Assembly: GCA_937925815.1 (NCBI GenBank) | Contig: CALAMQ010000031.1 | Span: 1-54,654, forward strand | DNA from: an uncultured Granulosicoccaceae bacterium | GTDB taxonomy: Bacteria > Pseudomonadota > Gammaproteobacteria > CALCKW01 | Reading direction: 5' to 3' | Length of the DNA stretch: 54,654 bases | Part shown: piece by piece, positions 1 through 54,654 of the stretch | Layout of the letters: each line of letters starts with the position of its first letter | How positions within the stretch are numbered: position 1 is the first letter of the stretch | The notes under the pieces: model-generated | The model's input: only the letters and a program-made list of their open reading frames with translations | The model's database searches: none | Told to the model about the DNA's origin: nothing | Program-made: the position numbers and the translations under genes

Positions 1-492
1 ACCCGTGCCGATACCCACCCAGCGGCCGTCCGCTGGCACCGCAACCTGGTCTGGCGGACAAACCGATTCCGCTACCTCGACCTGCCACTGCAGGCCATCA
101 CGGGCAAAACACGCCCAGTACACCTCCTGCATGCGCGCATCAACGGCCACGGCAACGTGCGAGAGACCGAGCTCGCGGCGACCGCCCTCGGCCAGTGACT
201 CCAAGGTCGACACCGGCACCAGTGGCCGATCCAGAGCGTAACCCAGACCTTGCGCCGTCGCGGTCGCAATCCGGCAGCCGGTGAAACTGCCCGGTCCGCG
301 CGCAAAGGCGATGGCGTCGATGTCCCGTCGACTCACCCCGCTCGAAGCGAGCAACTCCTGAATCATCGGCAACAGACGCACCGCGTGCTCGCGGGTGTTG
401 TGAAAGCGGTGCGAATGGATTTCAGCACCGTCGAACAGGGCGACTGAACAGGCCTCTGTGGTGGTGTCGAAGGCCAGCATGATGCGGCTCAC
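1..492 (-). CDS. tsaB: tRNA threonylcarbamoyladenosine biosynthesis protein TsaB (partial, C-terminus cut by window edge)
   Basis: Reading the minus strand from a GTG at 492 (or an internal ATG at 480) gives a protein beginning M-S-R-I-M-L-A-F-D-T-T-T-E-A-C-S-V-A-L. It continues through the family signature A-R-G-P-G-S-F-T-G-C-R-I and into S-T-L-E-S-L-A. This is the ASKHA-fold N-terminal half of TsaB, the non-catalytic partner of TsaD in making t6A37 of ANN-reading tRNAs in the cytoplasm. About 164 codons are present and the rest lies left of the window. The GTG overlaps the stop of the upstream helicase gene by four bases (GTGA), which implies translational coupling and supports the 492 start. 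YoaA-TsaB adjacency is common in gammaproteobacteria. Confidence 0.9.
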   Translation of the reverse strand, partial: MSRIMLAFDTTTEACSVALFDGAEIHSHRFHNTREHAVRLLPMIQELLASSGVSRRDIDAIAFARGPGSFTGCRIATATAQGLGYALDRPLVPVSTLESLAEGGRRELGLSHVAVAVDARMQEVYWACFARDGLQWQVEVAESVCPPDQVAVPADGRWVGIGTG

Positions 493-2486
493 GCGTCTGA
501 CTCCGCTGCACCCTCGCCTACCGTGCCTGCCGGACCCGCCGAGCCAGCCGAGCCAGCCGCCACCGGATCCACTTTGGCAAAAAACTGATCGACTTTGTCC
601 GGTACGCGTGTGCGGTACATGCGCGGCAGGCTGTTGATGAACAAGCCCCCGTAGCTCTTGGTTGTCAACCGCGGATCACACAACACCATCACACCCCGGT
701 CGGTCTCGTCCCGGATCAGTCGCCCGACGCCCTGCTTGAGCTGGGTGATCGCCTGTGGCAACTGAAAATCCATGAAGGCGTTTCCGCCGTTGCGGTTGAG
801 CGCATCGATCCGCGCGCGCATCACCGGGTCCCCCGGCGAGCTGAACGGCAGTTTGTCGATGATCACGCACGACAAGGCATCGCCCCGCACATCGACACCC
901 TCCCAGAAACTGGAGGTCCCGAGCAGCACCGCATTACCCGCCTCCCGAAACGCATCGAGCAATTCGGTTTTGGCGCGCGTGCCCTGCACCAGCAAAGGGT
1001 ATTCGAGGCGCGTCGCCAACACATCGGCGGCGTTGTTCATGGCGCGGTGGCTGGTGAAAAGCAGAAAACACCGCCCCTGGCTCGCCTTGATCACGCGCTC
1101 GGCCAGGTCCAGCACCGCACTGTCGTAGCCCGGTGAGGCAGGTTCGGGCATGTCGGGCGGCACCAGCAACATCGCGTTGCTGCGGTAGTCGAAGGGGCTG
1201 TCCGCAATGCACTCGCCCGCCGTTTTCGCGATACCGAGCTGGCGACGGAAGTGGTTGAAATGCCCGTTGACGGCCAGGGTCGCCGACAAGAACACGCGCG
1301 CGCCTGGCAGTTGCGCCATGCTGCGCGCAAAGGGCCCCGCGACATCGAGTGGCGTCAGGTTGAGTGCAAGCCCGGTGTTGTAGGTTTCGAACCAGCTGAT
1401 TGTGTCTTCATCGCCGGTGCCTAGGAAGTCCGCGATCATCGACTGTTGCCGTTGCGCGCGCTTGAAACAGGCCTCAAGCCCGCGGCTGCGCTCCGATGCG
1501 ACTTCGAGCTCTTGCAATAGATCAGCGTAGGCTGCTTCAACACGGCTGGTTGCCTCGACGACCCCCGGTAGGTGCGCCACATCAACCCAGGCGCCGCGTC
1601 GCGTCTCCACGCCGAGCGCTAGTCGGAGATCGCGCAACGCGCGCTCGATCTCTTCAGCGCTGTGGCGCAATCCTGCCTGGTCGGTTGCGGCCACCAAGTG
1701 CTCGGCAATGGTGTCGCGCGCAAGTTCGCTGACATGGCGCATGGACAGACGCTTGCCGAAGAAGTTGGTTGCGACATCCGGGAGCTGATGCGCTTCGTCA
1801 AAAATGAATGCGTCAGCAGTGGGCAGGACTTCGCCAAAGCCCTCCTCGCGCAATGCGAGATCGGCACAGAACAGATGGTGGTTGACCACCACGACATCGG
1901 CGTCCTGTGCACGCCGCCGCGCGTGGGTGACAAAACACCCTTCGAGCTCGTCGGGCTCGTGCTCGGCGCAGTACTCGGCGTTGGACGTTACGTGCATCCA
2001 GATCGGGTCGTCTTCAGGTACGGCCGAAAACTGACTGATGTCGCCGTCGTGGGTCCGCGTTGCCCACTTCTCGATGATCGCAAGCTTGCTCTGAGACTCG
2101 GGTGAATCGAGCTGGGCCAGCCCGCGCGCACGCGCGAGCCGACTACGGCAGAGGTAGTTGGACCGTCCCTTGAGCAGCGCGGTTCTGGGCTTGCTGTCGA
2201 ACAGCTTGCAGACCACCGGGAGGTCTTTCTGGAATAGTTGATCCTGGAGGTGACGAGTACCGGTGGACACGATCACCTTCAAACCAGAGCGAAGCGCCGG
2301 CACCAGATACGCGAAGGTTTTACCAACCCCGGTACCGGCTTCGGCGAGCAGAGTCGACTGATTGCCAAATGCCGACTCGATGGCGTCTGCCAGTGTTTGC
2401 TGGCCGGCACGCGCGCGGAAACCGGATATGTGTTCGGCAAGGGGGCCCTTCTCGCCAAGCACATCGCCTGCGGAGTTAGTACCCAC
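489..2486 (-). CDS. yoaA: YoaA/DinG-family ATP-dependent DNA helicase
   Basis: This is a 665-residue superfamily 2 XPD/DinG-type helicase, expected to unwind DNA 5'-3' in repair. Walker A is AGTGVGKT at about 50-57 and the DEAH box (FIFDEAH) lies at about 227-233. C-terminal helicase motifs include GTSSFWEGVDVRG and QGVGRLIR. Cysteines at 113, 173 and 184 sit where the family binds a 4Fe-4S cluster; the fourth ligand is not obvious (Cys207 is a candidate). The last ~20 residues are a Gly/Ala/Ser-rich tail not needed by the fold. The start codon is GTG and an in-frame GTG eight codons later is an alternative. It lies 17 bases after the lipoprotein gene and overlaps tsaB by four bases. YoaA is preferred over DinG because of length and the tsaB neighbour. 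Confidence 0.9.
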   Translation of the reverse strand: MGTNSAGDVLGEKGPLAEHISGFRARAGQQTLADAIESAFGNQSTLLAEAGTGVGKTFAYLVPALRSGLKVIVSTGTRHLQDQLFQKDLPVVCKLFDSKPRTALLKGRSNYLCRSRLARARGLAQLDSPESQSKLAIIEKWATRTHDGDISQFSAVPEDDPIWMHVTSNAEYCAEHEPDELEGCFVTHARRRAQDADVVVVNHHLFCADLALREEGFGEVLPTADAFIFDEAHQLPDVATNFFGKRLSMRHVSELARDTIAEHLVAATDQAGLRHSAEEIERALRDLRLALGVETRRGAWVDVAHLPGVVEATSRVEAAYADLLQELEVASERSRGLEACFKRAQRQQSMIADFLGTGDEDTISWFETYNTGLALNLTPLDVAGPFARSMAQLPGARVFLSATLAVNGHFNHFRRQLGIAKTAGECIADSPFDYRSNAMLLVPPDMPEPASPGYDSAVLDLAERVIKASQGRCFLLFTSHRAMNNAADVLATRLEYPLLVQGTRAKTELLDAFREAGNAVLLGTSSFWEGVDVRGDALSCVIIDKLPFSSPGDPVMRARIDALNRNGGNAFMDFQLPQAITQLKQGVGRLIRDETDRGVMVLCDPRLTTKSYGGLFINSLPRMYRTRVPDKVDQFFAKVDPVAAGSAGSAGPAGTVGEGAAESDA

Positions 2487-2503
2487 TCGGGACTGACCGC
2501 ATA

Positions 2504-3022
2504 TCAGGTGTCCGGGCGATAGAGCCGCGCTTGCAGCTTTGCCTGCTCCGCGCCGTCGTAGTCACGCATGCGCTCGCGCGATTGCACCACGATCAACCAG
2601 TTGCGGTAGCTCAGCAGCGGCGGCACCGGCTTCAGCGCGTTGGATCGCAACGCGTATTTCTCGGCCGCGTCCCACTGCTCGAGACGCAACGCCACCTCAC
2701 CCAGGCGGCTCCAAAGCGCACGGTCTTCAGGTGCAATCTCGAGCGCAGCCCGAAGGTGTCGGAAGGCAAGTGCGAAATTGCCCACCGCACGCGCGTCTTC
2801 GGCCCGGCGCCAGGCCGAGACAACTTGTGGGTTGTCGAAGGTGTGAGTGACCTTGGCGGGCTGCTCGACCAGCTGCACGGGACTGCGTTCGACAGGTTGT
2901 CCCACGCCACCGAGGCTGCTGCAGGCAGAGACCAACAACACAGCCACGAGCGCGGCCGCGCTCCGGCCTAATCGCCGGCCCGCGCTCGGGACACTGTTCA
3001 GTTGTGCGTTCAACCTGCGCAT
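2504..3022 (-). CDS. TPR-containing outer-membrane lipoprotein
   Basis: The product is 172 residues from the ATG at 3022, which has a GGGAG-type ribosome site inside the end of guaA and lies five bases after the guaA stop. An in-frame GTG at 3037 is less likely. An N-terminal basic region and hydrophobic stretch (about 20-33) end in a lipobox L-V-S-A-C with Cys34 as the lipidated residue. Ser at +2 predicts outer-membrane sorting. The rest, with W-R-R-A-E-D-A-R-A-V-G-N-F-A-L-A and similar helical pairs, resembles two tetratricopeptide repeats (about 75-145), usually a protein-interaction scaffold. No specific partner can be inferred. It is co-transcribed with guaA and the helicase gene by position only. 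Confidence 0.8.
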   Translation of the reverse strand: MRRLNAQLNSVPSAGRRLGRSAAALVAVLLVSACSSLGGVGQPVERSPVQLVEQPAKVTHTFDNPQVVSAWRRAEDARAVGNFALAFRHLRAALEIAPEDRALWSRLGEVALRLEQWDAAEKYALRSNALKPVPPLLSYRNWLIVVQSRERMRDYDGAEQAKLQARLYRPDT

Positions 3023-3027
3023 GCAGA

Positions 3028-4605
3028 TCACTCCCACTCGATTGTCGCCGGCGGTTTTCCGGAAATGTCGTATACGACCCGCGACACACCCGGCAACCGG
3101 TTGATGATGCGACGCGAGACTTCGTCCAGGAAATCATAGGGCAAGTGCGCCCACCTCGCCGTCATGAAATCAGTGGTTTCGACTGCGCGCAGAGCGATCA
3201 CTGGCGCATAGCGCCGGCCGTCGCCGGTGACACCGACGGATTTGACCGGCAGAAACACCGCAAAGGCCTGTGAAACCGCGTCGTAGAGGTTATGTTCGCG
3301 CAGTGCGCTGATGAATATATCGTCCGCTTCACGCAGCAGGTCCGCCGAGGCTTTATTGACCTCACCAAGGATGCGAACACCCAAACCGGGCCCTGGAAAG
3401 GGGTGGCGATACACCATGCTGCGGGGCAGCCCGAGCGCGACTCCGACAGCGCGCACTTCGTCTTTGAAGAGCTCGCGCAAGGGTTCGAGCAACTCAAGTG
3501 ACATGTGCTCGGGCAAGCCACCGACGTTGTGATGACTCTTAATCACGTGCGCTTTGCCGGTCTTGGCACCGGCTGACTCAATCACATCTGGGTAGATAGT
3601 GCCTTGCGCAAGCCAGCTGACGCCATCGAGCTTGGTTGCTTCGCGCTCAAATTCCGCGATGAATTGGTGACCAATGGCGACCCGCTTGGCCTCGGGATCG
3701 GACACGCCGTCAAGCACGCCCAAAAAACGCGACTCGGCATCCACTCGAACGACTCGCACACCCATGTTTTCAGCGAAGGTCTGCATGACTTGATCGCCTT
3801 CGTTGAGCCGCAGCAAGCCGTTATCAACGAAGACACACGTGAGTTGGTCCCCAATAGCTTGGTGCAGCAAGGCCGCCACGACCGAAGAATCAACGCCGCC
3901 CGAGAGTCCGAGCAGCACGTTATCGTCACCGACCTGCTCTCGCACCTGTGCAATCAAATCGCTGGCGATGGTGTCTGCACGCCACAAGCCCTGGCAACCG
4001 CAAATCTCACGAACGAATCTCTCGTAGATTGCGCCGCCTTGCGGGGTGTGGGTGACTTCGGGGTGAAATTGCAGCGCATAGAAACGCTTGGCCTTGTTTG
4101 CCATACCGGCGAGAGGCGCGTGATCACTGCTCGCGATGCACACAAATTCCGGCGGCATCCCTTCCACTCGATCGCCGTGGCTCATCCACACGTCCAACAA
4201 ACCGTGGCCCTCGGCATTGCCACGGTCCTGGATGTCCCGCAACAGATCAGAGTGACCGCGCGCACGCACTTCGGCGTAGCCAAATTCAGAGGTGTTGGAC
4301 GGCTCTACCCGCCCGCCTAGCATGGCGGCCATGATTTGCATGCCGTAGCACACGCCCAGTACCGGCACGCCGAGCTCAAACACCAATGGGTCCGGTTTGA
4401 GCGCGTCCTCAACGGCCGTGGCTGACTCTGGGCCGCCCGAGAGAATGATGCCGTTTGGCGCAAAGGCGCGCAGCGCTTCAGCGTTGATATCACCGCTGTG
4501 CAACTCGCAGTACACCCCAGCTTCGCGGACTCGGCGCGCAATGAGTTGGGTAAATTGGGATCCAAAATCCAGAACGAGAATGCGTTCCTGGTGAATGTCT
4601 GTCAT
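3028..4605 (-). CDS. guaA: GMP synthase (glutamine-hydrolysing)
   Basis: The 525-residue cytosolic enzyme converts XMP, ATP and glutamine to GMP. The N-terminal class I glutamine amidotransferase domain has nucleophile Cys86 in GVCYGMQ and the His181/Glu183 pair in QFHPE. The ATP-pyrophosphatase domain has the P-loop LSGGVDSS at about 234-241. The C-terminal dimerisation domain ends in I-E-W-E, the family's usual end. Length matches the E. coli enzyme. It follows guaB by 59 bases on the same strand, the classic guaBA order. No strong Shine-Dalgarno is visible before the ATG. Confidence 0.98.
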
Positions 4606-4647
4606 GGCGTATCAAATCGATTCAGCGAAGTGGAATGCGTGCGTGCT

Positions 4648-4665
4648 GAGGCCATTATTGGCCTC
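4648..4665 (-). other. Hairpin between guaB and guaA
   Basis: A perfect 6-bp inverted repeat (GAGGCC / GGCCTC) with a six-base AT-rich loop begins at the guaB stop codon. There is no T-run, so a full intrinsic terminator is unlikely. An RNA-stability or partial attenuation element in the guaBA transcript is possible. Confidence 0.4.
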
Positions 4666-6119
4666 TAGCTGACGCGGTAGTTGGGTGCTTCTTTGGTGAT
4701 GGTGACGTCGTGCGGATGGCTCTCGGTCACACCGGCATTGGTCGTGCGCACGAAGGCCGAACGGGTGCGCATATCATCTATTGTCGGACAGCCGCAGTAG
4801 CCCATGCTCGCGCGCAAGCCGCCAAGCAATTGATGCAGCACGCCGGCCAGTGGGCCCTTGTACGGCACACGCCCCTCTATACCTTCAGGCACAAGCTTTT
4901 CGGTCGCGCTGCCGCTTTGGAAATAGCGGTCAGATGAGCCTTGGCGCATCGCACCAACACTGCCCATGCCACGGTAGGATTTGTAACTGCGGCCCTGCCA
5001 CAGCTCGACTTCGCCGGGCGCCTCTTCGGTGCCGGCAAACAAGCTGCCGATCATGATCGCGTTGGCACCTGTCGAGACCGCTTTGGCAAAATCACCCGAG
5101 TAACGCACACCGCCGTCGGCAATCGCGCCAACGCCTGTGCCCTCGAGCGCGCCGACCACGCCGTCAATGGCGGAGATCTGCGGCATGCCGACGCCGGCGA
5201 CTACGCGCGTGGTGCAAATAGAGCCAGGTCCAATACCCACTTTCACGGCGTCGGCGCCGGCATCAGCCAGCGCACGCGCGGCGTCACCGGTTGCGATATT
5301 GCCTGCAATCACATCGACCTTAAAGTTCGACTTGATCCACTTGACGCTTTCAATCACGCCCGCCGAATGACCGTGTGCGGTGTCCACAACCAACAGGTCC
5401 ACACCCGCTTCGACCAGCTTCTCCGCCCGTATTTCGGTGTCAGACCCCGTGCCGACGGCGGCCGCCACACGCAGCCGCCCCTCGCCGTCTTTGCAGGCGT
5501 TGGGGAAATCGTGCGATTTCTGAATGTCTTTGACAGTGATCATGCCACGCAAATCGAAGCTCTCTGAGACCACTAGCACTTTCTCAATGCGGTGGCGGTG
5601 CAACAGACCGATCACGTCGTCGCGAGAGGCACCCTCGCGCACCGTTACTAGATCATCTCGGGCGGTCATGACAACAGAGACTGGAGCGTCGAGCCGGGTT
5701 TCGAATCGCAAATCACGCTGAGTGACGATGCCTTGCAAGCCATCTTGGTCAACCACTGGCAAGCCGGAGATTCCGTGCGCGCGGGTGATATCGAGCACCT
5801 CACGGACTGTTGTTTGTGGGTTGACGCTGATGGGTTCACGGATCACACCAGACTCAAATTTCTTGACGCGCTGAACCTCCACCACTTGGTTCTCTACGGC
5901 CATGTTCTTGTGCACCACGCCAATGCCGCCTTCTTGCGCCAGCGCGATGGCGAGCGACGATTCCGTGACCGTATCCATCGCAGCTGACATCACCGGAATG
6001 TTCAGCGAGATATTTTTAGTGAGGCGTGTTTGCAGAGAGACGTCGCGTGGCAGAACATTTGATTCGGCCGGTACCAGCAAGACGTCGTCAAACGTCAGGG
6101 CTTCGTTGAGTATGCGCAT
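4665..6119 (-). CDS. guaB: Inosine-5'-monophosphate dehydrogenase
   Basis: The product is 484 residues from the ATG at 6119 ([15 protein letters not shown]), the canonical IMPDH start. A longer reading to 6182 adds 21 unconserved residues. It oxidises IMP to XMP with NAD+, the committed step to guanine nucleotides. Tandem CBS domains occupy about 93-203, inserted in the TIM barrel. The active-site loop G-P-G-S-I-C-T-T carries catalytic Cys302. The flap region has R-G-M-G-S-V-G-A-M, and the C-terminus is complete. It heads the guaB-guaA transcription unit and has a perfect -10 hexamer upstream on its own strand. Confidence 0.98.
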
Positions 6120-6193
6120 CGGTGAAAGGGGCTCCAGAGGGGTGCTGAGCGCGGACGTTTCACAGGGGAACCATCGCGCCACGATGCGGAGGC

Positions 6194-6199
6194 ATTATA
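6194..6199 (-). promoter_or_regulatory. Putative -10 hexamer of the guaB promoter
   Basis: The minus strand reads TATAAT here, a perfect sigma70 -10, 75 bases upstream of the guaB ATG. No good -35 is found at 16-18 bases; the sequence TTGGCG lies 23 bases away, which is too far. The site falls in the 140-base divergent space between guaB and xseA. Confidence 0.45.
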
Positions 6200-6259
6200 C
6201 CCGATTGCATCGCGAACCCGCGCGCCAAATCTCATCTCTCATTGGTTACACTGCCAGTT

Positions 6260-7633
6260 GTGAATAGCCAAGAAACACTGACTCGCGCAGAGCGCGACGT
6301 CTACACCGTCTCCCGACTGAACCGCACGATCAAAGAATTGGTCGAGCTGACCCTCGGTGCGCTCTGGGTGGAGGGCGAAATCAGCAATCTCGCGACGCCA
6401 GCGTCGGGCCACATGTATTTCTCGCTCAAAGACTCCGGCGCGCAAGTACGCTGCGCATTTTTTAAGCAGCGCGCGCGCAACTGTCGCCTGACCCTTGAGC
6501 ACGGCCAGCGTGTGCGGCTGCGTGCTCGCGCCTCTATTTACGAGCCGCGAGGTGACTACCAACTCATCGTCGAATCGGTCGAGGCCGCCGGCGACGGCTT
6601 ACTACAACAGCAATACCTCGAGAACCTAAGACGCTTTGAAGCCGAAGGATTGTTCGATGCGGCACGCAAGCAGCCGCTGCCGTCCTACCCCTCGCACATC
6701 GGTGTCGTAACCTCGCGCAGCGGGGCGGCTGTGCGCGACGTGATTGAAGTGCTGCGCCGACGCTATCCACTGGCACGCGTGTTGATCTACCCAACCACCG
6801 TGCAAGGCACGACCGCGGCCCGACAAATCGCCGCGGCCATTGATCTCGCCAACGACCACGCCGTCGTCGATGTGTTGTTGGTGGTGCGGGGCGGCGGTTC
6901 GCTCGAAGACTTGTGGGCCTTTAACGAAGAGCCCGTGGTGCGAGCAGTGGCGCGCAGCCAAATCCCGACCGTCAGTGGCGTTGGACACGAAGTCGACACC
7001 ACGCTGTGCGACTTCACTGCCGACAGCCGCGCGCCGACACCGTCCGCCGCCGCAGAGCTCGTCAGCCCGCCACTGGATCAATTGAGTCAGCGTCTGGTAG
7101 TCGCGGAGCGCCGCCTCCTGCGCAACATAACGGACCGTGTACAACAAAACCGTAAACAACTTAAGAGCATCCAATCGCGGCTCTTGCGGCAACACCCCGA
7201 GCGCCGCGTCGAGACCGCCGCTCAGCGCATTGATCGCGCAATGATGCGCCTTCAACGGTTGGGCCACGAGCTGCCACGCACTCGAATCGCACAGCTCGAC
7301 GCGCTCACAGCTAGGCTAAACGCCGTCTCGCCGCGGCGGCAGCTGCGTGAGCGCCGGCTCGCTGTCAATGCACTCTCAACCCGCATGACACTCGGCATTC
7401 AACGCAAAACACAAGCGGCTCAAGCGGCCTTGAACGCAGCCATGCGCACGCTCGACGCGGTCAGTCCACTGGCAACTCTGGAACGCGGTTTCGCCGTGGT
7501 CAGACGCGACGACACAGGCGCAGTGGTATACGATGCCGCCTCGGTCCAACCGGCAGATCGATTGCGCATCCGCGTCAGGCTCGGTGAAATCGTCGCAGAC
7601 GCCGCTGAAATCACACCGTGCGACAAGAAATAA
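6260..7633 (+). CDS. xseA: Exodeoxyribonuclease VII large subunit
   Basis: The product is about 457 residues of the single-strand DNA exonuclease VII catalytic subunit (with XseB, not in this window). The N-terminal OB-fold carries V-S-R-L-N, G-E-I-S-N and A-S-G-H-M-Y-F-S-L-K-D. The catalytic domain has R-G-G-G-S-L-E-D-L-W-A-F and G-H-E-V-D-T-T-L-C-D-F, followed by D-S-R-A-P-T-P-S-A-A-A-E. A long coiled-coil-like stretch spans about 280-400, as in the family. The start is uncertain: GTG at 6260 aligns best with known starts, a TTG at 6242 is also in frame, and neither has a clear ribosome site. It is divergent from guaB. Confidence 0.93.
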   Translation: MNSQETLTRAERDVYTVSRLNRTIKELVELTLGALWVEGEISNLATPASGHMYFSLKDSGAQVRCAFFKQRARNCRLTLEHGQRVRLRARASIYEPRGDYQLIVESVEAAGDGLLQQQYLENLRRFEAEGLFDAARKQPLPSYPSHIGVVTSRSGAAVRDVIEVLRRRYPLARVLIYPTTVQGTTAARQIAAAIDLANDHAVVDVLLVVRGGGSLEDLWAFNEEPVVRAVARSQIPTVSGVGHEVDTTLCDFTADSRAPTPSAAAELVSPPLDQLSQRLVVAERRLLRNITDRVQQNRKQLKSIQSRLLRQHPERRVETAAQRIDRAMMRLQRLGHELPRTRIAQLDALTARLNAVSPRRQLRERRLAVNALSTRMTLGIQRKTQAAQAALNAAMRTLDAVSPLATLERGFAVVRRDDTGAVVYDAASVQPADRLRIRVRLGEIVADAAEITPCDKK

Positions 7634-7667
7634 GTCCATTGCCGCCTGCTGCAAACTGGAGATCAAA

Positions 7668-8096
7668 ATGGCCACTTTTACCCCGTTGAATGACGGCTTT
7701 GCTGTCAGCGCGCAACTGACAACTGACGATGTCGACGCCGCCGCTGACGCCGGATTCAAGCACCTCATTTGCAACCGCCCAGATGATGAAGAGCCAGGTC
7801 AACCCAGTTTTGCCGAGATCAGCGAGCGCGCCAGCAAGCTCGGTATGAGTGTCCACAACATCCCCTTTGATGGCGCGACACTCAACGGCGCGGTGATCGA
7901 CGCCATGGCGCATACGCTTGCGACGCTTGACGGTCCGGTGTTGTCATATTGCCGTTCAGGAACACGCTGCAGTCTCGCGTGGAGCGCGCTTCAAGTGCGC
8001 GCGGGAGACGATATCGACTCCGTTCAGCTCGCCACCCGAAATGCAGGCTACGATCTAGGCCCACAACGCGCGATAATTCTCGCACTAGCAACCTAA
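7668..8096 (+). CDS. TIGR01244-family sulfurtransferase/phosphatase-like protein
   Basis: The product is 142 residues from an ATG with a GGAG ribosome site eight bases upstream. The fold signature is that of the DUF442/TIGR01244 family (rhodanese or dual-specificity phosphatase-like, also found fused to beta-lactamase-fold persulfide dioxygenases). Visible motifs are the N-terminal S-A-Q-L-T, I-C-N-R-P-D-D-E-E at about 34-42, and the active loop Y-C-R-S-G-T-R with Cys95. A role in sulfide/persulfide chemistry is family knowledge; no partner dioxygenase gene is nearby. It sits 34 bases after xseA and may be read through from it. Confidence 0.8.
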   Translation: MATFTPLNDGFAVSAQLTTDDVDAAADAGFKHLICNRPDDEEPGQPSFAEISERASKLGMSVHNIPFDGATLNGAVIDAMAHTLATLDGPVLSYCRSGTRCSLAWSALQVRAGDDIDSVQLATRNAGYDLGPQRAIILALAT

Positions 8097-8207
8097 ACCG
8101 AAACTGTTTGTGTTAGAATGGTTAGGTGGTTAGTTTTTCTACCTTTTTGCTTTTTGAGCGTGACCGTGGTATCAAGTCCGGCTTGATTCAGCGGAGAGGC
8201 AATCAGG

Positions 8208-8933
8208 ATGGCTGCTAAGAAAAAGGCCGCAACAGGCAAAAAAACCGCTGCGGCAACTAAAAAGAAGGCTGCTGCAAGCAAAACCACGACAGACGCCGCT
8301 AAAGCGACGCCTGCAAAAGCGGCTAAGAAAACCACCGCCAAGACAACGGCTAGCAAAAAGGTTTCGGCAAAAAAGGCCGTTGCCAAAAAGAAGGTGTCCG
8401 CCAAAGTGGCGACCAAGAAATCTTCTGCTGAGAGCAAGACAGAAACAAAAAAGGTTGCGGCTGCAACCCAACAAGCAGCTACAACCAAACCCAAACCCCG
8501 TAATCCCCCTAAACCCAGTAAGAAACAGACTGTGCAAAGCGCCTCATCGACTCCTGAAAATACAGACGAATACATGAACTCCGAGCAAAGCGAACACTTT
8601 CGCACCAAGCTTCTCGAGTGGAAGCACCAGCTCATGGAAGAGGTTGACAGGACTGTTGACCACATGAAGGACGACGCAACTAACTTTCCCGATCCAAACG
8701 ATCGCGCGACTCAGGAAGAGGAATTCAGCCTCGAACTTCGCACGCGCGATCGCGAGCGCAAGCTCATCAAGAAGATCGACGAATCACTTCGCGCCATTGA
8801 TAGCGGCGACTACGGTTATTGCGAAAGTTGTGGCATTGAGATCGGCACAGCCCGTCTCGAAGCCCGCCCCACCGCGACCTTGTGCATCGATTGCAAGACG
8901 ATGGAAGAAATCCGCGAGCGACAGTCAGCCTAA
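8208..8933 (+). CDS. dksA: RNA polymerase-binding transcription factor DksA with a long Lys/Ala-rich N-terminal tail
   Basis: The C-terminal ~115 residues are textbook DksA. A coiled coil has tip residues D162-P-N-D165-R-A167, corresponding to E. coli D71/D74/A76. The motif [11 protein letters not shown] and a four-Cys zinc finger (Cys205, 208, 226, 229) follow. DksA with ppGpp reprogrammes promoters by acting in the RNA polymerase secondary channel. Unusually, about 110-125 residues precede it, made of A-A-K-K-K-A type repeats like histone H1/AlgP C-terminal tails, then a Pro/Lys segment. The total is 241 residues against about 151 for E. coli DksA. The ATG follows GAGAGG and CAGG sequences. 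A shorter internal start at Met123 would give a normal-size DksA. gluQ follows after 14 bases, the conserved order. Confidence 0.93.
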
Positions 8934-8947
8934 GCTGCCTGCCTACC

Positions 8948-9826
8948 GTGACACCGGTTGGGCGCTTTGCGCCCTCACCATCCGGCCCGCTCCACGCGGG
9001 ATCCCTGCTCGCCGCACTGGCGAGCTATGTAGACACCAAAGCACGTTCCGGCCGCTGGCTGCTGCGCATAGACGACATTGACGCGACGCGCGCACGACCG
9101 GACGCGATCACGGCCATCCGCAATGCGCTAGACGCTCACGGCCTGATAAGCGACCGCGACACACTTTTCCAGTCAACTCGCTTATCTCATTATGCTGAGG
9201 CCCTCGATCAACTCTGGGCACATGGCCTTGTCTACAGCTGCGATTGTTCACGCGCCACACTGCGCCAGCGCTCGCTCGACTTAGGGCATGGCCGATACAA
9301 TGCGCATTGCGCTGACCGCCAGCTGCCCAGATGCGCAGAGCACGCCAACCGCCTGCGTGTGCCCACGCGCGAGGTTTTCTGGCGTGAAGGGAAAATCACA
9401 AAACGCGAGAATGTCGCAGAAACGACTGGCGACTTTGTTCTCAAGCGACGAGACGGCGTTTTCGCCTACCAACTGGCCATCGTTGTAGACGACGCGCTTG
9501 ACGCCGTAACCGATGTGGTGCGCGGTCAAGACTTGCAAGACAACACCGCAAGACAAGTCTATTTGCAGCAGTGTTTGGGCCTGCCGACACCCCGGTACCG
9601 CCACGTGCCATTGTTATATGGACAGGACGGTCGAAAGCTCAGTAAATCCAATGGCGCACTGCCCATTGACCCGACTACTCCCCTGCAAAACCTCGAACGC
9701 GCCTGGGCCGCGCTTGGTCAATCGCCAGCGCCAGCAGCATGCGACACGCCCACCGCGTTTTTGATATGGGCAGTGCAGCACTGGCAACCAGACGCCGCGA
9801 CAGTGTTTCTTCCCGACACGTTTTGA
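8948..9826 (+). CDS. gluQ: Glutamyl-Q tRNA(Asp) synthetase
   Basis: The product is 292 residues from a GTG at 8948. This is a truncated glutamyl-tRNA synthetase paralogue that attaches glutamate to queuosine in tRNA(Asp). The class I signature is in G-R-F-A-P-S-P-S-G-P-L-H-A-G-S, the KMSKS-type loop is K-L-S-K-S, and the zinc ligands are the C-x-C and Y-N-A-H-C of the family. The anticodon-binding domain is absent, as expected. The GTG places the protein immediately before the catalytic core; upstream codons overlap dksA. Downstream of dksA is the typical place for this gene. Confidence 0.93.
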   Translation: MTPVGRFAPSPSGPLHAGSLLAALASYVDTKARSGRWLLRIDDIDATRARPDAITAIRNALDAHGLISDRDTLFQSTRLSHYAEALDQLWAHGLVYSCDCSRATLRQRSLDLGHGRYNAHCADRQLPRCAEHANRLRVPTREVFWREGKITKRENVAETTGDFVLKRRDGVFAYQLAIVVDDALDAVTDVVRGQDLQDNTARQVYLQQCLGLPTPRYRHVPLLYGQDGRKLSKSNGALPIDPTTPLQNLERAWAALGQSPAPAACDTPTAFLIWAVQHWQPDAATVFLPDTF

Positions 9827-9886
9827 TAGTATTGGGTGAAACTATCGCGTGATGTTACGTTGAGTAACGCCAGCTGAGAGCACTAC

Positions 9887-10096
9887 GTGGACAGTAAATC
9901 GCCCGTCCCCAAACCACCACGCGCCCGCCGCGACTACATGGTGTTGGCCATTTTGCTCGGGCTGTTGCTGTTCAACTCGCCGTTCTACACCTGGTGGGTC
10001 GATGCCACACCGCCGTGGTACGTGCCATACGCGTTTTGGCTTTTGCTCATAGTGGCCATCGCTTTCAACCAGTTCGGTGCCTCTCGCGATGATTAA
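9887..10096 (+). CDS. cbrX: Small two-helix membrane protein, CbrX-like
   Basis: The product is 69 residues from a GTG with a GAGAG-type ribosome site. After a basic Pro-rich N-terminus there are two hydrophobic helices (about 18-35 and 45-62). The tail G-A-S-R-D-D overlaps the start of the sensor-kinase gene by eight bases. In Pseudomonas a comparable small ORF, CbrX, overlaps cbrA and couples its translation; assignment here is by position and shape, not by alignment. It might also be described as a small subunit of SSS-type symporters (DUF3311/DUF4212-like). Membrane location is inferred from hydropathy. Confidence 0.65.
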   Translation: MDSKSPVPKPPRARRDYMVLAILLGLLLFNSPFYTWWVDATPPWYVPYAFWLLLIVAIAFNQFGASRDD

Positions 10097-13031
10097 CGCC
10101 TGGGTGCTTTTTGGCTCTGCGCTGGGTTACCTCGCGTTGTTATTTGTCATCGCCTGGGCGGCTGACAACGGCTGGATTCCACGATGGATCATCCGCCACC
10201 CAATCACCTACACCTTGTCGCTTGGCGTCTATGCCACGTCTTGGAGCTATTACGGCAGTGTGGGCTTCGCACAGAATGACGGCATCGGGTTTCTCACCAT
10301 CTACCTCGGGCTGACCCTCGCGTTTGCAGCCACGCCCATTTTACTGCAGCCCATTCTACGTCTAGTGCGCGAGTACCAATTGTCTTCGCTTGCGGACTTG
10401 CTGGCATTTCGCTACCGCGGGCGTGTGACCGGTGTGGTGGTCACAGGGCTGATGCTGATTGGTTTAATCCCATACCTGTCATTGCAAGTGCGGGCGATCA
10501 CCCAATCAACCGATTTGTTAATCGAAGCCGAGAGTGATTACCTCGCGATTGCTTTTTGCGTCACCTTGGTTTTGTTCACTGTGTTATTTGGCGCGCGTCA
10601 CCTGACACCGCGCGAGCGCCACGCCGGTCTGGTCACGGCCATCGCCTTTGAAAGTGCGATCAAACTCATTGCCCTGATGTCCGTAGGCCTTTTTGCGTGG
10701 TTTGGCGTACTCGGTGGCAGTGATTTCGGTGCGTGGCTCGAGGCAAACCCTGAAGCATTGACCGCATTGTATGAACCGGTTTCACAGGGGTCGTGGACCA
10801 GTCTAATGGTGTTGTCTTTTTGCGCAGCATTTCTGCTGCCTAGGCAATTTCACATGATGTTCACCGAGAACGACAACCCGCGTTCTCTTGAAATTGCGTC
10901 CTTTGCATTCCCTCTCTATCTCCTGCTTTTGAATTTGCCCATCATTCCAATACTCTGGGCTGGCGAGCAACTGGTGCCAGGCACACCGGCTGACATGTAC
11001 GTGCTTGCTATCACGCAACACGCCAACAACGACTGGTTAACTGTGCTCGCCTTTGTCGGTGGCATCTCCGCTGCGAGCGCCATGATCATCGTGACAACAC
11101 TGTCACTGTCGGCAATGTGCATGACGCACTGGTTCCTACCCGCGGGCCTGAGCCGAGCCAATTTGCGTCACGACTTGCACTTGAGCATCTTGTGGGGCCG
11201 GCGCGTACTGATCGCGCTGATCATGCTGCTGACCTATGGCTTTTACCGCGTCATTGAGCTCAACTCGGGTCTGGCGCAGATGGGGTTGATCAGTTTTGTC
11301 GCTGTCGCCCAATTCCTGCCTGGCGTTCTTGCCTTGCTGTTCTGGTCTCGCGCCACGCAAGAGGGCTTTTTGCTCGGGCTGATGGGCGGTGCGATTGTCT
11401 GGTTCAGCCTGCTTATTTTACCGCTGGTGAGCCATTCCGATTTGCTCGACCAACCACTGCTGGTACAGCAACTTTTTGGTGGCGGTGAAGACATCTGGGG
11501 CAATGTGACCTTCTGGAGTTTGACAGTCAACGCCGTGTTTCTTGTGATCGGCTCGATGGTCACCCGACCCACTTTGGACGAGATAGAAGCTGCAGAGAAC
11601 TGTGTGAGTGACATTTCTCGGCCGTTGACCGGCACAGTATCAGCCTTGTCACCTGAACAGTTTGAGCGTCAGCTGATCAATGTTATGGGGCAAAAAGCCG
11701 CCCGCCGCGAAGTTGATACAGCGTTGCACGAGCTGGGTTTTCAGCCAGATGAAGCAAGGCCCGCGCAGCTGCGGCAACTGCGCGAGCGCATCGAGCGAAA
11801 TTTATCGGGACTGCTCGGCCCTGTGCTCGCACGCCTGATAGTCGATGACAGATTGCACTTGAAGCAACGCACACACGAGGCCCTGTCTGACAGCATGCGT
11901 TTTATGGAGGGCCATCTTGAGCAATCGCGAACGCAGCTGCGCGGTGCAATGCGCCAGCTAGACGATCTACGACGCTATCACCGAGACGTGTTGCGTGAGC
12001 TGCCCATTGGCGTGTGCTCACTCGATGGCCCCGGCACCATAGTGATTTGGAATTCAGCCATGGCGCGTATCACCGGTATTGAGCCCGTGCTCGCCGAGGG
12101 CCGAAGCCCAGACCACTTGCCGGCTCCCTGGGACAGTGTGTTGACCACTTTTGTCGCGGGCTCTGACACCCACCGCAATGAACGACTGGCGAACGACACT
12201 GACACATCGCGCAGTATCAACCTCCATAAATCTGCAATCGAAACCAGTGTGAATGCGCCCGAGGCGCGACGCGGTATCGTCATATTGGTGGAGGACCGCA
12301 CCGCGGTAGAAACGCTGGAAGCCGAGCTCGCCCACTCCGAACGACTCGCCTCTATTGGCCGTTTTGCTGCTGGGGTTGCGCATGAAATTGGCAACCCGCT
12401 CACGGGCATTGACAGCATCGCGCAAAACCTCGCGTTTGAGGAGTCTGCCGGCGCGATTGAGCAAGCCGGCCAAGATATCGTGGTTCAGACACGGCGAATT
12501 GGCGCCATCGTCAAATCCTTGCTCGCCTTCTCACGAGGCGAGCCCCTGTCACCGCCAGACAGAGAAGTTTTCAGTTTGCTGTCTTGTATTGAGGAAGCCT
12601 GTGCATTGGTTGCACTCGACGAGCGTGCAAGGGATCTCAGTATCCGCGTCGAGTGCCCACCCGCACTGCAACTGGCGGGCGATCAGCAGAAAATCATGCA
12701 GATGCTTGTCAACCTACTCAGCAATGCCTGCGACGCCTCGGTTCCCCAAGATGAAATTTGTATCGTCGCTGAGCAGCATGGTTCGCGAGCGTTTATTTCA
12801 GTGATCGACAACGGCTGCGGCATAGAGCCCGCACACATCAAACGCCTGTTCGAACCCTTCTTCACAACCAAACACGCGAGCCGTGGCACTGGGCTCGGCC
12901 TTCCGTTGGTGCACGCCATAGTCAAAGAGCACGGCGGCCGCGTTGCCGTACAAAGTCACTGCGACACCGGCACAACTTTTAAAGTGACGCTGCCAATCCA
13001 CTCCCAAACAATACAAGCCAGAACCGTATGA
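10089..13031 (+). CDS. cbrA: CbrA-like SLC5 transporter/sensor histidine kinase fusion
   Basis: The product is about 980 residues from the ATG at 10089. The N-terminal ~500 residues form a sodium:solute symporter (SLC5) domain with about 13 membrane helices. A linker coiled coil and a PAS-like domain (about 640-730, R-E-L-P-I-G-V-C-S-L-D) follow. The kinase H-box has His765 in G-V-A-H-E-I-G-N-P-L, the N-box is L-L-S-N-A-C-D-A-S, and the G-boxes are D-N-G-C-G-I and G-T-G-L-G-L-P. This matches the architecture of CbrA, which senses carbon/nitrogen status and, in some species, transports histidine. It overlaps cbrX and, by four bases (ATGA), the response-regulator gene. CrbS/MxtR share the architecture, but the NtrC-type partner favours CbrA. 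Confidence 0.88.
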   Translation: MINAWVLFGSALGYLALLFVIAWAADNGWIPRWIIRHPITYTLSLGVYATSWSYYGSVGFAQNDGIGFLTIYLGLTLAFAATPILLQPILRLVREYQLSSLADLLAFRYRGRVTGVVVTGLMLIGLIPYLSLQVRAITQSTDLLIEAESDYLAIAFCVTLVLFTVLFGARHLTPRERHAGLVTAIAFESAIKLIALMSVGLFAWFGVLGGSDFGAWLEANPEALTALYEPVSQGSWTSLMVLSFCAAFLLPRQFHMMFTENDNPRSLEIASFAFPLYLLLLNLPIIPILWAGEQLVPGTPADMYVLAITQHANNDWLTVLAFVGGISAASAMIIVTTLSLSAMCMTHWFLPAGLSRANLRHDLHLSILWGRRVLIALIMLLTYGFYRVIELNSGLAQMGLISFVAVAQFLPGVLALLFWSRATQEGFLLGLMGGAIVWFSLLILPLVSHSDLLDQPLLVQQLFGGGEDIWGNVTFWSLTVNAVFLVIGSMVTRPTLDEIEAAENCVSDISRPLTGTVSALSPEQFERQLINVMGQKAARREVDTALHELGFQPDEARPAQLRQLRERIERNLSGLLGPVLARLIVDDRLHLKQRTHEALSDSMRFMEGHLEQSRTQLRGAMRQLDDLRRYHRDVLRELPIGVCSLDGPGTIVIWNSAMARITGIEPVLAEGRSPDHLPAPWDSVLTTFVAGSDTHRNERLANDTDTSRSINLHKSAIETSVNAPEARRGIVILVEDRTAVETLEAELAHSERLASIGRFAAGVAHEIGNPLTGIDSIAQNLAFEESAGAIEQAGQDIVVQTRRIGAIVKSLLAFSRGEPLSPPDREVFSLLSCIEEACALVALDERARDLSIRVECPPALQLAGDQQKIMQMLVNLLSNACDASVPQDEICIVAEQHGSRAFISVIDNGCGIEPAHIKRLFEPFFTTKHASRGTGLGLPLVHAIVKEHGGRVAVQSHCDTGTTFKVTLPIHSQTIQARTV

Positions 13032-14356
13032 GCCGACTCTTGATCATCGATGATGAATCTGTCATCCGCAAAGCCTTGCGGCGTTTTTTTGAACGCTCTG
13101 GCTACGATGTCGACATCTGTGGCTCGGTCGAGGATGCCGCGACTTTACCGCTAGACAGTTTTGACATCATCATCAGTGATTTACGCCTGCCCGGTGAACC
13201 GGGTACCGCCATTTTGAAATTGGTGAACAACGTTCCCGTTATCATCATGACGAGCTATGCCAGCGTGCGCTCTGCTGTCGACGCTATCAGAGAAGGGGCA
13301 ATTGATTACATCAGCAAGCCTTTTGATCACGAAGAGTTGTTGCTTTTGGTCGAGCGCACGCTTGCAAAAGGACGTGAGAAACGCCAGCGCTCGGCCCTCG
13401 AGCACGACATAGAGCGCGACTATCCCAGCACCTCACTGATCGGTGACAGTCCGTCGATGCGCACGGCTGTGAGCCACATGGAGAAAGTGGCCCCAATTGA
13501 CATGCCGGTGCTGATCTCCGGCGAACCTGGAACCGGCAAAGAGCTCTTCGCTCGAGCGATTCACAACCGCAGCAATCGACGAGACGGCCCCTTTGTTGCG
13601 GTCAACTGCGGTACAAGCCCAGATGGCATGATCGAAGCCGAGTTGTTTGGACATGATCACGAGAGCAATGAATCGCAAGCTGAGCCCCGCAAAGGACTGG
13701 CCGAAGCCGCCAATGGCGGCACGCTCTTCCTCTCTGCAGTGGACGAGCTGACCACCGATGCGCAAGCGCGGTTGCTGCACCTGTTGCGCCACAGCGAGGT
13801 CAGGCCAATCGGTGCGAGCTACACCCGGAAAGTCGATGTGCGTGTACTCGCCTCAGCACGCACCGACCTGACAACAGCGGTGACCGAAGAGCGTTTTGAC
13901 AGCGCACTGCTCTACACATTGCGCGTGGTTGAGATCACGCTACCGCCACTGCGCGAGCGCGCTGAGGACATTGATGCGCTCTCGACGCATTTCTTGCAGC
14001 GCTCCGCCGAGCGGCTCAACCGCAGCTTTGAGGGCTTCGATCAAGACGCGCGCACGGCCTTGGCCAACTACCACTGGCCCGGCAACGTGCGCGAGCTCGC
14101 CAATGCGATTGAGCGCGCCGCGATTCTCTGCGATGGGCCGTCGGTGCCCGGCAGTCAACTCGTTCTCCAGCAGCCGCCATCTCAATTACCACCCATTGAG
14201 CTGAGCCTGGATGACTACTTCCGTCACTTCGTCGAGACTCACCAGCGCAAGCTCACCGAAACGGAGCTCGCCGCGCGTTTAGGAATCAGTCGCAAAGCAC
14301 TTTGGGAGCGTCGCCAGCGTATGGGCATACCCCGCCAGCGCGGCAACGCTGTTTAG
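13028..14356 (+). CDS. cbrB: CbrB-like NtrC-family response regulator with a degenerate AAA+ domain
   Basis: This 442-residue protein is co-translated with the kinase. The receiver domain (1-115) is intact, with D8/D9, phospho-acceptor D51 in I-I-S-D-L-R-L-P-G, Thr75 and Lys97. Its M-T-S-Y-A-S-V-R-S-A-V-D segment is very CbrB-like. The C-terminal Fis-type helix-turn-helix (about 395-435, L-G-I-S-R-K-A-L-W-E-R-R-Q-R) also matches CbrB. The AAA+ core keeps Walker A (GEPGTGKE, 165-172) but has no GAFTGA in the loop after E-L-F-G-H. Walker B reads G-G-T-L-F-L-S-A-V-D-E-L where D-E is expected after F-L. The arginine-finger segment reads F-D-S-A-L-L-Y-T-L instead of F-R-E-D-L-Y-Y-R-L. A sigma54-activating ATPase is therefore unlikely. 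Confidence 0.88.
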   Translation: MSRLLIIDDESVIRKALRRFFERSGYDVDICGSVEDAATLPLDSFDIIISDLRLPGEPGTAILKLVNNVPVIIMTSYASVRSAVDAIREGAIDYISKPFDHEELLLLVERTLAKGREKRQRSALEHDIERDYPSTSLIGDSPSMRTAVSHMEKVAPIDMPVLISGEPGTGKELFARAIHNRSNRRDGPFVAVNCGTSPDGMIEAELFGHDHESNESQAEPRKGLAEAANGGTLFLSAVDELTTDAQARLLHLLRHSEVRPIGASYTRKVDVRVLASARTDLTTAVTEERFDSALLYTLRVVEITLPPLRERAEDIDALSTHFLQRSAERLNRSFEGFDQDARTALANYHWPGNVRELANAIERAAILCDGPSVPGSQLVLQQPPSQLPPIELSLDDYFRHFVETHQRKLTETELAARLGISRKALWERRQRMGIPRQRGNAV

Positions 14357-14440
14357 TTTGGTAACACGATCGCTCGGACCAAGGCGACCTGAGCAAATCG
14401 CTGCGATCAAGCCATTGATTTCACTGCGCACAATGGCTGC

Positions 14441-14469
14441 ATGACAGAAGTCGCCGGTGCAGGAATAAT
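14441..14469 (+). promoter_or_regulatory. Putative sigma70 promoter of acs
   Basis: ATGACA (14441-14446) and AATAAT (14464-14469) are separated by 17 bases; each matches the sigma70 consensus at five of six positions. Transcription would start near 14476, leaving a ~69-base leader before the acs ATG. I see no GG-N10-GC sigma54 element in this intergenic stretch. Confidence 0.55.
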
Positions 14470-14544
14470 AGTGCTTGATACGCGGTGCCCCGCCGCACCC
14501 CGAACACGGACGCAAACACACTGTTTGCCCAACAGGAGACCAGT

Positions 14545-16488
14545 ATGTCTGAAGACATGATCTACCCGGTGCCAGCCGACTTCGGCTCTAGCGACACCCT
14601 GACTGCGGCTGACTACGAACGCATGTACCGGGCCTCTGTTGATGACCCCGCCGCGTTCTGGGCCGAGCAATGCGAAAAATTTCTGACCCTGAGCAAGCCC
14701 TGGGACACTGTTCTCGACTGGGACTACCACAAAGCGCACATTCGCTGGTTCGAGGGCGCTGAGCTCAACGTCTCTGAAAACTGCCTCGACCGACACTTGG
14801 CCACACGCGGCGACCAAACAGCCATCATCTGGGAGGGCGACAACCCAGACGACAGCCTGTCGCTGAGCTACCGTGATCTGCACGCGGCGGTGTGCCGCTT
14901 TGCCAATGGCATGAAGTCACTCGGGGTCTCACGCGGCGACCGTGTGTGCATCTATATGCCAATGATCCCCGAAGCCGCTGTGGCGATGCTCGCGTGCACG
15001 CGCATCGGCGCGGTCCACTCCATCGTCTTTGGCGGCTTCTCACCGGACGCGCTCAGAGACCGCATCCTCGACGCCGAGTGCAAGATTGTCATCACAGCCG
15101 ACGAAGGCGTGCGCGGCGGCAAGGCCGTGCCACTGAAGGCCAACGCCGACATTGCCTGCGACGGTGCCGATTGCGTTGATCATGTGGTGGTGGTCAAGCG
15201 CACCGGCGGTGACGTCGCCCACCACGCACCCCGCGATGTCTGGTACCACGAGCTGGTCGCAGACCAGAGCGACGATTGCGCTGCTGAGCGCATGGGCGCA
15301 GAGGACCCGCTGTTCATCCTCTACACCTCCGGTTCCACCGGCAAACCCAAGGGCGTTTTGCACACTACTGCGGGTTACCTGCTGCAAGCCGCCGCGACCC
15401 ACAAATACACCTTTGACTACCGCGACGGCGAGGTGTTTTGGTGCACCGCCGATGTCGGCTGGGTCACCGGTCACAGCTACATTGTCTACGGACCGCTGGC
15501 CAACGGCGCAACCACCTTGATGTTTGAAGGGGTGCCAAACTACCCAACCGTCAGCCGCTTTTGGGACGTCGTCGACAAGCACAATGTCGCGACCTTCTAC
15601 ACCGCACCCACGGCAATACGCGCGCTGATGGCGCACGGCGACGCACCGGTCGCGCAGACCTCACGCAAGAGCCTGCGCCTGCTCGGCACTGTCGGTGAGC
15701 CAATCAACCCCGAGGCCTGGGAGTGGTACCACAAGGTCGTTGGCGACAGCCGCTGCCCGATTGTCGATACGTGGTGGCAAACGGAGACTGGTGGTCACTT
15801 GATCACGCCACTGCCCGGCGCGACCGACCTCAAACCGGGTTCTGCAACGCACCCCTTCTTCGGCGTTCAGCTCGCACTCCTCGACGACCAGGGCAAGGAA
15901 CTGCCCGACACCGGAGATCAATCTGGCGTGCTTGTGGTCAAGCACCCCTGGCCCGGTCAGATGCGCAGCATCTACGGCAACCACGAACGCTTCTTTGAAA
16001 CCTACTTTCAGATGTACCCGGGATATTACTTCTCGGGCGATGGCGCGCGACGTGACGCCGACGGTTACTGGTGGATCACTGGTCGCGTTGATGACGTCAT
16101 CAACGTCTCGGGCCACCGCATGGGCACAGCTGAAATCGAGTCGGCGCTGGTATTACACGAGAGCGTCGCTGAAGCCGCTGTGGTCGGCTACCCGCACGAA
16201 ATCAAAGGACAGGGCATCTACGCTTACGTGACTTTAATGGCGGGGATCGAAGCAACGGACGAACTGCGTTCAGAGCTGGTCAAGCACGTGCGCACCGAGA
16301 TCGGACCGATAGCCACACCGGACGTGCTGCAGTGGGCGCCAGGCTTGCCAAAAACGCGGTCGGGCAAAATCATGCGCCGCATTTTGCGTAAGATTGCCCA
16401 CAATGAAATCGACAGCCTCGGCGACACCTCAACGCTCGCCGATCCAGCAGTGGTCGACGACCTGATCGCCAACCGCACGGTCAGTTAA
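14545..16488 (+). CDS. acs: Acetyl-CoA synthetase (AMP-forming)
   Basis: The product is 647 residues from an ATG preceded by AGGAGA. It activates acetate to acetyl-CoA through an acetyl-AMP intermediate. The ATP-binding P-loop motif [11 protein letters not shown] lies at about 258-268. The W-W-Q-T-E-T-G-G substrate/adenylate motif, the hinge region and the C-terminal K-T-R-S-G-K608-I-M-R-R follow. Lys608 is the residue that protein acetylation inactivates in homologues. The length is that of E. coli Acs (652). It follows cbrB by 188 bases with its own apparent promoter and is convergent with ppsA, consistent with a carbon-flux locus. Confidence 0.97.
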
Positions 16489-16503
16489 ACGAAGCTGCAA
16501 TGC

Positions 16504-16534
16504 AAAAAGCCCGGCTATTCGCCGGGCTTTTTTT
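16504..16534. terminator. Bidirectional rho-independent terminator between acs and ppsA
   Basis: A perfect 12-bp stem (AAAAAGCCCGGC / GCCGGGCTTTTT) with loop TATTC is flanked by A- and T-runs, so it can stop transcription from both convergent genes. Confidence 0.92.
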
Positions 16535-16573
16535 GATCGCGTCACCGCACGCCTACAAGTCAAGCACGGTTCA

Positions 16574-18940
16574 CTAGCCCGCCAGACGGCGCCACGTGTC
16601 GACAACCGTGTCCGGGTTCAGCGACACGCTTTCGATTCCCTCAGACTGCAGCCACTGCGCAAAATCAGCGTGGTCTGATGGACCTTGCCCGCAGATACCG
16701 ACGTATTTCTCGCGCCGCAGACAGGCTTTAATCGCCATCGACAACAGCGCCTTTACCGCCGGGTCGCGCTCGTCAAATTGGGCGGCGACGAGCTCGGAAT
16801 CGCGGTCCAGACCGAGCGTGAGCTGGGTCAAGTCGTTTGAACCAATAGAAAAGCCGTCAAAAAGATCGAGAAAATCATCGGCCAACAGGGCATTAGTTGG
16901 CAATTCACACATCATCACAACGCGCAGCCCGTTCTCGCCTTTTTTAAGGCCCTGCTCCGCCATCACGTCGAGCACACGCTGGCCTTCGTCGACTGTGCGA
17001 ACGAAAGGCACCATGAGTTCAACGTTGCTAAACCCCATGTCCTCGCGCACCCGTTTCATTGCTTCACATTCCATGTGAAAGCAATCGCGGAAGTGTTCAG
17101 ATACGTAGCGCGCCGCACCGCGAAAGCCGAGCATCGGGTTTTCTTCTTCTGGCTCAAACTGCGCACCGGCAACCAGCTTGCGGTATTCGTTGGATTTGAA
17201 ATCCGACAACCTGACGATAACTTTGCGCGGCCAAAATGCGGCTGCAATGGACGCCACGCCTTCGGCGAGCCGAGACACGAAGAAATCACGCGGGTTTGCG
17301 TATCCCGCCGACATCCGCTGCACAGTGGCACGCGTCTCCTCGTCCAACGCGTCGGGCTCGAGCACCGCTTTGGGGTGCACACCAATCATATTGTTGATAA
17401 TAAATTCGAGACGAGCGAGACCGACACCGTGGTTCGGCATCTGCCCGAATTGAAACGCGAGCTCTGGATTGCCAATGTTCATCATGACCTTGAGATCAAT
17501 TTCCGGCAAATCGCCTGTCGCCTGCGTTGTGATCTCAACCAATTGGCGGTCCGCGTAGACCGTACCAGTATCACCTTCGGCGCACGAGACAGTGACCATG
17601 CGGTCTTCTTTGAGCAGGTCAGTTGCATCGCCGCAGCCAACCACAGCAGGAATGCCGAGCTCGCGAGCGATGATCGCTGCGTGACAAGTTCGGCCACCGC
17701 GATTGGTGACAATCGCTGCCGCGCGTTTCATGACCGGCTCCCAATTGGGGTCTGTCATGTCGGTGACGAGCACATCGCCGTCCTGAACGCGGTTCATCTC
17801 CGAGGCGTCCACCACCAGCCGCACCGGTCCAATACCAATTTTCTGGCCGATAGCACGGCCAGTACACAAGCGCTCGCCTGTGGATTTCAGTGTATAGCGC
17901 TCGGTTGAGTCAGCACGCTCACGGCTCTTGACCGTCTCAGGGCGTGCTTGCAATATAAAGAGCTCGCCGCTGCGCCCGTCGAGCCCCCACTCAATGTCCA
18001 TTGGACGCCCATAGTGGCGTTCAATCACGACCGCGTAGTCGGCGAGTTGAACCACCTGTGCGTCGGTCAATGAGAACTGCAACTGCTGTTCCTCTGGCAC
18101 GTCGATCGTTTGCACTGACAGACCTGCACTCGTGGTCTCAGTGAAGGTCATCATGCTGAGCTTGCTGCCGAGATTTCGGCGCACGATGGGGTCGTAGCCC
18201 TTCGCGAGCATGGTTTTGTGAACGTAAAATTCGTCCGGGTTGACCGCGCCCTGCACCACGGTTTCACCGAGGCCGTAGCTCGAAGTGATAAACACCACGT
18301 CGCGAAATCCAGACTCGGTGTCCAATGTGAACATCACACCGGCTGCACCGGTGTCCGAACGCACCATGCGCTGCACCCCAGCCGAGAGCGCGACCTGACT
18401 GTGATCAAAGCCCTGGTGTACGCGGTAGCTGATGGCGCGGTCGTTATAGAGAGAGGCAAATACGTGGTGAATCGCTTCAACCACATTGTCCTCACCGACA
18501 ATGTTCAGGTAGCTCTCTTGCTGGCCGGCAAACGAGGCGTCGGGAAGGTCTTCGGCCGTCGCCGACGAGCGCACCGCGACACTGAGCGCGGGATCGTCCG
18601 CCACCATGTCGCAAAATTGCTTGCGGATGGCCTCATCCAGCTCGCGTGGGAACGGCGTCTGCATGATCCAGTCGCGAATGCGCTGACCGGTTTCAGCGAG
18701 TGCGACCACGTCCTCTGGGTCGAGGACGGCGAGCGCCTCGTCTATTCGCTGGGACAGCCCATCGGTTTCAAGGAACAGCCGGTAGGCATCGGAGGTGGTA
18801 GCAAATCCCCCCGGCACTTTGACGCCGACACCCGAAAGCTGGCTAATCATTTCTCCCAGAGAAGCGTTTTTGCCGCCGACAATTTCAACATCTGTCATCC
18901 GCAGCACGCGAAAGTCTTTGACCAGTTCCAGTGAGCTCAT
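16574..18940 (-). CDS. ppsA: Phosphoenolpyruvate synthase
   Basis: The 788-residue enzyme converts pyruvate and ATP to PEP, AMP and phosphate for gluconeogenesis. The N-terminal ATP-grasp pyruvate-phosphate-dikinase domain includes V-G-G-K-N-A-S-L-G-E-M and S-S-A-T-A-E-D-L-P-D-A-S-F-A-G-Q. The swivelling domain carries the phosphorylated His420 in G-G-R-T-C-H-A-A-I-I (E. coli His421). The PEP-utilising TIM barrel contains F-S-I-G-S-N-D-L-T-Q and C-G-Q. The ATG start and length match E. coli PpsA (792). The divergent neighbour ppsR encodes its regulatory kinase/phosphorylase, which acts on the Thr next to the catalytic His (Thr418 here). Confidence 0.98.
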   Translation of the reverse strand: MSSLELVKDFRVLRMTDVEIVGGKNASLGEMISQLSGVGVKVPGGFATTSDAYRLFLETDGLSQRIDEALAVLDPEDVVALAETGQRIRDWIMQTPFPRELDEAIRKQFCDMVADDPALSVAVRSSATAEDLPDASFAGQQESYLNIVGEDNVVEAIHHVFASLYNDRAISYRVHQGFDHSQVALSAGVQRMVRSDTGAAGVMFTLDTESGFRDVVFITSSYGLGETVVQGAVNPDEFYVHKTMLAKGYDPIVRRNLGSKLSMMTFTETTSAGLSVQTIDVPEEQQLQFSLTDAQVVQLADYAVVIERHYGRPMDIEWGLDGRSGELFILQARPETVKSRERADSTERYTLKSTGERLCTGRAIGQKIGIGPVRLVVDASEMNRVQDGDVLVTDMTDPNWEPVMKRAAAIVTNRGGRTCHAAIIARELGIPAVVGCGDATDLLKEDRMVTVSCAEGDTGTVYADRQLVEITTQATGDLPEIDLKVMMNIGNPELAFQFGQMPNHGVGLARLEFIINNMIGVHPKAVLEPDALDEETRATVQRMSAGYANPRDFFVSRLAEGVASIAAAFWPRKVIVRLSDFKSNEYRKLVAGAQFEPEEENPMLGFRGAARYVSEHFRDCFHMECEAMKRVREDMGFSNVELMVPFVRTVDEGQRVLDVMAEQGLKKGENGLRVVMMCELPTNALLADDFLDLFDGFSIGSNDLTQLTLGLDRDSELVAAQFDERDPAVKALLSMAIKACLRREKYVGICGQGPSDHADFAQWLQSEGIESVSLNPDTVVDTWRRLAG

Positions 18941-19078
18941 TGTGCGTCCTCTGTCGCAAAACGGTGGCCCGAAGGCCGAATGTGCTTCTTTAGTGTTTCT
19001 AGAATAAAACAGTCTTGCACAGTGTATCGGTGACTCTGTCTACAATTTGATACATCAATTGACGAAAAGGACGTCTGT

Positions 19079-19906
19079 ATGGGCTGGTCGACGCGCACAG
19101 TGTTCTATGTGTCTGACAGTACGGGCATTACAGCCCAGACACTTGGCCAGAGCCTGATGTCCCAATTTGAGACCGTCCAGACCCGCGTGGTGGTGGTGTC
19201 TTTTGTCAGCGGGGTCGAAGAGGCCGAGGCCTGCCTCGCGCGCATCGCCAGTGCCGCCGCCGAGGACGATAACCGTCCGCTGGTCTTCTCAACCTTGGTC
19301 GACGCCGATCTCGCGCGCATTCTCGACCGCGCCGACGCCCTGCACATGGACCTGTTTCGAAGCTTCCTCACGCCGCTTGAGCAAGAACTCGGCATGAAAT
19401 CAACGCATTACGTGGGTCGCTCGCACGCACAAGTCGATACCACGCAGTATTTGCGGCGCATGGACGCAGTCAATTACAGCCTGCAACACGATGACGGTCA
19501 GAGCCACAGCCATCTCGACCACGCCGAAGTCATACTCGTCGGTGTGAGCCGCAGCGGCAAGACCCCAACCAGTCTCTATCTCGCGATGCACTACGGCATT
19601 TACGCCGCAAACTACCCGTTGATTCCGGAAGACTTTGAACGTGACGACTTACCGGCCGAGCTGCACCATCACACCGAGCGCTTGATTGGCCTGAGCATTG
19701 ACCCTGAGCGGTTATCGTCAATTCGCGGCGAGCGCCGGCCCAACTCGCGTTACGCAGCGCTGCCATCGTGCCGCGCCGAGACACGTGCCGCCGAAAGACT
19801 CATGACACGCCACGGCATCCCCTGGCTCAATTCGACCGCCAAATCGATCGAAGAACTCGCCGCCGAAATCGTGCAGCGCCGCTCACTGGACACCGCGCGT
19901 ATCTAA
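19079..19906 (+). CDS. ppsR: PEP synthase regulatory protein (bifunctional kinase/pyrophosphorylase)
   Basis: The product is 275 residues of the DUF299 family. It phosphorylates PpsA with ADP and dephosphorylates it with inorganic phosphate, switching PpsA off and on. The N-terminus (R-T-V-F-Y-V-S-D-S-T-G-I-T-A-Q-T-L-G) is diagnostic. The P-loop is G-V-S-R-S-G-K-T at about 157-164 and the C-terminus has R-P-N-S-R-Y-A. The ATG follows an A/G-rich stretch (GAAAAGGACG). It is divergent from ppsA with 138 bases between starts; a candidate -10 (TACAAT, 19041-19046) lies there without a clear -35. Confidence 0.95.
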   Translation: MGWSTRTVFYVSDSTGITAQTLGQSLMSQFETVQTRVVVVSFVSGVEEAEACLARIASAAAEDDNRPLVFSTLVDADLARILDRADALHMDLFRSFLTPLEQELGMKSTHYVGRSHAQVDTTQYLRRMDAVNYSLQHDDGQSHSHLDHAEVILVGVSRSGKTPTSLYLAMHYGIYAANYPLIPEDFERDDLPAELHHHTERLIGLSIDPERLSSIRGERRPNSRYAALPSCRAETRAAERLMTRHGIPWLNSTAKSIEELAAEIVQRRSLDTARI

Positions 19907-19907
19907 A

Positions 19908-19924
19908 CTGGCCTCAGCGGCCAG
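19908..19924. other. Short GC hairpin between convergent ppsR and htpX
   Basis: Perfect 6-bp stem CTGGCC / GGCCAG with a five-base loop, covering the end of htpX and the 7-base gap after ppsR. There is no T-run, so terminator function is only possible. Confidence 0.35.
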
Positions 19925-20783
19925 CTTCGAGTGCTGCGATGCGCTGATCGAGCGGTGGGTGGGTCGAGGCCAGGCGTTGCATCAAACTGCCGCGGCCACC
20001 GAGAATGCCAAAGGCGGCCATCGACGCTGGCAGTCCCTCGGGATCGTGAACCCGTTGCAGTGCGCGCAGCGCGCCAATCATGCCGTCGCGGCTGGCCAAA
20101 TCCGCACCAGCACGGTCGGCCACAAATTCACGCCGGCGTGAAAACCACGCTGCAATAAAGCTTGCAAGGATACCGAGCACAAATTCTGCGGCGAGGCTTA
20201 CCACCATGTACACCATGTAGTTACCGCGCTGGCCATTGCGTCCCCCGCCGGCAATCTGGCCGATGATTCGGGCAAAAAATATGACAAAGGTGTTCAGTAC
20301 GCCCTGAATCAAGCCCATGGTCACCATGTCGCCGTTTGCTGCGTGACCCACTTCGTGTCCGAGCACGGCCTCGACTTCATCGCGCTGCATGTGCTCAAGC
20401 AGCCCAGTACTGACCGCGATCAACGAACTGTTGCGGTTCATGCCCGTGGCAAAAGCGTTGGGTTGTGGTGACTGAAATACGCCCACCTCGGGCTGACCTA
20501 TACCCGCTTGCTCTGCTTGGCGGTAGACGGTGTCACGCAGCCAGCGCTCTGTTTCGTTGGAAGGTTCGTCGATGATGTGAACCCCCATTGACCGCTTGGC
20601 CATGGATTTCGACATCGCAAGGGAGATGAACGAGCCGGCAAAGCCCGCGATCACAGCGAAGAGAAAGAGTCCCTGGTAGTTGCCAGGCCCAATCATTTGG
20701 TCGATACCCAACAGCCTTGACGTGATGCTGAAAACCAGCATCACGGCGGCGTTGGTGGCGAGAAACATCAAAATCCGTGTCAT
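19914..20783 (-). CDS. htpX: Membrane-bound zinc protease HtpX
   Basis: The product is 289 residues from the ATG at 20783, which has GGAG nine bases upstream; a longer reading to 20834 adds unconserved residues. It is an M48 metalloprotease of the inner membrane that degrades misfolded membrane proteins alongside FtsH. Two N-terminal membrane helices (about 5-25 and 38-58) precede the catalytic H-E-V-G-H at 143-147. Two further hydrophobic helices follow, then the third ligand region R-R-R-E-F-V-A-D. It ends with the family's T-H-P-P-L-D-Q-R-I. It is usually induced by envelope stress, but I see no Cpx-type box. Confidence 0.96.
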   Translation of the reverse strand: MTRILMFLATNAAVMLVFSITSRLLGIDQMIGPGNYQGLFLFAVIAGFAGSFISLAMSKSMAKRSMGVHIIDEPSNETERWLRDTVYRQAEQAGIGQPEVGVFQSPQPNAFATGMNRNSSLIAVSTGLLEHMQRDEVEAVLGHEVGHAANGDMVTMGLIQGVLNTFVIFFARIIGQIAGGGRNGQRGNYMVYMVVSLAAEFVLGILASFIAAWFSRRREFVADRAGADLASRDGMIGALRALQRVHDPEGLPASMAAFGILGGRGSLMQRLASTHPPLDQRIAALEAGR

Positions 20784-20879
20784 GGTCGCTCCAGTCGCGC
20801 ATCCGAGTAAAAAATGGGGTCGCAATACCGTCAAAGATGGGGTTCAACGGCTGGGATTGCAAGTGACAAGCGCCCCCGG

Positions 20880-23120
20880 CTACTTGCGTTCAACCTCTAC
20901 CCGCGCAACCTTCTGAAAGCCGCGCGGCAACTTGCTGCCACGCTTACCGGGCTCACCGAGGTACTCGTCTAAGTCGCGGAAACTCAAGGCCGTGTGTCGT
21001 TTGCCGGCAAATAGCTTCAACACGCCTTTTTGTGGCACGACCGCCACAGCGCACATCGATTCTGTGCCGCCCTTGACCTTTGATGACGGGATATTCATGA
21101 GCCGCATCCCTTTGCCTTTGACCAACTCACCCACTTCGCTGATATCAAACACCAGCAAATTTCCAGACGAACTGATGCACGCCAGCCGGTCGGTGCCAGG
21201 GTCGATCACGGGGGCCGGGTGAAGCACACTCGCCCCCGGCGGCAGACTCAACACTGACTTGCCGGTTTTGTTGCGGCTGGTAATGTGAGAGATCGTGTTG
21301 TGAAAGCCGTAACCGGCACTGCTCGCAAACACGTAGCGGGCAACGCTGTCCCCGACCAAGGCTGCAACAAAGGTGGCGCCATCTGGCGATTTGACGTGAC
21401 CAGAGAGAGGCTCGCCGAGGCTTCTCGCGGACGGCAGGCTGTGTGCTGAAATTGCGTAACTGCGCCCGGTGCTGTCGAGAAACACCGCCGGCAAGTTACT
21501 GCGGGTACGCGCGTGGCTTTGGTAACCGTCACCGGATTTGTAGTTCAACGCTGCGGGATCGAGCTCATGACCCTTGCCCGCACGGATCCAGCCGCGTTCT
21601 GAGAGCACTACTGTGACTGGCTCAGCCGGCACCAAGTCGGTGTCGGTGAGCGCCGCCGCAGCGACCCGGCTGACGATCGGTGAACGGCGGTCATCACCGT
21701 AGGTTTCGGCGTCGGCCTCCAACTCTTTTTTCACCAAGGTTTTCAGTCGCCGCTCTGAGCCAAGAGTAGTCTCCAGCGACTTTCGCTCAGCCTCCAAGGC
21801 CTCCTGCTCGGCCCGAATCTTCATCTCTTCCAGTCGCGCGAGATGGCGCAAGCGGGTGTCGAGGATGTAGTCCGCCTGCACCTCGCTGAGGTCAAAGCGC
21901 GCCATCAACACCGGCTTGGGCTCATCCTCGGTGCGGATAATGTGAATCACTTCATCGAGGTTCAAAAACGCGATCAACAAGCCGTCGAGCTTGTGCAAGC
22001 GCGCCAACACCGCTTCGAGACGGTACTCGAGGCGACGTTTAACGGTCTGGATCCTAAAGGCCAACCACTCGAGCAGAAGTTTGCGCAGATTGACCACGCC
22101 GGGCCTGCCGTCCAGCCCGATCACGTTCATGTTGACGCGGTAACTTTTCTCGAGATCGGTCGTGGCAAAGAGGTGACCCATCAGAGCTTCAACATTGACC
22201 CGGCTGTTGCGCGGCACGATCACCAGTCGCGTCGGGTTCTCATGATCAGACTCATCGCGCAGGTCTTCAACCAGCGGCAGTTTCTTCGCCTGCATTTGCG
22301 CCGCGATCTGTTCGAGAATTTTGGCTGGCGACGCCTGGTGTGGCAACGCGGTGACCACTATGTCATTGCCGTCGCGCTCAAACACCGCGCGCTGGCGCAC
22401 CGAACCGTGTCCGGTCTCATAGATCCGGGTGATGTCCTCGGGCGGGCTGATGATTTCTGCAAGCGTTGGGTAATCTGGCCCTTTGACGTGGGCGAACAAC
22501 TCGGCGTCAGAAGAGCGCGGCTTGTCCAGCAGTTGAATACAGGCCGCGACCACTTCACGCACGTTGTGCGGCGGGATGTCTGTCGCCATGCCGACCGCGA
22601 TACCCGTGGTGCCGTTGAGCAACACGTGGGGCAGCCTTGACGGCATGACAACGGGTTCTTTGAGGGTGCCGTCAAAATTCGGCTGCCAGTCAACAGTGCC
22701 CTGCCCAAGCTCCTGCAGCAGAGTCTTGGCGAACGGCGTCAGCCGCGCCTCGGTGTAGCGCATTGCGGCAAAGGACTTGGGGTCATCGGGTGAGCCCCAG
22801 TTGCCCTGCCCGTCTACCAGTGGGTAGCGGAACGAGAATGGCTGCGCCATGAGTACCATGGCCTCGTAACACGCAGAGTCCCCGTGCGGGTGGAACTTGC
22901 CGAGCACATCGCCCACGGTGCGAGCAGACTTTTTGTATTTCTGACCCGCTGACAGACCGAGCTCGCTCATCGCGTAAATCAACCGACGTTGGACTGGCTT
23001 TAGGCCATCTCCAATGTGCGGCAATGCGCGGTCGAGGATCACGTACATCGAATAGTCGAGATACGCTTTCTCGGTGAATTCGCGCAGCGGCTGCTGCTCG
23101 GTGTCGTCAAAAGCTGTCAT
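20880..23120 (-). CDS. parC: DNA topoisomerase IV subunit A
   Basis: The product is about 746 residues from the ATG at 23120 (M-T-A-F-D-D-T-E); an upstream in-frame ATG at 23177 is possible but overlaps the probable promoter. It decatenates daughter chromosomes with ParE. The breakage-reunion domain has A-M-R-Y-T-E with catalytic Tyr122. The quinolone region [10 protein letters not shown] keeps Ser82 and Glu86, equivalent to susceptible E. coli S80/E84. A coiled coil and a degenerate C-terminal beta-pinwheel follow, shorter than in GyrA and lacking a GyrA box, which supports ParC over GyrA. parE is not adjacent. Confidence 0.95.
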
Positions 23121-23211
23121 CGAGGTGGGGTGTCGGGCTGGGAGTCGTTGGGAATCATCATATACCATGGTGATCACTTTTCACGGCCGCTCGTGGAACC
23201 CGACCCAGACA

Positions 23212-24552
23212 ATGACAAGCCTGTCTCCAGACGCCAACGCGCCATTCGCCACCATTGCGGAATTTCGCTCCCATACCCGCGCACACTCTGAGCTGCTGGA
23301 CTGGTGCGCTGCGCGGCACCGCGATCTGAACCCGCATTTCAACGCCATCAGAACGTACCGCTCACCGGAGGGTTGTGGCGAAGACGGTCCGTTGCGTGGC
23401 GTGCCGGTGACGCTCAAAGACAATATAGGCGCAGACAGCTTTGACACCTGGGCCGGTACAACCGCGCCGTTGCCCACGCCCTGGACCGAGAGCGGTGAGT
23501 TAGTGAAACGCCTGCAACATGCCGGCGCGGTGGTGACCAGCAAGAGCCACTGCGCGGAATTTGCCTTTGGCGGCAGCGGCTTCAACCCGCATCACGGCAC
23601 GCCGCGCAACCCTTGGGATCGGCACATCCACCGCGCGCCGGGTGGCTCGAGCAGCGGCACAGCCGTGGCGGTGGCAACCGGCATGGCGTGGTTTGGCATC
23701 GGCACTGACACCGGTGGTTCGGTCCGGGTACCGGCAAGTCTGTGCGGCTGCGTTGGCTTTCGCCCAACCCACGGCCGCTGGCCATCCGATGGCATCCTGC
23801 CTTTGAGTCGCTTCTACGACGTGCCCGGTGTGATCGCACGCAACGCCACTGATCTGGGTTTGATCGCTTCGGCAATTGACCGCGTCAACCCGCGACGGCC
23901 GCTCGACCTCGGCGAGTTGCGGTTTAATGAACTGCCAAGCGCTTTTCTTGCTGACTGTGAACCGGTCATCACAAGCGCGTTTGAGCGTGTTCGCGCAAGG
24001 CTTTCGCAACACGGCGCGACCTTTTCCATCGCCCCCGCAAACCCAATCTCTGACGCCATCACAATGCTCGACGAGGGCCCCAACACAGCCGCCGTGGCGA
24101 TGGCGCGCCGATTGGAATCAGAGCTACCAGAATGGCTGGCGCGCACCAGCCCCCACGTCAGGCGGCTGATAGACGCACACTGGCACATCCCTGAGGAGGC
24201 CGTGGTGGCACGGCACGAGCGCGCCAGCGCTTTTAGGGTGCGTCACGACGAGCTTTTCGGTCGAGCAGACTTTTTGCTGTTGCCAACCTGTCCTGTTGGC
24301 GCCCCGGCAGTGGCGATGCTGTCATCGGATACCTACTACGAACGCTACAGCAATGCCCTGCTGCGCTACACAGTGCTGCCGAGCTTGTACGGTTGCTGTG
24401 CGCTGAGCTTGCCGATTGGACGGGATCAGCACGGTGTGCCGATAGGCTTGCAAGTGGTGGCTCGACACAATGACGACCAGCGCCTGATCGCGTGCGCGCG
24501 CTCGCTCGAGACGATGATGGCCGACGTGGCGCCGTCGCCAAACAGTCTCTAG
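23212..24552 (+). CDS. Amidase-signature family hydrolase
   Basis: The product is about 446 residues from the ATG at 23212; an ATG at 23167 is an alternative and the start is uncertain. The amidase-signature triad is complete. Lys69 is in V-T-L-K-D-N-I-G, the cis-Ser is in A-P-G-G-S-S-S-G-T (about 146-147), and nucleophile Ser170 is in T-D-T-G-G-S-V-R-V-P. Such enzymes hydrolyse amides (for example allophanate, indole-acetamide or aryl amides). The lack of adjacent gatC/gatB genes and the divergent sequence argue against GatA. Substrate cannot be told. It is divergent from parC and convergent with the YdcF-like gene. Confidence 0.85.
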   Translation: MTSLSPDANAPFATIAEFRSHTRAHSELLDWCAARHRDLNPHFNAIRTYRSPEGCGEDGPLRGVPVTLKDNIGADSFDTWAGTTAPLPTPWTESGELVKRLQHAGAVVTSKSHCAEFAFGGSGFNPHHGTPRNPWDRHIHRAPGGSSSGTAVAVATGMAWFGIGTDTGGSVRVPASLCGCVGFRPTHGRWPSDGILPLSRFYDVPGVIARNATDLGLIASAIDRVNPRRPLDLGELRFNELPSAFLADCEPVITSAFERVRARLSQHGATFSIAPANPISDAITMLDEGPNTAAVAMARRLESELPEWLARTSPHVRRLIDAHWHIPEEAVVARHERASAFRVRHDELFGRADFLLLPTCPVGAPAVAMLSSDTYYERYSNALLRYTVLPSLYGCCALSLPIGRDQHGVPIGLQVVARHNDDQRLIACARSLETMMADVAPSPNSL

Positions 24553-24561
24553 CCCCCTTTG

Positions 24562-25302
24562 CTAGAAGCGGTCGAGCGCCCAATAGGCGCCAAGCGCGAT
24601 CAACTCGCGAACCGCTATATAGGTTTTTAGGTAGGCACTTGTCTGTGGCAGCCAGGCCGTCCACGGCACCAGCGGTTGCGCCACCGGTGCGACCGCGTGA
24701 GCACACAACTCAAAGCCCGCGGCCTCAAACACCCTGCGCGCGCGCGGCATGTGTACCGCACTGGTCACGAGGTTGATATCAAGTTCGAGGCCCGCATCAC
24801 GCAGCAACTGCGCACTCAATTGCGCGTTCTCAAAGGTGTTGCGCGAACTCGCCTCTTGCAGCACGGTCACGCCATCTGGCAAGTGCGCGCTCAGCAATGC
24901 CGCCATCGCAGCAGCTTCAGTGATGCGGTGTTCGCCACTTGCACGACCGCCGCCACTGAGCAACAACACCGAGCCACTGTCCACCAGTTGCACTGCGGCG
25001 AGTGCGCGGCGCCAACTCTCGTGTGACAGCCGCTCCGCCGCACTGAGCCCGGGGTACCGCAAATCGACGCCGCCACCGAGCACCAAGGTCACGTTTGCGC
25101 CTGATGCGAGACACGCGCGCAGCGGCTGCTGGCGCTCAAGTGCACTGAGCCAAACGTTTCCAAGCGCTGGTGAGCCCAGCGCAACCATCATCACGACCAG
25201 CACCCAGGGTCCAATCCGTGGCCGGCGTCGCCAGTAAGTTGCTAGGGCGAGCAGCAGTGCCGCCGCGAACAACCACACCATGGGATCGAGAAAGAAAGGC
25301 AT
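24562..25302 (-). CDS. YdcF/ElyC-family (DUF218) envelope protein
   Basis: The product is 246 residues. Two N-terminal hydrophobic helices (about 8-22 and 32-48) precede a DUF218 domain. That domain has V-L-G-G-G-V-D-L-R-Y-P near 72-82, L-L-S-G-G-G at about 113-118, and E-A-S-S-R-N-T-F-E-N-A at about 150-160, the classic motif of SanA/YdcF/ElyC proteins. Members affect peptidoglycan or envelope integrity (ElyC, SanA) by unknown chemistry; E. coli YdcF binds S-adenosylmethionine. The N-terminal helices and size best fit ElyC. It is nine bases downstream of the DUF1249 gene, so probably one operon. Confidence 0.83.
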   Translation of the reverse strand: MPFFLDPMVWLFAAALLLALATYWRRRPRIGPWVLVVMMVALGSPALGNVWLSALERQQPLRACLASGANVTLVLGGGVDLRYPGLSAAERLSHESWRRALAAVQLVDSGSVLLLSGGGRASGEHRITEAAAMAALLSAHLPDGVTVLQEASSRNTFENAQLSAQLLRDAGLELDINLVTSAVHMPRARRVFEAAGFELCAHAVAPVAQPLVPWTAWLPQTSAYLKTYIAVRELIALGAYWALDRF

Positions 25303-25311
25303 TCAGGCGGC

Positions 25312-25776
25312 CTAGGTGGACCGGGACGGCGCCGGGGAGCCGTCTTGGCGATTGAACTGGTGACCTCTGTGCAAGTTGTAACGCAGCCATTTATAGAGAA
25401 ACCGATTGAGGGTCCAACTGCGTTGCAAGTCGCGCACTTCGCGCCGTGTGAGGCGGTCGCCGTGAATCAAACCGCTCATCGCCTCAGCCGAGCGGGCATC
25501 ATGGTACACACGTATGACCAAATCGGGCTTGTCGACCTGACCTGACTCCCGCGTGAACACATAACTCATGTTAACCGTCGTGGTGTAGCGGCTGCGTTCG
25601 AGCACAGTAAGGCGTAAATCCAGGCAATCGGGCAACTCAGACCAGTAAACGCCACACTCGAGCGACTGAAGTCCGGGCACCAACAAACGCATGTTGAGGT
25701 AGTTCTGCTCGTACAGCGCCATGAGCTGGGTCAGCGGTGCGTGCGCGAGCGGGCGCTCGCTGAGACTAGTGTGCAT
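25312..25776 (-). CDS. DUF1249 (YqiB-like) protein
   Basis: The product is 154 residues from the ATG at 25776; a longer reading to 25827 is unlikely. It is recognisable as the DUF1249 family: M-A-L-Y-E-Q-N-Y-L-N-M-R-L-L-V-P near the N-terminus, D-L-V-I-R-V-Y-H-D-A-R-S-A-E, and a C-terminal L-N-R-F-L-Y-K-W-L-R-Y. In E. coli yqiB lies beside cpdA and nudF; that neighbourhood is not conserved here. Function is unknown. It is soluble, with no signal peptide, and divergent from infA. Confidence 0.85.
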   Translation of the reverse strand: MHTSLSERPLAHAPLTQLMALYEQNYLNMRLLVPGLQSLECGVYWSELPDCLDLRLTVLERSRYTTTVNMSYVFTRESGQVDKPDLVIRVYHDARSAEAMSGLIHGDRLTRREVRDLQRSWTLNRFLYKWLRYNLHRGHQFNRQDGSPAPSRST

Positions 25777-25894
25777 CACGGCTAACCGGCAGTGTTGTGA
25801 GAGCCAATCCGACGCACTCCCCCCCACAGGCTCCGTATGCTGATACTATGGGTGGTTGGATATGACGTAATCCCACAGAGGCTACCGCCGCAGT

Positions 25895-26113
25895 ATGGCA
25901 AAAGAAGAACCGATCCAGATGGAAGGCGTTGTCGCCGACACCCTGCCAAACACCATGTTTCGCGTAGAGCTGGAAAACGGTCACCAAGTGACCGCACACA
26001 TTTCAGGCAAGATGCGCAAGCACTATATCCGCATCCTCACCGGTGACAAGGTGACAGTGGAACTCACCCCGTATGACCTGACAAAGGGTCGAATCGTCTA
26101 CCGCAGTCGCTGA
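25895..26113 (+). CDS. infA: Translation initiation factor IF-1
   Basis: The product is 72 residues, exactly the family length: a single S1/OB-fold domain that occupies the 30S A site during initiation. The start [13 protein letters not shown], the motif [13 protein letters not shown] and the end G-R-I-V-Y-R are diagnostic. It is convergent with clpA, whereas in E. coli infA also lies close to clpSA. A candidate -10 (TACTAT, 25844-25849) precedes it without a convincing -35. Confidence 0.98.
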
Positions 26114-26120
26114 GGGCGGA

Positions 26121-26143
26121 TCAGGGCACCGTGTGCGCCCTGA
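26121..26143. terminator. Possible hairpin terminator between infA and clpA
   Basis: A 7-bp stem (TCAGGGC / GCCCTGA) with a nine-base loop lies in the 48-base convergent gap. There is no clear T-run on either strand, so the call is weak. Confidence 0.35.
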
Positions 26144-26161
26144 CGCCTCTTGGACTCGTGC

Positions 26162-28423
26162 TCAGACCGGCAACGACTCTGTGTCGTAGGCAAAACTCAG
26201 CGCACTGTCGTTGCCAACCGACACTTTCACGGTGCCGCCTTTGGCGAGCTGGCCAAACAGAATCTCGTCGGCGAGCGGGCGCTTGATTTTCTCTTGAATC
26301 ACACGTCGCATTGGGCGAGCACCCATCTTCGGATCGAAGCCGTGCTCGGCCAGCCACGCGCGCGCTGACTCGTCAATGATCAGCTGAATCTGCTTCTCGG
26401 CAAGCTGGCTCTCAAGCTCAATCACGAACTTGTCAACCACGCTGGTGATGACCTTCGCATCGAGCGCATCGAACTGCACAATCGCGTCGAGGCGGTTACG
26501 AAATTCCGGCGTGAAGGTGCGGTTGATCGCTTCCATCCCGTCGGTGGTGTGGTCTTGCTCGACAAAGCCAAGCGTGCGTCGGCTGATTGATTCCGCGCCG
26601 GCGTTGGTGGTCATAACCAAAATCACATTGCGAAAATCCGCTTTGCGCCCGTTGTTGTCCGTCAAGGTGCCGTGATCCATGACTTGCAGCAACAAGTTGA
26701 ACACTTCTGGGTGAGCCTTCTCGATTTCATCGAGCAACACCACCGCGTGCGGGTTCTTGAGCACAGCGTCAGTCAACAGACCCCCCTGATCAAAACCAAC
26801 GTATCCTGGCGGCGCGCCGATCAGGCGAGACACCGTGTGGCGCTCCATGTACTCAGACATGTCAAAGCGCACCAGCTCAATTCCCATCACTTGTGACAGC
26901 TGACGGGTGACTTCAGTCTTGCCAACGCCCGTTGGGCCGGCAAAGAGAAAGCTGCCAATGGGTTTGTCAGCCACGCCGAGACCTGAGCGCGCCATCTTGA
27001 TTGATGTCGCCAGGGTGTCGATGGCATTGTCCTGACCGTACACCAGCAGCTTGAGATCGCGTTCTAGTGAGCGCAGCTTGTCGAGGTCTGTGCTCGACAC
27101 GTTTTTCTCTGGGATGCGCGCCATCTTCGCAACGATGGATTCGACATCCGCCTGACTGATTTTCTTCTTCCGCTTGGACGCTGGCTGCAAGCGGCGGTTA
27201 GCGCCTGCTTCGTCTATGACATCAATGGCCTTATCAGGCAAAAAGCGGTCATTGATGTACCGGTCTGACAGTTCCGCGGCCGTGCGCAACGCGTCATTGG
27301 TGTATGTCACGTCGTGGAAAGACTCGAAATTGGGTTTGAGTCCCTTGAGGATGTTGAAAGTCTCTTCAACGCTCGGCTCGGGCACGTCGATCTTTTGGAA
27401 GCGGCGAGCCAGCGCTTTGTCTTTCTCGAAGATTCCACGAAATTCTTGGTAAGTGGTTGAGCCCATGCATTTGAGCTCGCCCGTTGCCAGCATCGGCTTG
27501 ATCAGGTTGGACGCGTCCATCACGCCACCCGAAGCCGCACCGGCACCGATAATGGTGTGGATTTCGTCGATAAACAGCACCGCACCTGGCTCTTGCTTGA
27601 TTTGCGACAAAATGCTTTTCAAGCGCTTCTCGAAGTCACCGCGGTACTTGGTGCCTGCGACAAGTGCGCCGAGGTCCAGTGAGTAAATCACTGAATCGTT
27701 AAGCACTTCAGGCACGTCTTTATCGACAATTTTCTTCGCCAACCCTTCGGCAATGGCGGTCTTGCCAACGCCGGCTTCACCGACCAGCAGCGGGTTGTTC
27801 TTGCGACGGCGACACAGCACTTGCACCGCGCGCTCAATTTCGTGATCACGTCCAATCAGTGGGTCAATTTGACCTTCGGCCGCGCGTTCATTGAGATTTG
27901 TCGCGTATTTTTGCAGCGGCTTTTCAGCCTGGACTTCATCCGTGTTGCCGTCGTTGACCGTTGAGTCTTCATCGTCCGATTCTTCGTCGCGCGACTTCGA
28001 GATGCCGTGCGAGATGAAATTGACAACGTCGAGGCGCGAGATATTCTGCTTACCGAGGAGATAGACACTGTGGCTGTCCTGCTCCCCAAAAACCGCGACC
28101 AACACGTTCTCGCCACTGACTTCTTTCTTGCCAGAAGACTGGACGTGAAACACCGCGCGTTGCAACACACGTTGGAAACCGAGCGTTGGCTGGGTGTCAC
28201 GGGTATCGCTCTCGTCGAGCAACGGCGTATTTTTCTCAATGTAACTGCGCAGCTCTTCGCGCAATTCTTCGACGTGTCCACCGCAAGCGCGAATCACTTC
28301 GGCGGCTTGGGCGTTATCGACCAGCGCCAGCATCAAGTGCTCTACGGTCATGAACTCATAGCGCTGATCACGCGCCTTGCGAAACGCCCCATTCAGTGTT
28401 TCTTCGAGTTCTTTGCTTAGCAT
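26162..28423 (-). CDS. clpA: ATP-dependent Clp protease ATP-binding subunit ClpA
   Basis: The 753-residue Hsp100 unfoldase feeds substrates to ClpP. The N-domain (about 1-145) has the family's two repeats. The first AAA+ module has Walker A G-E-A-G-V-G-K-T (about 214-221) and Walker B F-I-D-E-I-H. The second has G-P-T-G-V-G-K-T (about 493-500) and L-L-D-E-I-E-K. An acidic linker (about 150-170) follows the N-domain. Length and the adjacent clpS identify ClpA rather than ClpB, which has a long middle coiled coil that is absent here. The ATG start lies 43 bases after the clpS stop, so clpS-clpA form one unit. Confidence 0.97.
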
Positions 28424-28466
28424 GGTCGACCTCTATTTTCGGTGTTATCGCTGACGCCGTCGCACA

Positions 28467-28787
28467 TCAGGTTTCTTCCATCTGGCACAACAGCGGGTGC
28501 TGGTTATTCCGCGAGAATTGGTTGACAAGCGTGACCTTTGTCTCAGCCACATCACGTGGGTATACGCCACAAACCCCTTTTCCACGGCGGTGCACGTGCA
28601 ACATGACTTCGGTTGCCGAATCGCGGTCCATCTTAAAAAACGTCTCCAGAACCGCAACGACGAATTCCATTGGCGTGTAATCGTCATTGACGATCACCAC
28701 TTGGTACAAAGGTGGCGGCTTTAGAGCCGGTTTCGCCTCTTCTGTCGCGACACCGTTGTTGTCGTCTGATTCTTCGCGCCTAGCCAT
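28467..28787 (-). CDS. clpS: ClpA adaptor protein ClpS
   Basis: The product is 106 residues from the ATG at 28787; a reading to 28853 adds unconserved residues. ClpS delivers N-degron substrates to ClpAP. The core [19 protein letters not shown] shows the N-D-D-Y-T-P-M-E-F motif that lines the N-degron pocket. The H-x-x-G motif region reads [10 protein letters not shown]. The ~30-residue acidic, flexible N-terminal extension needed to contact ClpA is present. It is immediately upstream of clpA. Confidence 0.97.
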
Positions 28788-29001
28788 ACTCGCGTTCCAA
28801 CTCTCAAGGCTCAGATAGCAGTTAACATGCCGCGCGAATGCGCTGACACCCACGGACAGCCCAATGGAATTGGGCTGTCCTGTACAGAGTATAGGTGGGG
28901 GACTAAAAGCGGCAATTCAATGCCAGTGCGGACATCCGGCGGGCAAGTCGAGCCACCTCCACAGTGTTATGCTGATTGGCGCACTGTCCAAGAGTTCAAA
29001 C

Positions 29002-30150
29002 GTGACGTCAGCCTATACCCTGGTCAACAGCCAGGCCCAAGTCGAGGACTTGGTTTTACGCATAAACGCCGAACCGTGGGTGGCGGTGGACACCGAGTTC
29101 ATGCGTGAGAGTACCTACTACCCAAAACTCTGCCTGTTGCAAATCGGCACAGAGCATTGGTGCGATTTGGTTGATCCACTAGCCGACATCGAGCTCGAGT
29201 CGCTCTGGCTTGCGCTCTACCGGCCAACGTTGTGCAAAGTGTTTCACGCAGCCGATCAAGATCTCGAGATTTTCACGCAATTGCGCGGTGCGCCGCCGCC
29301 GAATCTCTTTGACACCCAAGTGGCGGCGCCACTGCTCGGACACGACGAAGGCATGGGCTACGCCCGCTTGGTTGACGCCGTGACCGGGGTGTCACTCAGC
29401 AAAGATCAAACGCGTGCCGACTGGTCAGCCAGACCGCTATCCGAGGCCGCGCTGCGCTACGCTGCTGACGATGTCATTCACCTGTCAACGATCTACCCCA
29501 GACTGACACGAGAGCTGAAACGCCTACAGCGCGATGCGTGGCTGGAGGCTGATTGGGCCAAACTCGAGAACCCAGCGCAATACACCCGCGACCCAGACAG
29601 CGTCGGCGCCCGCCTCAAAGGGTTAGACCGTTTGACACCCGCGCAGCAGGCGCGTGCGCAGCGGCTGGCCACCTGGCGTGAACGCGAGGCCCAATTGCGC
29701 AATCAACCCAAGGGCTGGTTGATCAATGACAGTGCGTTACTGCTGGTGGCGCGTCGAAACCCCACTGACCGCAGCGCACTGAAGAGCATTAGGGATCTCA
29801 AACCGGCTGTGTTTTCAGCGCACGCCGACGCCATACTCCAGACCTTGGCAAATGCGCCCGCAGAACCCGAATACGCTATTCGCTCACGCCCAAAGCGGAA
29901 CAAAGACCAGCACCGCCGCCCGCTTTTGGATGCGCTGAGTGCGCAAGTTGCGTTGATTGCAGCTGAGCAAGCGATTCACCCAGACGCGCTCGCCTCACGC
30001 GCCTTGCTCGATCACTGGCTGGACGCCCCCGATCAAGCCTTCACACCCGCTTGGCGCAACCACTTGCTGTTTGATCAACTCAACGCCTTTGTCGCAGGCC
30101 AAGCAGTCATGCGGGTGAACGAGGGTCGTCTGGTGTTGGAGCCCCGCTGA
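29002..30150 (+). CDS. rnd: Ribonuclease D
   Basis: The product is about 382 residues from a GTG at 29002, which has AAGAG upstream; the ATG at 28969 is less likely. It is a 3'-5' exoribonuclease in tRNA and small-RNA 3' maturation. The DEDDy active site is visible: V-D-T-E-F (motif I), H-A-A-D-Q-D (motif II) and Y-A-A-D-D-V (motif III). C-terminal HRDC domains follow, with R-N-Q-P-K-G-W-L-I-N-D within the first. Length fits E. coli RNase D (375). A TTATGCT -10-like sequence at about 28967-28973 would put transcription just upstream of the GTG. It is divergent from clpS. Confidence 0.93.
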   Translation: MTSAYTLVNSQAQVEDLVLRINAEPWVAVDTEFMRESTYYPKLCLLQIGTEHWCDLVDPLADIELESLWLALYRPTLCKVFHAADQDLEIFTQLRGAPPPNLFDTQVAAPLLGHDEGMGYARLVDAVTGVSLSKDQTRADWSARPLSEAALRYAADDVIHLSTIYPRLTRELKRLQRDAWLEADWAKLENPAQYTRDPDSVGARLKGLDRLTPAQQARAQRLATWREREAQLRNQPKGWLINDSALLLVARRNPTDRSALKSIRDLKPAVFSAHADAILQTLANAPAEPEYAIRSRPKRNKDQHRRPLLDALSAQVALIAAEQAIHPDALASRALLDHWLDAPDQAFTPAWRNHLLFDQLNAFVAGQAVMRVNEGRLVLEPR

Positions 30151-30178
30151 GCAGGTGTACCGATGTGGCGCGAGGCCG

Positions 30179-30448
30179 CTAAAGTGTCAGACTCAGGCCA
30201 CCTGCAGCCACTGCCGCGACGAGCGTCATTGCCGCCAGAGCAGACCACTGCCGCGCGCGGCGGTGGCCAGCGGCCTCCGGCAATTGGGCATGTGGCAAGC
30301 TGAAGGCACCAAATTCAACGCCGAGCAACATGCCCTCCGAGGAGCGGTTGAAATCAGCCCGTGCACGCAAGCTGCGCCAGCTCGCGTAGACCCCAATTAC
30401 CGCCAACAGGGCGGCGAGGCCCAGCAACACAATACGTAAATCAACCAT
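30179..30448 (-). CDS. Small two-helix membrane protein of unknown function
   Basis: The product is 89 residues from the ATG at 30448 (a GTG at 30469 is possible). Two hydrophobic helices, about residues 4-21 (L-R-I-V-L-L-G-L-A-A-L-L) and 66-87 (A-A-M-T-L-V-A-A-V-A-A-G-G), flank a ~40-residue polar loop with S-S-E-G-M-L-L-G-V-E-F-G-A-F. I do not recognise a family. It is convergent with rnd and divergent from gpt, with no operon partner. It is accepted as real because it fills an otherwise empty gap and has a membrane-protein composition, not shadow-like codons. Confidence 0.5.
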   Translation of the reverse strand: MVDLRIVLLGLAALLAVIGVYASWRSLRARADFNRSSEGMLLGVEFGAFSLPHAQLPEAAGHRRARQWSALAAMTLVAAVAAGGLSLTL

Positions 30449-30610
30449 GGTCAATTGCCCCGCCGACACTCAAAGTAGATACGGCACACTACCGCTGCGA
30501 TCGGGGGTGGTTTGTGCGCCACATCTCAATTTTGCGCGGGCGGCAGTGCGACTTGCTAAGATCGCGGTTTAATCCACCACGCGGCATTGCGCCTCACGCG
30601 CCGTCACAGT

Positions 30611-31099
30611 ATGAAACGCCATAAACACTTTTATGTCTCCTGGGAAGAACTCCACCGCGACACCCGCACCCTCGCCGCCAGGCTTTTGCCGGCCACGCAA
30701 TGGCGTGGTGTGATCGCGATTTCGCGAGGTGGTTTGATCCCGGCGGCGATCATCGCGCGTGAGCTCAACCTGCGCCTGGTGGACACCATTTGTGTTGCAA
30801 GCTACGAGAACAAAGATCAGGGAGACATCACCCTGCTCAAAGGCGTCATCGGAGACCACGACGGTGACGGTATGTTGTTGGTTGACGACCTCGTTGACAC
30901 CGGTGCCACAGCCACGTTCGTGCGCAACCTCGTCCCCAAAGCCCGCTTTGTCACGGTGTATGCGAAACCGGCTGGGCGCGATACGGTGGATGATTTCATC
31001 GAAGAGGTCGCACAAGACACGTGGATCAATTTCCCATGGGACATGGCGCTTGAGCGCAACGTGCCACTGGTTGACCAAGCGGCGGAGTCGCGCGAGTGA
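30611..31099 (+). CDS. gpt: Xanthine-guanine phosphoribosyltransferase
   Basis: The product is 162 residues from the ATG at 30611. It salvages guanine and xanthine to GMP and XMP with PRPP. The PRPP loop M-L-L-V-D-D-L-V-D-T-G-A-T-A is at about 88-101, I-S-R-G-G-L-I-P-A-A at about 37-46, and the purine-site/C-terminal segment D-T-W-I-N-F-P-W-D-M is E. coli Gpt-like. It is the first gene of an overlapping run: its stop overlaps the GTG of the P-loop ATPase gene by four bases. A weak promoter candidate lies upstream (TAAGAT at 30557-30562). Confidence 0.93.
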   Translation: MKRHKHFYVSWEELHRDTRTLAARLLPATQWRGVIAISRGGLIPAAIIARELNLRLVDTICVASYENKDQGDITLLKGVIGDHDGDGMLLVDDLVDTGATATFVRNLVPKARFVTVYAKPAGRDTVDDFIEEVAQDTWINFPWDMALERNVPLVDQAAESRE

Positions 31100-31956
31100 C
31101 TGCCGTCGGCGCACAGGGCGCAAAACACTTTTTAGACAACCCCAACAAACGGGTCACACTGCTCGGAATGTCCGGGGTTGGCAAAAGTACCTTGGCCAAG
31201 CGTTTGCCGAGCGACAGTTGGTTCCACTACTCGGGCGACTACCGCATCGGCACCCACTACCTCGAGGAAGCCATCCTCGACAACATCAATGCGCAGTGCA
31301 TGGAAGTCCCTTTCGTGCGCGAATTGTTGCGCACGGATTCCATTTATATTCGCAGCAATTTAACCATCGACAACCTCGCGCCTTTGTCGACCTACCTCGG
31401 CAAGCTTGGTGACCCCACCCACGGTGGCCTGCCGCTGCCAGAATTTAGGCACCGCCAAGCGCTGCACCACGACGCTGAAGTCAAAGCACTACACGACGTG
31501 CCCAAATTCATCGAAAAGGCGGCCAGACTCTACGACTTACCGCACTTTTTAATCGACGCCGGTGGCAGTTTGTGCGAACTCAGCGACCCAAGCGTGATGC
31601 AATGCCTCGCGGCGCACAGCGTGATTCTGTACATCCGAACCACAGAATCAGATGAAAATGAATTGGTCAAACGCGCACAATTGTCGCCAAAGCCGCTCTA
31701 CTACCGTCCGGATTTTTTGATCAGTCACCTGCAAACCTACATGGCTGATTGCAACTATCAATACGTCGCCGAGATCCACCCAGATGATTTCGTGCGTTGG
31801 GTGTTTCCACAGCTGTTCGCCTCTCGCCTGCCGCGCTATGAGCAGATTGCAGAAGAGTACGGCGTGAGCGTGACGACAACCGAATTGCACGGTGTTAGAG
31901 ACGAGAGAGACTTCGTGCAGCTGGTCGCCGACGCAATCGACCGACGGGAGTGCTGA
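31096..31956 (+). CDS. P-loop ATPase/kinase-like protein of unknown function
   Basis: The product is 286 residues starting at a GTG that overlaps the gpt stop (GTGA). Walker A is G-M-S-G-V-G-K-S (24-31), inside R-V-T-L-L-G-M-S like shikimate- or gluconate-kinase-type small-molecule kinases. A likely Walker B-like strand is F-L-I-D-A-G-G-S near residue 152. A 'lid'-rich basic segment, K-R-A-Q-L-S-P-K-P-L-Y-Y-R-P, follows. It is soluble with no signal. The metA ATG comes one base after its stop, so it is embedded in a gpt-metA operon. A role in nucleotide or methionine metabolism is suggested only by context. Confidence 0.75.
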   Translation: MTAVGAQGAKHFLDNPNKRVTLLGMSGVGKSTLAKRLPSDSWFHYSGDYRIGTHYLEEAILDNINAQCMEVPFVRELLRTDSIYIRSNLTIDNLAPLSTYLGKLGDPTHGGLPLPEFRHRQALHHDAEVKALHDVPKFIEKAARLYDLPHFLIDAGGSLCELSDPSVMQCLAAHSVILYIRTTESDENELVKRAQLSPKPLYYRPDFLISHLQTYMADCNYQYVAEIHPDDFVRWVFPQLFASRLPRYEQIAEEYGVSVTTTELHGVRDERDFVQLVADAIDRREC

Positions 31957-31957
31957 G

Positions 31958-33022
31958 ATGCCACTTGTCGCACACAACGAACTGCCCACTTTTGCGCGCT
32001 TGCGGGACGAGGGCTGCGACGTGCTCAGCCGCGACAACGCGAGTAGACAAGACATACGCGCGTTACACATTGGCTTGCTCAACATGATGCCCGACGCGGC
32101 GATTGAAGCGACTGAGCGCCAATTCTTGCGGCTGATTGACCGTGCAAACCGCGTGGTGCAAATCACCATTCATCCGTTCACTGTGAACGCGCTCGCGCGC
32201 GGCGAACAAGCGCGCGAGCACATCGCTCGCCACTACGAGAGCTTTGACCAGGTGCGCGAGCACGGGCTGGACGCGCTGATCCTGACCGGTGCAAACGTCA
32301 CCCAGCCGGCACTTGAGAATGAAGACTTCTGGCCCGAGCTCGCCGAGGTCACGGATTGGGCCGCCGAGCATGTGACCTCCACATTGTGCTCTTGTCTCGC
32401 AAGTCACGCCGTGTGGCAGCACCGATTTGGCATCAAGCGAACCAACCTTGCACAAAAGTGTTGGGGCGTGTTTGATCACAGACCGATCGACGCCACGCAC
32501 CCACTCGCGCAAAACATCAACTCACGCTTTGAGGTGCCGCACTCGCGTTTTAACAATGTCTCGCGTGAAGAGCTCGAGGACCGCGGCATTCGCGTGCTGA
32601 CCCAGAGCGAAGAAGCAGGCGTTTTAACAGCTGTGAGCCCCGACGGTTTTCGTTTCGTGTTTATGCAAGGGCACCCAGAGTACGATACCAATAGCTTGCT
32701 CAAAGAGTACAAGCGCGAGTTGCAGCGGTTTTACGACGGTCACATAAACACGCCACCGCCATTCGTGCGCAACTACTTTGACCGGCGCAGCGAAGCCATC
32801 CTGCGCGAACACATCGAAGAACTCGCCGCCGCCCGCGATCACGCCGAGCCACGCCCACCCTTCCCCGAACACTTAATTGAGCCGCAGCTCGACAATGTGT
32901 GGCGCGACACGGCCAAAGCCATGGTCAGCACATGGATTGGCAAGGTCTATCAGCTGACCCATGTTGATCCTCGTAAACCGTTCCAAGACGGTGTCAACCC
33001 GGACAACCCGCTCGGGCTGTGA
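31958..33022 (+). CDS. metA: Homoserine O-acyltransferase, MetA family
   Basis: The product is 354 residues from an ATG with GGGAG nine bases upstream. It acylates homoserine in the first committed step of methionine synthesis. The Cys-His-Glu triad is Cys146 in T-S-T-L-C-S-C-L-A-S-H, His239 and Glu241 in G-H-P-E-Y-D; the P-H-S-R motif is at 194-197. The acyl-CoA specificity position, Gly in E. coli succinyltransferase and Glu in acetyltransferases, appears to be Thr115 here (L-T-G-A-N-V-T). Whether it uses succinyl- or acetyl-CoA therefore cannot be read off. It is a divergent member overall, with a long C-terminal tail. Confidence 0.9.
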   Translation: MPLVAHNELPTFARLRDEGCDVLSRDNASRQDIRALHIGLLNMMPDAAIEATERQFLRLIDRANRVVQITIHPFTVNALARGEQAREHIARHYESFDQVREHGLDALILTGANVTQPALENEDFWPELAEVTDWAAEHVTSTLCSCLASHAVWQHRFGIKRTNLAQKCWGVFDHRPIDATHPLAQNINSRFEVPHSRFNNVSREELEDRGIRVLTQSEEAGVLTAVSPDGFRFVFMQGHPEYDTNSLLKEYKRELQRFYDGHINTPPPFVRNYFDRRSEAILREHIEELAAARDHAEPRPPFPEHLIEPQLDNVWRDTAKAMVSTWIGKVYQLTHVDPRKPFQDGVNPDNPLGL

Positions 33023-33036
33023 CGGCAATCAAGGCG

Positions 33037-33915
33037 TCACCCCGAGGCAAATAGCTGCCGCAGCCAATCGCCAACGCTCGGCCGCTCGTCGCAATTGAGC
33101 ACAAATTCTTGGCCACGCGGCGTGACATGCAATTCACAGTGATCTTCTGCCACACGCCACCGCTTTTCACTGGTGTGGTAACTCAAGCAATCTGTCCCGT
33201 TGAGGACCGCGCGTGGCGCGAACGCGCGCGGCAGTCGCCAGTGACTGCGGCTCCGACCAGGCGCCGTCAGTACGCGCGATTTTGCGATCTGTGGCCAATG
33301 ACCACCGCCAGACAATGGCTGATCCACGCCATCGAGCGCCAAGCATTCGCTCGCAATATACAAGCTGTTGCCACCGCGAAAAGTCCGCTGGCAGTGAACA
33401 TGTGAAAGCCAAGGCTCTGCGGGTTGTGCCTGCAAGAGATCAACCACCTTCCCCACTTGTAGCCAACCAAAAATCACGTGCTGATCCGGGGAGCCAGGCA
33501 CGTAACGCCAACGCCGCCTGTGCCGCTCAACCTGCCTGAACCAACCAAAAAACACAAACAAGTCGCCCACGCCGACGCTGTGCTTTTGCAGATGACCAAG
33601 CGCTGACGCCGCCTGACCAAAGGCCGGTCGCCAGCCTGGCAAGCGAGTACTCAAGCCGGCGTCAAGGTCTGGATCGAGGTGCGCGCGATCCCGCCTAGAT
33701 AGGCGAGGCGCAAGGTGATCAACTAGCGTTGCAATGCTCGGCGTCGCCAGCTCGTTTCCAACGACTCCTGCGGACGCACGACCTAGATCGCGATAACGCA
33801 AGGGTGCATGGGCGTCTGGGATTGGCAGCGATATCAAGCGGCCATCAGGCAGAATCGGACTGGCAACGCCGCCGGCAGAACTGTCAAAACCCTTGCGGCT
33901 GAATACCAATTTCAC
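33037..33915 (-). CDS. Nucleotide-modification-associated domain 3 (Nmad3) protein
   Basis: The product is 292 residues from a GTG at 33915 that overlaps the HAD gene stop by four bases. The N-terminus (V/M-K-L-V-F-S-R-K-G-F-D-S-S-A-G-G) with S-P-I-L-P-D-G-R-L-I-S-L-P-I-P-D is the Nmad3 hallmark. F-F-G-W-F-R and the central H-V-I-F-G-W-L-Q-V-G also fit my memory of the family. Nmad3 proteins were proposed from comparative genomics to act in nucleic-acid base modification; no biochemical activity is known to me. It is the last gene of a thioesterase-HAD-Nmad3 operon, with no DNA methyltransferase or restriction gene in view. Confidence 0.75.
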   Translation of the reverse strand: MKLVFSRKGFDSSAGGVASPILPDGRLISLPIPDAHAPLRYRDLGRASAGVVGNELATPSIATLVDHLAPRLSRRDRAHLDPDLDAGLSTRLPGWRPAFGQAASALGHLQKHSVGVGDLFVFFGWFRQVERHRRRWRYVPGSPDQHVIFGWLQVGKVVDLLQAQPAEPWLSHVHCQRTFRGGNSLYIASECLALDGVDQPLSGGGHWPQIAKSRVLTAPGRSRSHWRLPRAFAPRAVLNGTDCLSYHTSEKRWRVAEDHCELHVTPRGQEFVLNCDERPSVGDWLRQLFASG

Positions 33916-34607
33916 GCGGTGTCGAGCGTTGGCAACAAGTCTGGAAGTTGATCGAGGGTGCTTATTTGAGTCACAGCCTGTGCGCCCAGGCGCTCAGCGG
34001 GCTGCCCAGCACGGTTGATCCAAACGCTGCGGTAGCCAAATTGGGCGGCACCGGCCACGTCCCACGCATTCGAGGATAAGAAGCAAACCTCACTCGCGTC
34101 GACACCCATGCGGTCACAGCCGAGTTGGTAGACTGACGGTGTCGGCTTAAAACACCGCAGTGATTCAACGGTGACTATGTCATCGAGCACATCGCGCAGT
34201 GCTGACCCATCCACCGCCGCATCCAACCAGCATTGCGTGCCATTGGACAAAATGCCGGTCCGCCAGCCGCGAGATTTCAGAGTTGCAAGCGTGCCCGCAA
34301 CTTCTGCGTATGCGGACAGCGTAGTGTAGGCATCGAGTAGCGCACCGCGCAACGCGGCGCTATCGGGCTGCGGGAAGCGCTCGAGGGCGTAGTCGAGCGC
34401 ATCGGCGGTCACCACTTCAAAGTCCACGTAATCCTGCATCAGACTGCGCAACCAGGTGTACTCGAGCTGTTTTTGTCGCCAGAGCGCAGAGAGCTGGTCT
34501 GCTTGCTGGTCCATCCGAGGACGCAGGCACGCCACCGCTGAATGCACGTCGAACAATGTGCCGTAAGCGTCAAACAAGCACACACGTGTTGCACGGAGCT
34601 GATTCAT
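33912..34607 (-). CDS. Haloacid dehalogenase type II-like HAD hydrolase
   Basis: The product is 231 residues. The HAD motifs fit (S)-2-haloacid dehalogenases: nucleophile Asp13 in L-F-D-A-Y-G-T-L-F-D, motif II L-S-N-G-T, motif III Lys in C-F-K-P, and motif IV S-S-N-A-W-D. The cap contains R-Q-K-Q-L-E-Y-T-W-L-R, which matches the dehalogenase cap. Many proteins with these motifs act on other small substrates, so dehalogenation is not assured. It starts three bases after the thioesterase gene stop and overlaps the Nmad3 gene, so all three are surely co-transcribed. Confidence 0.85.
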   Translation of the reverse strand: MNQLRATRVCLFDAYGTLFDVHSAVACLRPRMDQQADQLSALWRQKQLEYTWLRSLMQDYVDFEVVTADALDYALERFPQPDSAALRGALLDAYTTLSAYAEVAGTLATLKSRGWRTGILSNGTQCWLDAAVDGSALRDVLDDIVTVESLRCFKPTPSVYQLGCDRMGVDASEVCFLSSNAWDVAGAAQFGYRSVWINRAGQPAERLGAQAVTQISTLDQLPDLLPTLDTA

Positions 34608-34610
34608 AAT

Positions 34611-35033
34611 TTATCCCAGCTGAGGTGGCACAGAATAGGTGCCAGTTGCGTGGGCGACGACGACCTCGTCCGAGGCAGATGACAGCGTCACTTCACCGAC
34701 AACCAGCCTGCGCCCAACTTTTAATGGCCGAGCAACCGCAATCAGGTCACTCGGCGCAGGTTTTCGCAGAAAATTGATGTTGAGGTTGGTGGTCACCGCC
34801 AGCGGTTGAAGGCCGACCTCTGACAACACCATAAGATAAAGCGCTGCATCAGCCAGTGCCATCATCGTCGGTCCGCTGAGTGTCCCCCCAGGTCGGAGTG
34901 AATCTGAGCGATAGGGAGCGCGTAGAGCGACACGTCCAGCAACCAAGGACTCGACCACGAGACCCATGGACGCGGCGACCGGCAGCTCGGCTTCAATCAG
35001 TTCGATGAAGGTGGATTCGTCGATTTTGCTCAC
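34611..35033 (-). CDS. PaaI-like hotdog-fold thioesterase
   Basis: The product is about 140 residues if translation starts at the GTG at 35033 (M-S-K-I-D-E-S-T-F-I-E-L-I-E-A-E-L). The frame stays open to 35315, so an N-terminal extension cannot be excluded, and no strong ribosome site is seen. The hotdog core includes R-P-G-G-T-L-S-G-P-T-M-M-A-L-A-D-A-A, the PaaI/YigI catalytic-helix motif, and T-T-N-L-N-I-N-F-L-R-K. These enzymes hydrolyse acyl-CoA thioesters. It leads a three-gene operon with the HAD hydrolase and Nmad3 genes and is divergent from the VpsR-like regulator. Confidence 0.8.
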   Translation of the reverse strand: MSKIDESTFIELIEAELPVAASMGLVVESLVAGRVALRAPYRSDSLRPGGTLSGPTMMALADAALYLMVLSEVGLQPLAVTTNLNINFLRKPAPSDLIAVARPLKVGRRLVVGEVTLSSASDEVVVAHATGTYSVPPQLG

Positions 35034-35365
35034 AGTATCAACCGGTGTGGCTCCGGCGAATTGTGCCACAGCCGGTGCACCGTGATTTCTGCTGCTGCTA
35101 ATCCTCCGACACATCTGGGCCCCAACTGACATGAAATTGTGACAGCGCCCACACACTTGCGTTAGCAGACTACCGATATACAGCCTGCAACCGTAGTATC
35201 CAAAATCACATGCTCGCTGAGTAGTCGAGAACCGATTCGGCTGCCGCCTGCGTGAGAGTGGGATTTCGTGCACCGCCAAGGCGGATTCATGACCAGCTTG
35301 AAACGGTGGGCGCAACAGCCTTAATCAGCACCCGCGCCCTGACGACATATTTTGAGATACAGCGC
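35034..35365. other. Divergent intergenic region, thioesterase operon / VpsR-like gene
   Basis: These 332 bases between two divergent starts hold no gene I can support. Part may encode an N-terminal extension of the thioesterase, whose frame is open to 35315. It presumably carries both promoters, but I see no convincing -35/-10 pair, operator palindrome or terminator. Confidence 0.5.
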
Positions 35366-36778
35366 ATGACTTCAGATTCCACAACCACGCCAGCCGACGA
35401 GCAATCCCCAATTGCTGTAAGTGCTGAGAAGCCGCGCCGCGTATTCTTCTTGTCATCGGGGTCGGTTGACGAGTCAGCCATCACCAAATTGCGAGAGAGC
35501 GATTGGGAAGTCGAAGTTTGCGAGACAGCAGCACACGCTCAAGCGGTGCTGGAACAGCGCGAATTTCACGTTGCAGTCGCATCCATTGACGGCTTTTCAT
35601 CTGAACAAAACAGTGCTTTGCAAACCCTGTTTGCCAAACACGCACTCTACTGGATCGCCATTGTGCCGCCGGTGCTGCACGGCAACCCACAGTTTGCTGA
35701 GACCATTGGCCAGCACTTTCACGATTTCCACACACACCCTGTCAATGTTGACGCGCTTGCGGGCACCGTGGGCCACGCATTCGGCATGGCGATGTTGCAG
35801 CCGAGCTCGCGTGCAGCGCAGTTAATTACAAATTCAGGGGTTCATCTGGTCGGTGAGTGCCTGGCGATGAATAGCGTCATGCAGACACTGCAACGCGCTG
35901 CACGCGTGAACGCACCAACGCTAATTTTGGGCGAGAGTGGCACGGGTAAATCTCTGTCAGCGCAAGCGATCCACGCGCTGTCAGCCCAATCGGAAAACGA
36001 ATTCCTCGAACTCGACTGTTCGCTGCTCCCAGCAGACAGTTTCGAAGTTGAGATATTCGGTGAAGAGCGCATCACGGCTGATGGCGTTCGCCAAGTGACG
36101 CGAGTTGGTCTGCTCGAAGCGGCACACGAGTCCACGCTACACCTTGCCAACATCACCAGCCTCAACCACGACGCGCAAACTCGTATCCTGCGATTTCTTG
36201 AAACCGGCAGTTTCTCGCGTGTCAATTCCAGCGCCCGACTTGACTGCGCACCGCGCTTGGTCGTCTCGACCCACGACGACCTCGAAGCACAAGTTGAGGC
36301 AGGCCAGTTTCGCGAAGACCTCTACTACCGTATGCGCGTACTGTGTGTAAACCTGCCGCCTTTGCGCGAACGCAATGGCGATTTAGAACTGCTCGCTGAG
36401 TACTTCTTCACGTACTTCACCAAAGACCGCCGCAGCCGCGTTAAAGGCATCTCACACGCCGCAATGGCGGCAATGCACCGCTACGCGTGGCCAGGCAACG
36501 TGCGCGAACTGCGCAACCGCATTCGTCAAGCGATGATCCTGTCCAAGGCCAACTTGCTCCAGCCAGCCGATCTCGACCTCGAAGACGACGGTGACAACGG
36601 CATCATCAGCCTCGAGCAAGCCCGCATCAAAGCAGAGGGTGACTACATCCGCGTGGCGCTGCACCGCAATTACCACAACGTCACAGAGACTGCCCAGCAA
36701 CTGGGGGTGTCCCGCGTGACGCTGTATCGCTTGATGAAGAAGTACCACATCGACATCGGCACTGAGCGTGGCCGTTGA
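35366..36778 (+). CDS. VpsR-like AAA+ transcriptional regulator lacking GAFTGA
   Basis: The product is 470 residues from the ATG at 35366. A degenerate receiver-like N-terminal domain (about 25-140) lacks a clear acidic pocket. The AAA+ module keeps Walker A (G-E-S-G-T-G-K-S) and the arginine finger (F-R-E-D-L-Y-Y-R). It has no GAFTGA after E-I-F-G-E, and its Walker B position reads L-H-L-A-N-I where D-E is usual. The C-terminal Fis-type helix-turn-helix is L-G-V-S-R-V-T-L-Y-R-L. This layout is that of VpsR of Vibrio cholerae, a c-di-GMP-binding regulator of biofilm genes that works without sigma54. Regulon unknown; the divergent thioesterase operon is an obvious candidate. Confidence 0.82.
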   Translation: MTSDSTTTPADEQSPIAVSAEKPRRVFFLSSGSVDESAITKLRESDWEVEVCETAAHAQAVLEQREFHVAVASIDGFSSEQNSALQTLFAKHALYWIAIVPPVLHGNPQFAETIGQHFHDFHTHPVNVDALAGTVGHAFGMAMLQPSSRAAQLITNSGVHLVGECLAMNSVMQTLQRAARVNAPTLILGESGTGKSLSAQAIHALSAQSENEFLELDCSLLPADSFEVEIFGEERITADGVRQVTRVGLLEAAHESTLHLANITSLNHDAQTRILRFLETGSFSRVNSSARLDCAPRLVVSTHDDLEAQVEAGQFREDLYYRMRVLCVNLPPLRERNGDLELLAEYFFTYFTKDRRSRVKGISHAAMAAMHRYAWPGNVRELRNRIRQAMILSKANLLQPADLDLEDDGDNGIISLEQARIKAEGDYIRVALHRNYHNVTETAQQLGVSRVTLYRLMKKYHIDIGTERGR

Positions 36779-36963
36779 GTAAAGGTCGCTCGTTTATACC
36801 CAATTGAAGAAGCCGCCGGCGGGCTCGACCGCCGGATAACGGTCGCGGCGGCCGCGCTGGAAAGTAGACTTTGACCCGCCCCAAGTAGACGCGCTGGCGA
36901 CCATTCGCCACAAATGCGCGTCCCAACACTCGACAACCGTAGCGGCAGTGCCCATGCGGTCTC

Positions 36964-36969
36964 TATAAT
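36964..36969 (+). promoter_or_regulatory. Putative -10 hexamer of etfD
   Basis: A perfect TATAAT lies 28 bases before the etfD ATG, predicting a ~22-base leader. No recognisable -35 is found at 16-18 bases, so an activator may be needed. Confidence 0.45.
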
Positions 36970-36997
36970 GCCGGCTTTACCCGCGCAGGAGACCCCA

Positions 36998-38650
36998 ATG
37001 GAACGCGAATCGATGGAGTTCGATGTCGTTATCGTCGGCGCAGGCCCCTCGGGTCTGGCCACCGCCTGTCGGCTTCGCCAGCTGGCCGAAGAGCGAGGCG
37101 AAGACCTATCCGTGGTGGTCTTGGAGAAAGGCTCCGAGGTCGGCGCCCACATCCTCTCTGGCGCGGTGCTCGAACCCACAGCGCTCACCGAGCTCTTCCC
37201 AGACTGGGAATCACGCGGTGCACCGCTTAACACGGCGGTTACTGAGGACGAAGTCTACTTCCTGACCAGCGACAGCAAATCAATCAAGTCGCCGAACTGG
37301 ATGGTCCCCGCCCCCATGCACAACCACGGCAACTATATCGTGAGCTTGGGCAATGTCTGCCGCTGGCTGGGCGAACAAGCCGAGGCTCTCGGGGTTGAGA
37401 TTTTTCCAGGCTTTGCAGCGGCCGAGATCCTGTACAACGACGACGGCAGCGTCAAGGGCGTGGCCACCGGCAACATGGGAGTCAACCGCGCTGGGGAACA
37501 CAAAGACAGCTTCGAAGTCGGCATGGAGCTGCACGCTAAGTACACCGTCTTTGCCGAGGGCTGCCGTGGCCATTTAGGCAAGGAGCTGATTGAGAAATTC
37601 AATCTCGATGAAGGCCGCACCCCGCAGCACTATGGCATCGGCATTAAAGAACTCTGGGAGATCCCCGCAGAACAACACAAGCCCGGTCTTGTTGTACACG
37701 GTGCAGGTTGGCCACTGTCAGAAAATGGTGCTGCCGGCGGGTTCTTTTTGTATCACCTGGAGAACAACCTGGTCTCAGTGGGACTGGTGACGGCACTGTC
37801 GTACGAGAACCCCTACCTCAGCCCATTCGATGAATTCCAACGCCTCAAGCACCACCCCGTTTTGAAGCGCCACCTCGAAGGCGGCACCCGTACGAGCTAC
37901 GGTGCACGTGCCTTGATAAAAGGCGGCTTCAACGCGCTGCCACGCATGAGCATGCCAGGCGCGCTGCTGGTGGGATGCGACGCGGGAACCATGAACGACG
38001 CCAAAATTAAAGGCAGCCACACGGCCATGAAGTCAGGCTTGGTCGCTGCTGAGACGCTCTTCGAGCGCCTGGTAAACGGCGACGCAGGCTCGGCGACTGT
38101 GTCGGAATTTGACGACAACTTCAAAAACAGCTGGGCTGGCGAAGAACTGCGCGGCACCCGAAATTTCAGCGCTGCAATGCACAAGTTTGGCACTTGGCTG
38201 GGCGGTGCATACAACTTTGTCGATCAGAATATTTTCAAAGGAAAAATGCCATTTGAGCTCAAGGACACAGCGCCAGACCACAGCGTGCTCAAGCCGGCCA
38301 GCGAAGACCTGAAGATCGACTACCCCAAACCCGACGGGGTCATCAGTTTTGACAAAAATTCCTCGGTATTTCTCTCTAATACGAACCACGAGGAAGACCA
38401 ACCCGTTCACCTACAGCTCAGCGATCCGGATTTACCCATCCGTGTTAATCTTGAAAAGTGGGCTGAACCTGCCCAGCGCTATTGCCCTGCTGGGGTCTAC
38501 GAAGTGGTCGATGACGGCGGTGAGAAACGCTTTCAGATCAACGCGCAAAACTGCGTCCACTGCAAAACGTGCGACATCAAAGACCCGAGCCAAAACATCA
38601 CCTGGGTGACGCCCGAGGGCGGTGGCGGACCTAATTATTCCTCCATGTAG
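36998..38650 (+). CDS. etfD: Electron transfer flavoprotein-ubiquinone oxidoreductase
   Basis: The product is 550 residues from an ATG with AGGAGA upstream. It passes electrons from reduced ETF, fed by acyl-CoA and other dehydrogenases, to ubiquinone at the inner membrane. The FAD-binding Rossmann motif V-V-I-V-G-A-G-P-S-G-L is near residues 10-20. The 4Fe-4S cluster ligands are Y-C-P-A-G-V-Y-E and C-V-H-C-K-T-C near the C-terminus, which ends G-G-G-G-P-N-Y-S-S-M as usual. etfA and etfB are not in the window. The two crotonases downstream point to fatty- or aromatic-acid oxidation in this neighbourhood. Confidence 0.96.
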   Translation: MERESMEFDVVIVGAGPSGLATACRLRQLAEERGEDLSVVVLEKGSEVGAHILSGAVLEPTALTELFPDWESRGAPLNTAVTEDEVYFLTSDSKSIKSPNWMVPAPMHNHGNYIVSLGNVCRWLGEQAEALGVEIFPGFAAAEILYNDDGSVKGVATGNMGVNRAGEHKDSFEVGMELHAKYTVFAEGCRGHLGKELIEKFNLDEGRTPQHYGIGIKELWEIPAEQHKPGLVVHGAGWPLSENGAAGGFFLYHLENNLVSVGLVTALSYENPYLSPFDEFQRLKHHPVLKRHLEGGTRTSYGARALIKGGFNALPRMSMPGALLVGCDAGTMNDAKIKGSHTAMKSGLVAAETLFERLVNGDAGSATVSEFDDNFKNSWAGEELRGTRNFSAAMHKFGTWLGGAYNFVDQNIFKGKMPFELKDTAPDHSVLKPASEDLKIDYPKPDGVISFDKNSSVFLSNTNHEEDQPVHLQLSDPDLPIRVNLEKWAEPAQRYCPAGVYEVVDDGGEKRFQINAQNCVHCKTCDIKDPSQNITWVTPEGGGGPNYSSM

Positions 38651-38680
38651 CGCCATACGCACAACAACGCCGCTGCTACT

Positions 38681-38718
38681 CGGACCAATCTCAACAGATT
38701 GGTCCGTCTTTTTTTTTG
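38681..38718 (+). terminator. Rho-independent terminator after etfD
   Basis: An 11-bp stem (CGGACCAATCT / AGATTGGTCCG) with loop CAAC is followed by TCTTTTTTTTTT. It ends 17 bases before rdgC and separates the two genes. Confidence 0.93.
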
Positions 38719-38734
38719 GGAATGACCGCACCAC

Positions 38735-39682
38735 ATGAAACTCTCTAATCTCTGTCTGTTCCGCCTGATAGAACCCATCGGGCTCGATCCAGAAGCCCTC
38801 GCCGAGGCGCTGGCAGATCACGCGTGGAACCCGTGTGGTCAATTCGACATGCAAACGCTGGGTTGGCACACACCTGCGAGCGGCATCCATGAATCGCTCG
38901 TCCACGCAGCAGAGGGCCGCATGTTGTTGAGTGCACGCCGCGAAGCCAAATTGCTGCCCGCCAGTGTGTTGCGTGAACACATCCAACAAGAGCTCAGCGA
39001 CTTCGAAGAACAACACGGTCGTAAAATGCACAAGAACGAACGCGAATCACTGCGTGAGCGCGTCACCCTTGAGCTGCTGCCCCGTGCCTTCAGCCGCAGT
39101 CAAAATATCAACGTGTTGATAGACGATAAAAGCGGCTGGTTGATGGTCGACACATCAAGTGCCACGCGCGCCGAGGAAATCACAGGGCTGTTGCGTGACA
39201 CCCTTGGCAGTTTGCGAGTCCGCCCGCCTGAGCCGGTGTCTGATCCAATTGAACACATGACACGTTGGCTGCAGTCGCCAGCGAATCTACCCCGCGAATG
39301 GGCTCTGGGCGAGGAGTGCGAAATGCACGAGCTCGACAGCGGTGCTGTGGTGCGGTTTCGACGTCACAGCTTGCTCGGATCAGAGCTCGACAGCCACCTC
39401 GCCGCCGGTAAGCGCTGTGTTCGCCTGGCGGTAGACTGGCATGAGAGAGCGAGTTTTGTACTCGGTGATGACCTCATTGTTCGAAAATTAAAATTTGCTG
39501 ACACGGTGTTAGAAGAAGATACCAACGAAGATGCAGCGGCCCGTTTCGATGCGGACTTTGCACTCTATGCACACACCGCCGTGGCACTGGCAGACGACGT
39601 AGTCAAAGCGCTCGGCGGCGAATCTGAGACAGTCGCCGCACCGGCTCCGGCAAACAGTAAAACGGCACTCGAACCCGCATGA
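38735..39682 (+). CDS. rdgC: Recombination-associated protein RdgC
   Basis: The product is 315 residues; RdgC forms a ring-shaped dimer on duplex DNA and limits RecA activity. The N-terminus (M-K-L-S-N-L-C-L-F-R-L), W-N-P-C-G, R-M-L-L-S-A-R-R-E-A-K-L-L-P-A-S-V-L and the K-x-x-R-x-x-L-R-E-R-V segment are the family signatures. Length is close to E. coli RdgC (303). It starts just after the etfD terminator, with a G-rich GGGAATG ribosome region. SulP follows after 19 bases, possibly in the same transcript. Confidence 0.95.
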   Translation: MKLSNLCLFRLIEPIGLDPEALAEALADHAWNPCGQFDMQTLGWHTPASGIHESLVHAAEGRMLLSARREAKLLPASVLREHIQQELSDFEEQHGRKMHKNERESLRERVTLELLPRAFSRSQNINVLIDDKSGWLMVDTSSATRAEEITGLLRDTLGSLRVRPPEPVSDPIEHMTRWLQSPANLPREWALGEECEMHELDSGAVVRFRRHSLLGSELDSHLAAGKRCVRLAVDWHERASFVLGDDLIVRKLKFADTVLEEDTNEDAAARFDADFALYAHTAVALADDVVKALGGESETVAAPAPANSKTALEPA

Positions 39683-39701
39683 CGAAAACGGGTGACCGTG
39701 C

Positions 39702-41507
39702 ATGAAGTCGGTGGTGCGGCTGTTTCCAATGACCCGCTGGTGGCCTCTGGTCAACCGGGCATCGTTGCGTGCAGATTTATTGGCAGGTTTGACCAACGCG
39801 GTTATTGTGCTGCCACAAGGCGTCGCCTTCGCGTTGATCGCGGGCCTGCCACCAGAGTATGGCCTCTACACTGCCATGATCACCCCAGTGATCGCCGCAC
39901 TGTTCGGTTCATCGTGGCATTTGATCAGTGGCCCGACCACGGCCATTTCCATTGTCGTGTTTGCCACCGTCTCACCTTACTTCGAACCCGGTTCAGGCGA
40001 CTACATCGGTGCCGTGCTGATTTTGACGTTGCTCGCCGGCATCTACCAACTGGCATTCGGGCTCGCGCGACTCGGCAGCATGGTGAACTTCGTTTCCCAC
40101 ACCGTGGTTGTCGGCTTCACCACGGGCGCAGCGGTGCTGATTTTCACAAGTCAGATCAAAACCGTTTTCGGCCTAGACCTACAACGTGAGAATTTCGTTG
40201 GCACGTGGGCACAAGTGTTTGCCTCGGTCGACAGCATTAACCTCTGGGTGTTTATGGTGGCCGCCGTCACCGCTGCATCTGCCGTGGCCGTCAAACACGT
40301 GAATCCACGGCTGCCGCACTTGCTGATTGGGATGCTCGTTGGGGCTGTGGTGTCTTGGCTGACCAATGCCACAGATCACGGAGTCACCCTGCTCGGCCCG
40401 TTAACCTCCCACTTGCCATCGCCCAGCGTGCCCGCGTTGTCATTTGAGTCGTTACGAGTACTGGGCTCGTCAGCGCTTGCCGTGGCCATACTCGGCCTGA
40501 TTGAGGCTGTCTCAATCTCACGGTCTATCGCTGTAAAAAGTTACCAACGCATCGATGGCAGCCAGGAGTTCATTGGTCAGGGCATGTCCAACATCGTGGG
40601 CAGTTTCTTTTCGGCCTACGCGGGATCGGGTTCTTTCACCCGCTCGGGCGTGAACTATGCAGCCGGCGCACGTACTCCGCTGTCAGCAATATTCGCCGCC
40701 GCTTGGCTGGCGGTGCTGCTGTTATTCGTGGCCGATCTCGCGCGCTACCTGCCAATTCCAGCAATGGGCGGGATCATTTTGATCGTCGCGTGGGGCCTGA
40801 TCGACTTCAAAGAAATCCGCAAAATCATCAAGGCAGGCATCTACGAGTGGTCAGTCATAGCCGCGACGTTTTTCGCAACCTTGCTTTTGGAATTGGAGTT
40901 TGCGGTCTATGGCGGTGTGCTGCTCTCGTTGCTGCTGTACCTCAACCGCACATCACACCCCAATGTCGAGAGCCTCGCGCCCAACACCGAAGCCCCCAAG
41001 CGGCGAATTGAAAATGCCGACACGCTCAATTTGCCGCAGTGTCCACAATTGAAAATTGCCGGCATCGGTGGCTCCATCTTTTTTGGTGCGGTCAATCACG
41101 TCGAGACAGAACTCGACAAAATGCGCAAACGCGACCCGCAACAACGCCACCTGATGGTGCTCTGTGACGGCATCAATTTTGTCGATCTCGCTGGCGCCGA
41201 AGCGCTCGCGCGCGAAGCCGACAAACGCCGTCAGATGGACGGGTCAATGGTTCTCGTAGGTTTGCACACGCCGGTGATACGTCAGCTCAACCGCTTCGAT
41301 TTAATCGAAGAGATCGGTGAGCACAACATCATGGACTCCAAGACCTATGCGCTGCGCGATATCACCAAGCGCTTCGATGCCAGCATTTGCAGGCGTTGCT
41401 CAGCCAAGATTTTCCGCGAATGCGAGGGACTGAGCGCGCCACTCGACGACGCGGCGCCCTCACCCTTGCGCACCCATGCTGAGGACCGTGAACAGGGAAC
41501 ACACTGA
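39702..41507 (+). CDS. SulP/SLC26-family anion transporter with STAS domain
   Basis: The product is 601 residues. Roughly 11-14 membrane helices occupy about 20-420, with the SulP motifs L-P-Q-G-V-A-F-A-L-I-A-G-L-P-P-E-Y-G-L-Y and G-S-G-S-F-T-R-S-G-V-N. A cytoplasmic STAS domain (about 450-555, L-C-D-G-I-N-F-V-D-L-A-G-A-E-A-L) follows. Substrates in the family include sulfate, bicarbonate and dicarboxylates, and the sequence does not decide. The tail after STAS carries a Cys cluster (C-R-R-C-S-A-K-I-F-R-E-C). It lies 19 bases after rdgC with no evident functional link. Confidence 0.9.
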   Translation: MKSVVRLFPMTRWWPLVNRASLRADLLAGLTNAVIVLPQGVAFALIAGLPPEYGLYTAMITPVIAALFGSSWHLISGPTTAISIVVFATVSPYFEPGSGDYIGAVLILTLLAGIYQLAFGLARLGSMVNFVSHTVVVGFTTGAAVLIFTSQIKTVFGLDLQRENFVGTWAQVFASVDSINLWVFMVAAVTAASAVAVKHVNPRLPHLLIGMLVGAVVSWLTNATDHGVTLLGPLTSHLPSPSVPALSFESLRVLGSSALAVAILGLIEAVSISRSIAVKSYQRIDGSQEFIGQGMSNIVGSFFSAYAGSGSFTRSGVNYAAGARTPLSAIFAAAWLAVLLLFVADLARYLPIPAMGGIILIVAWGLIDFKEIRKIIKAGIYEWSVIAATFFATLLLELEFAVYGGVLLSLLLYLNRTSHPNVESLAPNTEAPKRRIENADTLNLPQCPQLKIAGIGGSIFFGAVNHVETELDKMRKRDPQQRHLMVLCDGINFVDLAGAEALAREADKRRQMDGSMVLVGLHTPVIRQLNRFDLIEEIGEHNIMDSKTYALRDITKRFDASICRRCSAKIFRECEGLSAPLDDAAPSPLRTHAEDREQGTH

Positions 41508-41509
41508 TT

Positions 41510-41536
41510 CGCGGGCACTACACGTGACAGCCCGCG
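41510..41536. terminator. Possible hairpin between convergent sulP and crotonase genes
   Basis: A 7-bp GC stem (CGCGGGC / GCCCGCG) with a 13-base loop lies in the 43-base convergent gap. No T-run follows, so terminator function is uncertain. Confidence 0.3.
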
Positions 41537-41550
41537 GTCACCACAACGGC

Positions 41551-42327
41551 TCAGCGGTGTTTAAAGTCCGGCGTACGTTTGGAGACAAATGCGTCCATGC
41601 CTTCGCTTTGGTCCTCTGTACCAAAACACGCATGAAACACGCGACGCTCCAATCGGATACCCTCGCTCAATCCCATCTCATGTGACGCGTTGACGCAGTC
41701 TTTGGCCATCATCGAGATCGGTGCGGAGTAACTCGCAATCGTCGCGGCCGCTTCCAGTGCTTCATCAAGCAGTTTGTCTACCGGCACAATGCGCGCAACC
41801 AGTCCGCTACGCTCGGCCTCTTCAGCCTTCATATTGCGCCCAGTGAGCACCATGTCCATCGCCTTGGCTTTGCCGATAGCGCGCGTCAGCCGCTGGGTGC
41901 CACCGGCGCCTGGGATCACACCGAGCTTGATCTCTGGCTGACCAAACACCGCGTTTTCACCGGCAAAGATCATGTCGCACATCATCGCAACTTCGCAGCC
42001 ACCGCCAAGCGCATAGCCGGCAACCGCCGCGATCACGGGTTTGCGACAACTGGCCAGTCGCTCCCACCCGGCGGTGATGAGGTTGCTCTGGTAGGCATCC
42101 ATGTAGCTCAGGTCTTTGACCTCAGTGATATCCAGACCCGCTGCAAACGCTCGTTCACTGCCGGTGATCACCATCGCGCGAACGCTCTCGTCAGCCTCGA
42201 AGGCATCCAGCGCTTGCGTGAGTTCCGCCATGAGCTGCATCGACAGGGCATTCAACGCCTTGGGTCGGTTGAATGTGATGAGGCCGACATTGCCGCGCGT
42301 CTCAACCAACAGTGTCTCGTAGGACAT
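41551..42327 (-). CDS. Enoyl-CoA hydratase (crotonase family)
   Basis: The product is 258 residues from the ATG at 42327, preceded by AGGAGA; a TTG one codon earlier is ignored. It hydrates 2-enoyl-CoA to 3-hydroxyacyl-CoA. Both catalytic glutamates of genuine hydratases are present: Glu112 in G-G-G-C-E-V-A-M and Glu132 in G-Q-P-E-I-K-L-G. The oxyanion-hole strand A-F-A-A-G-L-D-I is also seen. The sequence resembles short-chain hydratases of the mitochondrial ECHS1 type. It is divergent from the PaaG-like gene across ~134 bases, so they may share control. Confidence 0.93.
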
Positions 42328-42461
42328 CAAGAATCTCCTGAACTGCGTGTTAAAGAATGCGCCAGTGTGCCACGCCCAACCTCACACGCGAAGGGCCTTG
42401 GCGCCTGATCACTGGGCCGACTGAGATACACTGCCGAGCTGGACCACACTGTGTGCTCGTG

Positions 42462-43250
42462 ATGACCTATGAAACACTGGGCTATGCCGTATCCCACGGC
42501 GTGGCGCGCATCGTATTGAACCGCCCTGAACAGCTCAATGCATTCAACCAGACATTGCACGAAGAGTTGAGCGATGCCTTGATTGAAGCGCAATCAGAGC
42601 GCGACGTGCGCTGCCTGCTGATCACCGGCGCAGGGCGCGCATTCTGTGCCGGCCAGGACCTCAGTGAAGTTGACCTCAGAGACGGATCACAAGTCGATCT
42701 CGGCGCAGCGCTTGAGAAATACTACAACCCACTGGTTGCGCAAATCACAGGAATGAACTTGCCAGTCATTGCCGCAGTCAATGGCGTTGCCGCCGGGGCT
42801 GGGGCCAATTTCGCGCTCTGCTGCGACATCGTCATCGCAGCGCGATCAGCACGATTCATTCAGGCTTTCAGTAAGATCGGCCTGGTGCCGGATTGTTCAG
42901 GCAGTTGGTTTCTGCCGCGTTTGATCGGGCCCGCTCGCGCAGCGGGTCTCGCCCTCACTGGCGACGCTATCGACGCGGAGACGGCAGCCGATTGGGGTCT
43001 AATATGGCAAGTCGTAGACGACGACAAACTGGTTGAGACTGCTGAACAACTGGCGCAACGGCTTGCGAGTGGCCCCACTACCGCATTAGCAATGACAAAA
43101 CGGCTGCTTGCCACGTCCTGGCAAAACACGCTGCCAGATCAACTCAATCTCGAGCGTGACTACCAGCGAGCAATGAGTGAGACCAACGACTTCCGCGAAG
43201 GCGTCACTGCATTTGTTGAAAAACGCAAGCCTGAGTTCAAGGGTGATTAA
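42462..43250 (+). CDS. PaaG-like enoyl-CoA hydratase/isomerase
   Basis: The product is 262 residues from the ATG at 42462 (GTG codons at 42453 and 42459 are alternatives). The crotonase fold has A-F-C-A-G-Q-D-L-S-E and G-V-A-A-G-A-G-A-N-F-A-L. Unlike hydratases it has Ala at the first catalytic Glu position and Asp144 (L-V-P-D-C-S-G-S-W-F-L-P-R) at the second. This is the PaaG pattern, in which a single Asp drives isomerisation (ring-epoxide to oxepin or cis-trans enoyl-CoA). No other paa genes are nearby, so a role in unsaturated fatty-acid isomerisation is equally possible. Confidence 0.88.
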   Translation: MTYETLGYAVSHGVARIVLNRPEQLNAFNQTLHEELSDALIEAQSERDVRCLLITGAGRAFCAGQDLSEVDLRDGSQVDLGAALEKYYNPLVAQITGMNLPVIAAVNGVAAGAGANFALCCDIVIAARSARFIQAFSKIGLVPDCSGSWFLPRLIGPARAAGLALTGDAIDAETAADWGLIWQVVDDDKLVETAEQLAQRLASGPTTALAMTKRLLATSWQNTLPDQLNLERDYQRAMSETNDFREGVTAFVEKRKPEFKGD

Positions 43251-43333
43251 GACATGCGGCCAATCTTCACCTGTTGTGGCCCGGTCGGCTGGCGCGTGGA
43301 CTGTAACGTCCTTGAGATGAGCGCCAGACGCTA

Positions 43334-44038
43334 ATGTGTGGCCGCCTGAACCTCTCTGATTTAGACGGTATCCGCCAGCTCATGGCGCAAATTGGTATGC
43401 CACTCTATCCAGACACGATGCCGCGCTTTAACGTCGCACCAACATCGAGTGTATCGATATTGCGCCAAACACCTGCAGCGACTGGTCAGCGGCCGAACTC
43501 AAATCCAGACAGCCGCCCCCAGTGGCAAACTGCGCACTGGGGCATGCCCATTCGAACCGCCTCGGGCAGCACACTGACGATTAACGCCAGAGCCGAAAGC
43601 GCACGAGATAAACCACTGTTCAAGCCCTTGATTGACGGTGGCCGCGCGGTTGTGGTGGCGAGCGGTTTCTACGAATGGCAACAACACGGTCCAACACGCC
43701 GCGCTTTCCATTTCACAGCCACCCAAGCACCCGCCCTGCTCTTTGCAGGACTGTGGCGGACCGGACTGAGCGGCGGCACCGAGATGGTGATTCTCACAAC
43801 CTCGGCAAATGCTGACATCACGGATGTTCACCATCGCATGCCGGTGTTTCTGCAGCACGACAACGCACTTGGCTGGCTCAACGGCACACTCAACTGGGGC
43901 GACGCCATCGCCCCGTCTGCAGAGGGCAGTTTGACGCGGCGGCAAGTTGCCTCCCATGTCAACGACGCGAGACACGATCACCCCAACTGCCTCGATGCAG
44001 CCTCGTCCGAACCCTTTACACAAGACCTGTTTGATTAA
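43334..44038 (+). CDS. yedK: SOS response-associated peptidase family (YedK/HMCES) abasic-site protein
   Basis: The product is 234 residues, necessarily starting M-C-G-R because processed Cys2 forms the thiazolidine crosslink with abasic sites in single-stranded DNA. The other active residues are Asn84 (T-I-N-A-R-A-E-S), Glu114 (A-S-G-F-Y-E-W) and His167 (H-H-R-M-P). R-F-N-V-A-P-T is also typical. The family protects replication forks from abasic-site breakage and self-reverses the crosslink. It is a single gene between a crotonase and an envelope cluster; no LexA box is recognised upstream. Confidence 0.93.
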   Translation: MCGRLNLSDLDGIRQLMAQIGMPLYPDTMPRFNVAPTSSVSILRQTPAATGQRPNSNPDSRPQWQTAHWGMPIRTASGSTLTINARAESARDKPLFKPLIDGGRAVVVASGFYEWQQHGPTRRAFHFTATQAPALLFAGLWRTGLSGGTEMVILTTSANADITDVHHRMPVFLQHDNALGWLNGTLNWGDAIAPSAEGSLTRRQVASHVNDARHDHPNCLDAASSEPFTQDLFD

Positions 44039-44168
44039 GCTCTGTCGCATTGACGTAACACCCGAACCGACTGGTCACGCCCGAATTCACATGTAACCGA
44101 CTGGCAACTTGAGTCGTACTGTCTCTATGCGTTAGCGTCAGCGCTTACACAACAAGGCAACCGGCACG

Positions 44169-44828
44169 ATGTTTTTCCGATGCTTGCTCTTAATTGTCGC
44201 TGCGACCGCGCTGCCGGCACTCGCGGTTTACACCTACCAGCGCCACGCACCCATTATAGAATCGGCGGTGCTTGAACCGGCTCAGGCTCTTGTCGACGCC
44301 CAACCCGATCACGCACTGACGATCGAGGCTGAAGGTCGGGACTTGTATGTCAGCGGCAGTATGCCCGCCACAGGCGCGCTACAGCGACTGATCACAGACT
44401 TGAAAGACGTCGACGGCGTGCGCCGTGTTAACACCATCGCCGTGCGCCTGGAAGACACTGACAAAACCACTGAATCAGACACTGGCTTCTCGAGTCGGAT
44501 CTCCGCTGATGCACGGGGCATTGTCATATCCGGCGACGCACCGAGTCGTGCGGCGCGGGCTCGTGCACTCGCGCTCACTGGATCGGACAACGAACTGGCT
44601 ATCAACCCACTCGGAGATGAGGCCTGGACAGATCTCGTTGTGTTGATTACTCGCTACCGTCGGCAATTTGACAGCTTGGACATGACCTACCGTGATTCAG
44701 TTGCGACCATTCGTGGAACAACCACCAATCGCGACGCGCTGTCCGAACTCAAAATAGACCTTTCCAAGGTGTTAACAACCCGCATGAACATCATAGAGAA
44801 GCTCGAATTGCTGGACTCTGGGGCCTAA
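44169..44828 (+). CDS. Membrane-anchored BON-like domain protein
   Basis: The product is 219 residues. An N-terminal signal/anchor helix (about 3-21, L-L-L-I-V-A-A-T-A-L-P-A-L-A) precedes two repeats that look like BON domains. Each has an L-x-V-S-G-x-x-P/D strand: D-L-Y-V-S-G-S-M-P near 58-66 and G-I-V-I-S-G-D-A-P near 118-126. V-D-G-V-R-R-V-N-T-I, a standard BON helix-strand edge, follows the first. BON domains bind phospholipid or protein in the periplasm and often pair with OmpA domains (as in ArfA-type proteins). The OmpA-domain gene ~1 kb downstream on the same strand fits this. Specific function unknown. Confidence 0.65.
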   Translation: MFFRCLLLIVAATALPALAVYTYQRHAPIIESAVLEPAQALVDAQPDHALTIEAEGRDLYVSGSMPATGALQRLITDLKDVDGVRRVNTIAVRLEDTDKTTESDTGFSSRISADARGIVISGDAPSRAARARALALTGSDNELAINPLGDEAWTDLVVLITRYRRQFDSLDMTYRDSVATIRGTTTNRDALSELKIDLSKVLTTRMNIIEKLELLDSGA

Positions 44829-45137
44829 GCGCCAACAGCGCCTTGGCGATCGCCGCGTATAGTTCAAATCCAAACGACGCTCGCACTTTCGCCTCCAACG
44901 CCAATCAGATAGGCTGGGTTGATAGTCTGCAAATACAACAACGGTTCAAGTGAGCACCCATTTGCAGACGAAAAATACAATTTCATCGCCCTGATGATAG
45001 GTCGGGGTTTACACGCCAAAGGCGCTGCAGGCGGGCATTGTTGCGGCACGCAGGCTCTCCAGTTGAGCGGTGTTGCGGCAGTTCCCATTTGGTGAATAGT
45101 CCCAGCGTCCAATGGCGACACAACAGGAGTGGCCGTC
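44829..45137. other. Intergenic stretch in the envelope cluster
   Basis: These 309 bases contain no gene I accept. A 6-bp inverted repeat (CGCCAA / TTGGCG, 44830-44848) follows the BON-like gene stop without a T-run. The end holds a strong AGGAG ribosome site (45124-45128) for the next gene. A minus-strand open frame across 44864-45271 looks non-coding. Confidence 0.5.
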
Positions 45138-45740
45138 ATGAGTATGTGGTTTTGGGTGTTGATTGCAGCAGCGTTGATTCTCGGCGCGAAATGGCTTTTC
45201 TCGCGGGGCGCTGCAGCTGACACAGCGAGCGTCGACAGCTCTGCAACACCACCGTCAGCGACTCCGACCACTCAATCCGACGTGCAGGCCGTAAGCGATA
45301 CGCTGGCGGCAGAGACAGATAGCGCGGTCCCCGACACGGCGACTGATGTTGCTGATGCGGCAGGCACAGTTGATGACGCAGCGGCCGCCGTGCGTGAATC
45401 AGCGACCAACATGGCCGCGACCGCAGGCCAAACCATTACTGGCGCGTCAGCCTCTTTAAGCGCCTCTAACGACACCGCACTTGAACCCGCAGCCGTGGCC
45501 GAAAATGGCAATTCGGCAGACACCGATGACGCGTCGTCGAACGACACCGGTGATTCCATCTCCACAAAGCCCAGTGATAACACCCTGACTCTCGACTCAA
45601 ATCCAGCAACTTCGCCGGATACGCTGTCAGATGCGGCACACGTCAGTGCCGACGTGCGAGAACCCACGGCAACCGAAGCCGTCAGCTGCAATGCACGTCG
45701 CATTCGGGGCAATAGCAAATCCTATGTATCATTGGCCTAA
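45138..45740 (+). CDS. Membrane-anchored Ala/Ser/Thr/Asp-rich low-complexity protein
   Basis: The product is 200 residues from an ATG with AGGAG nine bases upstream. An N-terminal helix (M-S-M-W-F-W-V-L-I-A-A-A-L-I-L-G) with no cleavage or lipobox signal is followed by ~160 residues almost wholly of Ala, Ser, Thr, Asp, Glu, Val and Pro, strongly acidic and probably disordered. It ends in a short basic tail with one Cys (S-C-N-A-R-R-I-R-G-N). I recognise no family. An extended periplasmic or surface spacer is the natural reading. It is 94 bases upstream of the coiled-coil OmpA gene, with a nearly identical ribosome-site sequence. Confidence 0.6.
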   Translation: MSMWFWVLIAAALILGAKWLFSRGAAADTASVDSSATPPSATPTTQSDVQAVSDTLAAETDSAVPDTATDVADAAGTVDDAAAAVRESATNMAATAGQTITGASASLSASNDTALEPAAVAENGNSADTDDASSNDTGDSISTKPSDNTLTLDSNPATSPDTLSDAAHVSADVREPTATEAVSCNARRIRGNSKSYVSLA

Positions 45741-45834
45741 TACGACCGGCTGATTCGTTTGCTGTCACAGGCGAACACCACTGTCACTAGGCAATACGCA
45801 ATCACCTGGATTGCAGCCAACAGGAGATTTACCA

Positions 45835-48800
45835 ATGCGAAACCGTCCACACCGACAGCGCGGCGTGCTGCAAGCACTGACACCAGCGGCGCTGGCTGCA
45901 GCAGCCATTTTATTCATGGCTGTGGTCGTACGGTTTTGCGCACCGAGTCCTTCAACTCAAACGGCCGCTGACCCAGTCGCAACCGTCAACGAGGAACTCA
46001 GCGCGGCGCAGACCACAGCAGATGATCTAGAGGCCCAACTGACAGAGGCCTTGAGCGCGTCTGCGACGGCCGCCTCCTCGCTTGAATCCGTGCAGCAAGA
46101 TCTCACCGAGACCACAACCGCACTGGCCGACATTACCGCAGAACGCGATCAACTCGCGCAAGAACGCGCCACACTGATCGACGAGACCATCGCGCCATTG
46201 GAAGCGGAAGTGGTGTCGTTGCAGTCTGCACTCAACGAACGCGATACCACCATTGATACTTTGAGCACCGCCCGCGACGAGGCTGTAGCGTCGATCGAGT
46301 CGCTCGACTCAGAGAGCAAGGCAACCATTGAACAGCTCAAGACCGAAGTCGACACACTCAGCCAACAAGTCGACGACTTAAACCTGCAAGTCCAATCACG
46401 CAGCGAATTGGTCGATGCGGGCAACGCATCACTGGGTGAATTGGAGTCTGATCTGGCGCAAACCAATGTCGCGCTCGTCGATGCCACAACGGCAAAAGCT
46501 GCGCTTGAAACGGAGCTCGCCAGTGCGCAAGCCGAACTCAGCGAGACGCGAGCAGCACTCGACTCGGCGCAACAAGAATTGGCCGGACTCAACGAGAACG
46601 CCACGACTCTGTCAAACAAAGTTGCACAGACAAGCGGTGCTGCGAGTTTGCTCGAAGAGCAGTTGTCATTTGCACGTGGCGAGAATCAGGATCTGCAAAC
46701 GCGTTTCGAAGAACTTACTCTCGCTTATACATCACTTGAGGATCAAGCAGCCGCGCAAGCCGCGGAGCATCAATCGCAGATCAACCTTCTCACCCGCCAA
46801 CTCGACGGCGAGCGCGAGGCCATGTCTACGACCTCAACGGCAATGCAGAGTGAACTAGAGGGTGTTCAGAGCCAACTCGAAACCGCCACAGCGCAGACCA
46901 TTCCGACCCTTGAACTCGAAGTACAGAACCTGACGCAAGAGCGCGACGACTTACTCGGCGTACGCGCCGCGCTCGAATCCGATATCGGGAAATTACAGCA
47001 GGAGTACGACGCCGTCAGTGCAGAGCGCAACAGCTTGAATGACAGCGCAGCGCAGCTCATGAGTGATCTCGATACTGCACGTGGAGAATCGACCAGCCTC
47101 AATGCACTCATGGCCACAGCCAAGTCTGAAACCAACGCCCGTGTCACAGACTTGCAATCGACTATCGATACACAGCTCGGTGAGATTGCCACGCTGCAAT
47201 CGGCGGTAGATGATGCCAACAACACGCGTGACCAAGCTACCGAGGCACTCGGTAAATTGCGTCGGGAATTTGATGCCCTGTCCGACGGGGTTGATGACCA
47301 GGTGCTGGCAGAGGCTGACAAGTTTGGTTTGGAAATTGACGGATTAAATACAGAGATCGTCAATTTGCAAGGCCTTAACACCTCGCTCGAAGAGACCGTT
47401 GGCGGTTTGAATGAAACCGTAACGGGCCTAAAAACTGAGCTCACTGCTGTCACTGAAGAACGCGACGTACTCAGTGTCACTGTCGATGAGCAGCTCGCAT
47501 CGCTCTCAGAGTTGACCGCAGAGACCGACCAACTTGAGACCTTGAACACGCAAGTACAGTCACTCACTGACACCAACACAGAGCTTGCCGGTACTGTGAG
47601 CACTCTGACTGAGACGGTTGCCTCGCTGGAGGGGGAGCTTGCGACTGTCGCAACAGAACGCGACGGATTGGCCACGCGCCTTGACACTGAGCTGGCAGCA
47701 CTGGACACCAGTCAGTCGACCGCTCTCACTGCCGAGACAGCCGTCGAGGAGTTGACGGGCAAAGTGCTCGAACTCGAGACGCAGTTGCTCGACCTCGGTG
47801 CAGAACGCGATGCATTGAACGCCGAACTCGACACGGTTCGCGAGGCCCGTGATACGCTCGAAACGCAAGTTGGCAACCTGTCTTCAGAGGCTGAACGGCT
47901 GCGCGCAGACATCGCCAGCGGTCAGACCGAGACCCAGGGACTCAAAGGGCAAGTCGCAGACTTTATCGCAACGCTCGGGCAACGCGATGACGAACAAGCC
48001 TCACTGGTGAGCGAACTTGAATCGCTAAAGCCGGTTGTCGGTGAACGCGACAATGCGGTGGCTGAAGTCGCCACACTCACAGAACAGGCCGAGAATTTAC
48101 AAGCCGAGATCACGGCAAAATCGGCAGAGCTTGTGGCCATCACTGACGAGCGCAATACGCTGCAAAGTGATGTGAGTGAACTTCAAGTAACAGTTGAAAA
48201 CCTCGCCTCACTCGAAGGCGAAAAGACAGAACTCACAACCGCACTCAGCGCACGCGACGCCACCATCGACGATCAGCTCGCAACCATCAGCACACTTGAA
48301 GACACCGTCTCCAGTCTGCAGGAAGACGTGAGTACGGCCACGAACCGCCAACAAGCTCTGTCAACCGAGATCGAGTCGTTAATGGAGCAACGAGACGCAC
48401 TCAACGCTCAGCTATCAGAGCCCGCAGACGCCGCTGCATCCTTGCAAGATCGCTTGGCATCCGAGCTCGCCGATGTCGACGCGGCCACGTTTCGCGCAGA
48501 CACCGACGGCAGCGTGGTCATTGAGCTTGCAAATGGCGCGCTGTTTAATTCGGGTCGTGCCCAGTTGAGCGACAGCGGCAGGCGACTGATGAGTCGTATC
48601 GGACAGTCATTGGCGAACTTCGAAAACACGCTCAGTGTCGAAGGACACACCGACAATGTGCCGATCAATGACGCCCTGCGAGACTTTTACCCATCCAACT
48701 GGGAACTGTCGCTCGCACGCGCTAACTCCACCACGCGTTACCTGCAACAAGCCGTTAACATCGACCCAAGCCGACTTCGCGCAACAGGCTTTGGTGAGTT

Positions 48801-48882
48801 CAGCCCACTTGTAGAGAACGACACTTGGCAAAACCGGGCGCGCAACCGCCGCGTCGAAATTCGGGTAATGCCGCTGCGCTGA
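45835..48882 (+). CDS. Giant coiled-coil protein with C-terminal OmpA/MotB peptidoglycan-binding domain
   Basis: The product is about 1015 residues from an ATG with AGGAGA upstream. A basic N-terminus and one membrane helix (about 15-34) precede ~840 residues (about 50-885) of almost continuous heptad-like Leu/Ala, Glu, Gln, Asp and Thr sequence, predicted as long coiled coil. The last ~130 residues are an OmpA-like domain. It has G-A-L-F-N-S-G-R-A-Q-L, E-G-H-T-D-N-V-P-I and the end N-R-A-R-N-R-R-V-E-I-R, the residues that grip diaminopimelate. An inner-membrane-to-cell-wall tether is inferred. It is convergent with hrpB. Its repetitive codons create many false open frames on the other strand. 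Confidence 0.88.
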   Translation: MRNRPHRQRGVLQALTPAALAAAAILFMAVVVRFCAPSPSTQTAADPVATVNEELSAAQTTADDLEAQLTEALSASATAASSLESVQQDLTETTTALADITAERDQLAQERATLIDETIAPLEAEVVSLQSALNERDTTIDTLSTARDEAVASIESLDSESKATIEQLKTEVDTLSQQVDDLNLQVQSRSELVDAGNASLGELESDLAQTNVALVDATTAKAALETELASAQAELSETRAALDSAQQELAGLNENATTLSNKVAQTSGAASLLEEQLSFARGENQDLQTRFEELTLAYTSLEDQAAAQAAEHQSQINLLTRQLDGEREAMSTTSTAMQSELEGVQSQLETATAQTIPTLELEVQNLTQERDDLLGVRAALESDIGKLQQEYDAVSAERNSLNDSAAQLMSDLDTARGESTSLNALMATAKSETNARVTDLQSTIDTQLGEIATLQSAVDDANNTRDQATEALGKLRREFDALSDGVDDQVLAEADKFGLEIDGLNTEIVNLQGLNTSLEETVGGLNETVTGLKTELTAVTEERDVLSVTVDEQLASLSELTAETDQLETLNTQVQSLTDTNTELAGTVSTLTETVASLEGELATVATERDGLATRLDTELAALDTSQSTALTAETAVEELTGKVLELETQLLDLGAERDALNAELDTVREARDTLETQVGNLSSEAERLRADIASGQTETQGLKGQVADFIATLGQRDDEQASLVSELESLKPVVGERDNAVAEVATLTEQAENLQAEITAKSAELVAITDERNTLQSDVSELQVTVENLASLEGEKTELTTALSARDATIDDQLATISTLEDTVSSLQEDVSTATNRQQALSTEIESLMEQRDALNAQLSEPADAAASLQDRLASELADVDAATFRADTDGSVVIELANGALFNSGRAQLSDSGRRLMSRIGQSLANFENTLSVEGHTDNVPINDALRDFYPSNWELSLARANSTTRYLQQAVNIDPSRLRATGFGEFSPLVENDTWQNRARNRRVEIRVMPLR

Positions 48883-48888
48883 ACCCGG

Positions 48889-51354
48889 TCAGGGCTTGCG
48901 TTTCACGCCTGCTGCGCGCGCTTTGGTGTACGCAGTGGGTGTGGCGCTAACCGGGTCCTCAGGCCAGGGGTGTTTGGGGTATCGACCGCGCGTCTGTTTT
49001 CGCACTTCAGGATACGCTTGGCGCCAGAAGCTCTCGAGGTCTTCAGTGACCGCCAGCGCGCGCCCGGCCGGTGACAGCAAATGCATCCGCACTGGTACGC
49101 GCCCCCCGGCGAGTACAGGGCCACGCTCTGTACCAAACATCTCCTGCAATTTGATATTCAGGTCCACCCCGCCCTCTCGGTAACTCAATGTCGCGTCACG
49201 ACCAGAGGGCACCGGCACGCGTATGGGCAACACCTGATCCAACTGCGCGCGGACCGACCAGGGCAACCGCGCCAACAACAGCGGCATCAACGCCACCCGT
49301 TTGATATCTGACAAACGCTTTATGCCAATCGCGTGCGGCGCGAGCCACTGGTCGAGTTCGCCCAAGAGCGTGTCATCGTCGAAGGCCGGCACCTCATCCG
49401 CACTGATTTTCAGCTCACTAAACAACGTCACTCGGTGCTGTAGTGCGATCTCAGTCTCCGACCAACCGAGAACCCAGAGCCCTTGAGCGCGTACCGCTTC
49501 CATCAACGCCGTGCACACAGCTGACGCGTCGGGCTTATGCAGCGGCTCTGCATGCAGCGTGATGGCACCGAGAAGACGACGTCGCTCGGCCACAACCTGT
49601 GCGCTTTTGTCATCCCATTGAACCCGGTCTTGCACGCTCACCAATCCCGGATTCAACGCCAGAACGGTGTCCAAATCGAGTGGCTGGGCTCGTGTGATGC
49701 GGGCGTCGCGACCGGCGCCGCTAAGCTCGAACGCAACAACACAAGGCGTGCCGATCAAACTGTCTTGCTCACCAAGGCTCGCACCCAATCCATTGCTCAA
49801 CTGGTAGCGGTGGCCAGACCCTACTCGCAACACCGCTATGCGGTCGGCGTACACCTGAGCCAGAAGAGCGTCTAAGGGCCGCGCCTCTTTGTCGCCTATA
49901 CCGCGCAATCTCGAGCGCACCCGTTGCGCGTTGCGTTCGAGCCGCTTGCGGTCTCCCGCCACAACGAAAGCCACCGAGTCAGACTCGCCGCGGCCGGCTT
50001 CTGCGAGCGCAGAGACAAGCGCCAGCGCAGCCTCGGCACAGCCGTGCACTTTGCCCAGCAACGCCAGCGCCGCGAGGCGCACCGGCAGTCCAAGCTGAGC
50101 CAGAATACGGCCATCGGCTGTCACTTGCCCTTTCGCGTCAAGCGCTCCCAGTTGCCTGAGCAACGATTCGGCCGCAGCCACTTGCGGAGCTGGCGGCACA
50201 TCTTGCCAGCGCAATGCAATAACATCTTGCACACCCCATAGCCGCAGCTGCAAAACCAGATCGCTTAGATCGGCGTGCTCAACTTCTGCCTGCCAATGGG
50301 AAGCACGGCGAGTGTGTGTACTCTCTGACCACAAGCGGTAGCACCATCCAGGCGCGGTGCGTCCAGCGCGACCCGCTCGCTGACTGGCACTCGCTTGTGA
50401 AGCGTCGACAGTGCGCAGCCGAGTGGCACCAGACCCGGCTTCATACTCGGCGCGACGTTCGAGTCCGGCATCTACCACAACGCGAACGCCTGGCAAGGTG
50501 ACTGATGTCTCGGCTATTGCCGACGACACAATCACTCGCCGTTTTTCGGCCACTCGCAATGCACTGCGCTGCAACGCATTCGAGAGCGACCCATGCAACG
50601 CCACAGCGTCAATGCCCGCTGGCAACTGCTGAGACAGGCGCTGCAAAACCGCGCGTATTTCCCGCATCCCAGGCAGAAAAACCAGCACATCGCCATCGTG
50701 CGCAGACACGGCCTCGCGCACCGTCTTGCACACAGTTTGCACTAACTCAGGAGCGCCTGGCCTAGCACACCAAATGACTTCAACCGGATGCTGACGACCT
50801 GCACAGTGAATGACAGGCGCGTCATCGAGCACGCGTGCAAGGGCTGATCGGTTGACGGTCGCAGACATCAACAACAGGCGCAAATCGGAGCGCAGAGCTG
50901 ATTGCGAATCCAAACACAGCGCAAGCGCGAGGTCCGATTGCAAGCTGCGCTCGTGAAATTCATCGAATATCACAAGCCCAACACCCCCGAGCTCCGGGTC
51001 TTGCTGCAAACGCCGCGTGAGCAATCCTTCTGTGATGACTTCAATGCGCACGGCTGCGCCGCCGACGCGATCATCGCGTGTCGACAGACCCACTGTCTGC
51101 CCAAGCGGCTCACCGCGATTCTCAGCGAGACGCTCAGCGACCGCTCGCGCGGCCAACCGACGCGGTTCCAACATCAGGATTCGCTGGCCCGCGAGCCACG
51201 ATTCATCAAGCAGCGCGAGCGGCACCCCCGTGCTCTTGCCAGCACCAGGCTCGGCTTCGAGCACTGCATTGCCCACGACAAGTGCGCTGCACAGTGAATC
51301 AACGACAGCGGCAACACCAAGCGATTGCGGCAGTTCAGCGAGGCGCACAGACAC
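48889..51354 (-). CDS. hrpB: ATP-dependent helicase HrpB
   Basis: The 821-residue DEAH-box helicase has Walker A E-P-G-A-G-K-S-T (about 35-42), the D-E-F-H box in V-I-F-D-E-F-H-E-R-S, S-A-T, and motif VI Q-R-A-G-R-A-G-R. The C-terminal HrpB-specific domain ends with R-G-R-Y-P-K-H-P-W-P-E-D-P, a motif that separates HrpB from HrpA. The start is a GTG with AGAGGG just upstream. Cellular role is poorly defined in bacteria; RNA processing is often suggested. It is convergent with the coiled-coil gene (six bases apart) and divergent from the CoA-lyase gene. Confidence 0.95.
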   Translation of the reverse strand: MSVRLAELPQSLGVAAVVDSLCSALVVGNAVLEAEPGAGKSTGVPLALLDESWLAGQRILMLEPRRLAARAVAERLAENRGEPLGQTVGLSTRDDRVGGAAVRIEVITEGLLTRRLQQDPELGGVGLVIFDEFHERSLQSDLALALCLDSQSALRSDLRLLLMSATVNRSALARVLDDAPVIHCAGRQHPVEVIWCARPGAPELVQTVCKTVREAVSAHDGDVLVFLPGMREIRAVLQRLSQQLPAGIDAVALHGSLSNALQRSALRVAEKRRVIVSSAIAETSVTLPGVRVVVDAGLERRAEYEAGSGATRLRTVDASQASASQRAGRAGRTAPGWCYRLWSESTHTRRASHWQAEVEHADLSDLVLQLRLWGVQDVIALRWQDVPPAPQVAAAESLLRQLGALDAKGQVTADGRILAQLGLPVRLAALALLGKVHGCAEAALALVSALAEAGRGESDSVAFVVAGDRKRLERNAQRVRSRLRGIGDKEARPLDALLAQVYADRIAVLRVGSGHRYQLSNGLGASLGEQDSLIGTPCVVAFELSGAGRDARITRAQPLDLDTVLALNPGLVSVQDRVQWDDKSAQVVAERRRLLGAITLHAEPLHKPDASAVCTALMEAVRAQGLWVLGWSETEIALQHRVTLFSELKISADEVPAFDDDTLLGELDQWLAPHAIGIKRLSDIKRVALMPLLLARLPWSVRAQLDQVLPIRVPVPSGRDATLSYREGGVDLNIKLQEMFGTERGPVLAGGRVPVRMHLLSPAGRALAVTEDLESFWRQAYPEVRKQTRGRYPKHPWPEDPVSATPTAYTKARAAGVKRKP

Positions 51355-51506
51355 CCTCTTGCACTGGAGAATTGAAAGAGTACGGCATCGGCTTCCGCGT
51401 TCGGTGGTTCACGCTACAGTATAGCGAGCAACCTGAACACGCCCTTGAGCAAGCCCTACAGGGCGCTCATTGCACCCTGTCTGTAGCCACCCGCTGGAGA
51501 GACTCA

Positions 51507-52370
51507 ATGTCACAATCCGCCGACCATACGCCCCGCCGCAGTGTGCTGTTCGTGCCAGCCAACAACGGCCGCGCGATAGCCAAAGCGCCGAGTTTGCCTG
51601 CCGACGCTGTCGCAATTGATCTCGAGGACGCGGTGGCAGAAGACGACAAAGACGCCGCGCGCGCGGCGCTTGCTGGCATTGTCGATTCACTCAAACGTGA
51701 GCAACCCGAATTGTGGGTGCGTATCAACGCCACCGACAGCGCGCACGGAATGGCTGATTTGCGTGCGATTTCCCCGCTGGATATCACTGGGGTCATCTTG
51801 CCAAAAGTCGAAAATCCCGACGCAGTACACCGCACCGGGGTTTTACTCGGAGACGCCAAACAACTCACCGTCATGATTGAAACCCCGCGTGGGGTGCTCA
51901 ACGCCGCGGCCTGCTGCGCCGCCCACGAGAACGTCCGCGTTGCATTGCTCGGTGGTCAGGATCTCGCCGCAGATTTGAAGTTGCCACCAGACAACCCTGA
52001 CCGACAGGCATTGAACAGCGCGATGCAATTGTTGGTGCTCGCAGCGCGCGCAGCGGGCATCAGCGTGCTCGACAGCGTGTGCGCCGACTACCAAAACGAA
52101 GACATTCTGCTCGCCGAGTGCGAACAGGCGAGACAGTTCGGATTTGACGGCAAAGCCGCCATTCACCCAGCGCAACTCGACGTGATCAACCGGACCTTCA
52201 GCGTCAGCGACGCGGTGCTCGCCGAGGCCGAAGCAGTTTTGGCGAGTTTTGAGACGGCTGTCGCCCACGGCAAGAGTGTCGCCACGTTAAACGGTCGCAT
52301 GATTGAATCTCTGCACGCGGCACACGCCCGTGCGGTCATTGGGCGGGCCAGTCGCGAACGCGCGCGTTGA
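51507..52370 (+). CDS. CoA ester lyase (citrate lyase beta / HpcH-HpaI family)
   Basis: The product is 287 residues from an ATG with TGGAGA upstream. The TIM-barrel signatures are R-R-S-V-L-F-V-P-A-N near the start, the metal/carboxylate motif A-I-D-L-E-D-A-V-A, V-R-I-N near 72-75, P-K-V-E at about 98-101, M-I-E-T-P-R-G, and F-D-G-K-A-A-I-H-P-A-Q near the C-terminus. Family members cleave malyl-CoA, citramalyl-CoA or 3-hydroxy-3-methylglutaryl-like CoA esters; no citrate lyase alpha or gamma genes are present, so citrate lyase itself is unlikely. It is divergent from hrpB and convergent with mltA. Confidence 0.88.
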   Translation: MSQSADHTPRRSVLFVPANNGRAIAKAPSLPADAVAIDLEDAVAEDDKDAARAALAGIVDSLKREQPELWVRINATDSAHGMADLRAISPLDITGVILPKVENPDAVHRTGVLLGDAKQLTVMIETPRGVLNAAACCAAHENVRVALLGGQDLAADLKLPPDNPDRQALNSAMQLLVLAARAAGISVLDSVCADYQNEDILLAECEQARQFGFDGKAAIHPAQLDVINRTFSVSDAVLAEAEAVLASFETAVAHGKSVATLNGRMIESLHAAHARAVIGRASRERAR

Positions 52371-52381
52371 ATGCGGAGTGT

Positions 52382-53491
52382 TCAGTCGCCCACGTCGCGC
52401 GGCGTTAACACATACAGTCGACCCCGTGAACGCTGAGTACCCGCGAGTTGTTCTGCCCGTTGACCTCGACCAAAGAAAATATCGGCGCGCGGCCCTCCAT
52501 TGATCGCGCCTCCGGTGTCTTGTGCCACCACCAGCCGGCGGTACGTAGTGCCGTCTGCAAGTTCGGTGTCGAGCCACAACAAACTGCCAAGAGGTATCAC
52601 GTCTGGATCAACCGCGACGCTGCGCTCTGGTGTCAATGGAACACCCAATGTACCAAGCGGGCCAGCGGCGTTGGCGGCGCCGCGCGAGTCAAAGAACACG
52701 TAGCTTGGGTTCTCGTTTAGAAGTGCTTGGGCTTGCTGCGGGTTGCGATCGAGCCAATCTCGAATGCTAAACAGCGAGACGGCTTCAAGCGGCAGCTCAC
52801 CGCGTTCCACCAACACCCGGCCAATCGAGACGTAGCGGTGGCCGTTCTGGTCGCTGTATCCGATTGCTTCAAGGTTGCCGTTGTCGAGTGCGACGATGCC
52901 AGAGCCCTGTACCTGTAGAAAAAAAGCGTCAACCGGATCATCCACCCACAGCAATTCTTCGCCCGCAAGCGGCCTGTCCTCGCCATCAATTTCAGCGCGT
53001 GTCCAATAGGGCACGACGCGCTGCCCATCGAGCCGACCACGCACGCGGTTACCCTCGAGCGCCGGGTAGCGCGAGGCCAGATCGAGCGTAACAAGGTCTT
53101 TCGGTGCACGGTACAGCGGCCAGCGGTAACGCTCTGAGCGGGCTTCGCTGCCACGCAGCAAGGGCTCGTAATACCCTGTGATCAGTCCATCACGTGCGCC
53201 AGACTCGCCGTACACCCGCCTCGCTTCAAAGCGCTCTGACAGCGTATCGAGCAAGCTGGTCTCGTTGTCGTGTTCCGCGACCACCCCACACCAAAGCGCA
53301 GCCGCCGTCCTTTGCGTTCCAACACACTGTGCACCGAGTGCTGCCAAGACACCCTTGGCGTCGTCCTCACCCCAACCGGGCACACGTTTATACGGCACCG
53401 CGTCTCCGATATGTGGATCGGGCGGAGCAAACACCGCACAACCACCAAGTAAAAGACACAACAAAACCGTGCTTGCAAAATGGGTTTTCAA
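52382..53491 (-). CDS. mltA: Membrane-bound lytic murein transglycosylase A
   Basis: The product is 369 residues from a TTG at 53491, chosen because GAGGA sits at the right distance and the signal peptide then starts K-T-H-F-A-S. A longer reading to 53572 would run into the ABC gene. The lipobox L-L-G-G-C gives an outer-membrane lipoprotein. It cleaves peptidoglycan glycan strands, forming 1,6-anhydro ends. Family motifs are G-Y-Y-E-P, the 3D-domain catalytic Asp segment A-Q-D-T-G-G-A-I-N-G, and R-A-D-I-F-F-G near the end. It starts four bases after the ABC exporter gene. Confidence 0.94.
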   Translation of the reverse strand: MKTHFASTVLLCLLLGGCAVFAPPDPHIGDAVPYKRVPGWGEDDAKGVLAALGAQCVGTQRTAAALWCGVVAEHDNETSLLDTLSERFEARRVYGESGARDGLITGYYEPLLRGSEARSERYRWPLYRAPKDLVTLDLASRYPALEGNRVRGRLDGQRVVPYWTRAEIDGEDRPLAGEELLWVDDPVDAFFLQVQGSGIVALDNGNLEAIGYSDQNGHRYVSIGRVLVERGELPLEAVSLFSIRDWLDRNPQQAQALLNENPSYVFFDSRGAANAAGPLGTLGVPLTPERSVAVDPDVIPLGSLLWLDTELADGTTYRRLVVAQDTGGAINGGPRADIFFGRGQRAEQLAGTQRSRGRLYVLTPRDVGD

Positions 53492-53495
53492 ACCT

Positions 53496-54654
53496 TTAGT
53501 CCTCGTCGTCGAGCCCGATGAAACCATCAGACTGGCGTTGCCAAAAGCCTGCGTATTGACCACCGAGTTCAATCAATTGCGCGTGTGTGCCCTGCTCGAC
53601 AATTCGGCCTTGATCGAGCACAACAATCCGGTCCATGCGCGCGATGGTGCTCAAGCGGTGCGCAATCGCGATTACGGTTTTGCCCTGCATGGTCTCGTCC
53701 AACGCGCGTTGGATGTCGGCCTCGACCTCTGAATCGAGTTGGGATGTGGCTTCATCGAGCACCAACACTGGCGCGTTCTTGAGAATGGCACGTGCCAGTG
53801 CAATGCGCTGTCGCTGGCCACCGGACAATTTGACACCGCGCTCGCCGAGAAAGGCCTCATAACCCCGGCGCCCCGAGTTGTCCTGGAGGTCTGTGACAAA
53901 GTCGTGCGCCTCGGCTTGGCGGGCCGCTGTGACCACCTCCTCTTCGCTTGCGTCACTGCGTCCGTAGCGAATGTTGTCACGCGCTGAGCGGTTGAACATG
54001 TCGCTTTGCTGTGTGACCAGAGCCACGGCGGCGCGCAGCGATGACTGCCGCAGTTCACGCACATCGACACCATCTAGAGAGACCGAGCCGCCCTCAACAT
54101 CACGCAAGCGCATCAGCAGTTGAACCACCGTTGACTTGCCCGCGCCAGAGCGCCCAACCAGCGCCACCTTTTCACCGGCCTTGACGCGCAAACTGAAGCC
54201 ACTCAACCCGACACCGTCCTCACGACCGTAGTGAAATTGTACCGCGTCAAAAGCAATATCACCGCGCACCTCACCCAGTGATGTGGGCGCCTCGGGATCG
54301 GTTAAGGCATAGGGTTTGACCAGCGTGCCAATGGCGTCCTCAATCGTGCCTATGTGGTTGTAGAGGCCCATTAGCATGAAGCTGAACCACCCACTCATCG
54401 CGCCGATACGCGCAGACAACATCGCCGCAACAACCACCGCGCCGACATCGGCATCCCCCTTGGACCAAAGCCACAACGCGAGTCCAACCAACAGCACAGG
54501 GATCAATCCCGCTAGAAACGCGAGCGCCGTTCGCAGACCCAACACCACCCGCCCAAAGGAGAGCGACACTTGTAAATTCTCGACCACAACGTCACGCGCG
54601 TGCTCGGCCTCGCGGCCGTCCTGACCAAAGAGCTTGACCGTCGACATGTTGCTA
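53496..54654 (-). CDS. ABC exporter with fused ATPase domain (partial, N-terminus outside window)
   Basis: The frame is open to the window's right edge, so the true start lies outside. About 386 residues are visible: the end of a type I exporter membrane domain with at least two helices, then a complete nucleotide-binding domain. The domain has Walker A G-R-S-G-A-G-K-S-T, the Q-loop V-T-Q-Q, signature L-S-G-G-Q-R-Q-R, Walker B V-L-V-L-D-E-A-T-S and the H-loop I-A-H-R-L-S-T-I. The arrangement is that of MsbA/HlyB-type ABCB half-transporters. Substrate cannot be read; multidrug or lipid export is typical. It is followed within four bases by mltA. Confidence 0.9.
   Translation of the reverse strand, partial: SNMSTVKLFGQDGREAEHARDVVVENLQVSLSFGRVVLGLRTALAFLAGLIPVLLVGLALWLWSKGDADVGAVVVAAMLSARIGAMSGWFSFMLMGLYNHIGTIEDAIGTLVKPYALTDPEAPTSLGEVRGDIAFDAVQFHYGREDGVGLSGFSLRVKAGEKVALVGRSGAGKSTVVQLLMRLRDVEGGSVSLDGVDVRELRQSSLRAAVALVTQQSDMFNRSARDNIRYGRSDASEEEVVTAARQAEAHDFVTDLQDNSGRRGYEAFLGERGVKLSGGQRQRIALARAILKNAPVLVLDEATSQLDSEVEADIQRALDETMQGKTVIAIAHRLSTIARMDRIVVLDQGRIVEQGTHAQLIELGGQYAGFWQRQSDGFIGLDDED

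Follow-up and report, generated by a model that had tools for sequence, protein, structure and literature searches.

The CbrB protein encoded in the window, the whole 54,654-nucleotide stretch of DNA analysed here from an uncultured Granulosicoccaceae bacterium, is probably a true CbrB that has lost the ability to remodel sigma54 with its AAA+ domain and would act as a phosphorylation-gated regulator of sigma70 promoters. All of the evidence is computational. No description of a CbrB without GAFTGA was found in the literature searched, and the value of the finding is raised by the repeated loss of the motif and by a matching change of promoter class. To our knowledge, the conversion of a sigma54 activator into a sigma70 regulator is poorly understood, and the familiar examples, the NtrC proteins of Rhodobacter and Caulobacter and VpsR, are mostly end points. 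Here a single orthologous group contains canonical, point-variant, loop-deleted, Walker B D-Q and fully dismantled stages. Since operators and promoters can be read at each stage, the order of events becomes testable.

The cbr locus

The window cbrB immediately follows the gene of an SLC5-type histidine kinase, within a gluQ-cbrA-cbrB neighbourhood.

9887-10096, forward strand: cbrX-like small membrane ORF, GTG start, 69 aa; its 3' end overlaps the cbrA start
10089-13031, forward strand: cbrA, with an SLC5-type membrane part, a PAS-like region, HisKA and HATPase; kinase boxes present
13028-14356, forward strand: cbrB, 442 aa, with a receiver, a degenerate AAA+ domain and a Fis-type HTH
14545-16488, forward strand: acs, acetyl-CoA synthetase (TIGR02188, 1017 bits)

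The order dksA-gluQ-cbrA-cbrB is common to relatives across the class, which identifies the window protein as a CbrB orthologue. The homology to the CbrB group extends over the full length, including the HTH sequence ETELAxxLGISRKxLWERRQRxGIPR, and the protein was placed inside the orthologue tree. ATG 10089 is a likelier start for cbrA than GTG 10077, and cbrA shares 4 bp (ATGA) with cbrB.

The cbrX gene of P. putida has been described (PMC6591292), and small membrane ORFs of the cbrX type that overlap cbrA are widespread in Gammaproteobacteria (9887-10096 here, with equivalents in loci L048-L079). A review called CbrAB unique to Pseudomonadaceae (PMC8871633), and cbrX too has been described as restricted to that family; the spread of cbrX-cbrA-cbrB across Gammaproteobacteria is contrary to that view.

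Lesions in the AAA+ domain

The lesions were placed by translation and by alignment with 87 orthologues.

13520-13543, forward strand: Walker A GEPGTGKE, intact (residues 165-172)
13655-13687, forward strand: L1 slot, DHESNESQAEP where GAFTGA is expected (residues 210-220)
13724-13750, forward strand: Walker B LFLSAVDEL, D to S and E to A (residues 233-241)
13850-13867, forward strand: sensor I segment, ASARTD where AATHRD is expected (placed by alignment)
13895-13921, forward strand: arginine-finger segment FDSALLYTL, both arginines absent (residues 290-298)

A sequence-only reading of this DNA had held that GAFTGA, the Walker B acids and both finger arginines were gone while Walker A and the receiver survived, and the alignment bore this out at every point. 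Judged by what defines a functional bEBP, the protein lacks GAFTGA in loop L1, the Walker B pair (the conserved D236-E237 had become S-A) and the arginine fingers (the consensus of the segment is FRxDLYFRL). The wider sensor I stretch, residues 274-281, was LASARTDL vs xAATHRDL. No GAFTGA and no conserved catalytic acids were present elsewhere in the protein. The acids at 239-240 were considered as Walker B substitutes and rejected, because they vary (DE, DA, CE) among three congeners.

The remainder of the protein was preserved. The receiver residues D8/D9, D51, T75 and K97 were all present, as was the GNVREL segment of sensor II, and the absence of GAFTGA together with an intact receiver and a retained Walker A are the traits of GAFTGA-less sigma70 regulators. 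The AAA+ region still scored as Pfam Sigma54_activat (PF00158, 168.9 bits), and the AlphaFold model retained the AAA+ fold with good confidence, falling below 50 only at residues 214-217 in the L1 slot, in a linker and at the C-terminus. The domain may be a scaffold that could bind ATP via Walker A but should not hydrolyse it.

Congeners, selection and rpoN

Three other genomes of the same genus (G001, G003 and G002) were compared with the window's own genome, G000. The CbrB of G001, 79% identical to that of the window, had the same lesions with a different L1 sequence. The G003 protein, 58% identical, had milder losses: a GAVVGS relic, a lost Walker B (LYLSHLCEL) and a finger segment in which one arginine remains (FREDLYLGL). 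A sequencing error or frameshift as the origin of the lesions was rejected, because the frames were open in three genomes, with no frameshift or internal stop. In G002, neither a cbrB orthologue nor an rpoN match was seen; that genome is only 79% complete.

Between G000 and G001 the overall dN/dS of cbrB was 0.09, a rough value because dS was near saturation, and cbrA was about as constrained. The contrast in identity between the CbrB domains is independent of these ratios: 90% in the receiver and 96% in the HTH, but 73% in the AAA+ domain and 24% in the L1 slot. NtrC in the same two genomes showed the opposite, the AAA+ domain being its best conserved part (88%) and the HTH reaching 74%. Strong purifying selection acts on the receiver and DNA-binding domain of CbrB, and constraint on the AAA+ domain is relaxed.

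The window genome has a full-length rpoN and also retains three canonical activators, and rpoN was found in all of the GAFTGA-lost genomes checked (G000, G001, G003, G143 and G350). One canonical CbrB (G089, locus L052) occurs in a genome that is 93% complete and yet gave no rpoN match, reflecting either an incomplete assembly or a real mismatch.

Of the eight strong homologues of AAA+ activators in the window genome, at least four lack GAFTGA and three keep it. Two of the sigma54-family proteins without it are L005 and L007. Another regulator of the family, also without GAFTGA, is encoded in the window at 35252-36778, with a VpsR domain (PF20161) and a Fis-type HTH; its Walker B (LHLANITSL) has no acids, and its arginine fingers are kept (FREDLYYRM).

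Recurrence of the loss

A tree was built from 88 CbrB orthologues from the class and from family f141, to which the name Alteromonadaceae probably applies, with the trait columns excluded from the alignment. The rows comprised 48 canonical proteins, 14 with point variants such as GAFTSA and GAFIGA, and 26 in which GAFTGA was lost. Outright loss required two changes, one in the window's genus and one in f141, a recurrence that, like the operators and promoters described below, goes beyond what the sequence-only reading saw. The lesions of the window's genus define a clade (SH-aLRT 100). The f141 loss is a clade of 23 rows, in which the L1 loop was deleted and both arginines were retained.

Outside the window's genus, Walker B was D-E in 80 of 85 orthologues and D-Q in the other five, and both arginines were kept in 85/85. 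The D-Q form is naturally conserved in the CbrB of five f141 genomes (L094, L099, L105, L107 and L108); D-Q in Walker B is a laboratory substitution that blocks ATP hydrolysis in AAA+ proteins.

The CbrB operator

P. putida CbrB binds TGTTAC/GTAACA subsites (PMC6296734). Half-sites of this type, GTTAC/GTAAC, were enriched 3' of cbrB in canonical genomes (85 vs 20 expected), and two operators were recognised in the window.

9854-9868, no strand assigned: CbrB operator GTTAC-N5-GTAAC upstream of cbrX-cbrA-cbrB, the sole perfect copy in the genome
14351-14365, no strand assigned: degenerate CbrB operator GTTTAGTTTGGTAAC with 2 mismatches, lying across the stop codon of cbrB and upstream of acs; G001 has the identical sequence

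With at most one mismatch, GTTAC-N5-GTAAC was found approximately 200-300 bp upstream of cbrA, just before the cbrX-like ORF, in 22 gammaproteobacterial genomes. Pseudomonas-like loci are among those that have no operator at this position, which agrees with the CbrB-independent expression of cbrA in P. putida (PMC6591292). In G000, G001 and G003 the perfect operator upstream of cbrA was the single match in each genome. Its retention as one copy in three genomes suggests that, despite the loss of the engine, selection probably still acts on DNA binding by CbrB. The acs operator was not present in the same form in G003.

An extended -10 (TGnTAAGCT-like) near the cbrX start codon often comes after the operator in canonical genomes (L051-L074). 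This arrangement suggests sigma70 autoregulation even where CbrB is a normal sigma54 activator, and cbrX there would perhaps have a very short leader.

Promoters beside the operators

Within 700 bp 3' of cbrB, a sigma54 -24/-12 site was found in 27 of the 48 canonical rows (3 expected), in 2 of the 14 point-variant rows and in none of the 26 GAFTGA-lost rows, although the association between GAFTGA and a sigma54 promoter was not significant after correction for the tree, there being few independent lineages or pairs. The nearest operator lay 66-69, 77-81 or 90-91 bp before the sigma54 site in 22 canonical rows, spacings that step by about one helical turn. The genes behind the canonical operators encode SSS transporters, cyclic-nucleotide-binding/DUF294-like proteins, DUF485-actP, acs and an ABC transporter. 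Two-mismatch sigma54 matches in L151, L153 and L155 were rejected, since each coincides in part with the operator and none is at the distance of a promoter. Only L064 and L065, the two Pseudomonas-like loci, had CrcZ-like CA-motif arrays 3' of cbrB; an output of the CrcZ type is therefore no general feature.

In the GAFTGA-less f141 clade, an operator that is perfect or has one mismatch precedes DUF485-actP, the same target as in canonical relatives. TTGACA/T lay exactly 66 bp from the operator in 14/14 genomes of one f141 genus, while in five genomes of a second genus the TTGACA stood at 98-99 bp and a GACAAT-like -10 was conserved. In f93 and f155, the families nearest to the window's genus in the tree, a sigma54 -24 element stood 79-91 bp from the operator.

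The corresponding element of the window lies upstream of acs.

14441-14469, forward strand: sigma70-type promoter ATGACA-17-AATAAT; its distance to the operator start, 90 bp, is shared by G001

Its score of 10-of-12 was matched by about 1% of shuffles, and in 4000 shuffles never at one offset in both G000 and G001. In L071, a canonical locus, acs has a sigma70-like promoter with no operator beside it; the acs promoter of the window could therefore predate the change in CbrB. Control of acs by CbrB is uncertain because the operator has two mismatches, G003 differs and the L071 promoter has no operator; on the sequence evidence, the link of CbrB to acs is weaker than that to the cbrXA operator. 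A search at the cbrX operator of the window gave no clear sigma70 promoter, and no sigma54 sites were found near the window's CbrB operators.

We give about even chances to the proposal that CbrB exchanged sigma54 for sigma70 control on two or more occasions and that the operator-adjacent promoter was each time rebuilt from -24/-12 to -35/-10 at comparable spacing, with the operator and the target function (acetate uptake or activation) kept, a coordinated cis-trans conversion.

Proposed mechanism and alternatives

We infer that CbrA phosphorylates the intact receiver of CbrB. Phospho-CbrB would then bind the old operator, GTTAC-N5-GTAAC, through its unchanged HTH, a step proposed because both HTH and operator are conserved. 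The DNA-bound protein would regulate the housekeeping polymerase without ATP hydrolysis, like Rhodobacter capsulatus NtrC, and would control sigma70-type promoters, those of its own cbrX-cbrA-cbrB operon, where the evidence is strongest, and probably of acs. The sequence-only reading had proposed such a phosphorylation-gated DNA-binding switch; selection, the kept operators and the sigma70-like promoters beside them lend it support.

CbrB might instead be only an autorepressor that binds the cbrX operator and blocks the core promoter, with no activating role. The one perfect operator per genome is indeed at cbrX in G000, G001 and G003, and the canonical operator would overlap the -35 of the extended -10 promoter (TG at +21/22 from the operator start, G in 16/22). 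Autoregulation alone, however, would be a system without output. G000 and G001 both retain the acs site at its spacing of 90 bp, and f141 has distal operators with sigma70-type promoters at fixed spacing; we consider a pure autorepressor unlikely. It is much less probable that the AAA+ losses mark the onset of pseudogenisation in a disused system. The relaxed AAA+ domain, the intermediate appearance of G003 and the missing orthologue in G002 would fit decay, but the receiver and HTH are very strongly constrained and cbrA equally so, there are no stops in three species, the operator is perfectly kept and the G002 assembly is only 79% complete.

CbrB might also enter mixed rings with NtrC or another intact sigma54 activator, where it would be inactive or antagonistic; the retained AAA+ fold and Walker A would suit such a role. 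The surfaces used in rings, the arginine finger and L1, are nevertheless those that diverged, and CbrB's own operator and HTH are specifically conserved, so that this role is highly improbable. The presence of rpoN would permit continued activation of sigma54 promoters by some unknown route, but the loss of GAFTGA, Walker B and the arginine fingers removes both the contact and the energy source, and the operators have no sigma54 site nearby; the chance of this is negligible. A gated regulator of sigma70 promoters is the reading that we prefer, and it can be compared with known systems.

Comparison with known systems

Pseudomonas CbrB, of the CbrAB-CrcZ system, shares with the window the cbrX-cbrA-cbrB order, the receiver, the HTH sequence and the TGTTAC/GTAACA subsites (PMC6296734). 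It activates sigma54 promoters such as crcZ, whereas the window CbrB has lost the sigma54 machinery, and the window locus differs in having acs after cbrB and an operator upstream of cbrX.

R. capsulatus NtrC is, by analogy, the nearest working model. It has no GAFTGA, requires phosphorylation and ATP binding but not hydrolysis, and works with sigma70 polymerase (PMC10274813). Both proteins are GAFTGA-less response regulators, the sigma70 action of the window protein being predicted from sequence. The Rhodobacter protein belongs to another orthologous group with another stimulus, and its loop was deleted, whereas that of the window was overwritten and Walker B and the arginine fingers were lost as well. 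In Caulobacter NtrC, GAFTGA was deleted, sigma70 promoters are regulated and the phosphorylation site matters (PMC10274813). That protein was reported to need both ATP binding and hydrolysis; the residues for hydrolysis are absent from the window CbrB.

VpsR of Vibrio cholerae responds to c-di-GMP. It is also GAFTGA-less and acts on sigma70 promoters without ATP, phosphorylation not being required (PMC10274813); unlike VpsR, the window CbrB has an intact receiver and a cognate kinase.

The CbrB of the f141 clade is orthologous to that of the window, and in both GAFTGA was lost and the operator is followed by a sigma70-type promoter. The f141 proteins differ in that the loop was deleted, Walker B is D-E (D-Q in five rows), both arginine fingers were kept and the target is DUF485-actP.
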